DNA of 64,000 nt from Gemmatimonas sp. Its GTDB lineage: Bacteria > Gemmatimonadota > Gemmatimonadetes > Gemmatimonadales > Gemmatimonadaceae. Below, in pieces: positions 1-64,000 of this stretch. Location: NCBI GenBank assembly GCA_011390885.1, contig JAABRO010000004.1, positions 1-64,000 on the forward strand, in the 5' to 3' direction. The position numbers and the translations under genes were made by a program. Numbering within the stretch: position 1 is the stretch's first letter; every line of letters begins with the position of its first letter. A model generated the notes under the pieces. The model was not told the DNA's origin. It was given only the letters and a program-made list of their open reading frames with translations, and ran no database searches.

Positions 1-1
1 A

Positions 2-589
2 CTCGCGCGCGCCGCCGTGGCGCTGCGCTTTCCCGCGCGCTTCATGCTCGTGGCCGCGACGAATCCGTGCCCGTGCGGCTATGCCGGCGACCCGGAGCGC
101 ACCTGCCTCTGTTCGGCCGCCGACCTGGAACGTCATCGGGCGCGCCTCTCCGGCCCGCTCGCCGATCGCATCGACCTGCATGTGCACGTGCGGCGGGTGC
201 CGCCGGTGGCGCTGGATGGGCAGGGCAGCGGTCCCTCGTCGGCGGAAATGTCGCCGCGCATCGCGGCGGCCCGTGACCGGCAGCTCGCGCGCTATCGCAG
301 CACGGGCCCCCCGGATCGGCGGGCCGCCGAGGGAGGCGGCACCCCGACCAACGGCAGTGTCGCGGCCCGCGTGCTCACGCGCACCGCCGCGCTCGATCGC
401 GAGGCGCGGGCATTGCTGCTCTCTGCGGCCGAACGGCTGCGGCTGAGCGCGCGCGCGTACCACCGCGTGCTGCGCGTCGCGCGCACCATCGCCGACCTCG
501 ATGCGGAGGACGCGATCGGCGCGGTGCACGTCGCGGAGGCGCTGCGGTTCCGGCCGATGGAGGCGGGAGCGGAGGGGGTGGGGCGGTGA
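2..589 (+). CDS. comM: ComM/YifB-type Mg-chelatase-like AAA+ ATPase, C-terminal part
   Basis: This is the C-terminal end of a ComM/YifB family AAA+ protein; the frame is open from base 2 and the start lies outside the window. The 195 visible residues carry the family hallmark NPCPCGYAGD, followed by a CxC pair, then SGPLADRIDLHV. These make up the late part of the ATPase module. A helical, Arg/Ala-rich C-terminal domain typical of Mg-chelatase-related proteins follows. In Gram-negative bacteria ComM is a hexameric helicase for branch migration during transformation; whether this organism is competent cannot be judged here. The next gene is convergent, 36 bp away. Confidence 0.9.
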   Translation, partial: LARAAVALRFPARFMLVAATNPCPCGYAGDPERTCLCSAADLERHRARLSGPLADRIDLHVHVRRVPPVALDGQGSGPSSAEMSPRIAAARDRQLARYRSTGPPDRRAAEGGGTPTNGSVAARVLTRTAALDREARALLLSAAERLRLSARAYHRVLRVARTIADLDAEDAIGAVHVAEALRFRPMEAGAEGVGR

Positions 590-625
590 GTCGGTGCGCC
601 GCCCCGTTCGTCGCCGCGGCTACCG

Positions 626-1561
626 TCAGATCACGTTCTCGATGCGCGAGAAGCGGAACCGACGGCGCGGCGCGTCGCCATCGGACGGCGGCGCGTCGGG
701 GCCGGGCGCGCTGGGCGCGGTTACCGCGATAGGCTTCGCGAGCCGCGGTTCCTCGGCGGGCGGTAGGTCGGTCGTCGGTGTGTCGGTGGTGGGGACCGCT
801 GGCGGAACGACCGCCGGCGCAACCGATGACGCCGCCGGCGGGAAGATCTCGGTCGCCGCGGGCGCGGCGTCGCGCGCCGCTGGCGCCGCGACGGTTTCCG
901 TAACCGGCCGCGCGATGTGGCGGGTCCACGGACGCACCGGCTCCTCCGACACGGCGTCCTTGCGCACGCCGGTCGGGCGTTCCGGCTGGTCCAGCAGTCC
1001 GGCAATGCGGGCCTTCGACACCGCGATGTCCGCCTCCAGCTCGGCGTCGCGCGTGATCTGACGGATTTCGAGCTGCGTGACGGCCTGCTCGAGGCGCGCG
1101 ATCAAGGCCGACAGCGACTCGAGCACGGCGCGCACGGACAGGTCGTCAGGCGCGGTGGCCACGTCGTAGTCGGCCCATACGCGCGTGCCGCTTGCCGCAG
1201 ACACGACGCAGCAGCGCAATCGCGCGTCGGACCCCACCACGACCAGACGCACCGCGCTCGGCGGGCCCGTCATCAGGTCGGAGCGGATCACGTAGTGCGT
1301 CACGTTGCCGCCCGGCCCGTTCTGGCCGGCGCGCAACTCGGGCACGCCGTGGGCCGCCGTCGACTGCAGCAGGCGAGCGGCGTGCCGCACCAGCGTGCTC
1401 ACGTACAGCGCGGCCTTCCGGTCAGTGGCCTGACCGAGATGCTGCACCGTGCGCGCGCGCTTCCCGAGCCCGATCGCCATGGCCACGAGGGCGCGCGCTT
1501 CGGCGATCGGGTCGGGGGCAGGGGCGGGAGCGGGAGAGCCTGGGGTCGGCGCGGCGTCCAT
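626..1561 (-). CDS. Hypothetical protein with Pro/Ala-rich disordered C-terminal half
   Basis: Not recognised. The 311 residues begin with a Pro/Ala-rich stretch of about 20, then a compact region (about 20-195) with helices and hydrophobic strands such as AVRLVVVGSDARLRCCVV, and a helical, probably coiled segment around 150-190. From about 195 to 295 it is low-complexity Ala/Pro/Thr/Val, ending in a basic patch (RRRFRFSRIENVI). There is no signal peptide or membrane segment, so a cytoplasmic protein is likely. It is divergent from the gene at 1796. I keep it because the N-terminal half looks like folded protein and nothing better occupies the opposite strand. Confidence 0.6.
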   Translation of the reverse strand: MDAAPTPGSPAPAPAPDPIAEARALVAMAIGLGKRARTVQHLGQATDRKAALYVSTLVRHAARLLQSTAAHGVPELRAGQNGPGGNVTHYVIRSDLMTGPPSAVRLVVVGSDARLRCCVVSAASGTRVWADYDVATAPDDLSVRAVLESLSALIARLEQAVTQLEIRQITRDAELEADIAVSKARIAGLLDQPERPTGVRKDAVSEEPVRPWTRHIARPVTETVAAPAARDAAPAATEIFPPAASSVAPAVVPPAVPTTDTPTTDLPPAEEPRLAKPIAVTAPSAPGPDAPPSDGDAPRRRFRFSRIENVI

Positions 1562-1647
1562 GGGCGGGCAGGATGGGGCGCACGGCGCGAGCGCCCATGC
1601 GAGTCACGGAGGAGTGTCGGCCGCCCGGACAGCGTCTTGAGGTGCGC

Positions 1648-1702
1648 GCGCATCGCCGGCCACCGGCGTGACGGTGGTGCCGGTCACGGACCGGCGATGC
1701 GC
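1648..1702. repeat. Nested inverted repeat in a divergent intergenic region
   Basis: A perfect 12-bp inverted repeat, GCGCATCGCCGG at 1648-1659 and CCGGCGATGCGC at 1691-1702, encloses 31 bases that contain a second pair, ACCGGC at 1662-1667 and GCCGGT at 1679-1684. It lies between the divergent genes starting at 1561 (minus) and 1796 (plus). It could be an operator, a cruciform, or the leader structure of either transcript. Confidence 0.6.
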
Positions 1703-1729
1703 CGCCATCCCCCGAGGCCGGAGCGCTCG

Positions 1730-1738
1730 CTAGCTTTC
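1730..1738 (+). promoter_or_regulatory. Candidate -7/-10 promoter box CTAGCTTTC
   Basis: CTAGCTTTC lies 58 bp before the ATG at 1796 and matches the Bacteroidetes-type -7 pattern TAnnTTTG at all but the last base. The same kind of box (CTAGGTTTC) precedes the genes at 23896 and 48383. No clear -33 TTTG is visible here, so the assignment rests on the recurrence. Confidence 0.35.
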
Positions 1739-1795
1739 GAGGATGTGCCGAGCCACCCCCCTCCCCCCGCTCACGATCGCACGCCGGGTGTCCGC

Positions 1796-2518
1796 ATGGG
1801 CTGCCTGACGCGCGCCGTCGGCACGGCGGTGCTGCTCGTGGGCGCGGCGACGGGGCTCTGGTGGTGGACCGGTGGGGCGGTGCCAATGCCTGAGGCGATC
1901 ACGACCCGCCTTCCGTTCGAGCCCCGTGGTGCCGACAGCATGAGCACGGTGCCCGCGCGCGCCCTGGCGACGGCGCGCTGGCACGGCATCAGCGAGGCGG
2001 ACTCGAAGACGGCCGAGGAGCGGCTGGCCGCGCTCGCCGCGCCGGGCGGCCCGTCCATGGTCACGCTGCGGCCCGGTGAACTGCTCTCCTTTCTCGTCGC
2101 GCCCTTCGCCGCGCAACTGCCGCCATCGGCGCGCGCCGCGCAAGTGGCCGTCACCCACGGTCGGGTGTACGTGAAGGCGGAGGTGCCGCTCTCCGATCTC
2201 GGCGGCGGTCCCATGCTGAGTTCGCTCGTGGGCATGCTCGACCGGCGCGACACGGTGATCATCGGTGGCAGCTTCGACCTGCTCGATGACGTGGCGTCCG
2301 AACGCCGCGCGCAGTTCCTCGTGCAGGAGGTCGTCATGGGCGAGTTCAGCGTGCCGCGCCCGCTCGTGCCGCGCCTCGTCTCCACCATCCGGCGCGGCGA
2401 TGTGCCCGCGTGGGTGTCCCAGAACGGGTACCCCGTGACGTTGCCCGACTGGGTCGGCGACGTACGCATCCGGCGCGATCGCGTCACTGTCTACCGCGCG
2501 GAATCCGCGCGCAACTGA
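1796..2518 (+). CDS. Hypothetical single-pass membrane or exported protein
   Basis: A 240-residue protein of unknown function. An N-terminal hydrophobic segment (about residues 6-27, ending in LWWWTGG) would act as a signal anchor; the rest would be outside the cytoplasmic membrane. The soluble part has a helical region (about 45-75) and then alternating strands (VAVTHGRVYVKAEVPLSDL, DTVIIGGSFDLLDD, AQFLVQEVVMGEFSV), suggesting a mixed alpha/beta domain. ATG at 1796 is chosen because it gives a clean Met-x-x-x-Arg plus hydrophobic start; GTG at 1745 would add 17 Pro-rich residues. It ends 7 bp before the sigma-54 regulator and may share its transcript. Confidence 0.65.
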   Translation: MGCLTRAVGTAVLLVGAATGLWWWTGGAVPMPEAITTRLPFEPRGADSMSTVPARALATARWHGISEADSKTAEERLAALAAPGGPSMVTLRPGELLSFLVAPFAAQLPPSARAAQVAVTHGRVYVKAEVPLSDLGGGPMLSSLVGMLDRRDTVIIGGSFDLLDDVASERRAQFLVQEVVMGEFSVPRPLVPRLVSTIRRGDVPAWVSQNGYPVTLPDWVGDVRIRRDRVTVYRAESARN

Positions 2519-2525
2519 GTCCCGC

Positions 2526-3902
2526 ATGGAACCGCGTCGCATCCTCGTCATCGACGACGAACCCGGCATCCGCCAGGCCCTCGGCCAGCTGCTCGAGTAC
2601 GAGGGCTACGAGGTGCGCTCGGCGGCGTCCGGCCTCGACGGCCTCGCCGAGTACGATCGTTTCCGGCCGCACCTCGTCTTCCTCGACGTGAAGATGGCCG
2701 GCATCGACGGCCTCGAAACGCTGCGCCGCCTGCGCACCGCCGACCCGTCGGCGGTGGTGGTCATGATCAGCGGACACGCCACGATCCAGACGGCGGTCGA
2801 GGCCACGCAGCTGGGCGCGTTCGACATTCTCGAGAAGCCGCTTGACACCGATCGCGTGCTGCTGCTGCTGCGCAACGCGCTCACGCAGGCCGACCTCTCC
2901 GAGGAGAACTCGCGGCTGCGGCAGACGATCGAGTCGCGGTACGAGATCGTGGGGCAGTCCTACGTGATCCGCGCGCTGCTCGAGCGCATCGACAAGGTCG
3001 CGGGCACGCCGGCGCGCGTGCTCATCACCGGCGAGAACGGCACGGGCAAGGAGCTGGTGGCGCGCGCGATTCACCGCGGCTCGCCGCTGGCGCGCAAGCC
3101 GTTCGTGGAGGTGAACTGCGCCGCGATTCCGTCGGAGCTCATCGAGAGCGAGCTGTTCGGCCACATGAAGGGGTCGTTCACCGGCGCGGTGGCTGACCGG
3201 GCCGGCAAGTTCGAGCAGGCCGACGGTGGCACGCTCTTTCTCGACGAGATCGGGGACATGGCGCTGTCGGCGCAGGCCAAGGTGCTGCGCGTGCTGCAGG
3301 ACGGCGTGGTGACGCGCATTGGCGGCAACAAGCCGGTGCAGGTGAGCGTTCGCGTGATCGCGGCCACCAACAAGGATCTCGAGCACGAGATCGCCGAGGG
3401 GCGGTTCCGCGAGGACCTGTACTACCGGCTCAATGTCGTGCCGATCGTGGTGCCGCCGCTGCGTGACCGGCGCGAGGACATCGAGCCGCTGGTGGTGCAC
3501 TTCCTGCAGCAGTTCGCGCAGCGGGACGGCCTGCCGCGCCGCGGCATCAGCAACGACGCGCTCGCGCGGCTGAGTGCCCTCGAGTGGCCCGGCAACGTGC
3601 GCGAACTGCGGAACACCGTGGAGCGGCTGGTCATCCTGGCAGCAGGGCCGCACATCGCGGCTGCCGACGTGGAGCGCCTCGTCGGCAAGCGCGCCGCCGA
3701 GCCAAGCGGCCTGGGCTCGCTCGCCGACTGCCGCACCTTCGAGGAGTTCAAGGACGCCGCCGAGCGCAGCTTCCTGCTCGCCAAGCTGCGCGCCTTCGAC
3801 TGGAACGTGTCGGAGACGGCGCGCGCCCTCGAGATGCCCCGCTCGAACCTGTACAAGAAGATCGAGCGGTATGCGTTGACGCGCGAATCGACACCGACCT
3901 GA
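2526..3902 (+). CDS. Sigma-54-dependent response regulator, NtrC/NtrX type
   Basis: A 458-residue activator with the full NtrC architecture. The receiver domain (about 1-120) has acidic pocket D10/D11, phosphoacceptor D54 and K104. The AAA+ domain (about 140-375) has Walker A GENGTGKE (169-176), Walker B LFLDEIGD (237-244) and the sigma-54 contact loop at 216-221. A Fis-type helix-turn-helix ends the protein (NVSETARALEMPRSNLYKKI). The contact loop reads GSFTGA, not the usual GAFTGA; the F-T-G core is kept, so activity with sigma-54 is expected. Length and the text around D54 resemble NtrX. No histidine kinase gene is adjacent, so its partner is unknown. Confidence 0.93.
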   Translation: MEPRRILVIDDEPGIRQALGQLLEYEGYEVRSAASGLDGLAEYDRFRPHLVFLDVKMAGIDGLETLRRLRTADPSAVVVMISGHATIQTAVEATQLGAFDILEKPLDTDRVLLLLRNALTQADLSEENSRLRQTIESRYEIVGQSYVIRALLERIDKVAGTPARVLITGENGTGKELVARAIHRGSPLARKPFVEVNCAAIPSELIESELFGHMKGSFTGAVADRAGKFEQADGGTLFLDEIGDMALSAQAKVLRVLQDGVVTRIGGNKPVQVSVRVIAATNKDLEHEIAEGRFREDLYYRLNVVPIVVPPLRDRREDIEPLVVHFLQQFAQRDGLPRRGISNDALARLSALEWPGNVRELRNTVERLVILAAGPHIAAADVERLVGKRAAEPSGLGSLADCRTFEEFKDAAERSFLLAKLRAFDWNVSETARALEMPRSNLYKKIERYALTRESTPT

Positions 3903-3977
3903 CGGCCGGCGCGTACGACGCATGCAGTGGACCTTTTTCGGATGCCGCTGGGCATCTGCGCCCCTGACTTTCCGCCC

Positions 3978-4583
3978 ATGAACCAGCGCGACTGGGACAA
4001 GGAACTCGCCAAGATCGACAAGCAGCTCGCGTCGGTGTCCGACGAGGAGCTGCTGCCGAAGACGCCGCCTGCGGCCACCGGCATGCCGCGCGGGGCGGGG
4101 ACGACCGCGGCGCGCCCGGCGCCCGTGGCGCCGTCGGCAGCGGCAGCCAGCGGCAAGGCGCGCCTGTGGAGCTACACCAAGCTCGCCGTCGCTGCCACGG
4201 CAGCCGTGGGGATCTGGATCTGGCCGTGGCCGGCGCGCTGCGGCCTGCCGCTGGTCGGGCTCGTGGGCGCGGCGGGCGGCGCGGCCGTGCTCGGGCTCTG
4301 TAGCGCGCTTGGCACCTGGCGCCACCGGCTCGGCTTTGCGCACCTGCTCTCGCTGCTCGCGGTGCTCTCCGCCCTCGTGCTTGGCGCGCGCGAAGTACTG
4401 CCGCGCGTAGGCTACGCGCAGCCCACCTTCGACCGCCCCGCGTCCTGGGCCTGTCAGGTGGAGGCGCCGAATGCGGTGCCACCGGCGGCGGCCCCGAATG
4501 CCACCCCCGACATGGGCCCGGGTACGTCGCCCGGCACGCCCCTCGGCACCACCTCGGGCTCTCCCTCTTCCCGCACTCTCTGA
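3978..4583 (+). CDS. Hypothetical membrane protein with three hydrophobic segments
   Basis: Not recognised. It has 201 residues if it starts at ATG 3978 (MNQRDWDKELAKIDKQLASV), which is followed by an amphipathic helix and an Ala/Pro linker. Three hydrophobic segments lie at roughly 60-80, 85-105 and 115-135, and the tail is Pro/Thr/Gly-rich and probably disordered. An upstream in-frame ATG at 3927 would add 17 less convincing residues. It stands between the sigma-54 regulator and the aldehyde dehydrogenase, 3 bp before the latter, so it may be co-transcribed with it. The charged N-terminal helix suggests a cytoplasmic protein-binding element. Confidence 0.65.
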   Translation: MNQRDWDKELAKIDKQLASVSDEELLPKTPPAATGMPRGAGTTAARPAPVAPSAAAASGKARLWSYTKLAVAATAAVGIWIWPWPARCGLPLVGLVGAAGGAAVLGLCSALGTWRHRLGFAHLLSLLAVLSALVLGAREVLPRVGYAQPTFDRPASWACQVEAPNAVPPAAAPNATPDMGPGTSPGTPLGTTSGSPSSRTL

Positions 4584-4586
4584 TCG

Positions 4587-6071
4587 ATGACCGACTTCCT
4601 GAACTTCATTGGTGGCCAGTGGGTCGCGCCGAGCACCGGTGCGTACTTCGAGAACCGCAACCCGGCCGACACGCGCGACCTCGTGGGGCGGTTTCCGGCG
4701 TCGGGCGTCGACGATGTCGAGCGTGCCGTGGCGAGCGCCGCACGCGGCTTCGACCTGTGGAAGCGCACGCCGGCACCGGCGCGTGGCGATGTGCTGCGCC
4801 GAGTCGGCGACCTGCTGTCGGCGCGCAAGGAAGAACTCGCCAACATCATGACGCGCGAGATGGGCAAGCCGCTCGCCGAAACGCGCGGCGACGTGCAGGA
4901 AGGCATCGACACCGCGTACTACGCCGCCACGGAGGGACGCCGTCTCTTCGGGCACACCGTGCCGAGCGAACTGCGCAACAAGTGGGCCATGAGCTACCGC
5001 CGGCCGATCGGCGTGGCCGGCCTCATCACGCCGTTCAACTTCCCGCTCGCGATTCCGACGTGGAAGATGTTCCCGGCGCTCGTGTGCGGAAATGCGATCG
5101 TGTTCAAGCCGTCGGAAGACGTGCCGCACACGGCGCACGTGTTCGTGGAGATCCTGCTCGAGGCGGGGTTGCCGCCGGAGGTGATCCAGCTCGTGCACGG
5201 CATGGGTGAGGTGGTGGGCAAGGCGATCGTGGAGCACCCGGGCGTGCCGCTGCTGTCGTTCACGGGCAGCACCGAAACGGGCAGCTTCGTGGGCGAGACG
5301 GCGGGCCGGATGCACAAGCGGCTGTCGCTCGAAATGGGCGGCAAGAATGCGCAGATCGTGCTCGACGACGCCGACCTCGAGCTCGCGGTGGAGGGCGTGC
5401 TCTGGGGGGCGTTCGGCACGACCGGGCAACGTTGCACGGCCACCAGTCGTCTCATCCTGCAGGAGGGGATCCACGACCGGCTCGTGGCGCGCCTCGTGGA
5501 GCGGGCGCGTGCGCTGCGGCTCGGCGACGGCCGCGTGGCGGGCACCGATGTGGGGCCGCTCGTGCACGAAGCGTCACGCGAGAAGGTGGAGCGCTACGTG
5601 GCGATCGGGTTGGCGGAGGGCGCGACGCTCGCGTGCGGCGGCTCGCGGGCCACGGCCGGCGACCTCGCGCACGGCTTCTTCTTCGAACCCACGATCTTCA
5701 CCGGCGTCAAGGCGGGGTCGCGACTCGAGCAGGAGGAGATCTTCGGGCCGGTGCTGTCGGTGATCAAGGTGCGTGATGCCGACGAGGCGTTCGCGGTGAA
5801 CAACGGCGTGAAGTACGGCCTCTCGTCGTCGGTGTACACGCGTGACGTCACGGTCGCGTTCCGCGCGCTGCAGGACCTGGACAACGGCATCACGTACGTG
5901 AACGCGCCCACGATCGGGGCCGAGGCGCACCTGCCGTTCGGCGGCGTGAAGCAGACCGGCAACGGGCATCGCGAGGGCGGGTGGGAGGTGTACGAGTTCT
6001 ACTCGGAAACGAAGGTGGGGTACGTGGACTATTCCGGTGCGCTGCAGCGCGCGCAGATCGACAACTACTGA
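4587..6071 (+). CDS. NAD(P)-dependent aldehyde dehydrogenase
   Basis: A full-length 494-residue aldehyde dehydrogenase oxidising an aldehyde or semialdehyde to the acid in the cytoplasm. Catalytic Cys283 sits in FGTTGQRCTA, the general base Glu249 in LEMGGKN, the oxyanion Asn151 in TPFNFPLA, and the cofactor residues Lys174 and the EEIFGP motif near 382-387 are present. The GQRCT context and overall sequence resemble the ALDH7/semialdehyde dehydrogenase branch more than succinate-semialdehyde enzymes, but the substrate cannot be read from the sequence. No dedicated catabolic neighbour narrows it. A GC-rich hairpin follows the stop codon, so the transcript may end there. Confidence 0.93.
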   Translation: MTDFLNFIGGQWVAPSTGAYFENRNPADTRDLVGRFPASGVDDVERAVASAARGFDLWKRTPAPARGDVLRRVGDLLSARKEELANIMTREMGKPLAETRGDVQEGIDTAYYAATEGRRLFGHTVPSELRNKWAMSYRRPIGVAGLITPFNFPLAIPTWKMFPALVCGNAIVFKPSEDVPHTAHVFVEILLEAGLPPEVIQLVHGMGEVVGKAIVEHPGVPLLSFTGSTETGSFVGETAGRMHKRLSLEMGGKNAQIVLDDADLELAVEGVLWGAFGTTGQRCTATSRLILQEGIHDRLVARLVERARALRLGDGRVAGTDVGPLVHEASREKVERYVAIGLAEGATLACGGSRATAGDLAHGFFFEPTIFTGVKAGSRLEQEEIFGPVLSVIKVRDADEAFAVNNGVKYGLSSSVYTRDVTVAFRALQDLDNGITYVNAPTIGAEAHLPFGGVKQTGNGHREGGWEVYEFYSETKVGYVDYSGALQRAQIDNY

Positions 6072-6084
6072 CGCTGGACAACGT

Positions 6085-6106
6085 GCCGGGGGGACGCACC
6101 CCCGGC
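6085..6106 (+). terminator. Stem-loop after the aldehyde dehydrogenase gene
   Basis: Perfect 8-bp stem GCCGGGGG / CCCCCGGC with a 6-base loop, starting 14 bp after the aldehyde dehydrogenase stop. No T-run follows, so termination would be of the GC-rich, weakly intrinsic kind. It separates that gene from lepB. Confidence 0.45.
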
Positions 6107-6174
6107 CGCTTGCGCCTCCCGAGGGACGGCGCTTGATTCCGACTGTCGTCCCCTCCCGAGTCGCGGTGGTCCAC

Positions 6175-7119
6175 ATGGATCCTTCGAGCACAGTGCGCAA
6201 CGAGACCGAGCAGGCCGGCGTGTCCACGGACACGTCCGCCCCCGGCGCAGGCGCACCCGCGATGTCCAGCGCCGATGCGTCGCCGTCCGTGACCGCGCCG
6301 ACAGGCGCGGAGCCACTCGCGTCGGCGTCCATCGTGTCCGCCGTCGTGGCTGAGCGGCTCGCCGCCGACGAAGCCCTGCGCGAGGCTGCACTGCGCGCCG
6401 CCAACCGCCGCCGCACCCCGCGCCTGCGACTCGGCTGGTTCTTCGAGTGGATGCGCGTGTTCCCGGCCGCCATCGCGCTCTTTCTCGTGCTGCGCGCCGT
6501 GCTGGTGGAAGCGTACAAGATCCCGTCCGGCAGCATGGAGAGCACGCTGCTCGTGGGCGACTTCCTGCTCGTGAACAAGCTGGTGTACGGCGCCACGCTG
6601 CCGCTCACCAATGTCAAGCTGCCGGCCGTGCGCGAACCGCGCCGCGGCGATGTGGTCGTGTTCGTCTGGCCCTCCGATCCGACCAAGAATTTCGTGAAGC
6701 GGCTCGTGGCGCTCCCCGGCGACACGGTGTCGATGCAGCAGGGCGTGCTGCTCCTCAACGGCCTCGAGCAGGATGAGCGCTACGTGGTGCACACCGATCC
6801 GGGCGTCGATCCGACGGCGGAAGACTTCCGCTGGCAGCGCGGCCACCTCGTGCGCACCGCCACGGCGGCACCGAGCGGCCGCGGCTACCGGCCGTCGCGC
6901 AACAACTGGGGGCCGCTCGTGGTCCCCGACGACCACTATTTCGTGCTCGGCGACAATCGCGACAACTCGCTCGACAGTCGCTACTGGGGCTTCGTGCCCG
7001 ACAGCCTGATGCGCGGCACGCCGATGGTCGTGTATTACAGTTATTCACCGGACTCGACGTCCGCGGCACCGTGGCTCACCAACATCCGATGGAGGCGGCT
7101 TGGAGAGCGCATCCGCTGA
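6175..7119 (+). CDS. lepB: Signal peptidase I
   Basis: A 314-residue type I signal peptidase, which cleaves signal peptides from exported proteins at the outer face of the cytoplasmic membrane. The nucleophile Ser120 is in KIPSGSMEST and the general base Lys175 in VKRLVALPGD. The GDNRDNSLDSRYWG box lies near 275. A single clear membrane segment (about 95-112) precedes the catalytic domain. Unusually, about 85 low-complexity Ala/Ser/Thr residues come before the membrane segment and would lie in the cytoplasm. ATG 6175 is the first good start after the upstream stop. The gene begins a tightly packed cluster with the sigma factor, yajQ, rimO and hemL. Confidence 0.93.
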   Translation: MDPSSTVRNETEQAGVSTDTSAPGAGAPAMSSADASPSVTAPTGAEPLASASIVSAVVAERLAADEALREAALRAANRRRTPRLRLGWFFEWMRVFPAAIALFLVLRAVLVEAYKIPSGSMESTLLVGDFLLVNKLVYGATLPLTNVKLPAVREPRRGDVVVFVWPSDPTKNFVKRLVALPGDTVSMQQGVLLLNGLEQDERYVVHTDPGVDPTAEDFRWQRGHLVRTATAAPSGRGYRPSRNNWGPLVVPDDHYFVLGDNRDNSLDSRYWGFVPDSLMRGTPMVVYYSYSPDSTSAAPWLTNIRWRRLGERIR

Positions 7120-7177
7120 GGTGCCGCCGCGGAGCCGCGCCGAGTCCGTGTCCCCCCGCGCCGTGAACCCCACCCGC

Positions 7178-8101
7178 ATGACCCCCACCGCACTGCGCCG
7201 CGTCGATCGTGACGAGGCGCCCGCCGATCGCAAGAGCGGCACGAACGGCACCACCGCCCGCCGCCGCGCCTCCGTCGAGGACGGTTCGCTCGATCAGTAC
7301 CTGCGCGACATCGCCAAGTACCCGCTCATCTCGCGCGAGGACGAAGCCGACCTCGCGCGGCGCATCCGCGCCGGCGAACAGGAAGCGCTCGACAAGCTCG
7401 TGCGCTCGAACCTGCGCTTCGTGGTCTCGGTGGCCAAGAAGTACCAGAATCAGGGCGTCTCGCTCTCCGACCTCATCAACGAGGGCAACCTCGGCCTGAT
7501 CCGGGCGGGCACGAAGTTCGACGAGACCAAGGGGATCAAGTTCATCTCCTACGCCGTCTGGTGGATTCGGCAGTCGATCCTGCAGGCGCTCGCCGAGCAG
7601 TCGCGCATCGTGCGCGTGCCGCTCAACCGGGCCGGCGCGCTGCACCGCATCGGGAAGCGGGCCAGCGCCCTGCTCCAGGAACTCGGGCGCGAGGCCACGC
7701 ACGCCGAGATCGCCGAGGGCATGGACATCACGGAGGAAGAGGTGGCCAAGACCATGTCCATCTCCCAGGTGCACCTCTCGCTCGACGCGCCCCTCACGCC
7801 GGGTGAGGACAACCGTCTGCTCGATTATCTTGCAGACACGGTGAGCCCGACCCCCGATGAACAGACCATCGAGAAGGCGCTCACCAAGGCGATCGAGGAG
7901 TCCCTCGACTCGCTCAAGGAGCGCGAGGCGAAGATCCTGCGCCTCTACTTCGGGCTCGACGAGCATGAGCCCATGACCCTCGAGGAGATCGGTGTGCTGC
8001 TCGGCATCACGCGGGAACGCGTGCGCCAGATCAAGGAGAAGGCGCTCTCGCGCCTGCGCCACGTGAGCCGCGCCCGTTCGCTCGAGAGTTTCCTCGGCTG
8101 A
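7178..8101 (+). CDS. rpoD: Primary sigma-70 family factor, short Bacteroidetes-like form
   Basis: A 307-residue sigma factor with regions 1.2, 2, 3 and 4 but no region 1.1 acidic domain. SLDQYLRDI opens region 1.2; region 2 contains NLRFVVSVAKKYQNQG, DLINEGNLGLI and YAVWWIRQSI; region 4 ends in the helix-turn-helix ITRERVRQIKEKALSRLR. Length and wording closely follow the short RpoD of Bacteroidetes, and it is probably the housekeeping sigma. ATG 7178 is used here. A TTG at 7100 with GGAGG in front (7091-7095), overlapping the end of lepB, would add 26 residues and is a real alternative. The next gene starts 16 bp downstream. Confidence 0.92.
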   Translation: MTPTALRRVDRDEAPADRKSGTNGTTARRRASVEDGSLDQYLRDIAKYPLISREDEADLARRIRAGEQEALDKLVRSNLRFVVSVAKKYQNQGVSLSDLINEGNLGLIRAGTKFDETKGIKFISYAVWWIRQSILQALAEQSRIVRVPLNRAGALHRIGKRASALLQELGREATHAEIAEGMDITEEEVAKTMSISQVHLSLDAPLTPGEDNRLLDYLADTVSPTPDEQTIEKALTKAIEESLDSLKEREAKILRLYFGLDEHEPMTLEEIGVLLGITRERVRQIKEKALSRLRHVSRARSLESFLG

Positions 8102-8117
8102 TTCCGTTCAATCGTTC

Positions 8118-8618
8118 ATGGCATCCAACTATTCGTTCGACGTGACCACCGGGGTCGACCTGCAGGAAGTCGACAACGCCATCAACCAGGCGCAGAAGGA
8201 GGTCGCGCAGCGATACGACTTCAAGGGCTCGCTCGCCGCCGTCGAGTTCAAGCGCGCCGATGCGCTGCTCGACCTCGTGGCCGACAGCGAGTTCCAGATG
8301 CAGCAGCTCTTCGATGTGGTGCAGAGCAAGCTCATCAAGCGCGGCATCCCGGTGAAGAATCTCGACATCGGCGAGATCAAGCAGGCCGGCGGCAACACGG
8401 TCAAGCGCGAGGTCAAGCTCAAGACCGCCCTCGACGCCGATACGGCCAAGAAGGTCGCGGCCTTCCTCAAGGCCGCGAAGCTCAAGAAGGTGCAGGCGTC
8501 CATCCAGGGCGAACAGGTGCGCGTCACCTCGCCCTCCAAGGACGACCTCCAGGAGGCCATCCAGCTCCTGCGCGGCGAGGACTTCGACGTCGAGTTGCAG
8601 TTCGGCAACTTCCGCTGA
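8118..8618 (+). CDS. yajQ: YajQ family nucleotide-binding protein
   Basis: A 166-residue YajQ protein, covering the whole usual length. It opens with the characteristic SYSFD-type motif (SNYSFDVTTGVDLQEVDNA) and contains QRYDFKGS, the repeated ferredoxin-like halves, VKREVKLK and the ending DVELQFGNFR. Family members bind nucleotides, including cyclic di-GMP in Xanthomonas, and have been linked to RNA and to transcription-factor binding; the role here is unknown. It lies 16 bp after the sigma-factor gene and 8 bp before rimO, probably in one transcript. Confidence 0.95.
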   Translation: MASNYSFDVTTGVDLQEVDNAINQAQKEVAQRYDFKGSLAAVEFKRADALLDLVADSEFQMQQLFDVVQSKLIKRGIPVKNLDIGEIKQAGGNTVKREVKLKTALDADTAKKVAAFLKAAKLKKVQASIQGEQVRVTSPSKDDLQEAIQLLRGEDFDVELQFGNFR

Positions 8619-8626
8619 GCGGCCGC

Positions 8627-10042
8627 ATGAAATTCTCGGTCCTCACCCTCGGCTGTGACAAGAACACGGTCGACTCGGAGCGCTATCGCGCCGATCTCGT
8701 CGCCCACGGCGGCGACCACGTCGATGACCCGGCCGACGCCGATGTCATCATCGTCAACACCTGCGGCTTCATCGACGCGGCCAAGAAGGAGTCGCTCGAC
8801 ACGATCCTCGAGGCCGCGCGCCTCAAGGACGATGGCGGCGTCCAGGCCGTCTTCGCCGTGGGGTGCATGGTGGAGCGGCACAAGGCGGAACTCGAGGAGG
8901 CGCTTCCCGAGGTGGACGCGTTTCTCGGCACCAGCGAGGCCGACCGCCTCGTGCCGGAGCTCGTCTCGCGTGGCCTGATCGGCGGCTCCCTCGTGGAGCA
9001 TCCGGGGGTGCGCCTGTTCACCGGCGAGCAGCCCACCGTGCGTTACCTCAAGGTGAGCGAAGGGTGCGACCACGGGTGCGCCTTCTGCGCCATTCCGCTC
9101 ATGCGCGGCAAGCACCGGTCGTTCGCGCTCGATGACGTGATCCGCGAGGCCCAGATGCTCGAGCTGCAGGGCGCGCGCGAACTCAACCTCGTGGCGCAGG
9201 ACCTCGCGCACTACGGGCGCGACCGTCGCGATGGCAACGGACTGCCCGAGCTGCTCGAAGCGCTCGTGCGCGAGACCGGCGTGCCCTGGTATCGGCTGCT
9301 GTACCTGTACAGCGCCGGCATCACGCCGCGCCTGCTCGACGTGATCGCGAACAATCCGCGCATCGTGCGCTACCTCGACATGCCCATGCAACACGGGCAC
9401 GACGCGGTGCTCGCGCGCATGCGCCGTCCCGAGCGCGCGCGCACGATCCGCGAGAAGGTCGCCGCCTATCGCAGCGCCGTGCCCGACCTCGCCATTCGCA
9501 CCACGGTGATCGTGGGCTTCCCCGGCGAGACCGACGACGAGTTCCAGGCGCTCTTCGACCTGCTCGAGGAGCTGCGCCTCGATCGCCTCGGCGTGTTCAC
9601 CTACTCCCCGCAGGAGGGCACGCGCGGCGCCGAGATGCACGACGACGTGCCCGAGTCGCTCAAGCGCGAGCGGCAGGAGCGGCTGTACGAGCTGCAGCGC
9701 GGCATCACCGCGTCGCAGTACGAGCGCTTCCTTGGCCGCGACGCGCGTGTGCTCGTGCAGCGCGTGGACGCCGAGGCGGGCTATGTCGAGGCGCGCGCGC
9801 CCTGGCAGGCCGACGACGTGGACGGCGTAGTGCACATCGAGACGGCGCCGGCGCACCTCGTGAACCTTCCGGCCGGCAGCTTCCTCGACGTGACCATCGA
9901 CGACGTGGTCGACGACTTCGATTTCGCCGCGACCTTCCGCGCCGTGGCCGAGCGCCCCGAGGTCGCCGCACCGGCGGCCCGGTCGGGGCGTGTGCTGCCC
10001 GTGACCTTCCTCCCCACCTCCGTAGGCAGCTTCGGACGATGA
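8627..10042 (+). CDS. rimO: Ribosomal protein uS12 methylthiotransferase RimO
   Basis: A 471-residue radical-SAM methylthiotransferase that modifies the conserved aspartate of ribosomal protein S12. The N-terminal MTTase domain supplies cluster ligands C10, C46 and C80; the radical-SAM triad is C147, C151, C154 in GCDHGCAFC; a TRAM domain follows at about 375-440. The N-terminal signature LGCDKNTVDSE (family form LGCxKNxVDSE) favours RimO over MiaB. About 30 extra C-terminal residues (AAPAARSGRV region) extend past the usual TRAM end. The stop codon overlaps the start of hemL as ATGA, so the two are translationally coupled. Confidence 0.94.
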   Translation: MKFSVLTLGCDKNTVDSERYRADLVAHGGDHVDDPADADVIIVNTCGFIDAAKKESLDTILEAARLKDDGGVQAVFAVGCMVERHKAELEEALPEVDAFLGTSEADRLVPELVSRGLIGGSLVEHPGVRLFTGEQPTVRYLKVSEGCDHGCAFCAIPLMRGKHRSFALDDVIREAQMLELQGARELNLVAQDLAHYGRDRRDGNGLPELLEALVRETGVPWYRLLYLYSAGITPRLLDVIANNPRIVRYLDMPMQHGHDAVLARMRRPERARTIREKVAAYRSAVPDLAIRTTVIVGFPGETDDEFQALFDLLEELRLDRLGVFTYSPQEGTRGAEMHDDVPESLKRERQERLYELQRGITASQYERFLGRDARVLVQRVDAEAGYVEARAPWQADDVDGVVHIETAPAHLVNLPAGSFLDVTIDDVVDDFDFAATFRAVAERPEVAAPAARSGRVLPVTFLPTSVGSFGR

Positions 10043-11376
10043 CGACCATGCAGACCCCCGTGACGACGCTCGACACCAGCAAGTCCGCCGCGATCATGGC
10101 GCGCTCGCGTGCCCGATTCCCGGGAGGCGTGAACTCGCCCGTGCGCGCCTTCGGTGGCGTGGGTGGCGAACCGTTCGTGGTGGCGCGCGGTGCGGGCTCG
10201 CGCATCTGGGACGTGGACGGCAACGAATACCTCGACTACGTGCTCTCGTGGGGACCGCTCGTGCTCGGCCACGCGCCGCCGGTCGTGCTCGAAGCGGTGC
10301 AGCGCGTCATGCAGAACGGCACGAGCTTTGGCATTCCCACCGGGCTCGAGCTCGAACTGGCCGACGCGATCGCCGAGCGCATGCCGCACCTCGAGATGAT
10401 GCGCTTCGTCTCGAGCGGCACGGAGGCCGCCATGAGCGTGGCGCGGCTGGCCCGCGCCATCACGGGGCGCGACCATCTGCTCAAGTTCGAAGGGTGCTAC
10501 CACGGGCACGCCGACAGCTTCCTGGTGAAGGCCGGATCGGGGGTGGCCACGCTGGGGCTGCCCAACTCGCCGGGGGTGCCGTCGGCGCTGGCGGAGCTCA
10601 CGCTCACCTGCGCCTACAACGACCTCGAAGCCGTGGAGCGGATCGCCCGCTCGGTGCCGCTGGCCGCGATCCTGATCGAGCCGATCGTGGGCAACGGCGG
10701 CTACATCGAGCCGGAGCCCGGGTTCCTGGAGGGGCTGCGCCGTATCGCTGACGAAACGGGCGCCTTGCTCGTCTTCGATGAAGTCATGACCGGATTCCGC
10801 ATCGCCTTTGGCGGAGCGCGCGAGCGCTTCGGTGTCACCCCCGACCTCACCGCGCTCGGCAAGGTCATCGGGGGCGGACTGCCCGTGGCCGTGTATGGCG
10901 GCAAGCGCGAGCACATGGAACGCGTCGCGCCCACCGGTCCGGTGTATCAGGCGGGCACGCTCTCCGGCAACCCGCTGGCCATGGCGGGTGGCCTCGCCAC
11001 GCTCGCCGCGCTCACGCGCGACGTGCACGACGGCATCACGGCGCGCACCGCGCGCCTCGTGGCCGGCCTGCGTGACATCGCCGCGCAGCGTGGCGTGCCG
11101 TTCAGCGCCAGCCACAGTGGGTCCATGTGGGGCTTCTTCTTCCGCGAGACACCCGTTCGCAACTTCGAGGAGGCCAAGGCGTCGGACACGGCACTGTTCA
11201 AGCGCTTCTTCCACGCGGCGCGCGAGCGCGGCGTGTACCTCGCGCCGTCGGCGTTCGAGGCGGCCTTCATGTCGGCGGCGCACAGCGACGCCGACATCGA
11301 CCTCACGTTGTCGCGGCTCGACGACGCGCTCGGTGCCGCGCTCGCGGGCGCGTTCTCGGCGCACGCACAGGGGTGA
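10039..11376 (+). CDS. hemL: Glutamate-1-semialdehyde 2,1-aminomutase
   Basis: A 445-residue PLP enzyme of the class-III aminotransferase fold making 5-aminolevulinate from glutamate-1-semialdehyde in C5 tetrapyrrole synthesis. The start region (RARFPGGVNSPVRAF) is diagnostic, SSGTEAAMSVARLAR binds the cofactor phosphate, D247-E248 (FDEVMTGFR) contact the pyridine ring, and K275 in ALGKVIGGGLP forms the Schiff base. The glutamyl-tRNA reductase partner is not in the window. The gene overlaps rimO by 4 bp (ATGA) and is followed after 4 bp by the SpoIID-like gene. Confidence 0.95.
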   Translation: MTTMQTPVTTLDTSKSAAIMARSRARFPGGVNSPVRAFGGVGGEPFVVARGAGSRIWDVDGNEYLDYVLSWGPLVLGHAPPVVLEAVQRVMQNGTSFGIPTGLELELADAIAERMPHLEMMRFVSSGTEAAMSVARLARAITGRDHLLKFEGCYHGHADSFLVKAGSGVATLGLPNSPGVPSALAELTLTCAYNDLEAVERIARSVPLAAILIEPIVGNGGYIEPEPGFLEGLRRIADETGALLVFDEVMTGFRIAFGGARERFGVTPDLTALGKVIGGGLPVAVYGGKREHMERVAPTGPVYQAGTLSGNPLAMAGGLATLAALTRDVHDGITARTARLVAGLRDIAAQRGVPFSASHSGSMWGFFFRETPVRNFEEAKASDTALFKRFFHAARERGVYLAPSAFEAAFMSAAHSDADIDLTLSRLDDALGAALAGAFSAHAQG

Positions 11377-11380
11377 CTCC

Positions 11381-12718
11381 ATGACGGGCACCGTCGTGCG
11401 CGCCTCAGTTGCGCGAGGCGGTGCCTTGGGCGTGGCGTTGATGGTGGGCGTGGTGCTGGCCTGCGCGCCGCGCCGCCCGTCGCCCGTGTCCGCGGAGCCG
11501 CCCGCCGTGGCCCTCGTCACCGACACGGCGGCCGCCACGCTCGATGCGGGCGACCGCATTGCCTGGATCGCGCTCGCGGCGCGTGCCGAGACCGTGCCCG
11601 TGACCGGCAGCGGCGCCTTCCAGGTGCTCGAGGCGGGAGGACGGCAGCTGCTCGCCCGCGGCACGGGCGGCGAGGCGTGGCGCATCGAGCGCCGCGGCCG
11701 CACGCTGCGAGTGGCCGGCGATCGCGGCGACGCCACACCCTGGCGCGCCGGTCCGTTCGTGGTGCGGTCAGGCAGCGCACGGCACCTCGTGGCGCACGAT
11801 GGCAAGGGCTATCGCGGCGAACTCTGGATCTCCGCCACCGACTCCGGGCTGCTCGTGGTGAACCGCGTGCCGGTGGAGGACTACCTGCGCGGCGTCGTGC
11901 CCCTGGAGCTGGGCACGCGTGCGCCCGGCGACGCCGCGGCGCTCGAGGCACAGGCCATCGCGGCGCGCAGCTACACGTACGTGCGGGTGCCGGCCGACGA
12001 GCGCGTGCCTGTTGGCGGCTACCAGATGACCGCCACCGTGCAGCACCAGGTGTATGGCGGGGTGGCGGTGGAGCACCCGGTGGTGGACGCGGCGATCGCG
12101 GCCACGAGCGGCCTCGTGCTGCGCTTCCAGGGGCGCGTAGTGGACGGTCCCTATTCGTCGAGCTGCGGCGGGCGGACGGCGCGACCGAGCGAGGCGTGGG
12201 TGGGCGGACACGACCACGAGTACCTGCACAGCGTGAGCGACATCGATCCGCGCACGGGGCGCGCCTTCTGCGACCTCTCGCCGCGGCACGCGTGGCAGGC
12301 GTCCTTCGACGAGCCGTTGCTGCGGCAGGCGGTGGTGCGCCACCTCGGCGCGCGCGGCGCGCGCGGGACCACGGCCCCCACGGTCCAGGGGATCGCGGTG
12401 GGGCGCCGCTCGCCGAGCGGGCGGGTGGCCACGCTCGTGGTGCGCACCGATCGTGGCAGCGTCACGCTCACCGGCCACGAAATCCGCGACGCCCTGCGCG
12501 ATGCGCGTGGCGCGATCCTGCTCAGTACGTATTTTGAGGTGGACCGCGAAGCGCGCACGGGAGACCGGGTCACCGGCCTCTCGCTGCGCGGTGCCGGCAA
12601 CGGGCACGGGGTGGGGATGTGCCAGTGGGGAGCGATCGGCCGGGCACGGGCAGGACAGGACGTGCGGTCGATCCTCGGCCACTACTACCCGGGCACTGTC
12701 GTCGGCTTCGCGGATTGA
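11381..12718 (+). CDS. SpoIID/LytB-domain lipoprotein
   Basis: A 445-residue exported protein with a SpoIID/LytB domain. The N-terminus has a basic, hydrophobic lead and a lipobox (VVLAC) near residue 28, so it should be lipidated. The SpoIID core covers about 165-440: VNRVPVEDYLRGVVPLE, then AIAARSYTYV, then PYSSSCGGRT, and near the end GNGHGVGMCQWGA. In sporulating bacteria SpoIID is a lytic transglycosylase acting on denuded glycan; in non-spore-formers related proteins are linked to amidase activation or wall remodelling. The acidic residue in VEDYL corresponds to the catalytic Glu position of SpoIID. A peptidoglycan role in the periplasm is likely. Confidence 0.85.
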   Translation: MTGTVVRASVARGGALGVALMVGVVLACAPRRPSPVSAEPPAVALVTDTAAATLDAGDRIAWIALAARAETVPVTGSGAFQVLEAGGRQLLARGTGGEAWRIERRGRTLRVAGDRGDATPWRAGPFVVRSGSARHLVAHDGKGYRGELWISATDSGLLVVNRVPVEDYLRGVVPLELGTRAPGDAAALEAQAIAARSYTYVRVPADERVPVGGYQMTATVQHQVYGGVAVEHPVVDAAIAATSGLVLRFQGRVVDGPYSSSCGGRTARPSEAWVGGHDHEYLHSVSDIDPRTGRAFCDLSPRHAWQASFDEPLLRQAVVRHLGARGARGTTAPTVQGIAVGRRSPSGRVATLVVRTDRGSVTLTGHEIRDALRDARGAILLSTYFEVDREARTGDRVTGLSLRGAGNGHGVGMCQWGAIGRARAGQDVRSILGHYYPGTVVGFAD

Positions 12719-12766
12719 CCGGTCGGCGGCTGCCGATCGACGCGTGACGAGACTCCCGGAGGCTTC

Positions 12767-13771
12767 ATGAAGGATGGCGTGCGTATCGCCGTCGTTGGAA
12801 CCGGCGCGATCGCCCAGATCACGCACATCCCCGTCCTCGCGAAGATGCGTGGCGCGCGCCTGGTGGCGCTGTGTGACAACGACGGCCCGAAAGCGCGAGC
12901 CCTGGCCGACCGTTTCGAGGTGCCCGACGTGTTCACCGACCTCGAGGAAATGCTCGAGCTCGACGCGCTCGACGCGGTGGTCGTGGCGACGCCCAATCAC
13001 CTGCACGAGCCGCACGTGCTCAGCGCGCTGCGGCGCAAGTTGCACGTGCTCTCCGAGCGGCCGCTTGCGCTGTCGGCGCGCGGCGTGGAGCGCGCGCTCG
13101 CGGCGGCGCAGAAGCATGACCTCGTGCTGCAGGTGGCGCACAACCATCGCTTCCGCTCCGACGTGCAGGCGCTGTCGCAGTTCCTGCGCAACGGCGAGCT
13201 CGGGGCGCTCACCTCGGTGCGCGCGGGCGCGCTGCTGGTCGATCGCCCTGGCGACGGCTGGCGCGGGCGCAAGTCTGAGGCCGGTGGCGGCGTGTTCCTC
13301 GATCAGGGGTTCCCGCTGCTCGACCTCGCGCTCTGGCTGGCCGACTTCCCCGATCCGGTGCGCGTGAGCGCCCAGTCACGCAAGGGCAAGGGGGCCAACG
13401 CCACCGAGGTCGCCATGCAGCTCTTCATCGAGTGCGCGGGGGGCATCTCGTTCATCCTCGACGTGTCGTGGGCGTACGTGGGCGACGAGGACCGCTGGTG
13501 GTTCGAGGTGCACGGCACCAAGGGGTCCGGTCGCCTGTCGCCGCTGCGCGTGGTGAAGGAGATCAACGGCCGGCACGTGAACGTGTCGCCCTCGGGCGCC
13601 GCGGCGCGCGAAAGCCCGTTCCTGCAGAGCTATCGCGCCGAGCTCGCGCACTTCGTGGCCATGGTGCGGGGCGAGGTGCCCAACAAGCTGCCGCTCGAGC
13701 AGGTGAAGGTGCACAAGCTGCTCGAGGCGGCGTACAAGGCGGCCGAGGACGGTCGCGAGGTGCGCTTCTGA
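12767..13771 (+). CDS. Gfo/Idh/MocA family protein with altered catalytic motifs
   Basis: A 334-residue protein with an N-terminal Rossmann fold (VVGTGAIAQITHIP, residues 9-22) and the C-terminal dehydrogenase-like domain of the Gfo/Idh/MocA family. Two expected catalytic positions are changed: the EKP motif reads ERP (97-99, Lys to Arg) and the GxHxxD motif reads GFPLLD (181-186, His to Pro). The fold and cofactor site look intact, so it may bind NAD(P) without the usual hydride transfer, or use different residues. A good ribosome site (GGAGGCTTC) sits directly before ATG 12767. It is flanked by the SpoIID-like and DUF4105 genes; the substrate is unknown. Confidence 0.88.
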   Translation: MKDGVRIAVVGTGAIAQITHIPVLAKMRGARLVALCDNDGPKARALADRFEVPDVFTDLEEMLELDALDAVVVATPNHLHEPHVLSALRRKLHVLSERPLALSARGVERALAAAQKHDLVLQVAHNHRFRSDVQALSQFLRNGELGALTSVRAGALLVDRPGDGWRGRKSEAGGGVFLDQGFPLLDLALWLADFPDPVRVSAQSRKGKGANATEVAMQLFIECAGGISFILDVSWAYVGDEDRWWFEVHGTKGSGRLSPLRVVKEINGRHVNVSPSGAAARESPFLQSYRAELAHFVAMVRGEVPNKLPLEQVKVHKLLEAAYKAAEDGREVRF

Positions 13772-13794
13772 TCGGACGCCTCCGGGCGGGCGCG

Positions 13795-15132
13795 GTGGCG
13801 TTCGCGTCCGCGTGCGTCGCCGCGCGTGTGTCCGCCGTGACGCTCGCGATCGCGCTGTGCGTGGCGGCGCCGCGTCCGCTTGGCGCGCAGCCGCCGCCTC
13901 CCGGAGTGGATGCGGCGCTCGATGCGGCGCGCGCGGTGCGCGGCGCGTCGCTCGAGGTGAGCGTGCTCACGTTCGCCAACGGCGAGGTGCTGTGGGAGCG
14001 CTTCGGGCACAACGCGCTCGTGGTCAGCGACACGGTGCAGGGGCGCAGCATCGCCTACAACTGGGGGGTGTTCGACTTCGAGTCCCCCGATTTCCTCGTC
14101 CGCTTCCTCACGGGCGACACGCGCTACTGGCTGGCCGCGTACCCCACCGGCGCCATGTTCGATGCGTACGTGGCGGAAGATCGATCGGCGCGCCTGCAGG
14201 TGCTCGCGCTCACCGACGTGCAGAAGGCGGCGCTGGCCGAGTTCGTGGAGTGGCAGTCGCTCGAGGAGAACCGCTACTACCGCTACGACTACTACCTCGA
14301 CAACTGCTCCACGCGTGTGCGCGACGCGATCGATCGCGCGCTCGGCGGGGTGCTCGCGTCGTCGCTCTCCAACGTGCCCATGGCGCCCCGCACGTGGCGC
14401 GAGGAGACGGCGCGCGTCACCGACGGTGACTGGCCGCCGTACGCCGGCATTCACGTGGCGCTCGGCCGCAACGCCGACCGCGCGCTCACGCGCTGGCACG
14501 AGGCGTTCCTGCCCGGACTGCTCGCCGATCACCTCGCCACCGTGCAAGTCGGCGACGGGGCCGGCGGCGTGCGCCCGCTCGTGGCGCGCGACACGGTGCT
14601 TTTCACGGCGACCCGCGCGCCGCTCCCCGATCGTGCGCCCTCGCGCCTCGGGGCCGCGATCGCGCTTGGCGCAGCGTTGGCCACGCTCATCGTACTGCTC
14701 GGCCAGCGGAGCGGCGCGCCGGGCATCGCGCGTGGTGCGCTGCGCACCCTGGCCTTCGCGTGGTACCTCGTGGCCGGGCTGCTCGGCACGGCGCTGCTGC
14801 TCGCGGGCACGGTCACGAAGCATGCCGCCTACATGGGGACCAACGCCACGTTGGCGCAGGTACACCCCGTGCTGCTGGTCGGCGCGGTGTGTGCGCTGTT
14901 CGCCGGTCGCAGCGCGCGTCTCGCGCGCGGACTCGGCCGCGTGGCGATGATCTCGGCGGTGCTGTCCGTGGCCGGGCTGGTGATCGGTGCGGCGTTCATG
15001 GGCCAGCGGTCGTGGGTCGTGGTGGCCGTGACCGTGCCGGTGCATCTCGCGCTCGCGATGGCGCTGCGCCACGTCGCGTCACCCGCATCGCCTCCAGCCG
15101 TGGAGCGGCGCGCCGAGGCGCGCGCCGCATGA
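13795..15132 (+). CDS. DUF4105/Lnb-like protein, possible lipoprotein N-acyltransferase
   Basis: About 445 residues: a signal peptide ending near PLGAQ (residue 32), a DUF4105 periplasmic domain (about 50-300), then five or so membrane segments (about 285-440). The conserved His72 in RFGHNAL and Cys171 in LDNCSTRVRD match the His/Cys pair of the DUF4105 family. In Bacteroides, a DUF4105 protein named Lnb N-acylates lipoproteins in place of Lnt; I recall this from the literature and infer a similar role. The start is uncertain: no ATG is available, GTG 13795 is preferred, and GTG 13828 or 13837 are alternatives. The stop overlaps the hyuA-like start as ATGA. Confidence 0.75.
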   Translation: MAFASACVAARVSAVTLAIALCVAAPRPLGAQPPPPGVDAALDAARAVRGASLEVSVLTFANGEVLWERFGHNALVVSDTVQGRSIAYNWGVFDFESPDFLVRFLTGDTRYWLAAYPTGAMFDAYVAEDRSARLQVLALTDVQKAALAEFVEWQSLEENRYYRYDYYLDNCSTRVRDAIDRALGGVLASSLSNVPMAPRTWREETARVTDGDWPPYAGIHVALGRNADRALTRWHEAFLPGLLADHLATVQVGDGAGGVRPLVARDTVLFTATRAPLPDRAPSRLGAAIALGAALATLIVLLGQRSGAPGIARGALRTLAFAWYLVAGLLGTALLLAGTVTKHAAYMGTNATLAQVHPVLLVGAVCALFAGRSARLARGLGRVAMISAVLSVAGLVIGAAFMGQRSWVVVAVTVPVHLALAMALRHVASPASPPAVERRAEARAA

Positions 15133-17105
15133 CGAGCGTGGGGGTGGACGTGGGCGGCACGTTCACCGACATCGCGGCCGTGCACGACGATGGCACGGTA
15201 CGCATCGCCAAGGTGCTCACCACGCCGCACGATCGATCGGTCGGCGTGCTGCAGTCGCTCGAGGCTGCGCAGGTGGACGCCGCGTCGATCGCGCGCTTCG
15301 TGCACGGCACCACGGTGGTCACCAACCTGCTGCTCGAGCGGGCGGGCACGCGCGTGGTGCTGCTCGCCACTGCCGGTTTCACCGACCTGCTCTGGCTGCG
15401 GCGGCAGGAGCGGGCCTCGCTGTACGACCTCACGCGCCATCACCCGGCGCCGCTCGTGTCCGTCGGCGATGTGATCGCCGTGCGCGAGCGCGTGGCGCCC
15501 CGTTGGCGCGACGGCGAGCAGGCGCTCGCGGCGCCCGATGGCCTCGAGGTGCTGCAGCCGCTCGACGATGCCGAAGTCGCGCGCGTGGTCGAGGCCGCGC
15601 GTGCGAGCGGCGCGAACGCGTTCGCGATCGTGCTGCTGCACGGGTATGCGTTCGAGGCGCACGAGCAGCGACTCGCGGCCGCGCTGCAGGCCGCACTGCC
15701 CGATGCCACCATTGCCACGTCGCATGAGGTGCTTCCGGAAATTCGCGAGTACGAACGCACCGCCACCACGGTGGCCGAGGCGTACGCGCGGCCGGCGGTG
15801 AAGCGGTACATGCGCTCGCTGTCGGACGCGCTGGCGGCGCGCGGCGCGCCTGCGCCACGCGTGATGACATCCGCCGGTGGCACGCTCCCGGTGGCGGAGG
15901 CCGAGCGTCACGCGGCATCTCTCGCGCTCTCGGGTCCGGCGGGTGGCGTCACGGCCGCGGCCGCACTCTGTCGCGCCCTCGGCATTCCCGATGCGCTCAC
16001 CATCGACATCGGTGGCACCTCGGCCGATGCGGGACTGGTGGTGGGTGGCGAGCCGCTCATCGAGCGTGGCGGCGAAGTCGATGGCGTCCCGATCGCGTTG
16101 CCGCGCGTGCTGGTGGAGACCGTCGCGGCGGGAGGCGGCAGCCTCGGACGTGTCGACTCGGGGGGCGCACTGCACGCGGGGCCCGAGAGCGCCGGCGCGG
16201 AGCCCGGGCCGGCCTGCTATGGGCGCGGCGGGAATCGGGCCACCGTCACCGACGCGCACGTGGCGCTCGGGCACATCGAGGCCGGCACGTGGGGCGGGTC
16301 GGTACACATCGACGCGTCGCTCGCCGAGGCGACCATCGGCACGCTCGCGCAGCAGCTCGGCCGCAGCGTGCAGGACACGGCGCGCGCACTCATCGCCACG
16401 GCCGATGCGAACATGGCGCGTGCCCTGCGCCGCATCAGCGTGGAACGTGGCCGTGACCCGCGTGACCTGGTCCTCGTGGCGTTCGGAGGCGGTGGCCCGC
16501 TGCACGCCTGCGGACTCGCCGACCTGCTCGGCATGCGGCGCATCTACGTGCCGCCGTTCGCCGGTGTGCTGAGCGCGCTCGGGCTGGCGCTGGCTCCCGA
16601 TCGGCGCGAGGCGATGGCGAGTGTCATGCTGCGCAGCGACCTCGTCGACGACGACGCACTCGCGCGGCGGCGCGCCGAACTCCTGCACGCGCTCGTGACG
16701 CCGCACGAGGATGCCGTCGATCGCGCGTGGGTGCGCACCCGATATCTCGGACAGGGACACGAACTCGACGTGCCGTTCGAGCGTGACGACGATGTGCACG
16801 CGCTCGTGGAACGCTTCGCGGCGCTGCATCACGACCTGTTCGGCTACGCGCTCGATCGCGCGGTGGAGTTCGTGAGCCTGCGCGTGGTGAGCGAAGGGGC
16901 GTGGTGGCCACTGCGCACGGCTCGCCGCCCGCGCGCGCAGGCGATGGTGTTCAGCGGCACCGACGACGGCGATGCGTTCGATGTGCGATTGCGTGGCCCG
17001 TGCACCGTGCGCCTGCCCGATGCTACGCTGCGTGTCGCGGACGGGTGGCAGGCGCGCGCGCTCGAGTCCGGTGGCTGGTGGCTGGAGCGCGAGGTGGCGG
17101 CATGA
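15129..17105 (+). CDS. Hydantoinase/5-oxoprolinase A-subunit family protein
   Basis: A 658-residue HyuA-type protein with an acetate/sugar-kinase-like ATPase fold. It opens with the phosphate-binding VGVDVGGTFTDIAAVHDDG, followed by HGTTVVTNLLLERAG, the second phosphate motif TIDIGGTSADAG (around 295) and GGGGPLHACGLADLLG (around 455). These proteins hydrolyse cyclic amides such as hydantoins or 5-oxoproline using ATP, together with a B subunit; acetone- and acetophenone-carboxylase subunits are related. The substrate is undetermined. It overlaps the DUF4105 gene upstream and a uracil-DNA-glycosylase-like gene downstream, both by ATGA. Its partner lies one gene further on. Confidence 0.9.
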   Translation: MTSVGVDVGGTFTDIAAVHDDGTVRIAKVLTTPHDRSVGVLQSLEAAQVDAASIARFVHGTTVVTNLLLERAGTRVVLLATAGFTDLLWLRRQERASLYDLTRHHPAPLVSVGDVIAVRERVAPRWRDGEQALAAPDGLEVLQPLDDAEVARVVEAARASGANAFAIVLLHGYAFEAHEQRLAAALQAALPDATIATSHEVLPEIREYERTATTVAEAYARPAVKRYMRSLSDALAARGAPAPRVMTSAGGTLPVAEAERHAASLALSGPAGGVTAAAALCRALGIPDALTIDIGGTSADAGLVVGGEPLIERGGEVDGVPIALPRVLVETVAAGGGSLGRVDSGGALHAGPESAGAEPGPACYGRGGNRATVTDAHVALGHIEAGTWGGSVHIDASLAEATIGTLAQQLGRSVQDTARALIATADANMARALRRISVERGRDPRDLVLVAFGGGGPLHACGLADLLGMRRIYVPPFAGVLSALGLALAPDRREAMASVMLRSDLVDDDALARRRAELLHALVTPHEDAVDRAWVRTRYLGQGHELDVPFERDDDVHALVERFAALHHDLFGYALDRAVEFVSLRVVSEGAWWPLRTARRPRAQAMVFSGTDDGDAFDVRLRGPCTVRLPDATLRVADGWQARALESGGWWLEREVAA

Positions 17106-17785
17106 GTTCGGCTTCGAAGGGGTCCTCGGCGCCGCGCATCGTCGGCGGTGCGGTGCCGGCGCGTTTCCCGGAGCAGGGTGAGGTCCGCGTGCTGTGCGTG
17201 GGCGAGGCGCCCGGACCGCGTGGGGCGGACAAGAGCGGCGTGCCGTTCTTCGGCGACCGCGCGGGCGCGCCGCTGTATCGCGCGCTCGAGGCGGCCGGAG
17301 CGTGTGTGCTGCCGACGGGCACGTGGGCGCTGCCGTGGGATGGTGCCGTCTTCGCGCGCGAGGGGCTGACGCCGACGCTGCGCGGCGTGGCCCTCGGCAA
17401 CGCGTACGATCGCTGCCCCACGGATGATGGCAGGCGGTTTCGTGCGCCGTCGCGCGCCGAACTGGAGTCGCCGGACAACGTCGCGCGTCTGTCCGCCGAC
17501 TTCGATCGCGCGCAGGCGCGTGGCTTGCGGGTGATCGTGGCGCTGGGGCGTGTGGCGTCGCGGGTGTGCGCGTCGGTGCTCGACGCGTCGGTGCTTCACG
17601 AATCTCCCGGCGCCACGCCGGCGCGATGGCCTGGCGTGGAACTCGTCACCGTGCCGCACCCGAGCGCGCAGGGGCTGCTCTCCGCCGCTCCCGATCGCGG
17701 GCGCGGCGCGCGGCTGGCCGATCTGGCGCAGGTGTGGGAGCACGAGCTCGCGCAGATCCTGCGTCGCGCACTGGAGGGCGCATGA
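17102..17785 (+). CDS. Uracil-DNA glycosylase superfamily protein (family 4/5-like)
   Basis: A 227-residue protein with a UDG-superfamily fold. Motif A is [14 protein letters not shown] plus VPFFGDRAG (about 33-55). The GAD/GAN position and FxGD wording look closer to family 5 (UDGb) than to family 4. There is an LGRVA motif at 148-152 and PHPSAQG with His186 in place of the HPS motif. I see no family-4 four-cysteine FeS set: only C32, C68, C105 and C156 are present and their spacing is not typical. It may excise deaminated bases, but it sits between hyuA- and hyuB-like genes with ATGA overlaps at both ends, so another nucleobase- or cyclic-amide-related role should be kept open. Confidence 0.75.
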
Positions 17786-19425
17786 CCTCATCATCACCGG
17801 CGCCGCGCGTCACCCCCGACGACGCCTTCGATCCGCTCGCGCTCACCGTGTTCGGCCAGGCGGTCACGATGATTGCCGAGGAAATGGGCACGCGCCTCGA
17901 ACGTGCCGCCGTGTCGCCCAACATCCGCGAGCGGCGCGATGCGTCGTGCGCCGTGTTCGACGCCGAGGGGCGCATGGTGGCGCAGGCGGCGCACATTCCC
18001 GTGCACCTTGGCGCCATGCCGGAGAGCGTGGCGGTGGTGCGGGCGCGTGCCGCCGAGCCGGGTGACCTCTTCCTGCTCAACGATCCCGCGCACGGCGGCT
18101 CGCACCTGCCGGACCTCACCATGGTGGAGGTGATCGCGCATCCGCACGACGCAACCCGTGTGATCGGGTACGTGGCGGTGCGCGCGCATCACGCCGATGT
18201 GGGCGGCATGAGCCCGGGGAGCATGCCGTTCGCTGCCACGGAGCTCGTGCAGGAGGGGCTCATCATTCCGCCGGTGCGGCTCGAGCGCGGCGGTGTCACG
18301 CAGTCCGATGTGCTCGACCTCGTGCTCGCCAACGTGCGCACTCCTGCGGAGCGACTGGGTGACCTGCGCGCGCAGCGCGCCGCCTGCGCGGCGGGGCGGC
18401 AGGGATGGCAGGAGCTGTTCACGCGGCACGGCGATGCGTGGTGCGCGTCGGCGATCGACGCGCTCTTCGACTACACCGAGCGCCGCGCGCGCGCACACCT
18501 GCACGCGCTCGACGGCGTGACGGGCCACTGCGCCGACCAGCTCGAAGGCGACGGCGTGACGAACGCGCCGATCGCCGTGGTGGCCGGTGTGCGCGTGCAC
18601 GAGGGCGCGCTGCTCGTGGACCTCACCGGCTCGAGCGGTGCGGTGGCCGGCAACGTGAACGCGCCGGCTGCCGTCGCGCGCGCGGCGGCGCTGTTCGCGG
18701 TGCGCGTGCTGCTCGACCGCGACGACGTGCCGGTCAACGAGGGCCTCGCCCGCGTGGTGCACGTGCACGTGCCCGACGACTGCGTCGCGAACGCGCGACG
18801 TCCGAGCGCCGTGGCCGCCGGCAACGTGGAACTGTCACAGCGGCTCACGGACGTGATCCTCCAGGCGCTCGGCGAGGGACTCGCCGCCGCTGGTCGCACG
18901 GCCGTCGCGCTCCCCGCGCAGGGGCAGGGCACGATGAACAACGTGACCATCGGTGCGCCGGGGTGGACGTTCTACGAAACGCTCGGTGGTGGCCAGGGCG
19001 CGAGCGGCCGAGCCGATGGCCCGTCGGCCGTGCACGTGGGCATGAGCAACACGCGCAACACGCCCGTGGAGAGCCTCGAGTGGGCGTTCCCGATGCGTGT
19101 CGTGGAGTACGCGGTGCGTCATGGCAGCGGTGGTCCGGGCGCCTTCACCGGAGGTGATGGCATCGTCCGGCGTTACCAGCCGTTGGTGCCGGTCGTGCTC
19201 ACGCTGCTCACCGAACGTCGCGCCGTCGCACCGCGTGGCGCCTTCGGGGGTGAGTCGGGGCAGCCGGGGCGCAACCGGCATGGGGAGCAGGCGCTCCCCG
19301 CCAAGGGACGCTGGCACGTGCCGCCGCTGGACATCGTGAACATCGAGACGCCCGGTGGTGGCGGGTATGGTGTGCCGTTTACGGATACGCCGCGCACCGG
19401 CACCGTGTCGGAGCGTGACGCGTGA
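17782..19425 (+). CDS. Hydantoinase/5-oxoprolinase B-subunit family protein
   Basis: A 547-residue HyuB-type protein. Characteristic elements are [19 protein letters not shown], the [13 protein letters not shown] stretch near 95, [16 protein letters not shown] (about 135-150), and the late [14 protein letters not shown] and GGGQGAS segments. It pairs with the A subunit at 15129 to form an ATP-dependent cyclic-amide hydrolase. The two subunits are usually adjacent or fused; here a UDG-like gene is inserted between them with 4-bp overlaps, which suggests coordinated translation of all three. It converges on the small membrane protein at 19433 with a 7-bp gap. Confidence 0.9.
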
Positions 19426-19432
19426 GGGCGGC

Positions 19433-19768
19433 TCAGTGGTCGTCGCGAGCGCGCCACGCGTCGTCGTCGCGCAGGCTGGCGCGCCAGGGCTCGGTCTCCT
19501 CGGGTGCGTCGTCGGCCTCGGCAACCGTGCCATCGGCCGGCCCGTGTCGTGCGTCCCACGCCGCGGCCGAACGTGCGACAACGTCGTCGAGCGAGTCCTG
19601 CGGCGCCGTGCGGGCGCGCCATCGTGTGAGTGCACGCCACGCCAGCAGCGTGAAGACGGCGAGGCCGAGCATCGGCAGCGGATGCCGGATGCCCGGAAGG
19701 GTGACGAGCAGGGCGACGAGCAGCAGCAGGCCGAAGAACGGCGCGCGCGTGCGAAAGAAGCGAAGCAT
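19433..19768 (-). CDS. Small membrane protein, hypothetical
   Basis: A 111-residue protein not assigned to a family. Residues 10-45 contain two short hydrophobic stretches (APFFGLLLLVALLVTLPG and LPMLGLAVFTLLAW) that probably form a hairpin in the cytoplasmic membrane. The C-terminal 60 residues are charged and acidic (EADDAPEETEPW). The ATG at 19768 is only 21 bp from the start of the divergent cation exchanger, so the two promoters would have to overlap or lie within coding sequence. A real gene is supported by the hydrophobic/charged partition; function unknown. Confidence 0.6.
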   Translation of the reverse strand: MLRFFRTRAPFFGLLLLVALLVTLPGIRHPLPMLGLAVFTLLAWRALTRWRARTAPQDSLDDVVARSAAAWDARHGPADGTVAEADDAPEETEPWRASLRDDDAWRARDDH

Positions 19769-19789
19769 GTCCGCGCGGAATGTACTGCC

Positions 19790-20743
19790 ATGCTGATCCT
19801 CACGGGACTCATCCTGCTCGGGCTCACGCTGCTGGTGGTGGGCGCGGAGTGGTTCGTGCGTGGCGCGGCGTCGCTGGCCAGGGCGTTCGGGGTGCCGCCC
19901 ATCGTCATCGGCCTCACGGTCGTGGCGTACGGCACGTCCATGCCCGAGCTCGTGGTCAGCGCCGTGGCCGCGCTCGAGGGGAGCAGTGCGATCGCGCTTG
20001 GCAACGTGGTGGGGTCGAACATTGCCAACATCGGTCTCATTCTCGGCATCACCGCGCTCGTGTCGCCGCCGCTGGTGGATGGCTCGCTTCTGCGCTTCGA
20101 ACTGCCCGTGCTCGCGGCAAGCGCCCTGCTCCTGCCACTCATGTTGTACGACGGGGCGATCGGGCGGTTCGACGCCGCGCTGCTGCTGCTGGGTGCGGCC
20201 GCCTTCACCGTGTTCACCGTGCGCTCCACGCGCGAGGCGGTGGGTGACCAGGGGGTGCAGCCGGACGGTGAGGCGGCCGCGCCGCCACGACGTCTCGCCG
20301 TCGCGATCGCGCTGACCGTGGTCGGACTGGGGCTGCTCTTCGTGGGCGGACGTGTCTTCGTGAACGCCGCGACCGAGATCGCCACGCGCTTCGGCATCAG
20401 CGAGCGGGTGATCGGCCTCACCATCGTGGCCGTCGGCACCTCGCTGCCGGAGCTCGCGGCGTCGCTGGTCGCGGCCTATCGCGGCTTCTCGTCGATCGCG
20501 ATCGGCAACGTGCTCGGCTCGAACATCTTCAACATCGTCTTCGTGCTCGGTGGCGCGGGACTGATCTCGCCGGTTGCCGGCGACCTGCGCGCGCTGCGCT
20601 TCGATCTCTTCCTGCTGTTCGCCTTCACCGGTGTGGCGATCGTCGCCATGCGCGGTCCGCGCCGCATCTCGCGTACCGAGGGCGCGCTCATGCTCGCCGG
20701 CTATGCGACCGCGATGTATGTATTGTCCGCGGGGGCGCGCTGA
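19790..20743 (+). CDS. Calcium/sodium antiporter, CaCA family (YrbG-like)
   Basis: A 317-residue inner-membrane cation/Ca exchanger with the inverted duplication of the family. The first alpha repeat has VAYGTSMPELVVS and GNVVGSNIANIGLILG (about 45-90); the second has VAVGTSLPELAAS and GNVLGSNIFNIVFVLG (about 215-260). The Glu of each SxPEL motif and the Asn/Ser of the GSN motifs are the ion-binding residues. About ten membrane segments, with an acidic cytoplasmic loop near 150-175. YrbG-like proteins exchange Na+ or H+ for Ca2+. ATG 19790 is the only sensible start and leaves almost no leader. Confidence 0.92.
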   Translation: MLILTGLILLGLTLLVVGAEWFVRGAASLARAFGVPPIVIGLTVVAYGTSMPELVVSAVAALEGSSAIALGNVVGSNIANIGLILGITALVSPPLVDGSLLRFELPVLAASALLLPLMLYDGAIGRFDAALLLLGAAAFTVFTVRSTREAVGDQGVQPDGEAAAPPRRLAVAIALTVVGLGLLFVGGRVFVNAATEIATRFGISERVIGLTIVAVGTSLPELAASLVAAYRGFSSIAIGNVLGSNIFNIVFVLGGAGLISPVAGDLRALRFDLFLLFAFTGVAIVAMRGPRRISRTEGALMLAGYATAMYVLSAGAR

Positions 20744-20853
20744 ACGTCGTCCCCGGCACCGAACGGCCGACGCGACGGCGCGCCGGATGGGGAACTCGTA
20801 ACCCGTTGTCGGGGTATGAGTTGAAGGTTCTCTCCCAACACTGACAGGAGCGC

Positions 20854-21333
20854 GTGCCATATATGCAGATCGACATCGGAATCGCTGAAGGTGATCGCAA
20901 GGTCATCGCCGACGGACTTTCGCGCCTGCTCGCCGACAGCTACACGCTGTACCTCAAGACGCACTTCTTTCACTGGAACGTGACGGGTCCCATGTTCCAG
21001 ACGCTGCACGCCATGTTCGAGGTGCAGTACGACGAACTCGCCATCGCCGTGGACGTCATCGCCGAGCGCATTCGCGCGCTCGACCACTATGCGCCCGGCA
21101 CGTACACCGATTTCCAGAAGCTGAGCGCGATTCCGGAAACCACCGGTGTGCCGAAGGCCGAGGAGATGATCCGCGAACTGGTGCAGGGGCAGGAAACGGT
21201 CGTGCGCACGGCGCGCTCGCTGTTCCCCGCCGTCGAGGCCGCGCACGACGAGGCGACGGCCGACCTGCTCACGCAGCGCATCCAGCTGCACGAGAAGACG
21301 GCGTGGATGCTGCGCAGCCTGCTCGAGCGCTGA
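20854..21333 (+). CDS. dps: Dps-family ferritin-like DNA-protection protein
   Basis: A 159-residue Dps protein: a four-helix ferritin-like subunit that forms a 12-mer, oxidises Fe(II) with peroxide and can protect DNA. The ferroxidase-site residues lie in [13 protein letters not shown] and in [22 protein letters not shown], with the HxxxD/E arrangement kept. Two starts are possible: GTG 20854, only 3 bases after AGGAG (20846-20850), or ATG 20863, 12 bases after it. The spacing favours neither, so the first three residues are uncertain. It stands alone with about 110 bp in front, which would hold its promoter. Confidence 0.92.
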
Positions 21334-21350
21334 CCCCGGGGGGCGGCGGG

Positions 21351-21974
21351 GTGCGCTATCGCGTGCCCGCCGCTCGGCACACCGCCGAACTCACGATCGA
21401 GCGCAGCCGGTTCCTGTGCACCATCGAGCGCGCCGCCTCTCCGGAGGCGGCGCAGTCGTTCGTGCGTGAGCTGCAGCGAGCGTACACGGGCGCCACGCAC
21501 AACTGCTGGGCCTTCGTGGCTGGCCCGCCGGGTTCCACGAGTCACATCGGCTTGAGCGACGACGGCGAGCCGCATGGCACCGCGGGCCGACCCATGCTCA
21601 CCGTGCTGCTGCACGCTGACGTGGGCGAGATCGCCGCGGTCGTCACGCGCTGGTACGGTGGCGTCAAGCTCGGCACCGGCGGGCTGGCGCGTGCCTACGG
21701 CGGCGCGGTGCAGCAGGCGCTAGCCACGCTCCCTACCGCGTTGCGCGTGGATCGCGTCACGCTGGAGTTCGCGGTGGAGTACGCCGTCGTCACGCCGGTG
21801 CGGCAGCTGCTCGAGGAGCTCGAGGCCGAGGTGCAGCGCGAGGCGTACGCGGAGGCCGTCACGTATTGCGTGGCCGTGGCGCGCGATCGCGTGGACGAAC
21901 TGCGGCGCGTGCTCGCCGATCTCACGCGCGGGCGCGCGGAGGTGCGTGCGGGGACGGCAGAAGGGCAGGGCTGA
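21351..21974 (+). CDS. yigZ: YigZ/IMPACT family protein
   Basis: A 207-residue member of the UPF0029/IMPACT family. The N-terminal domain has the SRFLCTIERA opening, THNCWAFVAG, SDDGEPHGTAGRPML and the RWYGGVKLGTGGLARAYGGA signature (about 100-120). A smaller ferredoxin-like C-terminal domain follows (about 135-200). The family fold is seen in E. coli YigZ and in eukaryotic IMPACT; the bacterial activity is not settled. GTG 21351 is chosen because a Gly/purine-rich ribosome site lies just before it and the length then matches the family. It converges on the MBL hydrolase gene with a 33-bp gap. Confidence 0.9.
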   Translation: MRYRVPAARHTAELTIERSRFLCTIERAASPEAAQSFVRELQRAYTGATHNCWAFVAGPPGSTSHIGLSDDGEPHGTAGRPMLTVLLHADVGEIAAVVTRWYGGVKLGTGGLARAYGGAVQQALATLPTALRVDRVTLEFAVEYAVVTPVRQLLEELEAEVQREAYAEAVTYCVAVARDRVDELRRVLADLTRGRAEVRAGTAEGQG

Positions 21975-22007
21975 CCCGCGACGCGTTCAGGCGCGACCGT
22001 CGCGCGC

Positions 22008-22904
22008 TCACACGGTGAGCGTGAGTCCTTCCCAGGCGGCGATCACGCGCAGCGAACTCCCCGACAGCGCCACCAGCTCGCGGCACTCCTGTACGATGGT
22101 GTCCATCGCGTCGTCGGTGCGGTCGGGGTGATGGTGGAAGAGCACCAGCAGCCCCGCGACGCACTCGATCGCGAAGCGCGTGGCCTCGAGCGCTGACGAG
22201 TGGCCCCATCCGCGGTGGGACGCCAGCTCCGCGTCCACGTACATCGCGTCGTGCACGAGCACCGGCACGCCATGCAGCGCGAGGGTGAGCCCACGGCGCC
22301 AGGCGATCACGTCGGCGTCGCTGCTGGCGTAGTCGAGCTCGTTGTCCGGAGCGTAGGCCACGCCGGCCCCGCGCGCGTCGTCCACGCGAAAGATCGCGGC
22401 GCCGCCAGGATGCCGTGCCGGAAAGCGGTGCACGGTGCACCCGTCGCCCACGTCCACCGGGGCGCCATGCTCGAACCCGTTCACTCGCACCTGGTCGAGC
22501 ACGGCGGGGAGGGGCGGAAAGAGCGGTGGGGCGAGCAGGAGTTCGAGCAGGGCACGCGTGGTCAGCGCGTCCGCGTTGCCGCAGCTCACGCGCACGATGC
22601 GATCGCGCTCGAAGAGCGGCGCGAAGTGCGGCAGCCCGATCACGTGATCGCTGTGGCGGTGCGTAAGGAAGAGGTCGACCGGCGCGCCGGCCTCGAGCTG
22701 CTTGCCCAGCCCGCGGAGGCCGGTGCCGGCATCGAGCACGACGAGCGTGTCATCGTGCGTGCGCACCTCCACGCACGACGTATTGCCACCGTAGCGCACG
22801 GTATGCTGCCCGGGGCTGGGCACCGTGCCACGCGCGCCCCAGCACCGGATGCGAAAGCGCGCGCCGCGCGGCGCGGGGCCTCCGCGTGAAGAAACGACCG
22901 TCAT
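22008..22904 (-). CDS. MBL-fold metal-dependent hydrolase
   Basis: A 298-residue metallo-beta-lactamase-fold hydrolase. The family start CWGARGTVPSPG with RYGGNTSCVEV is followed by the metal motif THRHSDH (H82, H84, D86, H87), a later His in PARHPGG, an Asp in YAPDNEL and a C-terminal His in FHHHPDRTDD. The layout resembles phosphodiesterase-like or AtsA-like MBL proteins rather than lactamases. It lies 14 bp downstream of a Crp/Fnr regulator in the same direction, so it is probably the second gene of that transcript. A cyclic-nucleotide or phosphodiester substrate is an attractive guess because of the neighbour, but is not shown. Confidence 0.85.
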   Translation of the reverse strand: MTVVSSRGGPAPRGARFRIRCWGARGTVPSPGQHTVRYGGNTSCVEVRTHDDTLVVLDAGTGLRGLGKQLEAGAPVDLFLTHRHSDHVIGLPHFAPLFERDRIVRVSCGNADALTTRALLELLLAPPLFPPLPAVLDQVRVNGFEHGAPVDVGDGCTVHRFPARHPGGAAIFRVDDARGAGVAYAPDNELDYASSDADVIAWRRGLTLALHGVPVLVHDAMYVDAELASHRGWGHSSALEATRFAIECVAGLLVLFHHHPDRTDDAMDTIVQECRELVALSGSSLRVIAAWEGLTLTV

Positions 22905-22918
22905 GGCCTCGCGAGGCG

Positions 22919-23608
22919 TCAGAGTTGCGGGCGGGCGCGTGCCTCGAGCGCGGCGCGGTCCACGATGGAGACCTTGCGGCGCACCACCGAGATCCACCCC
23001 TTCTCCTGGAACTCCGACATTGCGCGCGAGACGGTCTCGCGGCTGGCGCCCACCATGTGCGCCATGACCTGGTGCGTGAGGGGCTTGACCAGCGTGGCGG
23101 GCTGTCCGGGCGTCGCATTCTCCACCAGCACGCGCGCCACGCGCCCGGGCACGTCGAGCAGCACGAGCGATCCGATGGTGCCGTCTGCCTGGCGAAGTCG
23201 GCGCGAGAGCTCCATGAGCAGCGCCCACGCCACCTGCGGCTGCGCCTCCACCTGCCGCCGGAAGTCGGCGCGGCGCAGTACGAGCAGGCCGGCCGTGGCG
23301 GTGGCGATCACGTGCGCCGAGCGGGGCCGCCCGTCGATGAGCGACAGTTCGCCGAAGTGGGCCCCCACGCCGAGCACGCCGAGAATCACTTCGCGGCCGT
23401 CCTCGGCCACCAGCACCACCTTCACCTCGCCGGAGCGCACGATGTACAGCGCGTCGCCCGGGTCGCCCTCGCTCACGATCACGGTGCCCTTGCCGTACTT
23501 GTGCTCGCGGGTGATGTCAGCGAACGAGCGCAGCGCAGCGCGGTCGAGCTCGCGGAACAGCGGCACGGTGCCGAGGAAGTCGGCGATGCGATCGAGGGAG
23601 ACGCTCAT
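22919..23608 (-). CDS. Crp/Fnr family transcriptional regulator
   Basis: A 229-residue regulator: cyclic-nucleotide-binding-like beta-roll (about 15-125, with YGKGTVIVSEGDPGDALYIV and GAHFGELSLIDGRPRSA), a long dimerisation helix, and a Crp-type winged helix (HMVGASRETVSRAMSEFQEKGWI, about 185-207). The FGELSLIDGRPRSA stretch is close to the cAMP-binding cassette FGExxLx(7)RSA, so nucleotide binding is plausible; no Fnr-type N-terminal cysteine cluster is seen. ATG 23608 gives the standard length. It is divergent from prfA across a 287-bp region that contains a notable inverted repeat. Confidence 0.92.
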   Translation of the reverse strand: MSVSLDRIADFLGTVPLFRELDRAALRSFADITREHKYGKGTVIVSEGDPGDALYIVRSGEVKVVLVAEDGREVILGVLGVGAHFGELSLIDGRPRSAHVIATATAGLLVLRRADFRRQVEAQPQVAWALLMELSRRLRQADGTIGSLVLLDVPGRVARVLVENATPGQPATLVKPLTHQVMAHMVGASRETVSRAMSEFQEKGWISVVRRKVSIVDRAALEARARPQL

Positions 23609-23766
23609 GGAGGGAGCGGAGAAGCGGAGCGGTTGGTGACCCGACAAGGCGCCGTGGGGCATGGGCGATCTCCTGACGATGCCGACTGGGCAGCGTCTCG
23701 GCAATACGTGAGCGGGCACCGGCCCGCTGCGGAGGCGCGCCGACCGGGCGTCGTGGAACGCGACTC

Positions 23767-23798
23767 GTGCCGCCACTAGGTTTCGCTTGTGGCGGCAC
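23767..23798. promoter_or_regulatory. Inverted repeat enclosing a candidate promoter box before prfA
   Basis: GTGCCGCCA (23767-23775) and TGGCGGCAC (23790-23798) form a perfect 9-bp inverted repeat around 14 bases. The core CCACTAGGTTTC (23773-23784) is repeated exactly at 48301-48312, where it is again flanked by a short inverted repeat. TAGGTTTC resembles a Bacteroidetes-type -7 box (TAnnTTTG). It may combine a promoter and an operator for prfA. The rest of the 23609-23895 divergent region shows nothing else I can assign. Confidence 0.5.
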
Positions 23799-23895
23799 GT
23801 TGCTTGCCACCACGAACCGTACCCCGGAGCGTGTTCGCGGTGCCGTGACCTGGATCACACGGCCAGCGGTCGCGCTTGCCCTCATCGTCACTCCC

Positions 23896-24969
<1,074 letters not shown>

Positions 24970-25000
24970 GTTCGGGGCGTATGGCGACGGTGCGCGTCGC

Positions 25001-25915
25001 GTGACGGTCGAGTCGCTGGCCGCGCTGCGTGACCGGATCGCTGCCGGGTTGCGGGCGTTGCCCGCCGCCGTCGCGCCGGAACACGCGCGACGCGAGGCTG
25101 GGCTGCTGCTCGCCGCACTCACCGGCCGATCGCTGGCCGAGCTGCGCGTGCCGATGCACGACGGGGAAGTCGCACCGGACGCGCTCGTCGCGCGAGTGGA
25201 CGCCGTGCTCTCGCGGCTCGCGCAGGGCATGCCGATGGCGTACGCGACGGGCGTCGCCGCCTTCCGGCACCTCGAGCTGCAGGTGGATCCGCGCGTGCTG
25301 ATTCCGCGCCCCGAGACGGAGATGGTGGTGGAGCACGCGCTGCGTGTCTGTGCCGATCGACCGGGCGGCGTGGCCGTGGACATCGGCACGGGCAGCGGCG
25401 CGATCGCGCTCGCGATTGCGCAGGAAGGGCGCTTCGATCGCGTGATCGCGACGGACGTGAGCGCGGATGCGCTCGACGTCGCCCGGCTGAATGCGTCGCG
25501 TGTGTCGGGCACGCTGCGCTGCCCGGTGGAGTTCCGGCTCGGCGCCGACCTCGCGCCGCTCGGAGGAGAGCGCGTGCGGCTGATCGTGAGCAACCCGCCG
25601 TACATCGCGCACCACGAAGCGGCGGCGCTGCCCGCCGCGGTGCGCGACTGGGAGCCGCCGACGGCGCTGTTCGCGTCGGACGAGGGGATGGCGCGCTACG
25701 CCGCGATCGTGGCCGGTGCGCCGTCGGTCCTGGAGGATGGCGGTTGGCTGGTGTTCGAGTGCGACGCGCGCAGGGCGGATCGGGTGGCGGCGCTGTTCGC
25801 GAGCGACGCCGGCTGGCGCGACGTGCGCGTGGAGCGTGACCTGACGGGGCGGGATCGCGTGTGCGTTGCCAGGGTTGAGCACCGCCCCGGAACGAGCCGT
25901 TCCGTCAGCGATTGA
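25001..25915 (+). CDS. prmC: Peptide chain release factor N5-glutamine methyltransferase
   Basis: A 304-residue SAM-dependent methyltransferase that modifies the glutamine of the release-factor GGQ motif. An N-terminal helical substrate domain is followed by IPRPETE (101-107), the SAM motif DIGTGSG (127-133), TDVSADAL and the catalytic NPPY (198-201). GTG 25001 is used, 31 bp after prfA, and the prfA-prmC pair is a common arrangement. Its last 11 bp overlap the end of the convergent Stv-like gene, so the two 3' ends share sequence. Confidence 0.95.
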   Translation: MTVESLAALRDRIAAGLRALPAAVAPEHARREAGLLLAALTGRSLAELRVPMHDGEVAPDALVARVDAVLSRLAQGMPMAYATGVAAFRHLELQVDPRVLIPRPETEMVVEHALRVCADRPGGVAVDIGTGSGAIALAIAQEGRFDRVIATDVSADALDVARLNASRVSGTLRCPVEFRLGADLAPLGGERVRLIVSNPPYIAHHEAAALPAAVRDWEPPTALFASDEGMARYAAIVAGAPSVLEDGGWLVFECDARRADRVAALFASDAGWRDVRVERDLTGRDRVCVARVEHRPGTSRSVSD

Positions 25916-26462
25916 ACGTGCGCCGCTTGAGTTCGCCGACGATCGGCTTGAACACACCCTTCTTGTTTTCGTTGCGATAGCGTCCGGACAGTCCCTGATA
26001 TTTCGGGTTGTGCACGAAATCGGATGCGTTGAAGCCGATGTCCGCGCCGCCCGCCTCCTTGAGCGACACGTGGCTGCAGCACAGCCAATGGAAGTTCAGG
26101 TCCTCCGGCAGCGGGCCTTCCTCGGTCAACAGGTCGAACAACTCCGACAGATTGATCTGATCGTCCTCGTTCGGCGCGGCGAGGATCTCCGCGTCGTTGC
26201 CCCACACCGATCGGTTCAGTCGCTTCTTCGCATTCTTCGTCCAATCCGCGGGTTGACCGTAGAGCGTCATGTTCGGCACCGTCATGAACGCGCCGTGGCT
26301 CCGTTCCGCGTGTGTCCACTTCCCGCGGAGGATCTTCTCCTCCATGTCGGTCATGAGCAGCTTGGCGAAATGGGTGTAGAAATGCACCGCGCAACGCGCT
26401 GGCACCTTGGTGAAGCCGTCGCTGGGAGTCCAGCCGCCGTGCCCGCTCAAGAAGATGTGCAT
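25905..26462 (-). CDS. Small protein resembling the Stv putative-adhesin domain
   Basis: A 185-residue protein with no signal peptide or membrane segment. It opens with LSGHGGWTPSDGF and TKVPARCAVHFYTHFAK, then NMTLYGQPADW, LCCSHVS and a basic end (YRNENKKGVFKP). The start resembles proteins annotated as putative adhesin (Stv domain) in other bacteria; I rate that as a memory-based lead. Composition differs from its neighbours: more Lys, Asn and Phe, and more A/T-ending codons, as in transferred genes. It converges on prmC with an 11-bp overlap. A 251-bp region without a convincing gene lies upstream. Confidence 0.7.
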   Translation of the reverse strand: MHIFLSGHGGWTPSDGFTKVPARCAVHFYTHFAKLLMTDMEEKILRGKWTHAERSHGAFMTVPNMTLYGQPADWTKNAKKRLNRSVWGNDAEILAAPNEDDQINLSELFDLLTEEGPLPEDLNFHWLCCSHVSLKEAGGADIGFNASDFVHNPKYQGLSGRYRNENKKGVFKPIVGELKRRTFNR

Positions 26463-26713
26463 CGCGCTCCGCCTGCAGTTTGGGTTGGTGGACGACGTGC
26501 GTCTCGGGCGCTGTGCCAGCGCCTGGGCGCCGGGTCAAGCGCGGGGAGATCGTAACGCTCATCAGCGCAGGCGGCAACCAGGGCGCGTGAACCGTGACGC
26601 GGGCGTCGCCGGTCTGCGCCTGTCGCCGGGACGTCGGGAGACCGCGTCGCGCGCGTCGGGCGTCTTCCCGCACGTGGCACCCGTGATGCGGCCCGAGGAT
26701 GATGTCGGCGGCG

Positions 26714-27274
26714 CTACCGAAAGAAGATGCTGATCCCCGACGTGACGCCGTACGTGTCCGCCAGGTTGTCGCCCGTGCGATAGGTCAGCGCGTGGCGGAA
26801 CGAGACGCGCCCCTGCAGCGTGTGCTTGACGCCGAGGTCGATTCCGTAGTTCGTGGTGGTGCTCGAGCTGGACGCGCCGAAGAGATTCGAGTCCGACGAG
26901 AAGCTGACCCGATTCACGATCACACCGGGTGCCACGAACAGTCCGCTCCGCCCCCGCGCGTCGCCGAGATGCAGCGGCACGAACAGCGCGGCGCCAACGT
27001 TCGTCGTCGTGGTCGACGGTGCGCTTCGGGAGCCGTCGGTCGTGGAGCGCCGGAACCCCAGCAGTCGCGACTCGAGCGCGACATGGTCGTTGAGGTAGAG
27101 CGCGAGCGCCGCGGCGCCCGGGAAGCGCACATCGATGGCAGATCGTCCCGTGGTGCGCTCATACGACAGCACGTCGATGCGCACCTCGACCTGGCCTGAT
27201 TGTGCCTCGACGCGTGCGGGCAAGGTGGCGAGCAGTGCAAACGCAAGCGGCGCGAAACGAACGAACAATGTCAT
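26714..27274 (-). CDS. Outer-membrane beta-barrel-like protein
   Basis: A 186-residue exported protein with a signal peptide (basic start, hydrophobic core, cleavage near VEAQ, residue 25). The mature part consists of alternating strands separated by Ser/Thr/Gly-rich turns (for example DSNLFGASSSSTTTNYGIDL) and ends in SGISIFFR, an aromatic C-terminus typical of outer-membrane proteins. About eight strands would fit, an OmpW/OmpX-sized barrel. No family motif is recognised. It is divergent from the propeller lipoprotein at 27396 with 121 bp between. Confidence 0.7.
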   Translation of the reverse strand: MTLFVRFAPLAFALLATLPARVEAQSGQVEVRIDVLSYERTTGRSAIDVRFPGAAALALYLNDHVALESRLLGFRRSTTDGSRSAPSTTTTNVGAALFVPLHLGDARGRSGLFVAPGVIVNRVSFSSDSNLFGASSSSTTTNYGIDLGVKHTLQGRVSFRHALTYRTGDNLADTYGVTSGISIFFR

Positions 27275-27395
27275 CGATGACTCCCGGGCGACGAGAGGAT
27301 GGCTCGCACGGCTGGCGATGGGGTGGCGAGCATCGGTGCGGCGATGCTACCCTATCTGGGCCCGCAGGGTTTCCTCGACGCGCTGGAGTGACACC

Positions 27396-28721
27396 ATGCC
27401 ACCTGCGCCGCACCGCTTCGTTTCCGTACGGCTGCATGCACCTGCACAGGGGTCGCGCGTACGCGGTTCGCGCACGCGATGCGTGATCGTCGCTGCGATC
27501 TGCTGTGCCGCTTCGCTCTCCGGGTGCGCCAGTGAGACCGGCGAGTCGAGCCGCGAGGCCCTCGTGGTTCGCGACAGCGTCCTCGCGGGCGACAGCGTGC
27601 CGGTGCGCGTGATCGAGTCCACCGCAGCGGTGGCGGACGAACGCGCTGCGCCGTTCGTGGTCGATGTCGCGCCTGATCTCGTGATCGGGACCGATGCCGG
27701 CGAGCCTGCCTACGAGTTGCATCGCGTGTTCGACGCCATGCAGTGGCGCGACGGACGCATCCTCGTGGGCAACAGCGGAACACATGAGATCCGCCTCTTC
27801 GACGCCGCGGGCACATACCTCGGCCACCTCGGTCGGCGGGGCGCTGGGCCCGGCGAATTCGAGGAGGTCAGCATCTACCTGCATGCGTGGGGCGATTCCC
27901 TGCTCGCGGCCGACGACGGGCGGGCGCATGTCTACTCCCCGACGCTCGAGTTCGTGACCACGCGGCCATTCGATCTGTCGAGCGGGCCAAGTCGACCGTT
28001 CCTGCGCAGCGTATTCGCCGACGGCAGCTGGCTGGCGTTCGCCGCCAAGGGCGGCGGCGGCCTGAACGGTCCGCCGGGCTCCATCATCGAGATGGACTTC
28101 GACCTCCTGCATTCCAGCGCCGATGGGGCGATGCAACGCACCGTGCGCACGTTTGCCGGTCCGACGCGCTACGTGCTGAGCGCCGCCGGCCGCACGGGGT
28201 TCCCGTTCGTGCCGCTCACCGGCGAGGAGCTGGCGGGCGCCATGGGCGATTCTCTTGTCGTGCTGCGCGCGGGCCGGCCTGAGTTGCTGTGGTTCGACCA
28301 GCAGGGGCGCCTCGTGCAGGTGGCACGCTGGTCGCGTCGCCAGATACGATCAGCGGACGTCTACCCGGCCTACATCGATTCGAGTCTGGCGAGCCTGCGC
28401 CGCGGCACGGACCGTCGGCAGGAGGCCTTCTACGCGGCGCTGTACGAGACCGACCTCCCCATCCCGGAGTTCGCGCCGCTCTACGTCACGCTCAAGGTGG
28501 ATGACGAGCGCCGCGTCTGGCTCGAGCGATTCCGATTGCCGGGGGACACGGGGCCACGACGCTGGGATGTCATCGCCCCCACGGGCGAATGGCTGGGCAC
28601 GGTGGCGGTGCCACCCCGCTTCACGCTGTTCCGCGCCGGCCGCGATTACGTGCTCGGGCGAACGCTCGACTCCCTGGGGGTGGAGCGGGTGCAGCGGCAT
28701 CGCCTTCGTCCCGCGCGGTAG
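27396..28721 (+). CDS. Six-bladed beta-propeller lipoprotein
   Basis: A 441-residue lipoprotein: signal region with lipobox LSGC near residue 50, then propeller blades of the six-bladed (NHL/TolB-like) type. Typical blade text includes ILVGNSGTHEIRLFDAAGTYLGHLGRRGAGPGEF, with similar units at about 150-200 and 270-300. ATG 27396 follows GGAG at 8 bp spacing. Such lipoproteins are numerous in this kind of bacterium and probably act on the periplasmic or outer face; no ligand is evident. A TATCTG box near 27350 could be its promoter. Confidence 0.75.
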   Translation: MPPAPHRFVSVRLHAPAQGSRVRGSRTRCVIVAAICCAASLSGCASETGESSREALVVRDSVLAGDSVPVRVIESTAAVADERAAPFVVDVAPDLVIGTDAGEPAYELHRVFDAMQWRDGRILVGNSGTHEIRLFDAAGTYLGHLGRRGAGPGEFEEVSIYLHAWGDSLLAADDGRAHVYSPTLEFVTTRPFDLSSGPSRPFLRSVFADGSWLAFAAKGGGGLNGPPGSIIEMDFDLLHSSADGAMQRTVRTFAGPTRYVLSAAGRTGFPFVPLTGEELAGAMGDSLVVLRAGRPELLWFDQQGRLVQVARWSRRQIRSADVYPAYIDSSLASLRRGTDRRQEAFYAALYETDLPIPEFAPLYVTLKVDDERRVWLERFRLPGDTGPRRWDVIAPTGEWLGTVAVPPRFTLFRAGRDYVLGRTLDSLGVERVQRHRLRPAR

Positions 28722-28931
28722 GCGGCTGCTCGTTGCCCTCAGTCGGGACGCGCACCTCGCCGGTGCCGGCGCGACGACGACCGCGACAACCGCGGTGCGC
28801 CGGCCCGCCGAGCGTGGGCGGGATCGACTGGTGCGCCGACGGCGTTCCTCCCGCGGTATCTTGCGCGACGAGTTCGCGTTGCCGCGGGGCCGATCGGCGC
28901 CCGCATCGTGCTTCCACCAGTCGAGTTCATC

Positions 28932-29681
28932 ATGCGTCACATCGCGGGTGTGGGTCTGCTTGCACTGTTCACCGTGGCCTGCGCGTCGCCCGAGGAGGGC
29001 GCGGCGTCGGGTGATGCCGCGACGGCCTCGGCCAGCGCCTCTTCTGCCGGCTCGATCGTGCCCGGCGGCACGATCACCGGGACCGTGCGCGAACTGATCC
29101 CGGTCGAGCCGTACGTGTACCTGCGGCTCGAGACTGCCAGCGGCGAGCTGTGGACGGCCGTGGCGGAGGCGCCCATCACCAGCGGCGACTCGGTGACGAT
29201 CTACAACGCACTCCCGATGCAGCAGTTCGAATCGAAAACGCTGGAGCGCACCTTCGACGTGATCTATTTCGGCGCGCTCGAGCCGACGGCGGTCGGTGCG
29301 CACGGCGCGACGGCCATGACCACCGGCGCACCGGTTGCGGCGGACGCCCAGGTGGGCGTGATCGCGCCCGCCCGCGGCGAGAACGCGCGCACCATCAGTG
29401 CGCTGTGGCTGCAATCGGATCGTCTGGTCGGCACCACGGTCGCGGTGCGAGGCGTGGTCGTGAAGTACAACGGCGGCGTCATGGGGAAGAACTGGATCCA
29501 CCTGCAGGATGGCAGTGGCGATCCGTCCATCGGCACGCATGACCTGGTCGCCACGTCCCTCGATGCCGCGGCGGTCGGCGACACGATCACGGTGACGGGT
29601 ACGGTGCGCACCAACGTGGATGTCGGCGCGGGCTACACCTACCTGCTGCTGCTCGAGGATGGGAAGGTGAGCCGCCCGTAG
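28932..29681 (+). CDS. OB-fold lipoprotein
   Basis: A 249-residue lipoprotein with lipobox VAC (residue 17) and an Ala/Ser linker to about 42. The C-terminal half has an OB-fold of the nucleic-acid-binding type: VAVRGVVVKYNGGVMGKNWIHLQDGSGD, then GDTITVTGTVRTNVDVGAGY. An earlier strand-rich segment (GTVRELIPVEPYVYLRLE, about 48-75) looks like a degenerate copy. Such exported OB proteins occur in several Proteobacteria and their targets are unknown. The 210 bp before it hold a TATCTTGC box but no clear gene. The stop codon lies inside a terminator-like hairpin. Confidence 0.75.
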   Translation: MRHIAGVGLLALFTVACASPEEGAASGDAATASASASSAGSIVPGGTITGTVRELIPVEPYVYLRLETASGELWTAVAEAPITSGDSVTIYNALPMQQFESKTLERTFDVIYFGALEPTAVGAHGATAMTTGAPVAADAQVGVIAPARGENARTISALWLQSDRLVGTTVAVRGVVVKYNGGVMGKNWIHLQDGSGDPSIGTHDLVATSLDAAAVGDTITVTGTVRTNVDVGAGYTYLLLLEDGKVSRP

Positions 29682-29694
29682 GGTGTCCCTACGG
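29676..29694. terminator. Hairpin overlapping the stop codon of the OB-fold lipoprotein gene
   Basis: CCGTAGGG (29676-29683), loop TGT, CCCTACGG (29687-29694), an 8-bp stem that includes the TAG stop of the upstream gene. TTTT follows at 29716-29719. It lies between convergent genes and may end transcription in either direction. Confidence 0.5.
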
Positions 29695-29719
29695 ACGGCT
29701 CGTGTCGGCCGCCCGTTTT

Positions 29720-31735
29720 CTACGGCGTCACATCCTGCAGGTATTTCCGGTACCACCCCAGATACCGTTCGTAGCGGTCCCGCACGAAGCTCGGGCGCGA
29801 GATGCCGTGAAACTGCCCTGGATACACCACCAGCTGCGTGGGTACGCCGAGTGAGCGAAGCGCCTGGTACATCTGTTCGCTGCCGCTGATGGGCACGTTG
29901 AAGTCCTTCTCGCCGCCCATGAACAGGGTGGGCGTGGTGATCTTGTCCGCCTTGTAGAAACCGTACGAGAGTTTCTGCCACAGCGCCGGATTCTTCCACG
30001 GCGCACCGAGCTCGTTCTCGTACTGGTAGATGTACTGGTCGGTGCCGTACATGCTCGTCTGCAGCGCGCTGCCGGCGCCGCTCGTGGCGGCCTTGAAGCG
30101 CGTGGTGGTGGCGATGGTGTAGTCGGTGAGAATGCCACCATAGCTCCACCCGCCGATGCCGAGTCGCGAGGCATCGACGAAGCCCAGCCCGATCACGTGG
30201 TCCACGCCGGCCAGCAGGTCCTGCACCTCCTTGTTCCCCCAGTCGGCGTAGATCGCCTTCTTCCACGCCCGCCCGCGCCCGCTGCTGCCGCGGTAGTTCA
30301 CCGCGAGCACGAGATAGCCGTTGGCCGCGAACAGCTCGCGCTCGAAGTTGTAGAGGTGCTGGTCCTGGCCGTTGGGTCCGCCGTGAATGCGCAGCAGCAG
30401 GGGATACTGCTTCGTTGCATCGAAGCCGGCTGGCTTCACGAGCAGCGCGCCCACCGTGAGTCCATCCCGGTTCTTGAACTGCACGTCCTCGGTGGTGGCC
30501 ACCTTCAGCGTCGCGAACACGCTGTCGTTCACGTGCGTGAGCGCACGCAGCACCCCACCGTCCCACGCGTGCACTTCGGCCGAACGCTGCGCCGTGCCGC
30601 TGTTGAGCACGAGGCGCCCGTTCGCTGATTCGTCGAACGCCGTGACCACCCGCCGTCCGTCCACGAGGCGCGTCACGTCGCCGCCGCCCGCCGGTACCTG
30701 CGCAAGATGCGCGGCCCGGTCGTCGCCGAGCAGGAAGCGCAATGCGGAGCCGTCGGGCGTGAACGCCAGCTGGCTCACATCGCGGTCGAGGGTGGGCGCG
30801 AGCAGTCGCGGTGTGCCGCCACTGCTGGGCACGAGCGCGATGGTGTTCTGCGTGTACGCGGACAGCTCCGGTTCGCTGGCCTGCAGGTATGCGATGTGCT
30901 GTCCATCGGGACTCCACACGGGCCCCGCATCGGGGCCGCGCCAGGAGGTGAGGCGCACGGGCGTCGCGCCCGGCGTCGCGTCCACCACGTAGATGTCGCT
31001 GTTGTTCACGCGATCGGGATCGCCGCCCTCACGCTCGCTCACGAACACGAGCCGCTTGCCATCGGGCGACCAGCGCACCTGGCGGTCGTCGAACGCACCG
31101 GTGGTGAGCTGCTCGGCCTTCTTCGTGGCCACATCCACGATCCAGATGTGATCGCGCCGCTCGTCGAGGTATCCGGCACCGTCACGCTTGAAGCCGTAGC
31201 GATCCACCACGATGGGCTTCGGGCTCGCCGATGCAGCCGAATCCGGCTTGCCCTCGTTCGGGTCGGGGTCCTTCGAGATCACCGCGATGCGCGAGCCGTC
31301 CGGCGACCAGTCGTACTCGGCGACACCGCCCTTGAGGCTCGTGAGGCGCACGGCTTCACCGCCGGCTCGGTCGAGCAGCCAGAGTTGTCCGCCCTTGGAT
31401 TCATAGCGCCCCGACACGAACGCGAGATAGCGATTGTCCGGGCTCCAGCGCGGGTTGCTCTCCGCCTCCGGTGACGCCGTCATGCGCACGGTTCGCGTGC
31501 CGTCCCAGCTCACCATGTACACATCGCTGTCGCTCTTGTCCTTCGCCGAGTCGACGGTGGTGACGGTGTAGGCCACCCACGCGCCGTCGGGGGAGATGCG
31601 CGCGGCGCCGACGTCGCGGAAGCGATAGATGTCCGTGGGGCGAAGCGGGCGGGGCTGGGCGCCGAGCGGTGCCGGCACGGCGGGTGCGAGGCTGCAGACC
31701 GTGAGGGCCAGCAGGAGGGCGATGCGAGCGTGCAT
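29720..31735 (-). CDS. Secreted S9 family prolyl oligopeptidase-like peptidase
   Basis: A 671-residue exported serine peptidase. A signal peptide ends near LGAQ (residue 27); an N-terminal beta-propeller (about 30-410) has repeated PDGxxxA/WSPDG blades; a C-terminal alpha/beta hydrolase carries the triad Ser531 (GWSYGG), Asp611 (GEKDFNVP) and His643 (GQFHG). Likely a dipeptidyl- or acylaminoacyl-peptidase-type enzyme in the periplasm. A second S9 gene lies 68 bp upstream in the same direction, so both probably share a transcript. Confidence 0.93.
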   Translation of the reverse strand: MHARIALLLALTVCSLAPAVPAPLGAQPRPLRPTDIYRFRDVGAARISPDGAWVAYTVTTVDSAKDKSDSDVYMVSWDGTRTVRMTASPEAESNPRWSPDNRYLAFVSGRYESKGGQLWLLDRAGGEAVRLTSLKGGVAEYDWSPDGSRIAVISKDPDPNEGKPDSAASASPKPIVVDRYGFKRDGAGYLDERRDHIWIVDVATKKAEQLTTGAFDDRQVRWSPDGKRLVFVSEREGGDPDRVNNSDIYVVDATPGATPVRLTSWRGPDAGPVWSPDGQHIAYLQASEPELSAYTQNTIALVPSSGGTPRLLAPTLDRDVSQLAFTPDGSALRFLLGDDRAAHLAQVPAGGGDVTRLVDGRRVVTAFDESANGRLVLNSGTAQRSAEVHAWDGGVLRALTHVNDSVFATLKVATTEDVQFKNRDGLTVGALLVKPAGFDATKQYPLLLRIHGGPNGQDQHLYNFERELFAANGYLVLAVNYRGSSGRGRAWKKAIYADWGNKEVQDLLAGVDHVIGLGFVDASRLGIGGWSYGGILTDYTIATTTRFKAATSGAGSALQTSMYGTDQYIYQYENELGAPWKNPALWQKLSYGFYKADKITTPTLFMGGEKDFNVPISGSEQMYQALRSLGVPTQLVVYPGQFHGISRPSFVRDRYERYLGWYRKYLQDVTP

Positions 31736-31803
31736 GGTCGACGGAGAGAGGATGAAGGGCCCGGTCCGGACGAGATGAGAGGAACAGTGCGGCGCGCGGC
31801 GCC

Positions 31804-33903
31804 CTATGGCGTCACCCGCGCCGTCGGCTGCTCGATCAGCCAGTGCACCATCCACTGGCGGCTCCGCTCCTGCGCGTCGGCGGCGAGCCACGGCTCGGTG
31901 ATGCCATGGCCGCTGCGCGGATAGATGAGGAACTCCGTGGGCACGCCGAGCTTCTTCAGGGAGGCGTACCAGATCTGCCCTTCGCTGAGCGGCGTGCGAA
32001 AGTCGTTCTCGCCGTGAATGACCAGCGTGGGTGCCGTCACGTTCTCGACGTACGAAATTGGCGAGTTCTTGCGCCACGTGTCGCGCTGCTCGTGATACAG
32101 GCCATCGAAGGCGCGCGCGGGCTGGTTCGAGTCGGTGGTGCCGGCCATCGCTTCCCAGCTCGCGATGGACGCACGCGAGACACCGGCGGCGAACAGTTTC
32201 GTGCGCGCCGTCAGCCAGTTGGTCATGAACCCGCCGTAGCTGCCGCCCATCACGCCGAGTCGCGCGCGATCGATGTCGGGGTAACGCTGGAGCACCGTCT
32301 CCACGCCGGTGATGAAGTCCTCTTCGTCGACGATGCCCCACGCGTTCTGGATCGCGTGCTTGAAGGCGTTGCCGTAGCCGGTGGAGCCGCGCGGGTTGAG
32401 ATAGAACACGAAGAAGCCCGACGCCGAGAGCGTATGGAAGCCCGTCGAGAAGGCGCTCGTGTACGCCGAGTGCGGGCCGCCGTGGATGTTGAGCACCATG
32501 GGATACTGCCGTCCCGGTTCGTAGCCCACGGGGGGAATCACCCATCCCTCGATCTCGGTGCCGTCGCGCACCGTCCACGTCAGTCGCGTGGCGGGCTGCC
32601 GCGCGATCGTGCCGAGCAGCGAATCGTTGAAGGCGCTGACACGGACTTCGCGGCTCCCGGTGCGATCGGACATGAACGCATCAGCGGGGGACACGGGCGA
32701 CGTGGCCGTGTACGCCATGGTCTGCCCATCGGCGGCAACCGACACGTTGGCGATCACGCGATCACCGGTGGTCACCTGTCGCACGGCCCCACCGGACGCG
32801 GCGACTTCGTACACGTGCGCGTTGCCATGCACCGTCGCGGTCCATCGAATGGCGCGGCCGTCCGGCGTCCACCAGGGTGCGCCGGCGGTGCGATCCCACG
32901 CTGCCGTCAGGTTGCGCGGCGTACCGCGGGCCATGCCGCGCGCGTCGATGTCGACCACGTGCAGCTGCGTCTCGGCATTCCAGGCGGCGGTGTGCAGGAA
33001 GGCGAGCTTCGTGCCGTCCGGCGAGATGGCGGGCGACGCCACGCCGCCGGGCAGGCTGAACGGTTCTGCGGGTGTGCCGCCGTCGACCGGCACCACCCAG
33101 ATGCGCGACGACGGATCGAGGTTGAGCTCGTCGTCTTCCTTCGGATTGCCGGCGTACACGAAGTACGACCCGCTCGGTGCCCATTCGAAGTCGCCCACGT
33201 TGTGGGGCACGGTGGTGACCTGTCGTGGCGTCCCGCCACTGGCCGGCACCACGAACAGCTGTCGCTTGGGCACCAGTGCCGGATGCGGCAGGAAGGTGAA
33301 GGTGCCGTCGCGCTTGTAGCGCAGGTGCGTGATCTGGTAGCCGTCGAATCGCTCGGCGTCGAGCGGTTTGGTAATGCCGTTGGGGGCAATGCGTAATGCC
33401 TTCGCCGAGGGCTTCTCCTTGCGCTCAGGCTCGGCGGTGTACGCGATGAAGCGCCCGTCCGGCGACCACACGGGACTGCCGCGCACGCCCTCGATGCGAT
33501 ACGCCTCGCCACCCAGCCCACCGACGCGCAGGAACCAGGTGCTGCCCTCCTCCTCGCCACGGCGCGACGTGAAGCCGAGCACGGTGCCATCGGGCGACCA
33601 GCGCGGCGCGCTGGAGTTGCGGGTCGGGTCGGTGAAGCGCACCGCCTCGCCCACGGGCTGTCCGTTGCGCAGCGCGCGCAGCCAGAGTGCGGTGCTGCGA
33701 TTGTTGTCCTTCTCGTTCACCGTGGTGACGGTGAAGGCCACGTGCGCGGCGGTGGGCGAGAGGGCCACGTCGCCGATCGAGACGAGGCGCATCGCGTCCT
33801 GCGGTGTGAGCCCGCGGGGCTGCGCGTGGAGCGGCGCGGACGCGGCGGTGATGCCCAGCAGGACGAGGAGGGCAGGAAGGCGGCGGGGCCGCTGGTGCAG
33901 CAT
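31804..33903 (-). CDS. Secreted S9 family acylaminoacyl/dipeptidyl-peptidase-like protein
   Basis: A 699-residue exported S9 peptidase with the same layout as the next gene downstream. The signal peptide ends near PLHAQ (28); a propeller covers about 35-420 (APRWSPDGTVLGF and similar blades); the hydrolase domain has Ser555 (GGSYGG), Asp634 (GENDFRTP) and His666 (RSGHG). The GGSYGG and NIHGGPH wording fits the acylaminoacyl-peptidase group. ATG 33903 follows a purine-rich site (CCGGAG). It is divergent from the ankyrin/Clp-N gene. Confidence 0.93.
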   Translation of the reverse strand: MLHQRPRRLPALLVLLGITAASAPLHAQPRGLTPQDAMRLVSIGDVALSPTAAHVAFTVTTVNEKDNNRSTALWLRALRNGQPVGEAVRFTDPTRNSSAPRWSPDGTVLGFTSRRGEEEGSTWFLRVGGLGGEAYRIEGVRGSPVWSPDGRFIAYTAEPERKEKPSAKALRIAPNGITKPLDAERFDGYQITHLRYKRDGTFTFLPHPALVPKRQLFVVPASGGTPRQVTTVPHNVGDFEWAPSGSYFVYAGNPKEDDELNLDPSSRIWVVPVDGGTPAEPFSLPGGVASPAISPDGTKLAFLHTAAWNAETQLHVVDIDARGMARGTPRNLTAAWDRTAGAPWWTPDGRAIRWTATVHGNAHVYEVAASGGAVRQVTTGDRVIANVSVAADGQTMAYTATSPVSPADAFMSDRTGSREVRVSAFNDSLLGTIARQPATRLTWTVRDGTEIEGWVIPPVGYEPGRQYPMVLNIHGGPHSAYTSAFSTGFHTLSASGFFVFYLNPRGSTGYGNAFKHAIQNAWGIVDEEDFITGVETVLQRYPDIDRARLGVMGGSYGGFMTNWLTARTKLFAAGVSRASIASWEAMAGTTDSNQPARAFDGLYHEQRDTWRKNSPISYVENVTAPTLVIHGENDFRTPLSEGQIWYASLKKLGVPTEFLIYPRSGHGITEPWLAADAQERSRQWMVHWLIEQPTARVTP

Positions 33904-34205
33904 GCTGGTGTCTCCGGAGGGGGCGGGGCAGGGATGCTGTGGGGAACCTGCGCGCCATGCCGTGCGCCGGCAATACGGCGTCGTGGGCCGTTGTGCGCGG
34001 CCACGCGTTGCGCCCCGCGGATCGCGCCGATCGGCGCCGCGCTTGACGCCGCCACCCGGCACGCCGATGTTGCACGCGGCGCCCTCGGAGCGCCGCCGGT
34101 CCGCGGGAAGGGATGGTCCCGTCCGAGCTGCAGCACCCGAGTGCACAACACGCTGCCTTCTTTCAGGCCCACTTCGCGGACGGGGCCGCCACGAAAGGAG
34201 GTCGC
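33904..34205. other. Divergent intergenic region without a recognisable gene
   Basis: Holds the promoters of the S9 peptidase pair (minus) and the ankyrin/Clp-N gene (plus). I see no RNA gene, strong inverted repeat or TAnnTTTG box in it. The only firm element is the plus-strand ribosome site AAAGGAGGT at 34194-34202. Confidence 0.6.
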
Positions 34206-36131
34206 ATGCCCGTCCCCCGCCCGCTGCCGGCCGCGCCCAGCCTCGAGTTCGAGCGGCGCGAAGCCAAGGCCTTGCTCAAGGCCCTGCGCGCCGGCGATCC
34301 GTCCGCACTCGCCCGCGCCCGGCCGTGGCTCGAGGGCATGGCGGCCGATCCGTCACACGCGAAGCTCGCCGACGCGCAACGCGTGATCGCGCGCGAGTAC
34401 GGCTTCACGAGCTGGCCGCGGCTGGTGCGCTACTTCGACGAGATCGGGCGGCAGCGCCAGCCATCGCCCGAGGCTACGGGTGTGCGCCGTGGTGTTCCGC
34501 CCATCGACCGGCTGGAGGCACGCGTCGACCGCCTGTTGCGCGCCCACGCGGCGCGCGACCGTGACACCGTGCTCGCCTTCGCCGCGTGGGTGCCGCGCTT
34601 GTACGGTCGGCCGGCGTCGATGGTGTTCTCAAGCGAGGTCACGCGCGAGGAAGCGCAGCTCGTGGTCGCGCGCGCTGAAGGCTTCGCGAGCTGGGCTGCG
34701 CTGCGCGAAGAGTCCGACGCCATCGATCGCGCGCGCCGCGTCGATCCGTGGGCCGTAGCTCCCTGGCACGAGGCGCTGTGCGCCGTGTACGAGGGCGATC
34801 TCGGCGCACTCGAGCGCGCGGTGGACGCCGACCCGGCGCTGCTCTCCACGCCGAGCGAGTGGGGCGTGGGGGGGCAGCTCCTGCTGCGCGCCGCACTGCG
34901 TGATCCGGACGAGCTGCCGAGCCGAGGGCGCGCGAGGCCGGCGGCCGATGCCCGCACGGCGATCGTGCGCTGGCTCGCCGCGCGCGGCGCCAACCTGCCC
35001 GCGGCGCTCGGGCCGCTGCTGCTCGGTCATCCGTTCGGCGGCATGCGAGCGTCGCAGCTGGAGTGGCTGCTCTCCCTCGGAGCGGACCCCGACTGCACCG
35101 CGCCCAATGGCCTCAGCGTGCTCGAGTATGCCCTGCTGCGCGACTGGGACCGCGAGGCCGTGGACCTGCTCGCGGCGCGCGTCTCACCGCGCACGCGCCG
35201 CGATGCGCTCTGGATCGCCGCCGGGCTGGGGGACGTGCCGGGCGTGATGCGCTGGCTCGATGCGCGCGGACGCCCGCTTCCCGCGGTGCGGCGCGACCGC
35301 CCGGACTACGCCGCCGTGGTGCCGGGCCGCGATCTTCCGCCGAACGCCGAGCCGACCGACGCGGAGCTGCTGCAGGAAGCGTTCTGGGTGGCCGCGCGCC
35401 ACGGGCGCACTGCCGTGCTGCGCGCACTCGTCGCCGTCGGCGCCGATGCGAACGGCCGCGTCGCCGACATTCCGTATCTGGTGCTCGCCGTGGTCGAGCA
35501 CGGGGCGCACGCCGTGGAGGCGCTGCTCGCCTGCGGCGCCGATCCCGACGCGAAGGACTGGCGCGAGCGCACCTCGGCACGCGACCTCGCGCGGTCGCGG
35601 TGGCTCGAGGCGCCCTCGTCGCGCAGCCGACGCATCGCCGAGCTGCTGGGACACGATCCGGACGCGCTCCGTGCGGCGCGAGACGCGACGCCAGCGCCAG
35701 AGCCGACGGTCTCGCGTCACCTCGACAGCGTGTTCGCGCTCGCCGCCGATGATGCGCAGCGATGCGGGGCGCCGGCCGTGGAGCTGGAGCACCTGTTCGT
35801 GGGGCTGCTGCGCGCGGAGCACGGCGTGCCCGCACAGCTGGTGAAGTCGGCGCTCGGGGCTCGGCTGCGGGCGTTCATTTCGGTGTGGCGCGAGCGACTG
35901 CTCCCGCACGATGCGCGCCTCGACACGCTGGTGCCGCCGCGGTCTCCGGCGGTGGACGCCGCGTTGCGCGAGGCGATCGCCCACGCACGCGCCGTTCGAC
36001 GGCGTGAGGTCACGGCGCCGCACCTGCTCGCGGTCCTCGTGGCCGATGACGAGCAGCCGATCGCACGCTTGCTGCAGGCGGCGGGGGCGGACCTGCGCGT
36101 GCTGCGCGACGCGCTCGCGAGCGGGGGGTAG
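34206..36131 (+). CDS. Ankyrin-repeat protein with C-terminal Clp N-type domain
   Basis: A 641-residue cytoplasmic protein. Residues 15-75 (LLKALRAGD and AREYGFTSWPRLVRYFD) match the N-terminal cap often found in bacterial ankyrin proteins, with a second copy near 150-185 (ARAEGFASWAAL). Degenerate ankyrin repeats follow (about 200-505; e.g. WLLSLGADPDCTAPNGLSVLEYAL). From about 510, FALAADDAQRCGAPAVELEHLFVGLL and REVTAPHLLAVLV form a Clp N double repeat, as in ClpA/ClpC. No AAA+ domain is present. ATG 34206 is fixed by AAAGGAGGT at 34194-34202. Possibly a substrate-binding or adaptor protein; a convergent terminator follows. Confidence 0.85.
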   Translation: MPVPRPLPAAPSLEFERREAKALLKALRAGDPSALARARPWLEGMAADPSHAKLADAQRVIAREYGFTSWPRLVRYFDEIGRQRQPSPEATGVRRGVPPIDRLEARVDRLLRAHAARDRDTVLAFAAWVPRLYGRPASMVFSSEVTREEAQLVVARAEGFASWAALREESDAIDRARRVDPWAVAPWHEALCAVYEGDLGALERAVDADPALLSTPSEWGVGGQLLLRAALRDPDELPSRGRARPAADARTAIVRWLAARGANLPAALGPLLLGHPFGGMRASQLEWLLSLGADPDCTAPNGLSVLEYALLRDWDREAVDLLAARVSPRTRRDALWIAAGLGDVPGVMRWLDARGRPLPAVRRDRPDYAAVVPGRDLPPNAEPTDAELLQEAFWVAARHGRTAVLRALVAVGADANGRVADIPYLVLAVVEHGAHAVEALLACGADPDAKDWRERTSARDLARSRWLEAPSSRSRRIAELLGHDPDALRAARDATPAPEPTVSRHLDSVFALAADDAQRCGAPAVELEHLFVGLLRAEHGVPAQLVKSALGARLRAFISVWRERLLPHDARLDTLVPPRSPAVDAALREAIAHARAVRRREVTAPHLLAVLVADDEQPIARLLQAAGADLRVLRDALASGG

Positions 36132-36243
36132 CGTTCGTTCGAGGCATCGCGCTCGGTGACCGCGCAAGTGCCGGCGCGAGCAAACGCTCGAGCCACGGCT
36201 GCCGCTCGCGTGGTGCTTCCGAGGACGAGGAGGCGAAAGCGAA

Positions 36244-36273
36244 CGCGCCCGCCCGGGATCCCGGGCGGGCGCG
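36244..36273. terminator. Perfect 30-bp palindrome between convergent genes
   Basis: A 15-bp arm (CGCGCCCGCCCGGGA) is followed directly by its exact reverse complement. It lies between the ankyrin/Clp-N stop (36131) and the amidohydrolase stop (36319). TCTTGCAT follows on the plus side and TTCGCTTTCGCC on the minus side. A bidirectional terminator is the simplest reading. Confidence 0.7.
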
Positions 36274-36318
36274 TCTTGCATACCGCAGCGCGAGGCGCGC
36301 TCGCGCGCGCCCGATCGC

Positions 36319-37758
36319 TCAGCTCGCGATCTTCTTCGTCTGCTGCTTGATCTTCTCCATGTACTTCTTGAAAAAGTGCTTCTGGATGTCGTTCATGTCG
36401 ATCTCGCGCCCCTGGATGTACGACTGCTCGATGTTCGACGTCATGTCGAGCGGCGTGCCGGTCGTGATCAGCAGCGTGGCCTCCTTGCCGACTTCGAGCG
36501 AACCCACCTTGTCGTCGATGCCCATGAACTGGGCGGCGTTGATCGTCACCGCCTTCAGCGCCTCCTCCTCGGGCAGGCCGAAGGCCACGGCCACGCCCGC
36601 TTCCCACGGCAGGCGGTAGCTGTAGAGGCCACCCGAGCCGCCGGCGATCGCGAACTTCACGCCCGCCGCATGCAGCGCGGCCGGCGAGCTGTACGCGCCG
36701 TCGTACCCTTCGTAGTCGCGGTTCGGCGCGGCCATCGTGGAGGTGAGGATCACCGGCACGTTCTCCGCCTTCAGCCGCTCGGCCACGTGAATGGCGTCAC
36801 GACCGCCGCGGATCACGAGACGCAGCCCCTCGGACTTGCCCCACGTGACGGCGTCGTTGATCTGGGCGGCACCCTCGGCGGCCACCACCACCGGGATCTC
36901 CCCGTTGAGCGCCGGAATCATGGCGGCGTAGCGCGCGTCCGTGCGCACCGACTGGCCCGCCTTCACGGCATCACGGTAGGCGCGCGCTTCGGCGAAGTAG
37001 TTCTTGATCGCCTGCACCTGCTCGTCGTACGTCTTCGGCGGCGCCTGCGGGCCGCCGCGGCCACCGGGGCCGCCACCGCCGAAGCGACGCGGGCGTGCGA
37101 CGGGATCGGGCCACGACACGTTGAGCGCGGCCGCGCCCTTCATGGACATCTCCTCCCACGTCCATCCCTCGAGCGACATGGCCGACGAGAGCCCCGAGAT
37201 CACGCCGCCATCGGGCGTGCTGAAGGCCACGAGCACGCCCGCCGAACGCGTCGTGCCGATGTGCCGGCTCTCCGGATTGACCGCGATCTCGGCACGTACG
37301 TTCGGATTGAAGTCGCCGAGCTCGGTGATGTCGTTGGACACGTCCACCGAGCCGATCTCGGTGATGCCCACCGTGCTGTAGGCGTCGATGAGGCCGGGGT
37401 AGATGTGCTTGCCGGTCACGTCCACCACCTTCGCGCCGCGCGGCACGGCCACGTCGGCGCCACCGATGGCGGTGATCTTGCCGCGCTCCATCACGATGGT
37501 GCCGTTCTGGATCACGCCGTTGGTCACGGTGTGCACGGTTGCGCCGCGCAGCACCACCGGCTGCTCCTGCGGCGGCACGGTCATGCGCACCTGCGCCTCG
37601 GCCGAGGCCGGGGCGAGCGCGACACCGGTGCCCGCCGCGAGCGCCACGGCGGTCAGGGGTGTCGACAGGCGACGCAGCAGGCGCGCCGTGAGCCGCGTGG
37701 ACTGCGGAGTGGTCGGCGACATGGAGTGGTGCCTGGTGAGAGTGGTCGTCGGGGTCAT
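36319..37758 (-). CDS. Amidohydrolase-like exported protein lacking the HxH metal motif
   Basis: A 479-residue exported protein of the amidohydrolase superfamily. It has a long N-terminal region with a signal segment ending near ASAEAQ (about 55), a small beta-sandwich (VVLRGATVHTVTNGVIQNGTI) and a TIM-barrel-like part. The usual DxHxH after PGLID reads DAYSTVG, and later His/Asp ligands are not evident, so metal catalysis is doubtful. The C-terminal sandwich (GIDDKVGSLEVGKEATLLI) is normal. It starts 2 bp after the previous stop with GAGGAGGGC as ribosome site, so it is coupled to the larger amidohydrolase gene. Possibly a pseudo-enzyme subunit. Confidence 0.88.
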   Translation of the reverse strand: MTPTTTLTRHHSMSPTTPQSTRLTARLLRRLSTPLTAVALAAGTGVALAPASAEAQVRMTVPPQEQPVVLRGATVHTVTNGVIQNGTIVMERGKITAIGGADVAVPRGAKVVDVTGKHIYPGLIDAYSTVGITEIGSVDVSNDITELGDFNPNVRAEIAVNPESRHIGTTRSAGVLVAFSTPDGGVISGLSSAMSLEGWTWEEMSMKGAAALNVSWPDPVARPRRFGGGGPGGRGGPQAPPKTYDEQVQAIKNYFAEARAYRDAVKAGQSVRTDARYAAMIPALNGEIPVVVAAEGAAQINDAVTWGKSEGLRLVIRGGRDAIHVAERLKAENVPVILTSTMAAPNRDYEGYDGAYSSPAALHAAGVKFAIAGGSGGLYSYRLPWEAGVAVAFGLPEEEALKAVTINAAQFMGIDDKVGSLEVGKEATLLITTGTPLDMTSNIEQSYIQGREIDMNDIQKHFFKKYMEKIKQQTKKIAS

Positions 37759-37760
37759 GA

Positions 37761-40700
37761 TCACTTGCCCTCCTCGCCGCGGCCGCGCGCCGGGCCACCC
37801 GCTGCCGGCGACTCGCTGCCGCCGGCCGCGAGGATCGCCTGGATGAGCTGCGTGCGCTGCTTCGCGATCTCCTCGCGGAGCTTCACGTCCTCCTCGAGCG
37901 AGAAGAAGCGGCGGCCGTCCACCCACGTCTGCTCGGCCTTGGTGAACTGCGAGAGCGGGTTGCCGCTCCAGATCACGAAGTCGGCGTCCTTGCCGGCCTC
38001 GAGCGAACCCACGCGGTTGTCGATGGCGACGGCCTTGGCGGCCTGGTTCGTGACCGTGGACAGCGCCTGCACCTCCTCCACGCCGGAGCGCAGCAGCTTG
38101 CCCGCCTCCCAGTTCATGCGCGTGGAGATCTCCGCGTCGTCAGAGTGCAGCGAGGTGACCACGCCGGCTTCCATGAGCAGGCGCGCGTTGTACGACGTGG
38201 CGTCGTACGACTCGAGCTTGAAGGCGCCCCAGTCGCTCCACACCACGGCGGCGACGCCCGCCTCCTTGAGCTCGTTCGCGATCTTGTACGCTTCCACGCC
38301 GTGCTGCAGGGTCTGCACGCGGAACCCGAACTCCTCGGCCAGGCGCACGAGCGCGAGGAACTCGTCGCCACGGTAGCCGTGCGAGGAGACGAGCAGCTTC
38401 TGGTTGAGAATGTCGAGGATGGCTTCCATGCGGAGGTCGCGGCGCGGCGGGATGCCCGTCTTGTCGGTCTCCCAGCGCTTCCACTCCTTCTCGTAATCGC
38501 GTGCGGCGAGGAAGTGGTCGCGGATGATCTCCTGCACGCCCATGCGCGTGTTCGGGTAGCGGTTCGGGCTGCGCTTCGGATTCTCGCCGAGCGCGAACTT
38601 CACCGTGCGCGGGGCGTTCTCGAGCTTGTACTCCTCCGGGAGCATGCCCCAGCGGTTCTTCACGAACACGTTCTCGCCGCCGATCGGGTTGGCGGAGCCG
38701 TGCTTGACCATCTGCATGGTGAGGCCGCCGGCGAGCTGGCGGTACATCCACACGTTGTTGTGCGTGAGCACGTCGCCCATCTGCACTTCGGGGACGATGG
38801 CGAAGCCGCTCTCGTTCACCGCGCTGACGCCGGTGTGCGTGTGCGGGTCGATGAGCCCGGGCGTGACGTGCTTGCCCGTGCCGTCGATGATCACCGCGCC
38901 GCTCGGCGCGCTGAGGTTCGTGCCCACACGCACCACCTTGCCGCGCTGCACGAGCAGGTCGGCGTTCTCGAGGCGGCCCTGCGCGCCCTGCGTCCACACG
39001 GTGGCGTTGCGCACGAGCACCGTGGCCGGCTGCTCCGGCACCGACGCGCGGCCGTACTCCATCATCGGGCGCACCCACGGCAGGTCGAGCTTCGGCACCT
39101 TCATGGCCACGGTGCCGCGCGCCGCGCCTTCGAACGGCTCGGTGCGCGTGCCGCGGAACGACGGATCGGTGCCGTTGGGCAGCGACGTCCAGCCGAACAC
39201 CGTGTCGCCGCTCACCGAGCCGGCCATGAGCACGGTGCCTTCGTAGCCCAGCTGCTCGCCGGGGAAGGTGATTTCGAGGCGGCCCGTCTCCGCCACCACG
39301 CGCGCGGCGGCGAGGTTGATGGCGCGACGGCCGTCACGCTCGATCGAGCCGCGAATGCGGTTGAGCGGCCCCTCGAGGCGCAGCGTGGCGCTGAAGCCGT
39401 CGCTGTCGTCGGAGGCGATGCGCCACGTGCCGCGCGGGTCGATCTGCGGCGGACGCGTCACGCCGTAGCGCGCACCCTGCACCCACACGTCGCGCACGCT
39501 CGACTCTTCGGTGAACAGGTCACCGTCGGTGACGACGAGGTTGGCCACCTTGCCGGCGGCGATCGTGCCGTGCGTGCGCTCGATGCCGAGCCAGGCGGCC
39601 GGCGTGGTGGTCAGCGCGGCGAGCGCCTTGTCCACGGGCAGGCCGCGCGCCACGGCGATGCGCAGGTTGGGCAGGAACTGCGTGAGCGACGAGAGGCCGT
39701 CGGTGGTCAGCGCGAACGGAATGCCGGCCTCGGCGAGGCGCGCCGCGTTCGTGGGGGCCTCGTACCAGTGGCGCAGCTGCCCGAGCGACACGTTGAGCGC
39801 CGCTTCCGGGCTCGACACGGTGGGCGCGTCGGGGAAGTTGAGCGGCACGATGAGGGGCTGGGTGCGCCCCTTCAGCACGTCGACCAGGCGATACTCGTAG
39901 CCGTTGCCGCGGAACCACGGCGTGACCTTGAAGTCGCTGGCGATCTTGTACGCGCGCAGATACTCCTCTTCGCTCTCCGTCTGGAAGAGCACGGGCTGCT
40001 TGCCCTGCACGACGTTCTGCAGCGCCGCCAGCGCTTCACTGCGCTCGGGGGGCAGCACGGACCGGCCGCTCGCTTCGTAGGCGGCCTGCGCGCGGATGTA
40101 CCACTCGGCGTCCATGAAGGTCTGCTTCATGAGCGCGGTGGTGCCCATCGCGGAGTTGGGGTACATGCCGCCGAGCGCGAATGAGCGCTGGAAGCCCACC
40201 GACTGGAGCAGGTCGGCGCGCAGCACGCGCTCCCGCACGCCCACATCGCTCAGGTTGAGCACCGAGGCGGTGCCGCGGAAGATCCCCTGCTTGGGCACGG
40301 CGAGCGCGGTGCCGAAGCCGAGCGAGCGCAGCGCCGCGCGGCGGGTGGAGTCGTCCTTGAGGCTGGCCGTGGTGCTGAACCAGGCGCGCACCTGCGGATT
40401 CCAGTGCGTGGGCCCCACATCGCCGCCCTGCGGCACGGCGTCCATGCCGAGGTCGGCGTGCGCGTCGATGAAGCCGGGGTAGACGGTCTGCCCCTTGAGG
40501 TCCCACACGCGGGCGCCGGCCGGCGCCTGCACGTTGGCACCCACGGCCGTGATCAGTCCGTTCCGGATCACGATGGTGGCGTTGTCGAGCACCTGCCCGG
40601 GCGCCGTGACGACACGTGCGCCCGTGAGGGCATGAAAGCCGGTGCCGTTTTCACGCAGCCCGGTGACAGGTTCGATGCGGGAGGATTGCTGGGCCCGCAG

Positions 40701-40763
40701 GCCGACCAGCGGGACGCTGGACAGCAGCAGGCCGAGGCCCAGGACGGAGCGTAATGCTCTCAC
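37761..40763 (-). CDS. Tandem amidohydrolase protein of 1000 residues
   Basis: An exported protein with a signal peptide (ends near GLRAQ, 24) and two amidohydrolase modules. Module 1 (about 45-465) has DAHADLG where DxHxHxG is expected, so its metal site is incomplete. Module 2 (about 625-965) has an intact DPHTHTG, further His in VSSHGYRGDE and LQHGVEAYK, and SLHSDDAE with the Asp ligand. A strand-rich linker (about 475-620) joins them. Only module 2 looks catalytic. The start is GTG 40763, with GGAG 6 bp before it. The adjacent smaller amidohydrolase follows directly; substrate unknown, presumably a periplasmic amide or peptide. Confidence 0.9.
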   Translation of the reverse strand: MRALRSVLGLGLLLSSVPLVGLRAQQSSRIEPVTGLRENGTGFHALTGARVVTAPGQVLDNATIVIRNGLITAVGANVQAPAGARVWDLKGQTVYPGFIDAHADLGMDAVPQGGDVGPTHWNPQVRAWFSTTASLKDDSTRRAALRSLGFGTALAVPKQGIFRGTASVLNLSDVGVRERVLRADLLQSVGFQRSFALGGMYPNSAMGTTALMKQTFMDAEWYIRAQAAYEASGRSVLPPERSEALAALQNVVQGKQPVLFQTESEEEYLRAYKIASDFKVTPWFRGNGYEYRLVDVLKGRTQPLIVPLNFPDAPTVSSPEAALNVSLGQLRHWYEAPTNAARLAEAGIPFALTTDGLSSLTQFLPNLRIAVARGLPVDKALAALTTTPAAWLGIERTHGTIAAGKVANLVVTDGDLFTEESSVRDVWVQGARYGVTRPPQIDPRGTWRIASDDSDGFSATLRLEGPLNRIRGSIERDGRRAINLAAARVVAETGRLEITFPGEQLGYEGTVLMAGSVSGDTVFGWTSLPNGTDPSFRGTRTEPFEGAARGTVAMKVPKLDLPWVRPMMEYGRASVPEQPATVLVRNATVWTQGAQGRLENADLLVQRGKVVRVGTNLSAPSGAVIIDGTGKHVTPGLIDPHTHTGVSAVNESGFAIVPEVQMGDVLTHNNVWMYRQLAGGLTMQMVKHGSANPIGGENVFVKNRWGMLPEEYKLENAPRTVKFALGENPKRSPNRYPNTRMGVQEIIRDHFLAARDYEKEWKRWETDKTGIPPRRDLRMEAILDILNQKLLVSSHGYRGDEFLALVRLAEEFGFRVQTLQHGVEAYKIANELKEAGVAAVVWSDWGAFKLESYDATSYNARLLMEAGVVTSLHSDDAEISTRMNWEAGKLLRSGVEEVQALSTVTNQAAKAVAIDNRVGSLEAGKDADFVIWSGNPLSQFTKAEQTWVDGRRFFSLEEDVKLREEIAKQRTQLIQAILAAGGSESPAAGGPARGRGEEGK

Positions 40764-40882
40764 GACGTACTCCAGATGATGACGGCCGTGTCGGCAGGAC
40801 GGCCGAGGGGTGGGATCGGACGGGGCAGGGCGCCTGCTTCGCCTGCGGGGTCGCACCGACGCGTCGACGCGACGACTCTGAA

Positions 40883-40911
40883 CAATGGTAGTACGCGCAC
40901 GGGGGGGCAAA
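40883..40911 (-). promoter_or_regulatory. Candidate promoter TTTG-N17-TACCATTG for the amidohydrolase genes
   Basis: On the minus strand TTTG (40911-40908) is followed after 17 bases by TACCATTG (40890-40883), one mismatch from the Bacteroidetes -7 consensus TAnnTTTG. It lies about 120 bp before the GTG start at 40763. Spacing is slightly shorter than the 19-21 bp quoted for Bacteroidetes. Confidence 0.45.
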
Positions 40912-40946
40912 CGTGGAGGGGGCGGTGTCCGGATCTCGCCCGCGCG

Positions 40947-43649
40947 TCACCGCCCCTCGCGCGCGAGCCGCTCCCGCAGTTCCGTGAGCCAGTGTTCCGC
41001 AATCACGACGCGAGACGGTGCCTCATTCATGGGCAGGCTGCGCGCCATGAGGAATCGGCCATCAGGGGCAACGTCCCACGGCGCGTAGAACTCGTACTCC
41101 ACCTGCAGCAGGTCGTCCGGCACACGAAACAGCGTGACCGGACGCGCGAACTCGATCGGCATCTCGGCGCTGCCCGGGCGAACGACGCGCGCCGATATCA
41201 TCTCGCGCTCCGGGCTCAGGAAGAACAGCTCACGCCCATCGCGCGACCACACGGGCGAAGTGCCGCCGCCGCTCGACACCTGGCGCTTCACCTCATCGGT
41301 GCGAGGAAACGAGCGTACGTAGACTTCGCTGCGCCCGGTTTCGTTGGCATGATAGGCGATCCATCGCCCGTCGGGCGACGCGGCCACCGCCTGCTCGTCG
41401 AACGGCGAGGCGATCAGTGGTGTCAGCGCCGTGTCCACCCCGAGGCGCAACCCGCGGATGTCCCGCCCGCCGCGCACCGATCCGCTGGCGCCATCGCGCA
41501 CCAGCAGCCATCGGCCGTCGGGCGCCAGCGCGGCCTCGTCCACCAGACCGCTCAGGAGGAGCGAATCCCGCCCGGTTCCGTCCGCGCGGCGAGCGAACAC
41601 GCCGGGCTGGGTGCCCTGCCGCACGAACGTGACCCACTGTCCGTCCGCCGTCCACCGTGGACGCATGTCGGGTCCCGACTCCGGGGACAGTCGCGAGAGC
41701 GGCCCATCGGGCAGGGTCCGTATCCAGATGTCGTCGCCGCCAGCCTCCGTGTTGAGCCCGATGGCCAGCCGCGAGCCATCGGGGGACAGCGCCCACCCGA
41801 CATTGCCACTCCCGGCGGTGAGCGTGAGCTGCCACGTGTCGTCCAGCGGCGCACTGCGTCCGCTGCGGTCGACCCAGACCAGCTCCCAGGACCGCAGGAG
41901 CACGCTGCGGCCCAGTCGCGCACTGAGCGTGCCGGCGGCGGAGAGATGGATCGGGGACAGGCCGTCGGACACGCCGGTCGCCATCTCGATCGGCTCGCCG
42001 CGCAACTGCCGGGCCTCCACGTCGAACGCCGCCACCATCAGGCGCCCCGACGCCACGTAGAGCAGGTGTCCGGTCGGAGACCACGCGGAATAGGTCGCGC
42101 CCTTGAGCACCAGCTGCGCGTCGCGACGCGCGACATCGAGGACGAAGAGATCACAGGTCGTGGGCGAGCTGCACTGGGCGAAGAACGCGAGCTCCGTGCC
42201 TGGGACATCCACCGGAATCACGGCCGCCCCAATGGTGGAGACGAACAGCGAGGTCTCCGTGCCGCCGTCGCTCGCCACCTGCGTCAGCGCCGGCAGGCCG
42301 CGATCGGACTTGGCGAAGAGCAACGTGCCATCGTCGCGCCAGGCCACACCGCCCGGGCCGTAGACGCCACTCTCGACGAGCACGTCCGGGACGCCGCCGG
42401 CCACGGGCACCTTGCGCAGCTGCGAGCTGGCCGTGAACGCGATCCACCGTCCGTCGGGCGAGAGCGCGAAGGACACGGCGTCCTCCGACCCGTCGATGGG
42501 TGCGCCCGTGGCCTGCTCGCGACGCTTGCGATAGAGCTGCGAACCCGTGGTGCCGTCCGGCCGGGGGGCCGCGTACACGAGGAAGCTCCCATCCGGTGCG
42601 CCGACCGGCGCTGGCAGGTCGCTGGTGATCCTGGTACTGCCAGATGCCGCCGCCGCAACCAGCTCGTAGCGCAGCACCGGCGTCGGCGGCGACGGGCGCA
42701 ACCACCCCCACGCGGCGGCGACCAGCAGCGCCGTGGTCACGCCGGCGAAGGCGAACGACCGTGACGGCGCGCCGCGTCCCGTCGTGGCGGTCGTGCGCGT
42801 GGTGTGCACCGTGCGCCGCGAATCGGACAGCGCCGCCGCGAAGGCGTGCATGCTGTCGAAGCGATCCGCCGGCAGCTTCTCGAGTGCCGTGGCGACCGCG
42901 CCGGCCACGTGCGGCGGCACGGTCCGGCGCCGCGTGACGAGGTCGGCCGGCACTTCGGTGATGATCTTCATGATCACCTGCTGCGCCGACCCGCCGGTGT
43001 GCGGCGGCTCGCCCGCGAGCGATTCGTAGAGCACACACGCCAGCGCGTACTGGTCGCTGCGCGGGGTGAGGTCCCGCTCGGCCGTGGCCTGTTCCGGGCT
43101 CATGTAGTGCGGCGTGCCCAGCGAGAGCCCCGTTTCGGTCAGCCGCCCGCCGGCCGCGGCGCTCACGGCGAGCGCGATGCCGAAGTCGGCCACCATCGGC
43201 CGACCGTTCTGCAGCAGGATGTTCTCGGGCTTGATGTCGCGGTGGATCACCCCCTGCGTGTGGGCGTACTCCAGCGCGTCCGCCACGTCGGTCGCGATGC
43301 GCACCGCTTCCTCCACGCCCAGCTGGCTCTCGCGGTCGAGCTTGGTCCGCAATGTCTCGCCATCGACGAACGGCATGACATAGTACAGGAACCCGTCGGC
43401 CTCCCCGCTGTCGAAGAGCGGGAGAATGTGCGGATGCTGCAGGTTCGCGGTGGTGCGGATCTCCACCAGAAACCGCTCGGCGCCGATGACGGCAGCCAGC
43501 TCGGGGCGCAGGACCTTGATGGCCACGCGTCGATCGTGCTTGCGATCGTGCGCGAGGTAGACCGTGGCCATGCCGCCTTCGCCCAACTGGCGTTCGAGGC
43601 GGTAGCGGTCGGCGAGCGCAGCGACGAGGCGTGCGGGAGCGTCGGCCAT
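40947..43649 (-). CDS. Ser/Thr protein kinase with C-terminal propeller domain
   Basis: A 900-residue membrane kinase. Cytoplasmic Hanks-type domain (about 15-280): Gly loop LGEGGMATVYLAHD, VAIKVL lysine, catalytic loop HRDIKPENILL, ADFGIAL, and the activation segment with LGTPHYMSPEQ. One membrane segment follows (about 310-330, AGVTTALLVAAAWGW), and the remaining 560 residues form PD40/TolB-like blades (SPDGRWIAF, WSPTGHLLYV and others), which would face the periplasm. It may sense an outside signal, but no ligand is known. It stands alone between the amidohydrolase genes and a divergent formylglutamate hydrolase gene; targets unknown. Confidence 0.93.
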   Translation of the reverse strand: MADAPARLVAALADRYRLERQLGEGGMATVYLAHDRKHDRRVAIKVLRPELAAVIGAERFLVEIRTTANLQHPHILPLFDSGEADGFLYYVMPFVDGETLRTKLDRESQLGVEEAVRIATDVADALEYAHTQGVIHRDIKPENILLQNGRPMVADFGIALAVSAAAGGRLTETGLSLGTPHYMSPEQATAERDLTPRSDQYALACVLYESLAGEPPHTGGSAQQVIMKIITEVPADLVTRRRTVPPHVAGAVATALEKLPADRFDSMHAFAAALSDSRRTVHTTRTTATTGRGAPSRSFAFAGVTTALLVAAAWGWLRPSPPTPVLRYELVAAAASGSTRITSDLPAPVGAPDGSFLVYAAPRPDGTTGSQLYRKRREQATGAPIDGSEDAVSFALSPDGRWIAFTASSQLRKVPVAGGVPDVLVESGVYGPGGVAWRDDGTLLFAKSDRGLPALTQVASDGGTETSLFVSTIGAAVIPVDVPGTELAFFAQCSSPTTCDLFVLDVARRDAQLVLKGATYSAWSPTGHLLYVASGRLMVAAFDVEARQLRGEPIEMATGVSDGLSPIHLSAAGTLSARLGRSVLLRSWELVWVDRSGRSAPLDDTWQLTLTAGSGNVGWALSPDGSRLAIGLNTEAGGDDIWIRTLPDGPLSRLSPESGPDMRPRWTADGQWVTFVRQGTQPGVFARRADGTGRDSLLLSGLVDEAALAPDGRWLLVRDGASGSVRGGRDIRGLRLGVDTALTPLIASPFDEQAVAASPDGRWIAYHANETGRSEVYVRSFPRTDEVKRQVSSGGGTSPVWSRDGRELFFLSPEREMISARVVRPGSAEMPIEFARPVTLFRVPDDLLQVEYEFYAPWDVAPDGRFLMARSLPMNEAPSRVVIAEHWLTELRERLAREGR

Positions 43650-43901
43650 GCAGCAGTGGCGGGAGGTGGAGTGAACCGGCTGGCGGAAGGTACCGTCTCG
43701 ACGATGATGGGGCGACCGCCGCGTCTGGCATCGTGCCTTCACGTGCCGTCACATGGCGTCGCGTCGAGCCACGCCGCATACTGAGCGGCGACGATCGTGT
43801 CGCAGCCCCCCTTCCTCGAGGATGCACGGCCATGTCGCGCTCCGAGCCGCAACGTCCCGCACGCCGGGGATCCCGTCCGCGCCGCCGCGTTGCCTGACGG
43901 C

Positions 43902-44828
43902 ATGCCGGAGCTCCCGCCGGTCCTGGTTCGCGAGCCGGTCGGGCCAGCCTCGCCGATGGTCCTGGACTCGCCGCACAGCGGCATGCACTGGCCTCGGGAC
44001 TTCCACCCTGTGGCCTCGCGCGAGGCGATTCACACGACATGGGACGCGTACGTGGAGGAGTTGTGGAGTGAGGCGCCGGCGGCTGGAGCGACGCTGCTCG
44101 CGGCCACTTTCCCGCGCGCCTACGTGGACGTGAATCGGGCCGAGGACGACATCGATCCCGACCTGCTCGCCGAACCGTGGCCGACGCCGCTTGCACCCAC
44201 GACCTACTCGCAGCGCGGCATGGGGCTGATCCGGCGCCTCGCCTTGCCCGACGTGCCGATGTACGCGGAGCCCCTGCGCATCGCCGAGGTGGCTCGGCGC
44301 ATCGAGGCGTACTACCGACCGTATCGGCGCACGCTGGCCGAGCGGCTGGACGCGGTGCACGCGCGCTTCGGCGCCGTGTGGCACCTCGACTGTCACTCCA
44401 TGAAGTCGCGCGGCAACGCGATGAACGTGGATGCCGGCGCGGCGCGCCCCGACTTCGTGGTGAGCGATCGGCACGGCACGACGAGCGATCCGGCGCACAC
44501 GACGTGGCTTGCCGCATGGTTGCGCGACCGGGGCCATTCGGTGCAGGTGAACACGCCGTACCAGGGCGGCGATCTCGTGCGCACCGTCGGCGCGCCATCG
44601 GCGGGGCGGCACAGCATCCAGGTCGAGATCAATCGGGCGTGCTACATGGACGAAGTCACCTTCGAGCGCGGGCCGCGCTTCGACGCCATGCGCGCAACGC
44701 TCGGTGCCCTCGTGCGCGATTTCGCAGCGTACGCAACGGCGCACGCGTCGGTTCACACAGCGGCGCATGTGCGGCGGCCTGCGCCGCCACCCGAGCAGGC
44801 GGACAGCCCGCCTGAGGTGGTGCCGTGA
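43902..44828 (+). CDS. N-formylglutamate amidohydrolase family protein
   Basis: About 308 residues of the N-formylglutamate amidohydrolase family. MVLDSPHSGMHWP (about 20-32) and VWHLDCHSMKS (around 160) carry the metal and catalytic His/Asp residues, and QVNTPYQGGDLVRTVG and QVEINRACYMDE complete the core. The ATG at 43902 begins just before the conserved part; a GTG at 43797 would add 35 unrelated residues. The TGA overlaps the GTG start of an AbgT transporter (GTGA), so the two are coupled. The substrate may be an N-acyl amino acid imported by that transporter; histidine-degradation genes are not nearby. Confidence 0.85.
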   Translation: MPELPPVLVREPVGPASPMVLDSPHSGMHWPRDFHPVASREAIHTTWDAYVEELWSEAPAAGATLLAATFPRAYVDVNRAEDDIDPDLLAEPWPTPLAPTTYSQRGMGLIRRLALPDVPMYAEPLRIAEVARRIEAYYRPYRRTLAERLDAVHARFGAVWHLDCHSMKSRGNAMNVDAGAARPDFVVSDRHGTTSDPAHTTWLAAWLRDRGHSVQVNTPYQGGDLVRTVGAPSAGRHSIQVEINRACYMDEVTFERGPRFDAMRATLGALVRDFAAYATAHASVHTAAHVRRPAPPPEQADSPPEVVP

Positions 44829-46363
44829 GCGTGCAGACCACACCCGCCTCGCACTCGCCCCTGCTGCGCGCGCTCGATGCGATCGAACGTCTGGGCAACC
44901 GGCTGCCGCACCCCGCCTCGTTGTTCGTGATTCTCGCTGGCGTCGTGGTCGTGCTGTCGTGGCTGCTCACCCAGTGGGGCGTGACGGTGTCGCATCCGGC
45001 GACGGGTGAGGCGATCGGGGCGACGAACCTGCTCTCGGTGGCCGGCGTGCAGCGCTTCGTGATGGGCATGCTCCCCAACTTCATGAACTTCGGGCCGTTC
45101 GGGCCCGTGCTCGTCTCGCTGCTCGGGCTCTCGGTGGCCGAGCACAGCGGGTTCCTCGGGGCCGTGGTGCGGGTGATCGTGGGCGCCACGCCGCCGCGCC
45201 TGCTCACGCTGATGATCGTGTTCACGGGTGCGACGTCGAGCACGGCCGGCGACGTGGGCTACGTGCTGCTGCTCCCGCTGGCGGCGGCGCTCTTCCATGC
45301 GGTGGGGCGGCATCCGCTGGTGGGACTGGCCGCCGCGTTCTCCGGCGTGAGCGGTGGATTTGCGGCGAACCTGCTGCTGTCGCCCACCGATGTGATTCTG
45401 GCGGGGCTCACGCAGGAAGCGGCGCGCATCATCGACCCCGCGTACGTGGTCACGCCGATGGCGAGCTACTTCTTTCTCGCCGCCTCGGTGTTTCTCATCG
45501 CGATCACCGGCACCGTGATCACGGAGCGGGTGGTCGAGCCACGCTTCGGCACGTACGACGGCGACGTGGTGCCGGAACCGAATGTGCCCCTCACGGCCGC
45601 CGAGTGGCGCGGCCTGCGGTGGGCCATGGCGAGTGTCGCGCTGCTGGTGGCGATCGTGCTGTGGGGACTGGTGCCGACCGATGGCTTTCTGCAGGACGCC
45701 GAGCAGCCGGGTTTCATCGGGTCCTACTTTCTGCGCGGCCTGGTGTTCTGGATCTTCGTGTTCGGGCTGGTGCCCGGACTCGTGTACGGCGTGGTGGCGG
45801 GCACGATTCGGCGCGATCGCGACGTGTATCAGGGCATGCAGAAAAACATGGAGCTGATCGCCGGCTACGTGGTGATCGTGTTCTTCATCGCGCAGTTCGT
45901 GAATCTCTTCAACTGGTCCGGGCTTGGCGTGCTCATGGCGGTGCAGGGGGCCGCCCTGCTGCGCGTACTCGATCTCGGCCCAATTCCGCTGCTCATCACG
46001 CTCGTGGCCATGACGGGGCTGCTCAATATCTTCCTTGGCAGCGCCTCGGCGAAGTGGGCCATGCTTGGCACCGTGCTCGTGCCCATGTTCATGCTGCTGG
46101 GCTATGCGCCAGAGCTCACGCAGACCGCCTATCGTGTGGGCGACTCGCTCACGAACATCATCACCCCGCTCAGCTCGAACTTTCCGCTGGTGCTGCTCTT
46201 CTTCCAGCGCTACCAGCCCTCGGCCGGCATCGGCACGCTGTCGGCCACCATGCTGCCCTACTCGGTGATGAACTTCGTGGCCTGGAGCGCGATGCTGGTG
46301 GTGTGGGTGTGGCTGCGGCTCCCCACGGGGCCTGGCGCGCCGCTCTTTCTCGCGCCGCCGTAG
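44825..46363 (+). CDS. AbgT family transporter
   Basis: A 512-residue inner-membrane protein of the AbgT family, which moves p-aminobenzoyl-glutamate or related folate breakdown products and in some cases exports sulfonamides. About 11-13 membrane segments are visible. Family text includes NRLPHPASLFVILAGVVV (about 25), the GATSSTAGDVGYV hairpin (around 140), GSASAKWAMLGTVLVPMFMLLG (around 405) and PLSSNFPLVLLF. Starts at GTG 44825, overlapping the formylglutamate hydrolase stop by 4 bp. A thioesterase gene follows after 6 bp. Direction of transport cannot be told from sequence. Confidence 0.93.
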   Translation: MSVQTTPASHSPLLRALDAIERLGNRLPHPASLFVILAGVVVVLSWLLTQWGVTVSHPATGEAIGATNLLSVAGVQRFVMGMLPNFMNFGPFGPVLVSLLGLSVAEHSGFLGAVVRVIVGATPPRLLTLMIVFTGATSSTAGDVGYVLLLPLAAALFHAVGRHPLVGLAAAFSGVSGGFAANLLLSPTDVILAGLTQEAARIIDPAYVVTPMASYFFLAASVFLIAITGTVITERVVEPRFGTYDGDVVPEPNVPLTAAEWRGLRWAMASVALLVAIVLWGLVPTDGFLQDAEQPGFIGSYFLRGLVFWIFVFGLVPGLVYGVVAGTIRRDRDVYQGMQKNMELIAGYVVIVFFIAQFVNLFNWSGLGVLMAVQGAALLRVLDLGPIPLLITLVAMTGLLNIFLGSASAKWAMLGTVLVPMFMLLGYAPELTQTAYRVGDSLTNIITPLSSNFPLVLLFFQRYQPSAGIGTLSATMLPYSVMNFVAWSAMLVVWVWLRLPTGPGAPLFLAPP

Positions 46364-46369
46364 CCCGCC

Positions 46370-46903
46370 GTGTTGCACTACTGGTACACCCTCGGCAAGA
46401 TCCTGTCGCTGCGCCACCTGCAGCCGACGGTGGCGTTCGACGAGACGATCCGCCGGACGTTCCGCGTGCGCCTGTTCGACACGGACGGCCTGCGCGTGAT
46501 GACCGCGGCGCGCTATCCGGCGTACATGGACTTCCTGCGCTGGGAGATGATCGCGCGCTCCCCGATGTACCATGCCATCGTGAAGCGCGGCCTGGCCCCG
46601 ACGCTCGGCTCGCAGAAGCTGATCTACCGCAAGCCGCTCAAGCTGCGGACGCAGTTCACGGTCGAGCTGGAGCTCGCGGGATGGGACGACAAGTGGATCT
46701 ACCATGTGCATCGCTTCGAGCAGCACGGCGAGGTCAAGGCCGTCGGCATCACGCGCGCGCTCATTTGGAAGCGCGACGTGCCGAGCGTGCTGGCCGACAT
46801 TCTGCGGGAGCTCGGCTCACCACCGACGAAGGAACCGCCGGCGTGGGTGCTGGCGCTGTTCGCGCACGACAAGGGGATCATCGAGCTTCAGCAGCAACCG
46901 TAG
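46370..46903 (+). CDS. Hotdog-fold thioesterase family protein
   Basis: A 177-residue protein of the 4HBT/THEM-like hotdog family. RVRLFDTDGLRVMTAARYPAYMDFLRWEM is the core helix region, where the Asp (DTDG) is the expected catalytic acid; LIYRKPLKLRTQFTVELELAGWDDKWIYHVHRF forms the central sheet. Acyl-CoA or acyl-carrier thioesters are the likely substrates. It begins with GTG 46370, 6 bp after the AbgT transporter, and an inverted repeat follows its stop. Why it accompanies the transporter is unclear; alternatively it may just share the promoter. Confidence 0.8.
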   Translation: MLHYWYTLGKILSLRHLQPTVAFDETIRRTFRVRLFDTDGLRVMTAARYPAYMDFLRWEMIARSPMYHAIVKRGLAPTLGSQKLIYRKPLKLRTQFTVELELAGWDDKWIYHVHRFEQHGEVKAVGITRALIWKRDVPSVLADILRELGSPPTKEPPAWVLALFAHDKGIIELQQQP

Positions 46904-46918
46904 CGGCAGCATCCGCAG

Positions 46919-46959
46919 GATGATGCGCGCGCGGCGGCGCGCCATCCCGACGCATCATC
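46919..46959. terminator. Inverted repeat with inner hairpin after the thioesterase gene
   Basis: GATGATGCG (46919-46927) pairs with CGCATCATC (46951-46959). The 23 bases between contain a further GC-rich self-complementary segment (GCGCG / CGCGC around GGCGG). It starts 16 bp after the thioesterase stop and may terminate or attenuate transcription; no T-run follows. Confidence 0.45.
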
Positions 46960-47009
46960 GCCCGACGCCGTGACGCGTCATTCTCTCCCCACTCCCTCGA
47001 GACGCTCGC

Positions 47010-47234
47010 ATGCCATCCCATCAGATCTCGTTTCGCCTCCCCGCCCGGCAGATCCTCGCCAAGGACCTCGAGTTCGACATCAAGTCCGACGGGAGGAAGC
47101 TGGGCACCCTGCTCGTGAGCCAGGGGAACATCGAGTGGGTGCCGGCCAACAACAGTGTCAAGAAGAAGCGCCTGAGCTGGGAGAAGTTCGCGGAGCTGAT
47201 GGAGACGACAGGGCGCACCCGGCGCATGAAGTGA
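47010..47234 (+). CDS. Small conserved protein of unknown function
   Basis: A 74-residue basic protein: FRLPARQILAKDLEFDIKSDGRKLGTLLVSQGNIEWVPANN forms an alternating strand pattern, and KKKRLSWEKFAELMETTGRTRRMK a helical end. No signal peptide or membrane segment. I recall similar short proteins in other bacteria with the GNIEWxPANNS core, but no function. Codon use fits the genome and the length is bounded by clear start and stop. It sits between two structured intergenic regions, so it may form a single-gene transcript. Confidence 0.75.
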   Translation: MPSHQISFRLPARQILAKDLEFDIKSDGRKLGTLLVSQGNIEWVPANNSVKKKRLSWEKFAELMETTGRTRRMK

Positions 47235-47244
47235 GTGCGCCCTC

Positions 47245-47280
47245 GTGCGTCGCTGCCCACATTGGGGGCAGCGTCCGCAC
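47245..47280. terminator. Strong hairpin after the 74-residue gene
   Basis: Paired arms CGCTGCCC (47251-47258) and GGGCAGCG (47266-47273), extended past a small bulge by GTGCG (47245-47249) and CGCAC (47276-47280), with a 7-base loop. It begins 11 bp after the stop codon. No T-run follows, so it may also be a structured RNA element. Confidence 0.55.
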
Positions 47281-47361
47281 GGAATCTCCAGCACCCTCCT
47301 CCACCCGTTCGCCGCGCGCCCCCGGTGGCGCGTTCCCGGCGGACCTTGCGCCTGACTGATC

Positions 47362-48246
47362 ATGCCGCTTCCGACCTGGCGCGTGACGCGCCTCTCCCTC
47401 GTCCTTGCCCTGCTCACCGCCTGCGCGGGAGCGGACCGCGAGGCGACCGATGACGTCGCCTCGCCCACCACCACGAACGCCGACGGGTGGGACGTCGACT
47501 TCTTCGACGACTTCGACCGCTTCGAGCCCGACCACTGGCAGGACCAGCTGCTCTGGGTGAACGACGAGCAGCAGTGCTACGTGCGCGACGGTGCGCACGG
47601 CACACGCGAAGTGAGCGAGGGTACGCTCAAGCTGCGCGTGGTGGACCTGGGCGCGCCCATGCCCTGCGACATGCAGGACAAGTTCGGCAAGCCGCATCCG
47701 CCCACGCCGTGGGTGGCGGGGCGCATCATCACGAAGAACCGGCGCGAGTTCGTGAAGGGGCGCTGGACGGCGCGGCTGCGCGTGGAGGGGAGCGGTCAGG
47801 CCGGCATGTTCCCCGCCTGGTGGCTGCTCGGTGCGCGCAACAACGAGCCGCCGGTGGAGGAGGCCGACGAGGACGTATGCTGGCCGCTCACTGGTTCCGG
47901 CGAGATCGACATCTTCGAGCATCACAGCGACGGCGGCCCCGACCATTACGCCGCGCGCGCCATCAAGAGCACCGGCGAGTGCGGCGGCGGCGACTGGCAG
48001 GCGCTCATGCACGTGCAGGCGGCCGCGCTCGCCGATTGGCACGAGTACGCGGTGGAATGGGACGGGAGCGATCTCGTCTTCCGGCTCGACGGCGCGGAGA
48101 TCTACCGCAGTGCGGGGCAGGGGGACCAGTTCCCCGAGCCGTTGTTCGCCATCCTCAACTTCGCCAAGATCAACGCCTCGCCCATGACGTCGCCGTCGTG
48201 GACGATGGAGGTGGACTGGGTGAAGCACGAGCGACGCGTGCCCTGA
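47362..48246 (+). CDS. Glycoside hydrolase family 16 lipoprotein
   Basis: A 294-residue lipoprotein with lipobox LLTAC (Cys21) and a family-16 beta-jelly-roll. The catalytic block is GEIDIFEHH: nucleophile E181, D183 and acid/base E186 in the EIDIFE pattern. FFDDFDRFEPDHW near the start and the late NFAKINASP region fit laminarinase-like members. Expected to cleave beta-1,3 or related glucans at the outer cell surface. ATG 47362 gives a well-formed signal. No carbohydrate transport or regulator genes are adjacent. Confidence 0.9.
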   Translation: MPLPTWRVTRLSLVLALLTACAGADREATDDVASPTTTNADGWDVDFFDDFDRFEPDHWQDQLLWVNDEQQCYVRDGAHGTREVSEGTLKLRVVDLGAPMPCDMQDKFGKPHPPTPWVAGRIITKNRREFVKGRWTARLRVEGSGQAGMFPAWWLLGARNNEPPVEEADEDVCWPLTGSGEIDIFEHHSDGGPDHYAARAIKSTGECGGGDWQALMHVQAAALADWHEYAVEWDGSDLVFRLDGAEIYRSAGQGDQFPEPLFAILNFAKINASPMTSPSWTMEVDWVKHERRVP

Positions 48247-48297
48247 GGCGCCACATCGCGCACTTTCCCGCCTGCGCGCTCTCGTCCGGTTCCGGTT

Positions 48298-48324
48298 GCG
48301 CCACTAGGTTTCACCCGATGGCGC
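48298..48324. promoter_or_regulatory. Short inverted repeat with the CCACTAGGTTTC box before ylbF-like gene
   Basis: GCGCCA (48298-48303) and TGGCGC (48319-48324) flank the 12-mer CCACTAGGTTTC (48301-48312), identical to 23773-23784. The CTAGGTTTC part lies about 75 bp before the ATG at 48383. Likely promoter/operator for the ylbF-tmk genes. Confidence 0.5.
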
Positions 48325-48382
48325 CCGCGATGCCCTCCGTCGCGCCGCGCCCCGACTTCACCCGTTCCCGGGACCGCGCGAC

Positions 48383-48736
48383 ATGCTCGAAGACAAGGCA
48401 CGCGATGTGGGCCGCCTCATCGGCCAGAGCGACGAATACAAGGCCGTGAAGCGGTCGAGTGACGCCCTCTCCATGGACCCCGAGGCGTCCAATGCGCTGC
48501 GTCGCATGGAAGCGATCCGGCAGGCCGCGCAGCAGATGATCGACCGCGGTGAGCAGCCCGGTGCCGACATGGAGCAGGAGCTCGACCAGCTGCTCGAGAA
48601 GGTGCAGGTCAATCCGGCGTATCAGTCGGCGATCGTGGCCCAGGACAACTTCGACAAGCTCATGCTGCGCGTGAACCAGTGGATCGCGGACGGCATCAAG
48701 GCCGGCGCGGCCTCCCCCATCATCACGCTCGGCTGA
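48383..48736 (+). CDS. YlbF/YmcA-family protein
   Basis: A 117-residue helical protein of the YlbF/YmcA (DUF964) family, with LEDKARDVGRLIGQSDEYKAVKRSSDAL, a middle acidic helix and the NPAYQSAIVAQDNFDKLM region near 80-95 (family form: xxxL..Y..Aq..ldkl). In Bacillus these proteins form a complex that affects RNA maturation and competence; the role in Gram-negative bacteria is unknown. It overlaps nothing, but tmk starts 6 bp after its stop, so the two are probably co-transcribed with the protease gene that follows. Confidence 0.8.
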   Translation: MLEDKARDVGRLIGQSDEYKAVKRSSDALSMDPEASNALRRMEAIRQAAQQMIDRGEQPGADMEQELDQLLEKVQVNPAYQSAIVAQDNFDKLMLRVNQWIADGIKAGAASPIITLG

Positions 48737-48741
48737 TCGAC

Positions 48742-49428
48742 GTGGCCGCTCGCGGTCCGTTCGTGGTGCTCGAAGGCGGCGAAGGGGTGGGGAAGACCAC
48801 CCAGTGGGAGCGGCTGGCCGAGCATCTGCGTACGGGCGGCCGCGAGTCGCTCGCGCTGCGCGAACCCGGCGGCACCCCGCCGGGCGATGCGATCCGCTTC
48901 CTGCTGCTCGATCCGGACGGCGCACTCGCCCCCGAGACCGAGGCCCTGCTCTTCGCCGCCTCCCGTGCCGAACTGCTCGCGCGGGCCGTGCGCCCCGCGC
49001 TCGCCCGCGGGGCCTTCGTCCTGCTCGACCGCTACCTGCTGTCCACCTACGTCTATCAGGGCGTGGCCCGCGGGCTCGACCCGGTGGCCCTTCAGGCCAT
49101 CAACCGCTTCGCCACCGGCGGGCTCGTGCCCGACCTCACGCTGCTGCTCACGCTGCCGTTCGACGAGGCACAGGCACGCGCCCACGCGCGCGGCGTGCCC
49201 GATCGGCTCGAGCAGGAGGGAGCGACGTTCCACGAGCGCGTCGCCCACGGCTTCGCCTCGGCCGCCGAACCGGCCTGGCAGGCCGAGCACCCGGAGTGCG
49301 GCCCGATCGTGGCCGTGGACGCGACCGGGACCCGCGAGCAGGTGACCGCGCGTTGCCTGGGCATACTTTCCGAGCGTTGGCCGGAGCATTTCGGTCAGGT
49401 GGCTGGTACTACAGGGCACCCCGCGTGA
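48742..49428 (+). CDS. tmk: Thymidylate kinase
   Basis: A 228-residue dTMP kinase converting dTMP to dTDP for DNA synthesis. P-loop GGEGVGKT (12-19), the LREPGGTPPGDAIR loop, LLDRYLLSTYVYQG with the DRY base-binding motif near 95, and a lid region (ARGVPDRLEQEG). The start is GTG 48742, which follows the ylbF-like stop closely; no better start exists. Membership of an operon with ylbF-like and ctp genes is inferred from spacing. Confidence 0.93.
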   Translation: MAARGPFVVLEGGEGVGKTTQWERLAEHLRTGGRESLALREPGGTPPGDAIRFLLLDPDGALAPETEALLFAASRAELLARAVRPALARGAFVLLDRYLLSTYVYQGVARGLDPVALQAINRFATGGLVPDLTLLLTLPFDEAQARAHARGVPDRLEQEGATFHERVAHGFASAAEPAWQAEHPECGPIVAVDATGTREQVTARCLGILSERWPEHFGQVAGTTGHPA

Positions 49429-49459
49429 CGTCCCGTTCTCTCCCGCACCGCTGACCGCC

Positions 49460-51100
49460 ATGCGCGTACGCGCCATCGTTGCTTCCCTGCTGTTCGGCTC
49501 GGCCCTCGGGGCGGGCGGATGGTGGCTCCGGCAGGAGCGTGTGGAGGAGCTGCCGGTGCTCCAGCCCGAGCTGGCGCCCGACATCGGCGCGCGGCTGTTC
49601 GAGCAGGTGCAGACGCTGATCGCCACCCGCTACGTCGACTCCATTCCGGCCGATTCGCTGTACCGCAAGGCCATCGCCGGCCTCGTGGACGAGCTCAACG
49701 ACCCCTACTCCTCGTTCCTCCCCGAGCGGCGCATGCAGCGTCTCTCGGAACAGATGAGCGGGCAGTACGGTGGGGTGGGCATGCAGCTCGACCTGCGCGA
49801 CGGCTGGCTCACGGTCATCGAGCCGGTGCCGGGGGCGCCGGCGGAGCGAGCCGGTGTCCAGGCCGGTGATCGCCTGGTCGCCATCGACGGCGAGAGCACG
49901 CGCGGCTTCACCAACGAGGAAGCGGTGCGGCTGCTGCGGGGCGCGCCGGGCTCCACCGTGTCGTTCACCCTCGAGCGATTCGGTGCCGACCGGTTCACGG
50001 TCAAGGTGGCGCGCGAGTCGGTGGCGCGCCGCGCCGTGCCGCGCGTGGTCATGCTGCGCCCCGATGTGGGCTACGTGGACGTGAACCTCTTCGGCGCGAC
50101 CACCGTGGAGGAGCTGCGCGCCGCGATCGACTCGCTCACGCGCCAGGGCGCGCGCGGGCTGCTCATCGACCTGCGTGGCAACCCCGGCGGCCTGCTGGAG
50201 CAGGGGGTGGCCATGGCGGAGCTCTTCCTCGATCCGTCGCAGCGCATCGTGGAACTGCGCGGGCGACCGGGGGCGGAGCCCGAGGTGCTCACCGACCGCG
50301 AGCCGCAGCCGTGGCCGCGCCTCGCGCTGGCCGTGCTCGTGGACGGCAACAGCGCGAGTGCCTCCGAGATCGTGGCCGGTGCGCTGCAGGACCATGATCG
50401 CGCCATCGTGGTGGGGCGCACCTCCTTCGGCAAGGGAAGCGCGCAGTCGGTGTTCCCCATGACCACGGGCGGGGCGCTGCGCCTCACGACTGCGCGCTGG
50501 TACACGCCGCTCGGACGCAGCATCTCGCCGTTGGTGGACACGGGCCCCAACGCCGAGACGGAGGCGGTGCGCAGCCGGGTGCCGGCCGACACGATCCGTC
50601 CGCGCTTCGTGACGCGGATGGGGCGCACGGTGCTCGGTGGCGGTGGCATCGTGCCCGACGTGGTGGCCGGAGACACGGCCATGCCGGAGCCGGTGCAGCG
50701 GTTCGTGCGCGCGCTCGGCGCCGACGCGCCGCGCTATCGCGACGCCGTGGCGAGCGTGGCACTCCGCGTCAAGCAGCGCGGAACCTTCGCGGAGCCGCTG
50801 CAGCCGGTCACGCGCGAGATGGTGAACGCCGTGTGGGACGAGATCGAACGACGCAAGATTCCAGTGGACCGCGCCGTCTTCGATGCGGCCGCGCCCTGGA
50901 TCGCACGGGCGCTCGGCTACGAGAGCGCGCGCGTGGCGTTCGGACCGGAGGCCGAGTTCATGCGGCGCTCCCAGGATGATCCTACGATCGCGCGCGCCTT
51001 GCGCCTGCTCAACGGCGCGGCCTCACCGAGGGAGCCGTTCGCCCGGGCCGAAGATCCGGGCATCGTCGTGCCCATGCGCGAGCCGACGATCATGGAGTGA
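49460..51100 (+). CDS. C-terminal processing peptidase, S41 family
   Basis: A 546-residue exported or membrane-anchored protease. A hydrophobic start (residues 4-22) is followed by a PDZ domain (about 95-185, with GVGMQLDLRDG) and the S41 catalytic domain. The catalytic dyad is Ser300 (GNSASASEIVAGAL) with Lys325 (TSFGKGSAQ), supported by Gln329. CtpA/CtpB/Tsp enzymes trim or degrade periplasmic proteins from their C-termini. The last 150 residues (about 400-545) extend beyond the catalytic core. ATG 49460 is 31 bp after tmk. A hairpin between it and the convergent lolA gene ends the unit. Confidence 0.93.
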   Translation: MRVRAIVASLLFGSALGAGGWWLRQERVEELPVLQPELAPDIGARLFEQVQTLIATRYVDSIPADSLYRKAIAGLVDELNDPYSSFLPERRMQRLSEQMSGQYGGVGMQLDLRDGWLTVIEPVPGAPAERAGVQAGDRLVAIDGESTRGFTNEEAVRLLRGAPGSTVSFTLERFGADRFTVKVARESVARRAVPRVVMLRPDVGYVDVNLFGATTVEELRAAIDSLTRQGARGLLIDLRGNPGGLLEQGVAMAELFLDPSQRIVELRGRPGAEPEVLTDREPQPWPRLALAVLVDGNSASASEIVAGALQDHDRAIVVGRTSFGKGSAQSVFPMTTGGALRLTTARWYTPLGRSISPLVDTGPNAETEAVRSRVPADTIRPRFVTRMGRTVLGGGGIVPDVVAGDTAMPEPVQRFVRALGADAPRYRDAVASVALRVKQRGTFAEPLQPVTREMVNAVWDEIERRKIPVDRAVFDAAAPWIARALGYESARVAFGPEAEFMRRSQDDPTIARALRLLNGAASPREPFARAEDPGIVVPMREPTIME

Positions 51101-51107
51101 TGCGGCG

Positions 51108-51136
51108 GACGCGGGCGTGCTGCAACGGCCCGCGTC
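51108..51136. terminator. Hairpin between convergent protease and lolA genes
   Basis: GACGCGGGC (51108-51116) pairs exactly with GCCCGCGTC (51128-51136) across an 11-base loop, and CGGC / GCCG extends the stem after a bulge. It lies in the 45 bp between convergent stops and probably serves both strands. Confidence 0.6.
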
Positions 51137-51145
51137 GCCGTCAGG

Positions 51146-51889
51146 TCACGGCTGCTCCACCACCCGCACGCCGTTCGGGACCGTGAACGTGAACGCCGAT
51201 GCGTCCACCGCCGCGTTCTTTTCCCACTTCACGATGCGGATCGTGCGCGCCACGCCCTGCGCGTCGGTGATGGACACTTCGCGTACCGTCGCCCCGTCGT
51301 CGTCGACCCAGATGGTCGCGCGCGGGAACGGCACCTCGGCGCCGGGCTTTGCCGTGAGCGTCACGCCCGTGGTGGCGTGTCCGTCGATGGTGCGCGCCCC
51401 GGCACTCGCCAGCGCGTAGCCTTCGCGCGAGGCGTCGAGCACCGTGGCGGCGAGGTCCACGCCACCTGTGCCGCCGTCGCCGGCGGGCATGCGCATGACC
51501 TGTCCCGGTGCCGAGCTCGGGATGTACACCCAGAGCGTCGTGCCGTCCGACACGATGCGGTCGCCGGCCGGGTCGGTGAAGGTGACGGCGATGCGTCCCG
51601 GCTTGCGCTGCAGCAGCGTGCCGCGCGAGGTGAGCGTGCGCGCCGTGAGCGGGTTCTTGATCTGCTGCGTGAACTCCGCGCGCGCGGTGCGCACCGTGGC
51701 ATACTCGGCGCGTGCGCGCGCGAGCACCGCGCCCGGATCGACCGTCGCACGTGACGCCGCGGTGGCCGGCCGCGCGGTCTGCGCCTGCAGCGACGGCACC
51801 ATCGCCGAGACGGCGAACGCCGAGACGGCGACTGTGCCGAGACCGCCGAGCAGAGCGAGCCGGAGCGCTGCCGCGGACGGGCGCGTCAT
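51146..51889 (-). CDS. LolA-like outer-membrane lipoprotein carrier protein
   Basis: A 247-residue periplasmic protein with a signal peptide ending near SLQAQ (37). The mature part has the LolA/LolB open-barrel pattern: TARAEFTQQIKNP, SRGTLLQRKPGRIAVTFTDP, GTTLWVYIPS and the late VREVSITDAQGVARTIRI strand. It would ferry lipoproteins to the outer membrane, in line with the many lipoproteins nearby. The start overlaps the stop of the DAHP synthase gene by one base (TGATG), and it is the last gene of a seven-gene unit starting at 61296. LolB could not be seen. Confidence 0.85.
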   Translation of the reverse strand: MTRPSAAALRLALLGGLGTVAVSAFAVSAMVPSLQAQTARPATAASRATVDPGAVLARARAEYATVRTARAEFTQQIKNPLTARTLTSRGTLLQRKPGRIAVTFTDPAGDRIVSDGTTLWVYIPSSAPGQVMRMPAGDGGTGGVDLAATVLDASREGYALASAGARTIDGHATTGVTLTAKPGAEVPFPRATIWVDDDGATVREVSITDAQGVARTIRIVKWEKNAAVDASAFTFTVPNGVRVVEQP

Positions 51890-52941
51890 CAGCGGACGTC
51901 CACGGGCGCGGTGCCCGGCGTGGGGGCCAGCGAGCGTCCGATCGCCTCGGCAATCGGACGCAGCTGCTGCACGAGCTGCGCGAACTGCTCCGGGTACAGC
52001 GACTGCGCGCCGTCGGAGAGCGCCTTGTCGGGCTGCGGGTGCACTTCCACGAGCACGCCATCGGCACCGGCAGCCACGGCCGCGCGCGCCATGGGCGTGA
52101 CCTTGTCGCGCAGTCCCGTGCCATGGCTCGGGTCGGCCACGATGGGGAGGTGCGACAGCTTCTGCACCACGGGAATGGCCGTGAGGTCGAACAGGTTGCG
52201 CGTGGCCGAGTCGAAGGTGCGCACGCCGCGCTCGCAGAGGATCACGTTGGGGTTGCCCTCGGCGAGAATGTACTCCGCGCTGAGCAGCAGGTCGTTGATC
52301 GTGGCGGCCATGCCGCGCTTGAGCATCACCGGCTTGCCCAGGCGTCCCACGTGCCGGAGCAGCGAGTAATTCTGCATGTTGCGCGCGCCGATCTGGATGC
52401 AGTCGGCGTACTCGGCCACGAGGTCGGCGCCGTGCTCGTCCATGGCTTCGGTCACGATCGCGAGCCCCGTTTCGCGGCGCGCGAGCGCGAGCAGCTCGAG
52501 CCCCTGCTTGCCGAGCCCCTGGAAGGCGTACGGCGAGGAGCGCGGCTTGAAAGCGCCGCCGCGCAGCGCCGTGGCACCGGCCGCGCGCACCGCCCGCGCC
52601 GACGTGACGATCTGCTCCTCGCTCTCCACGGAACACGGGCCGGCCACGATCGCGATCTCCGGGCCGCCGAAACGCACGCCCGGGGCGATCTCCACGATGG
52701 TGGTCTCGGGCTTCCACTCCCGCGACGCCTGCCGGTACGGCTTCTGCACGATGAGCACGCTCGCCACACCGGGGAGCGCCTCGATGTACGACCAGTCCGC
52801 CTTGCTGTCGTCACCGAGCAGCCCGATCGCCGTGCGCACCTCGCCCGGCATCGGCAGGGGCTTGAACCCCTGACGCGTGATTTCCTCGCAAACGCGCTCG
52901 ATGTCGGCCGCGGTCGCGGCCGGCTGCATCACCACCAGCAT
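51889..52941 (-). CDS. aroF: 3-Deoxy-7-phosphoheptulonate (DAHP) synthase
   Basis: A 350-residue DAHP synthase of the KDPG/Thermotoga-type group: N-terminal ferredoxin-like regulatory domain (about 1-75), then the barrel with [46 protein letters not shown], and [13 protein letters not shown]. It condenses PEP and erythrose-4-phosphate, the first step of aromatic amino-acid synthesis. The ferredoxin-like domain is the place of feedback control in Thermotoga. ATG 52941 has GAGGAG 8 bp before it. It is linked to the MBL gene upstream by a 9-bp gap and to lolA by one base of overlap. Confidence 0.92.
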
Positions 52942-52950
52942 GCGGACTCC

Positions 52951-53712
52951 TCAGAGATCGATGGACCAACCGTCGGTGGCGAGTGTCACCACCCCGTCGA
53001 ACTGTGCCGCCACCTCGGAGACGATGTCGATCGCCTCGACCGGCGGATAGAAATGCGTGAGCACCAGGTGCGTGGGCCGTGCGATGGCGGCCATCGCGCC
53101 CGCCTGCTGCGGCGTGAGGTGCGACGGAATCGCCATCGACGCCGGCAGGGAGCACTCGGTCAGCAGCACGTCGCACGGCTGCGCCCAGCGGGCCACCGCT
53201 TCGTCGAACCCGGTGTCGCCGGTATACACCACGCGACGCTCCTCGGCCTCGATGGAATATGCCATGCTTTCCGGGGTGTGCGGCACCGGGTGGGTGCGCA
53301 CCATCACGCCCTCGTGCACGGTGAGCGCTGCACCCGTCCGTTCGAGTTCCACCACCTGCAACGCATACCCCGGCGCATGCAGCCAGGTGCCGTACAGGAG
53401 CGCCATCCGGTCGAGCAGGTCACGTGTGCCCGGCGGGCCGATCACCGTGAGCGGTGCCTCACGCGGCGGCAGCTGGCCGTACTTGAAGGCGTAGCAGAGC
53501 AGGGCGAGGTCGGCGATGTGGTCGGCATGGAAGTGCGTGAGCGCCACGTGCGTGACGGCCGTCCACGGCAACCCGAGCGCCGCCAGCCGGTGCGTGATGC
53601 CGGGGCCGCAGTCGAGCAGCAGGCGCACCGGTCCCGTTTCCAGCAGATGCCCCGCGCCCACCCGCGACGGGTGCGGCGCCACGGTGCCGGTGCCCACGGT
53701 GGTCAGGCGCAT
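52951..53712 (-). CDS. MBL-fold hydrolase, RNase Z-like
   Basis: A 253-residue metallo-beta-lactamase-fold protein with the RNase Z/ElaC layout: start GTGTVAPHPSRVGAG, metal motif THFHADH (H60, H62, D64, H65), VPHTPESMAYSI, YTGDTGFDE with the metal-bridging Asp, and a final LTHFYPP with His. The 50-residue exosite loop of true RNase Z seems reduced, so tRNA 3' processing is possible but not certain. It lies 6 bp after the T9SS-like gene and 9 bp before aroF. Confidence 0.87.
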   Translation of the reverse strand: MRLTTVGTGTVAPHPSRVGAGHLLETGPVRLLLDCGPGITHRLAALGLPWTAVTHVALTHFHADHIADLALLCYAFKYGQLPPREAPLTVIGPPGTRDLLDRMALLYGTWLHAPGYALQVVELERTGAALTVHEGVMVRTHPVPHTPESMAYSIEAEERRVVYTGDTGFDEAVARWAQPCDVLLTECSLPASMAIPSHLTPQQAGAMAAIARPTHLVLTHFYPPVEAIDIVSEVAAQFDGVVTLATDGWSIDL

Positions 53713-53718
53713 GACCGG

Positions 53719-54798
53719 TCAGCGGCCGCGGAAGAGGATGCGGCGCACCGTCGGCGGCCCGTTGTCCGCCCGGAAGCGCGCCAGGTACACACCGGGCGCC
53801 ACGGGCCGCCCGTCGCGCGCGGTACCGTCCCACACGAACCGGTTGTCGCAGTTGCTCCCCGAGCCCGGGGCACCGCGCCCGTAGCGCCCCGCCGGAAAAA
53901 GCGCCTGACCGTCCTCTGCCGGCACGACCGTGCGCACCGGGTTGCCGCGCAGGTCGAGGATTTCCAGCGAAATGCGCGCACCGGGCTCCCCCACGTCGAA
54001 CCAGAAGCAGGTCGAGAAGGACGCCGCCGACGGAAATGGGTTGGGAAAGTTCTGGTAGATGAGCGTGGACGTGGGCAGCGGCGGGTCGATGATCACGAAC
54101 GAGCCGGGGCTGCTGCGCGTGACCGACTCGGCCGCACCCGCCAGTCGCGCGACCACGCGCCAGCGGTACGACGTATTCGCTTGGAGCGCGCTGGGAAGCC
54201 GGAGCAGCGTGTCGGTGATGCCCGCGGCGCCGAACACGGACACATTGTTGGCCAGCACTTCGAGGTCGTACCGCCACGGCCCCGGACCGGTGTCGACCGA
54301 CGGCGAGCGCCAGCGGAAGAGCGGCTGCCGCACGTCCACGATGTCGCCCTGTGGCGAGGCGGGATCGACGAGCTCCACCCACGGCGGCACGAGACGCGGG
54401 CCGGTGATGTCGGAGATCGCCGCCTGCGTGCCCACCTCCGCGATGGCCCGCCAGTACACGGTCGCCCCGCTCGGCAGCGCGCGCTGGATGCGCAGCGGCT
54501 GGGTGCTGTCGGTCATGAGGAACGTGGTGTCCACCAGGTACGGTGGCAGCACGCTGAAGTTCTCGCTCACGCGCATGGTGACGCGGATCGGGCGCGCCGG
54601 CCCGAAGTCGAACGCGCGGATCGTGAACCGCGGCGACACCGACCGCAGCACCACGTCCTCGGACGTCTCCACGACCACGCGCGGCTGCTGCGCCGAGGCG
54701 CGCGCAGCCGTGCCAGCGAACGCCAGCGCCACCACGCACGCGCGAGCGCAGGCCCGAGCGAGAGTGCGTGCACGCGCCCGCGGGGACGCGCGCACCAT
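53719..54798 (-). CDS. Exported protein with T9SS/FlgD-like C-terminal domain
   Basis: A 359-residue exported protein with an Arg/Ala-rich signal peptide ending near ASAQQ (37). Two Ig/fibronectin-like segments follow (about 45-150 and 150-245; FRWRSPSVD, SYRWRVVARL). The C-terminal domain (about 255-359) begins IYQNFPNPFPSA, then ISLEILDLRGNPVRTV, WDGTARDGRPVAPGVYLARF and ends RRILFRGR. This is the FlgD-Ig/type IX sorting-domain pattern seen in Bacteroidetes. Its start overlaps the smc stop by one base (TGATG). It may be surface-exported if a type IX system exists in this genome. Confidence 0.75.
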   Translation of the reverse strand: MVRASPRARARTLARACARACVVALAFAGTAARASAQQPRVVVETSEDVVLRSVSPRFTIRAFDFGPARPIRVTMRVSENFSVLPPYLVDTTFLMTDSTQPLRIQRALPSGATVYWRAIAEVGTQAAISDITGPRLVPPWVELVDPASPQGDIVDVRQPLFRWRSPSVDTGPGPWRYDLEVLANNVSVFGAAGITDTLLRLPSALQANTSYRWRVVARLAGAAESVTRSSPGSFVIIDPPLPTSTLIYQNFPNPFPSAASFSTCFWFDVGEPGARISLEILDLRGNPVRTVVPAEDGQALFPAGRYGRGAPGSGSNCDNRFVWDGTARDGRPVAPGVYLARFRADNGPPTVRRILFRGR

Positions 54799-57700
54799 CA
54801 GGCCGGTGTCGTGGCCGGCTCCGGCGCGTCGTCGCTTGCCGACGGGTCGTCGCTGCTCGCGCCGCGACCGTTCGCCTCGCTGGCACCGCCAGCCGGCACC
54901 GCGTCCTCGACCGCCGGACCACGCATGCGCACGCTGACGATCGACGACACCCCCGGCTCCTGCATCGTCACGCCGTACACCGCGTCCGCCGCTTCCGTCG
55001 TGGTGCGCGGATTGTGCGTGATCACGATGAACTGCGTGCGCGCCTTGAACTGGTTGAGCATCTTGACGAAGCGCCCGATGTTCTGGTCGTCGAGCGGCGC
55101 GTCCACTTCGTCGAGCAGGCAGAACGGGCTCGGCTTGGTGAGGAAGATGCCGAAGAGCAGCGACAGCGCGACCAGTGCGCGCTCACCGCTCGAGAGCAGG
55201 TGGATGCGCTGCGTGCGCTTGCCGCGCGGCGAGGCATGCACCTCGATGTCGCAGTCGAGCGGGGCGTCGGGGTTCTCGAGCCGCAGGTCGCACTCGCCGC
55301 CGCCGAAGAGCGTCTGGAAGATCTGGCGGAAGTTCTCGCGCACCTGCCCGAACGTGACCAGGAACAGCTCACGCGCCGTGCTGTCGATTTCGCGAATGGC
55401 CTGGTGCAGCGACTGCTTCGCCGACACGAGGTCGTTGCGCTGTCCGGTGAGGAACTCGAGGCGACGCTGCTCCTCCTCGTGCTCCTCGATCGCGAGCGGG
55501 TTCACGGCGCCGAGCGCGTCGAGGGCGTCGCGCAGTTCGGTGGCCTCGACGCGCAGCGCCTCGGTCTCCACCTCGAGCTCCTCGGCGTCGGCCAGCAGCT
55601 CCTCGAGCGGACGGCGCCACTCGGTCTCCAGTCGCTGGCGAATGGCCTCGCGACGGCCGGACAGTTCGGTATGGCGCAGCTCGGCGTGGTGCAGCGCCTC
55701 GCCCACCGCCGTGTATGACCGGTGCGCCTCGTCGAGCACCCGCTCGGCGGCGTCGAGCGCCTCGGAGGTGCTGCGTACCGCCTGCTCGGCGCCCGCGAGG
55801 TGCGCATCGGCATCGCGCAGCGCGGCCTGCTCCGTCTCGAGCTGTCCGCGCCAGTCGGCGAGCTGCTGCGCGAGCGCCGAATCGGCGTTCGCGAGCGTGT
55901 CGAGCTCCGCCGCCAGCGCCGACAGGCGCGCCGCGGCCGTGGAATCTTCCTCGTCGAGTCGGCGTTCGCGGTCGCGCGCCACCGACAGGCGCGCCTGCGC
56001 CTGTGCCTGTGCCACCTGCAAGGTCGAGCGCGCCTCGCGCGCCTCCTCGAGCCCGCGCTCGGCTTCGGCCAGCACGCCACGCGATTCGGCGATCGCTGCG
56101 TCGGCCTCGCCCGCGCGCGACTCGAGCGCCTCGAGCTGTGTGCCGAGCGAGGCGGCGCGTTCGTCGAGCTCCTGAATGCGCGTGGTGAAGCGCTCGGTCA
56201 GCGCCGTGGACTGCTGCAGCTCTCGCGTGACGCGCTCCACGCGGCGCTCCACCTCGCGCACCGTCTCTTCGGCGCGTCGCAGCTGCTGCTGCGCGCGTGC
56301 GCTGGTTTCGCTGGCCTGGTGCTGCGCCCGATCGGCCGCGGCCAGCATCTCGCGCGCCGCCTCGGAGGCGGCCTGCGCGCCTTCGCGCTCTGCGGCCGCG
56401 GCATCGAGCCGCTCGCGCAGCTTGGTGAGTTCCGCGCGCCGCTGCAGCGGGCCGGGGCCCGTGCTGGTGCCGGGGAGGAACACTGCGCCCCGCGCATCGA
56501 CGAACGCCTCGCCGCCGTCGCGCGACTGGACGTGGCCGAGCAGGGCACGCACCCACGCCGCGGCAGGGCCGGTGGCCTGCACGGCCGACGCCAGGTCGTT
56601 CGGCTGCGCCACGTCGTTGAGCGCATTCACCGCATCGAGCGGAAGCAGCAGCAGCGGACCAGGATTCGCCGAGGCGTGCCAGCCGCGCACGGCCTCGGCG
56701 GCGGCCGCGTCGCGCACCACGACGGCGTGCAGCGTGGCGCCGAGGTAGCGCTCCACGAGGCGCGCCGCGTCGCCATCGGCGGTGAGGAAGTCGGTGAGCG
56801 GGCCGAGCACCGCACCGTCACCGAAGCGCTCGCGCTCCTTGAGCAGCTTCTGCGCGCTGGGCGCGAGCCCCACGCGCTCGCGCTCGAGCCGCTCGAGTGC
56901 CGAGACCTGGCCGTCGAGCGATGTGTGCGTTTCCACGCTGCGCGCCAAGAGCGCGCGCGCCTCGGCATCGGCCGTGCGCGCCGCGGCCGCAGCCACCTTC
57001 GCGCCTTCGAGCGCGTGCTGCGCCTCCTGCACTTCGGCGCCGAGGATCTCCAGCTGTTCCCGCGCGCGCACGAGTTCGCGTTCGGTGGCCGTGAACTGGT
57101 CGTCGAGCTGCGCACGCTCGCGCTCGAGCGTCTCGAGGCGCTGCTGCGCCTCGCCACGGTCGCGCACGGCACCTTCGCGGTCGAGTTCGAGACGACGCGC
57201 CTGGTCGCGGTGCGTACGCACTTCGCGCTCGAGCGCGTCGAGCGACTGCCGCGCGCGCTGCACGATGGCGCGCGCCTCCTCTTCGGCCTCCACCCGCTCG
57301 GCCAGCGCCTCGCCGGCCTCGGCGAGCTGCTGCTCGAGCGTGGCGCGGTCGACGGCCGCCTTCTCGCGATCATCGCGCAGCCGCTGTCCGAACGCCTCGT
57401 TCTCGAGCCGCTCCTGCTCGGCGCGCGTACGGCGTGCCTCGGTGCTGCGCTGGCGTTCCTCCGACACGGCCAGCTCGCGCTCGAGGCGCAGCGTGCGTTC
57501 GCGCTGCTCGCCGGCCAGGCGCGCCACTTCGGCGCGCGTTGCTTCCGCGGCGCCACGTGCTCCGTGGGCCTGCTCGCGCTCGGCTTCGGCGCTTCGAATC
57601 GCTTCCTCCGAACCAGGCACCTGCCCGCGCAGCTCCTCGAGCCGGCCAGCGAGCGACTCGAGCTCCTCGCGCCAGCTGGCCATTTCACGTGTGGCGAGCG

Positions 57701-58382
57701 CGATCTCCACCGTGAAGCGGCGGCTCGTGAGCTCCGCATGACGTTCCGCGCGACGGCGCTGGCGCGAGAGCGAACGCACCTGCGTCTGCACTTCACTGAT
57801 CAGGTCGTCGAGGCGCGACAGGTCGACCGTGGTCTCCTCGAGGCGCCGCTCGGCGCTGCGCCGTCGGTCGCGATACAGCCCCACGCCGGCCGCTTCCTCG
57901 AACAGCTCGCGGCGATCGTCGGGCCGGTCGGAGAGCAGCGCGTCGATCATCTTGCTCTCGATCACCACGCCCGAGTCGGCGCCCAGCCCCGTGCCGCGCA
58001 CGAGGTCCTGGATGTCGCGCAGGCGGCACGGCGCGCGATTGAGCAGGTATTCGCTCTCGCCCGTGCGCATGAGGCGCCGCGTGATCACCACTTCCTTGAA
58101 CGGCACCGGCAGGTCGCCGTCGGTGTTGTCGAAGTGCAGCGAGACCTCGGCCATGTTCACCGGCTTGCGCGCCGACGAGCCGTGGAAGATCACGTCCTCC
58201 ATCTTCGCACCGCGCATCACGCGCGCGCGCTGCTCGCCGAGCACCCAGCGCACGGAGTCCGACACGTTGGACTTGCCGCAGCCGTTCGGTCCCACGATGG
58301 CGGTGACGCCGCGATCGAACACGAACTCCGTGTGATCGGCGAACGCCTTGAATCCGTGCACTTCGAGCTTCGTCAACCGCAC
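54798..58382 (-). CDS. smc: Chromosome segregation protein SMC
   Basis: A 1194-residue SMC protein. N-terminal ATPase half has Walker A GPNGCGKS (31-38) and GEQRARVMRGAKMEDVIFHGS; two long coiled coils (about 170-490 and 660-1000) flank a hinge (about 500-655). The C-terminal half has the signature LLSSGERALVALSLLFG and Walker B FCLLDEVDAPLDDQN. With ScpAB it organises the chromosome. The start is GTG 58382, whose codon overlaps the upstream TAG stop by one base (TAGTG), and its own stop overlaps the next start, so it is embedded in a coupled unit. ScpA/B are not in the window. Confidence 0.96.
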   Translation of the reverse strand: MRLTKLEVHGFKAFADHTEFVFDRGVTAIVGPNGCGKSNVSDSVRWVLGEQRARVMRGAKMEDVIFHGSSARKPVNMAEVSLHFDNTDGDLPVPFKEVVITRRLMRTGESEYLLNRAPCRLRDIQDLVRGTGLGADSGVVIESKMIDALLSDRPDDRRELFEEAAGVGLYRDRRRSAERRLEETTVDLSRLDDLISEVQTQVRSLSRQRRRAERHAELTSRRFTVEIALATREMASWREELESLAGRLEELRGQVPGSEEAIRSAEAEREQAHGARGAAEATRAEVARLAGEQRERTLRLERELAVSEERQRSTEARRTRAEQERLENEAFGQRLRDDREKAAVDRATLEQQLAEAGEALAERVEAEEEARAIVQRARQSLDALEREVRTHRDQARRLELDREGAVRDRGEAQQRLETLERERAQLDDQFTATERELVRAREQLEILGAEVQEAQHALEGAKVAAAAARTADAEARALLARSVETHTSLDGQVSALERLERERVGLAPSAQKLLKERERFGDGAVLGPLTDFLTADGDAARLVERYLGATLHAVVVRDAAAAEAVRGWHASANPGPLLLLPLDAVNALNDVAQPNDLASAVQATGPAAAWVRALLGHVQSRDGGEAFVDARGAVFLPGTSTGPGPLQRRAELTKLRERLDAAAAEREGAQAASEAAREMLAAADRAQHQASETSARAQQQLRRAEETVREVERRVERVTRELQQSTALTERFTTRIQELDERAASLGTQLEALESRAGEADAAIAESRGVLAEAERGLEEAREARSTLQVAQAQAQARLSVARDRERRLDEEDSTAAARLSALAAELDTLANADSALAQQLADWRGQLETEQAALRDADAHLAGAEQAVRSTSEALDAAERVLDEAHRSYTAVGEALHHAELRHTELSGRREAIRQRLETEWRRPLEELLADAEELEVETEALRVEATELRDALDALGAVNPLAIEEHEEEQRRLEFLTGQRNDLVSAKQSLHQAIREIDSTARELFLVTFGQVRENFRQIFQTLFGGGECDLRLENPDAPLDCDIEVHASPRGKRTQRIHLLSSGERALVALSLLFGIFLTKPSPFCLLDEVDAPLDDQNIGRFVKMLNQFKARTQFIVITHNPRTTTEAADAVYGVTMQEPGVSSIVSVRMRGPAVEDAVPAGGASEANGRGASSDDPSASDDAPEPATTPA

Positions 58383-59767
58383 TAGAAAGTTCTCCCCGTT
58401 CTGTAAACCAGCGTCGGCGGGATGCCCGCCCCCTGCAGTGAGTCGGCGAGCAAGGTCGCCTGCGCGGGCGTCTGGAACGCGCCGGTGTAGATCGTGACGG
58501 TGCCGGTGGTCTGGCGCAGCGCATACGCGCGAATGCCGCGCGCGCGCCAGCGGGCCAGCGCGGCGTCGGTGTCGTCGGTGGCCAGCCCCTGCTCGAGCCG
58601 GAACGCGTACGGCACGCGAATGATGCTCCCCGACGTCGCCCCGATCTGTTCGGCGCCGCGCAGTCGCGTCAGCAGTGCCGTGGCCTGTGCACTGTCGGCA
58701 CCGGCGCCCACCGTGACGCGATACCAGCGTCCACCGTCGGCGCCGAGTCGCACCGGCGAGATCGCCACGGCGGACAGCGCATCGACCGCTTCGGGCGGAC
58801 GCGCCTCCTCGATCGTGTTGGCCGCCACGAAGTACACCGCGAACGCGGCGGCCTGCGACGAGTCGGCCGGATTGGCCACGACGAGCGGGCCACTGCGCGT
58901 GGTGGCCGGACCCGTGTCCCCGGGCGCGAGCGGCGGCGCCTCCGCCACGACCACCGTGTCGGTGCGCATCGCGGTCGAATCGTCGGGGATGCGGCCGGAC
59001 GCACTGTCACGCGCCGCGTTGCCTGTCGCGGTGCTGTCCGCGTCGGCCGCGCCAATCGGCTCACCAGGGAAGAAGCGCGCCTGCAGCATGGGCCACGACC
59101 AGAGCACCGCGAGCACGACCGCCGCCGCCGCCGCGAGCGACGCGAAGAGTCGGCTCTGCCGCTGCCCGCGATCTTCGGCGGCAACGGTGCGCGCGCGCTC
59201 CACCTTGCGCTGCTCCTCACGAGGCGGTGGCGGCGGGGCCATCCACAGGGTGCGCACCTCGGGGATGTTCGGAGCGGCACTCTCGCCGACGGGAAGCAGT
59301 GCGCCCACGTACCGGCACAGCGCGTCGAATCCCGGGACATCGCGCACGGCCACGAGCAGCAGCAGCGCACCCACCTGCTGGAATCCTGCGGCCAGCCGAC
59401 GCCACCGTTCGTTGTTGTAGATCGCTTCGAGCGCCACCGACTCGGTGCCACTCGGCATCACGAACACCCCGCCCGATGCGAGCGGCCGGGCGATCTTGTT
59501 GAGCGACACGCCGTACAGGAAGCTGTCCGAGATGCCGTGCGGGTCATCGTCGGGGCCGGCGTTGACCGCATCATGCAGCGGGAGCACGTCGCCGACGAGG
59601 TCGGCGATCGCCACGCGTCGCGTGGTGCCGTGCACCTCGGCGATCGCGAGCGCGACGGCCGCCGCGACGACTGCGTCTGGGCCGCTCACCACGACCGCGT
59701 GCTGCCCCTCGAGCAACGGCGCGAGGCGCCGTGCCTCCGCCTCCACCCACGCGCGATCCCACGGCAT
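58382..59767 (-). CDS. SPOR-domain membrane protein
   Basis: A 461-residue protein. The cytoplasmic N-terminal part (about 1-190) looks like a nucleoside-triphosphate-binding-type alpha/beta domain (AVVVSGPDAVVAAAVALAIAEVHG) without a clear Walker lysine. A membrane segment (about 205-225, LFASLAAAAAVVLAVLWSW) is followed by an Ala/Thr/Asp linker and then a SPOR domain region (about 310-461, VAISPVRLGADGGRWYRVTVG, GTVTIYTGAFQTPAQATLLADSL). SPOR domains bind denuded septal peptidoglycan, so a link to division is likely. It overlaps both its neighbours by one base. Confidence 0.8.
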   Translation of the reverse strand: MPWDRAWVEAEARRLAPLLEGQHAVVVSGPDAVVAAAVALAIAEVHGTTRRVAIADLVGDVLPLHDAVNAGPDDDPHGISDSFLYGVSLNKIARPLASGGVFVMPSGTESVALEAIYNNERWRRLAAGFQQVGALLLLVAVRDVPGFDALCRYVGALLPVGESAAPNIPEVRTLWMAPPPPPREEQRKVERARTVAAEDRGQRQSRLFASLAAAAAVVLAVLWSWPMLQARFFPGEPIGAADADSTATGNAARDSASGRIPDDSTAMRTDTVVVAEAPPLAPGDTGPATTRSGPLVVANPADSSQAAAFAVYFVAANTIEEARPPEAVDALSAVAISPVRLGADGGRWYRVTVGAGADSAQATALLTRLRGAEQIGATSGSIIRVPYAFRLEQGLATDDTDAALARWRARGIRAYALRQTTGTVTIYTGAFQTPAQATLLADSLQGAGIPPTLVYRTGRTF

Positions 59768-61296
59768 CAGGGCGCGCCCTCGAATACCCAGTAGGAGCGC
59801 CCGCTTGCCTTGCCGATGCGCTCGGCTTCCTCGCGCGAGGCGAACGGACCGAGCACCACGCGGTAGAGCGTGCGTCCGTCGCGCACCGACGTGCTGATGC
59901 GCGGGGTCCGCCCTTCCACGTTCACGCCGGCGGCCGCTTCGCGCGCGAGCGCTTCGCTGAGCACGGCGGCCAGCTGCACCGTGAACATCGGGGCGCGCTC
60001 CGGCGCGCTCACCATCCCCGCCGCCGAGTCGCGGGCGGGCGCGCCACGGCTCGCACTGTCCGTCACCATCGCGCCGAGCGAGTCATGCGCCGCGGAGTCG
60101 CCGACGCCCCCCATGCCCGGCGCGCCCTCGGAGCGCGCGCTGTTGCCTGAGCTGCGGAAGCGCACCGGCTCATCGAGCCCCGTGGCGCGCGGGCGGAAGC
60201 CGTTCCAGCGCATGGCGTACCAGAAGTCGCGCGCGCCCTCGGGAATCGTGCGCACCGTGCCGAGGTCGAGCGAGGACGCGAGCGCCACGGTGTCGCCGTG
60301 CACGAGCGCGATCGCGCCGTCGGGGAGCACGAGCGGCAGGTCGCCGCGCCACCTCGAGCGCAGCGGACCGACCAGCGAGGACGTGCCCACGTCGATCACC
60401 CACACGACCTCGTCCGGGCCGCGCACCAGCAGCGCGCGGCCGAGCGGATCCATGCGCAGCGCCACACCGGCGGCCGGGAGCGAAACGCGCTCCACGACCT
60501 CGCCGGAGAAGCGGTCCACGACGTGCAGCTGCGTCCCGTCGCCCGCAAGCACGAACACGCGGTCGCCGCTCGGCGATGTCACGAACGTACGTACGCGGTC
60601 GCCGAGGTCCACCGACACATCCTGCACGAAGTCGCGGGTGCGCAGCGAGTACACGTGATCGCCGGCCGACACGAAGGCGCGATCGCCCACGGCGACGCCG
60701 GACACCGTGCCACTGTCGGCCGCGACGTCGATGCGCAGCGAGTCCACGACGATCGTGTCGGGCGGGCGCAGGCGCTGCACGAGCAGGCTTCCATCGTCGC
60801 GGTGCGCCACGAGCAGTGACCCATCGCGCAGCGGGATCAGCGCGTCGGGCGTGCCAGGCATGTCGAGGCGCCACCCGTCCCCCACGGGGGTGTGGCGAAC
60901 GATGCGCCCTTCGGTGTCGATGGCGAACATCGTGCCGCCATCGGCCGAGGCGTGCTGGCGCCCGCCGGCCGCGCCGGGCAGCGCCACGGCGCCCAGGCGC
61001 AGGTCGAGGCGAACGGGCTGGCCGGCCGTGTCCACGGCCGTGAGGTAGCCGTCCTCGGGGTCGTAGCCCAGTGTCCGGTCGAGCGCCGGCACGCGATAGC
61101 TCGACCGCCAGACGGTGGAGTCGAGGGCGGGGTAGGCGAGCGCCGTGACGAGACCGCCGCCCTGCGGCACGCGCAGAACGATCGGATCCTGACCGGCGGG
61201 TATCGTGGCGAGCGCACCGGATCCATCGGCGCGCTCTGGCCGGTCGGCACAGGCGGTCACCACGAGGACCAGCGCCCACGCGAGGAGCGTGCGCAT
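59767..61296 (-). CDS. SPOR-domain propeller lipoprotein
   Basis: A 509-residue lipoprotein with lipobox VTAC (Cys16). Residues 35-370 form a beta-propeller-like part with repeated blades (DGSLLVAHRDDGSLLVQRL, SPSGDRVFVLAGDGTQLHVVDRFSG). After a Ser/Ala/Gly/Asp linker, a SPOR domain closes the protein (about 435-509, FTVQLAAVLSEALAREAAAGV, LYRVVLGPFASREEAERIG). It probably sits in the outer membrane and touches septal peptidoglycan. This is the first gene of the seven-gene minus-strand unit; its stop overlaps the next start (TGATG). A hairpin and 109 bp separate it from the upstream barrel gene. Confidence 0.82.
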   Translation of the reverse strand: MRTLLAWALVLVVTACADRPERADGSGALATIPAGQDPIVLRVPQGGGLVTALAYPALDSTVWRSSYRVPALDRTLGYDPEDGYLTAVDTAGQPVRLDLRLGAVALPGAAGGRQHASADGGTMFAIDTEGRIVRHTPVGDGWRLDMPGTPDALIPLRDGSLLVAHRDDGSLLVQRLRPPDTIVVDSLRIDVAADSGTVSGVAVGDRAFVSAGDHVYSLRTRDFVQDVSVDLGDRVRTFVTSPSGDRVFVLAGDGTQLHVVDRFSGEVVERVSLPAAGVALRMDPLGRALLVRGPDEVVWVIDVGTSSLVGPLRSRWRGDLPLVLPDGAIALVHGDTVALASSLDLGTVRTIPEGARDFWYAMRWNGFRPRATGLDEPVRFRSSGNSARSEGAPGMGGVGDSAAHDSLGAMVTDSASRGAPARDSAAGMVSAPERAPMFTVQLAAVLSEALAREAAAGVNVEGRTPRISTSVRDGRTLYRVVLGPFASREEAERIGKASGRSYWVFEGAP

Positions 61297-61347
61297 CAGG
61301 GAAAGGTACTGGGCAGCCGGGGGGGCGGGGTAGGGCGAAACGCACGA

Positions 61348-61375
61348 CGCCGACCCGTCGGGCGACGGGTCGGCG
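61348..61375 (-). terminator. Stem-loop between the barrel gene and the SPOR lipoprotein gene
   Basis: CGCCGACCCGTCG (61348-61360) and CGACGGGTCGGCG (61363-61375) are perfect 13-bp complements separated by GG; a few inner pairs must open to form a loop. It lies 31 bp past the stop of the barrel gene on the minus strand, with a CGTTTCGC stretch after the stem. Likely terminator of that gene. Confidence 0.6.
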
Positions 61376-61405
61376 TGGGCGAGTGCCGAGCGGACGCGCG
61401 CGTGG

Positions 61406-64000
61406 TCAGAAGTTCGCGCCGAACCACCAGGTGCCGAAGCCGCGCGCGTTGGGGCGCCCGATCGGGATCGCGTAGTCCCAGCGCAGGATGAGCAGGCCGA
61501 AGAGGTTCATGCGCAGGCCGTAGCCGTAGCTCGACAGCACCGACCGCTGCGTGTCGGGGTTGGCGTTGGCCGGCGCGTTCCAGCTGATCGTCTGTCCCTG
61601 GTTCCAGGCGAGACCGGCGTCGTAGAACACGAGGCCGTCGATCGGGGGCAGCCCGAAGTAGCCGCCGGCAAACCCCTTCCGCAGCACCGGGAAGCGCAGC
61701 TCCGCGTTGGCGAAGGCCACGCGGCTGCCCACCGTCTCGTCGTCGGTGCAGGAAATGCCCCCGGCGATCGCGCCACAGCCGAAGCCGATGTCGCTGCGGT
61801 TGTAGCCGCGCACGAAGTCGGGTCGCCCGATCCACTTGGGGAACACCGCCTCGTCGCGCCCGATCGTGAGGCTCGAGGTGAAGCGCGTGGCCAGCGTGAG
61901 GTAGTTGAAGATGATGGGGTAGTACGCCCGCGCATCGACCATGTAGTCCACCCACTGCCACGTGCCGAACTGGGGCGCCACCGACATGCGCACCCGACGG
62001 CCCGAGAGCGGCCCCACCACGCCCATGAGCGTGTTGTCGGTCACGAAGGCCAACGTCGGCGACACGGTGTTCACCGAGAGCAGGTTGCGCGTCTCCCCCC
62101 GCTCGTACTGCGTGGCGAAGCCGAAGGCGTCGATCACGCGGAAGAACGGGAACGTCTGGTAGTCCACGTTCGAGAACGACGCGCCGAACTCCAGGCGCGT
62201 GAATCGATTGAACGGGTACAGCGCCATCGCGGCGATCTGCCGGTTCACCAGGCGCAGGATGTTCTGCGTCTCGAGGAACTGCGTCTCGTTGATCTGTTCG
62301 AACGTGCCGCCCCCGGCCAGGTAGAACGGCTGCTGCGCAACGGACAGGTTGTACTGCAGCCGTCGGCCGAGCGACGTGTACCCGGTGTACACCTGCGCAT
62401 CGCTGAGCTGCCCATTCAGGCCGCCCGCGATCGCCAGCTGGTGGTCACCCATCAGGTCGGCGAGGATGATGGTCGTGGTGCCGAAGACGCCCTGCCCGAA
62501 GCCCCCCTGCTGGTACCCGATGTTCGGCTGCGCGATGTACTCGGGGGAGAAGCGCGCCTTGTAGGCGTACTCCTGCAGCTCGGACGTGTCCGGCAGCGCG
62601 AAGTCGGCGCTGTCGAGCATCTGCTGCACCGTGACCGGCCCGGTGGTCGCATTCGCGAGCACCGCCGCCGGCACCTCGGAGGAGAGGCGGAGCCCGGTGC
62701 CCGGGGCACGGTAGTAGGCGCGGCGCGCGGCGCTCGTATCGGAGGGCACGCCGATCGGGAGCGGCGGTACGCTGCTCGGGCGCGTCCCGAGGGACGGCAC
62801 CGCGTCAGTGGCCGCCGGCGCCTGCGCCACGACGATCGGCTGCGCCTGGAACGGCTGCTTCTTGAGCGACCGCGGGTTGGGGATGCGCCAGATCGTGTGA
62901 TCGCTGCGCTCGTAGTACACGAACGCGAGCACGTCCGCGTCGCGCGCCCACGTGATCGCCGGGCTGTATTCGGCCACCGCCGTGATCGCGCCCACCACGT
63001 TGGTGAGCTGGTAGTGCTGCTGCGACTCGAGGTCGAACAGGAACAGGTTGGCGACGCCGGTGCGGTCCGACACGAAGATCAGCGACTTGCCGTCGGGCGC
63101 CCACTGCGGGTTGATGTTGAGCCCCGCCTGACCGGGCAGCACGCGCACCGCGCCCGATTCCACGTCGAGCAGCGAGATGCGGTGCTTGCCGAAGCGCAGC
63201 ACCGAGAAGTCGGTGTCGGTCCCGCGGTCGCTGGCGAAGGCGATCGTGCGCCCGTCGGGTGACCACTGCGGGTGCGCATCGCCGTGCATGTCGCGGAACA
63301 GCGCGCGCGCGTTGCTGCCATCCACGTTCACGACCCAGAGGTCGGTGAGTCCGCCCGACAGCCCCGAGAAGACGAGGCGCTGGTTGTCCGGCGAGAACGC
63401 CGGGTTGAGCACCTGGTCCACCGGCGGCTCGATGCGGCGAATCACCCGGCGGCGCGCCACGTCCATGACGTACAGCACGTCCTTGCCGCTGCGCTGGCCG
63501 GTGAACGCGAGCAGCTTGCCGTCCTGCGAGAACGAGGGCTGCGAGTAGATGAAGCGCAGCTGCTCGAAATCGGGGTTGGTGCTCGACTTGACCAGCCGCG
63601 CGATGCGCTTGCCGGTCTCGGCGTTCGCGAGGTACAGGTCGGGGAAGACCTCACCGCGCGTGAGCGAGCCGTACGAGATGAACGAGATGAGCTTGGCGTC
63701 CGGCGACAGCGCCGGGGCCACGAACAGGTTGGCGATGCCTCCCGAGCGGCGCTGCGAGAGCAGCGGCTCCGCGAACTCGCGCGGCCGGTCGAGCTGAGCC
63801 ACGGTGGGGAGGAACTTCTGCTTCATCGCCTCGGTCCACTGCAGGCTCAGCTCCTCGAGCCCCAGTCCGGTTTCGCGTCGAAAGGCGCGGTCGATGCCCA
63901 CGCTCGGGATCGCGTTCATGATCTCCGCGATCACGTCGTCGCCCCACCGCTGCCCCACGTACTGCCACACCGAGAAGCCGTACCGGTACGGGAAGTACAG
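61406..64000 (-). CDS. TolB-like propeller plus outer-membrane barrel protein (N-terminus outside window)
   Basis: The frame is open to the window edge, so only the C-terminal 864 residues are seen. The first part, FPYRYGFSVWQYVGQRWGDD, resembles the end of a peptidase-MA/gluzincin-type domain. Residues about 80-400 form TolB/PD40 blades (ALSPDAKLISFIS, FSPDNQRLVFSG, WSPDGRTIAFASDRG, WAPDGKSLIFVSDRTG). From about 480 to the end is a beta-barrel with the BamA/surface-antigen pattern, including FVRGYNRSDIGFG and an aromatic C-terminus (WWFGANF). A three-part envelope protein is inferred. Whether the upstream peptidase motif HExxH is present cannot be seen. Confidence 0.82.
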   Translation of the reverse strand: MYFPYRYGFSVWQYVGQRWGDDVIAEIMNAIPSVGIDRAFRRETGLGLEELSLQWTEAMKQKFLPTVAQLDRPREFAEPLLSQRRSGGIANLFVAPALSPDAKLISFISYGSLTRGEVFPDLYLANAETGKRIARLVKSSTNPDFEQLRFIYSQPSFSQDGKLLAFTGQRSGKDVLYVMDVARRRVIRRIEPPVDQVLNPAFSPDNQRLVFSGLSGGLTDLWVVNVDGSNARALFRDMHGDAHPQWSPDGRTIAFASDRGTDTDFSVLRFGKHRISLLDVESGAVRVLPGQAGLNINPQWAPDGKSLIFVSDRTGVANLFLFDLESQQHYQLTNVVGAITAVAEYSPAITWARDADVLAFVYYERSDHTIWRIPNPRSLKKQPFQAQPIVVAQAPAATDAVPSLGTRPSSVPPLPIGVPSDTSAARRAYYRAPGTGLRLSSEVPAAVLANATTGPVTVQQMLDSADFALPDTSELQEYAYKARFSPEYIAQPNIGYQQGGFGQGVFGTTTIILADLMGDHQLAIAGGLNGQLSDAQVYTGYTSLGRRLQYNLSVAQQPFYLAGGGTFEQINETQFLETQNILRLVNRQIAAMALYPFNRFTRLEFGASFSNVDYQTFPFFRVIDAFGFATQYERGETRNLLSVNTVSPTLAFVTDNTLMGVVGPLSGRRVRMSVAPQFGTWQWVDYMVDARAYYPIIFNYLTLATRFTSSLTIGRDEAVFPKWIGRPDFVRGYNRSDIGFGCGAIAGGISCTDDETVGSRVAFANAELRFPVLRKGFAGGYFGLPPIDGLVFYDAGLAWNQGQTISWNAPANANPDTQRSVLSSYGYGLRMNLFGLLILRWDYAIPIGRPNARGFGTWWFGANF

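Follow-up and report, generated by a model that had tools for sequence, protein, structure and literature searches.

A gene on the reverse strand at the end of the window (the 64,000 nucleotides analysed, C4:1-64000) encodes a single chain in which a zinc-peptidase-like domain is followed first by a propeller resembling TolB and then by an outer-membrane barrel of the BamA-like kind. Its frame within the window (61406-64000, reverse strand) runs to the edge without a stop, and the gene appears truncated solely because the window edge falls at 64000. Contig C4 continues to 122280 and holds the full gene (C4:61406-64645, reverse strand; 1079 aa), from an ATG at C4:64645, immediately following the rsfS stop codon, to its own stop codon at 61406-61408. 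By eye the protein N-terminus (MLRTITRVGARLALAAVAVLTATTEARAQM) is signal-peptide-like, and the ...AQ.YFG-like junction is kept in most relatives among those listed. We read the protein as an outer-membrane-anchored zinc peptidase, probably periplasm-facing, whose propeller would present substrates, and place the probability of this reading at about 0.5.

The earlier note had recognized a trace of a peptidase-MA domain at the N-terminal edge of the frame. This trace, the FPYRYG stretch, is part of a whole domain, of which the window holds the C-terminal portion (about residues 216-285 of 1079; 63791-64000, reverse strand) including the Y220-R-Y-G motif (63977-63988, reverse strand). Residues 1-215 lie outside the window (C4:64001-64645, reverse strand) and carry, after the signal-peptide-like start, HEMVH (142-146) and Glu176, with the stretch WMMEGMAEY. 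Past base 64000 the HExxH motif is thus in frame with no interrupting stop, and together with Glu176 and Tyr220 it completes the domain, ruling out that the trace was an edge artefact. The whole-protein Pfam scan returns PD40 plus weak peptidase families; when the N-terminal 315 aa are scanned BSP scores 21.5 bits (cut-off 23.8) and M9 (PF01752) 18.2 bits (cut-off 26), both below cut-off, so that M9 collagenase membership by PF01752 is not reached. A profile of the peptidase domain nevertheless retrieves a Grimontia collagenase (M9, E 3e-4) with HExxH, EGxAEY and YRxG aligned, and the invariant Tyr220 aligns with the YRWG stretch of M9 collagenases, whose tyrosine is described as catalytic in the M9 and M1 literature. 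Membership of M48, the family of BepA, was rejected: PF01435 is unlisted for the N-terminal 315 aa, and the three places where the genome matches M48 do not include this gene. A remote paralogue in the same genome (L060:2345-5299; C16:57344-60298), 25% identical over the N-terminal part, has HELAH, a downstream EG motif, a weak PD40 match and an aromatic strand-like tail at its end that gives no Omp85 Pfam match.

The predicted structure is that of a full-length relative (L084, a named Gemmatimonadetes record, 63% identical; 46 alignment rows used). It has a mean pLDDT of 84.1 and a pTM of 0.81, with pLDDT below 50 mainly at residues 1-29 and in the linker at 603-671. That the model comes from a relative and not from the protein itself counts against the preferred reading. 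Modelled alone, the peptidase part of L084 gives a pLDDT of 89.1 and a pTM of 0.86 and superposes on M9 collagenase 8jt1 with Z 17.4 (rmsd 3.4 for 226 residues, 17% identity) and on the M30 peptidase lugdulysin with Z 16.9 (rmsd 6.6 for 245 residues), while the best Foldseek match is a collagenase (E 4.6e-5). With the fold taken from this model, the domain shows the clan MA gluzincin arrangement, in which an HExxH motif and, further along the chain, a predicted Glu ligand sit on the expected fold. M1 aminopeptidases follow at Z about 13-14, and M61 structures also occur among the fold matches; absence of a family from these lists is not counted as exclusion. An M1-like aminopeptidase or general peptide scavenger, with the barrel merely an anchor or pore, would account for the M1 and M61 matches, but M9 matches better, the M1 scores lie near the level warned of for a common arrangement in mostly helical models, and the GAMEN motif was not seen by eye in the protein's own sequence, making this very improbable.

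Beyond the peptidase domain, the earlier note's order of propeller then barrel in the same polypeptide is borne out by profile matches and by both folds in the relative's model. The TolB/PD40-type beta-propeller (about residues 300-612; 62810-63748, reverse strand) gives a PD40 match of 92 bits with the whole protein in Pfam (cut-off 20.9) and a best TIGR02800 TolB match of 121.3 bits, which does not reach the equivalog cut-off of 343.15; the L084 propeller superposes on TolB 1crz with Z 27.2 and an rmsd of 2.3 for 244 residues. The Omp85/BamA-like barrel (about residues 685-1079; 61409-62593, reverse strand) matches PF01103 Omp85 at 43.2 bits (cut-off 24; 61442-62038, reverse strand) in a scan of just the C-terminal 309 aa and at 42.6 bits in the six-frame search, and is absent from the whole-protein hmmscan listing. 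In the L084 model the barrel is present and matches Sam50 and BamA at Z about 22 (Deinococcus BamA 8xnb: Z 22.4, rmsd 4.5, 301 residues), with Foldseek also returning Sam50/BamA. A VRGY motif (61802-61813, reverse strand; R946 in 121/122 and G947 in 122/122 aligned proteins) resembles the VRGF/Y motif that Omp85 proteins have in loop 6. PD40/TolB-like propeller stretches also occur in large frames elsewhere in the window (30656-33651 and 41214-41804, reverse strand), and the genome has 61 TIGR02800 matches in total.

The linker between propeller and barrel (about residues 613-684; 62594-62809, reverse strand) is variable in the alignment and, from the relative's low pLDDT, probably disordered. 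No POTRA family was matched at E up to 1 in the whole-protein hmmscan, in which weak matches can be filtered out, and the linker stands there instead. On sequence grounds the lack of a POTRA match, a domain that Omp85 assembly factors have, and the sub-threshold peptidase scores both tell against the preferred reading. An N-terminal enzyme-like domain, a disordered linker and a C-terminal Omp85 barrel also recall type Vd (PlpD-like) single-chain secretion, in which the barrel would bring peptidase and propeller to the surface to digest external protein or bind partners. M9 collagenases, the closest fold, are secreted enzymes. PlpD-type proteins, however, have a POTRA domain between passenger and barrel, and the three-part protein further differs from patatin-Omp85 in carrying a peptidase instead of the patatin and an extra propeller. 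The available text of PMC4104836 describes the PlpD precedent. We regard surface secretion as doubtful, also in view of the distribution given below.

Under the preferred reading, the barrel would anchor the protein in the outer membrane and leave its N-terminal parts in the periplasm as in BamA, a periplasmic placement of peptidase and propeller that is plausible by analogy. The disordered linker, about 70 residues long, could let the peptidase-propeller unit move beneath the barrel, while the propeller, of the type that in TolB is a docking surface, may bind a partner or incoming polypeptide and the peptidase would trim or destroy envelope polypeptides in the periplasm. Such a protein might combine in one chain the kind of cooperation seen among BepA, BamB and BamA in E. 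coli, with which it shares an Omp85 barrel, a propeller and an HExxH metallopeptidase. It differs from that trio in being a single chain without a detected POTRA, with a TolB-type propeller and an M9/M30/M1-like rather than an M48 peptidase; the POTRA repeats that precede the barrel in BamA (OM_YaeT) are likewise not found. Its likeness to M9 collagenases lies in the fold (relative's model), HExxH, the downstream Glu in EGxAEY and YRxG, and its difference in falling below the PF01752 cut-off and continuing into propeller and barrel. In the partial texts at hand, E. coli BepA, an M48 protease, degrades stalled outer-membrane proteins at BAM and the BamB propeller serves as a docking surface (PMC13067283), as does the propeller of TolB (PMC4104836).

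The genome encodes a BamA of its own on C15 (354.8 bits, above cut-off), two further Omp85 proteins with partial BamA matches, and a TolB-like protein that scores 253 bits across most of the TIGR02800 model, below the cut-off of 343.15; no BamB scores above cut-off. Since the genome has its own of each, the three-part protein would act beside and not instead of BamA and the TolB-like protein, and replacement of either is ruled out. A BepA-like role is possibly already filled, because the genome has three M48 peptidases, and this counts against the preferred reading.

Conservation was assessed over 122 of 126 aligned rows, the remote paralogue (L060), two copies cut by contig ends (L112, L134) and one for which no start was chosen (L138) having been dropped. 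H142, E143, H146, E176, G177, Y220, G947 and D1009 are invariant (122/122) and E180, like R946, is kept in 121/122, the loci in these counts not all being independent. Part of this conservation is by construction, as 80 of the loci, the best 80 of 341, were fetched by the two motif patterns WxxEG.. and HE.[VA]HxFQ. as queries. In relatives picked by overall similarity H142, E143, H146 and E176 are kept in 45/45, a set that omits L017 and L056 (one genome, frame lost near the barrel end), L001 and L004 (copies of the gene itself), and L002 and L035-L041 (propeller matches). In the L017/L056 genome (G019) the match of the orthologue stops at query residue 899 and the frame is then lost in the barrel, perhaps because of a sequencing error or a genuine frameshift. 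By mean identity to the protein, the peptidase (0.53) is the best conserved domain, ahead of the propeller (0.45), the barrel (0.36) and the linker (0.18). Among the 46 rows of a separate alignment (A2, E up to 0.01), one of which is the window fragment without most of the peptidase, PD40 is matched in 46, BSP in 40, Omp85 in 18, and Peptidase_MA_2 and Peptidase_M9 in 16 each. Chance origin of the three-part design is excluded by its conservation.

These figures bear on another reading, that of an outer-membrane assembly factor whose propeller would replace POTRA and BamB, whose barrel would insert client proteins and whose peptidase would be secondary. The Omp85 barrel with its VRGY motif is kept, which favours such a role, but the peptidase active site is invariant in the best conserved domain and the genome has a full BamA. 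This reading, which could draw on the likening of the WD40 group to a BamA-BamB fusion by the authors of PMC4104836 in its available text, is in our judgement unlikely.

That same partial text sorts Omp85 proteins into ten subfamilies, among which the combination with a propeller is the 'WD40-Omp85' group (Heinz and Lithgow 2014; PMC4104836), and the rarer subfamilies are described as conserved at genus level only. The three-part protein has both features of the group as described there, a TolB-like N-terminal propeller joined to an Omp85 barrel, and differs in that a complete gluzincin-like peptidase precedes the propeller and that its family is present in nearly all genomes of one phylum. 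The text of PMC4104836 mentions no peptidase on the WD40 group, for which its supplementary domain tables may list one, and among the titles and abstract openings searched none was found that names the three-part protein. As far as these partial sources go, propeller-Omp85 has itself been known since 2014, and the new elements are the conserved active site on such a protein and its rsfS-linked position. Another Omp85 group differs from the three-part protein, being defined by PF00149. PF00149 is a metallophosphoesterase family. The name given to that 'Metallo' group in the available text of PMC4104836, Omp85-metalloproteases, therefore seems mistaken.

A survey of the phylum, judged from named near relatives to be Gemmatimonadota, scored three candidates per genome and found a match in 200/200 genomes at E up to 0.001, with 197/200 below 1e-70; the three weak matches (5e-20 or worse; G053, G075 and G098) may be propeller hits alone. 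Among the matches listed, relatives covering most of the query occur in Gemmatimonadota, Acidobacteriota, Aminicenantes (Aminicenantota), Latescibacterota, Rhodothermota, Ignavibacteriales (Ignavibacteriota), a Bacteroidetes bin, Zixibacteria, KSB1 and Elusimicrobia, and a copy in Eisenbacteria ends at a contig end. With at most 5 candidates scored per genome, 90/148 genomes of the phylum group of Salinivenus lutea and 70/149 of that of an Acidobacteria genome match at E up to 1e-30, mostly in frames of at least 900 aa with few shorter (448 to 643 aa) among the matches listed, and multiple copies occur in several genomes. The plasmid collection and the viral contigs gave no match to the three-part protein. 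Near-universal presence in the phylum and relatives in other phyla rule out a one-off gene fusion. The earlier note called the design uncommon in textbook systems: all three modules do share one chain, but it is not rare in genomes, since nearly all of this phylum have it and it is common in other phyla. It appears widespread across several bacterial phyla and little studied. Near-universality and retention beside rsfS also fit a housekeeping protein better than the secreted exoenzyme that PlpD-like export would imply.

The gene order in the genome is rpsF, rpsR, a DUF2232-like membrane protein (match just below cut-off), rplI, rsfS, the three-part gene, two SPOR proteins and SMC, rpsF and SMC being named from their sequences. 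The next gene (59767-61296, reverse strand; 509 aa) has a lipobox-like start by eye, a sub-threshold PQQ_2/BamB-like match and a C-terminal SPOR domain, and its product is possibly a lipoprotein of the outer membrane and a partner of the three-part protein. It is followed by the second SPOR-domain protein (58382-59767, reverse strand; 461 aa) and then SMC (54798-58382, named without a profile scan). An rsfS match is present in 72/125 loci (68/117 where the upstream flank is at least 500 bases), and, where the downstream flank is at least 1400 bases, the first SPOR protein is matched in 62/67 loci linked to rsfS and in 0/43 unlinked ones. A midpoint-rooted tree of 72 proteins (21 rsfS-linked rows and all 51 others) places all 21 linked rows in one 23-row clade with support 100, together with two unlinked rows, L047 from a same-phylum genome and L110 from Latescibacterota. 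From this grouping and the rsfS and SPOR linkage the window's copy therefore seems to be a housekeeping form that has been retained for long, next to a sister clade that has spread widely.

More tentatively, and with odds clearly short of even, the family could be a widespread envelope machine that joins barrel, substrate-docking propeller and protease in one chain. It would be produced together with a SPOR lipoprotein partner and the genes of a ribosomal operon, and would have a fixed, possibly essential part in maintaining the outer membrane, both in Gemmatimonadota and in other phyla. Should the preferred reading hold, an Omp85 protein could itself carry proteolytic control of the outer membrane, and this would be in use in large groups of bacteria other than Proteobacteria. 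The protein has one obvious catalytic residue to change, and the named strain Salinivenus lutea DBO (L148) has a copy belonging to the sister clade, which makes the idea open to direct test.

For the unlinked clade a generally conserved neighbourhood was not found, which counts against the preferred reading; most of its clusters look like shadow frames of high-GC DNA. In seven loci of one eight-locus cluster (L051, L121, L135, L140, L146, L151 and L152, all Gemmatimonadota) an MlaD-like protein (MCE, by eye) lies downstream of the unlinked copy on the opposite strand, convergent to it.
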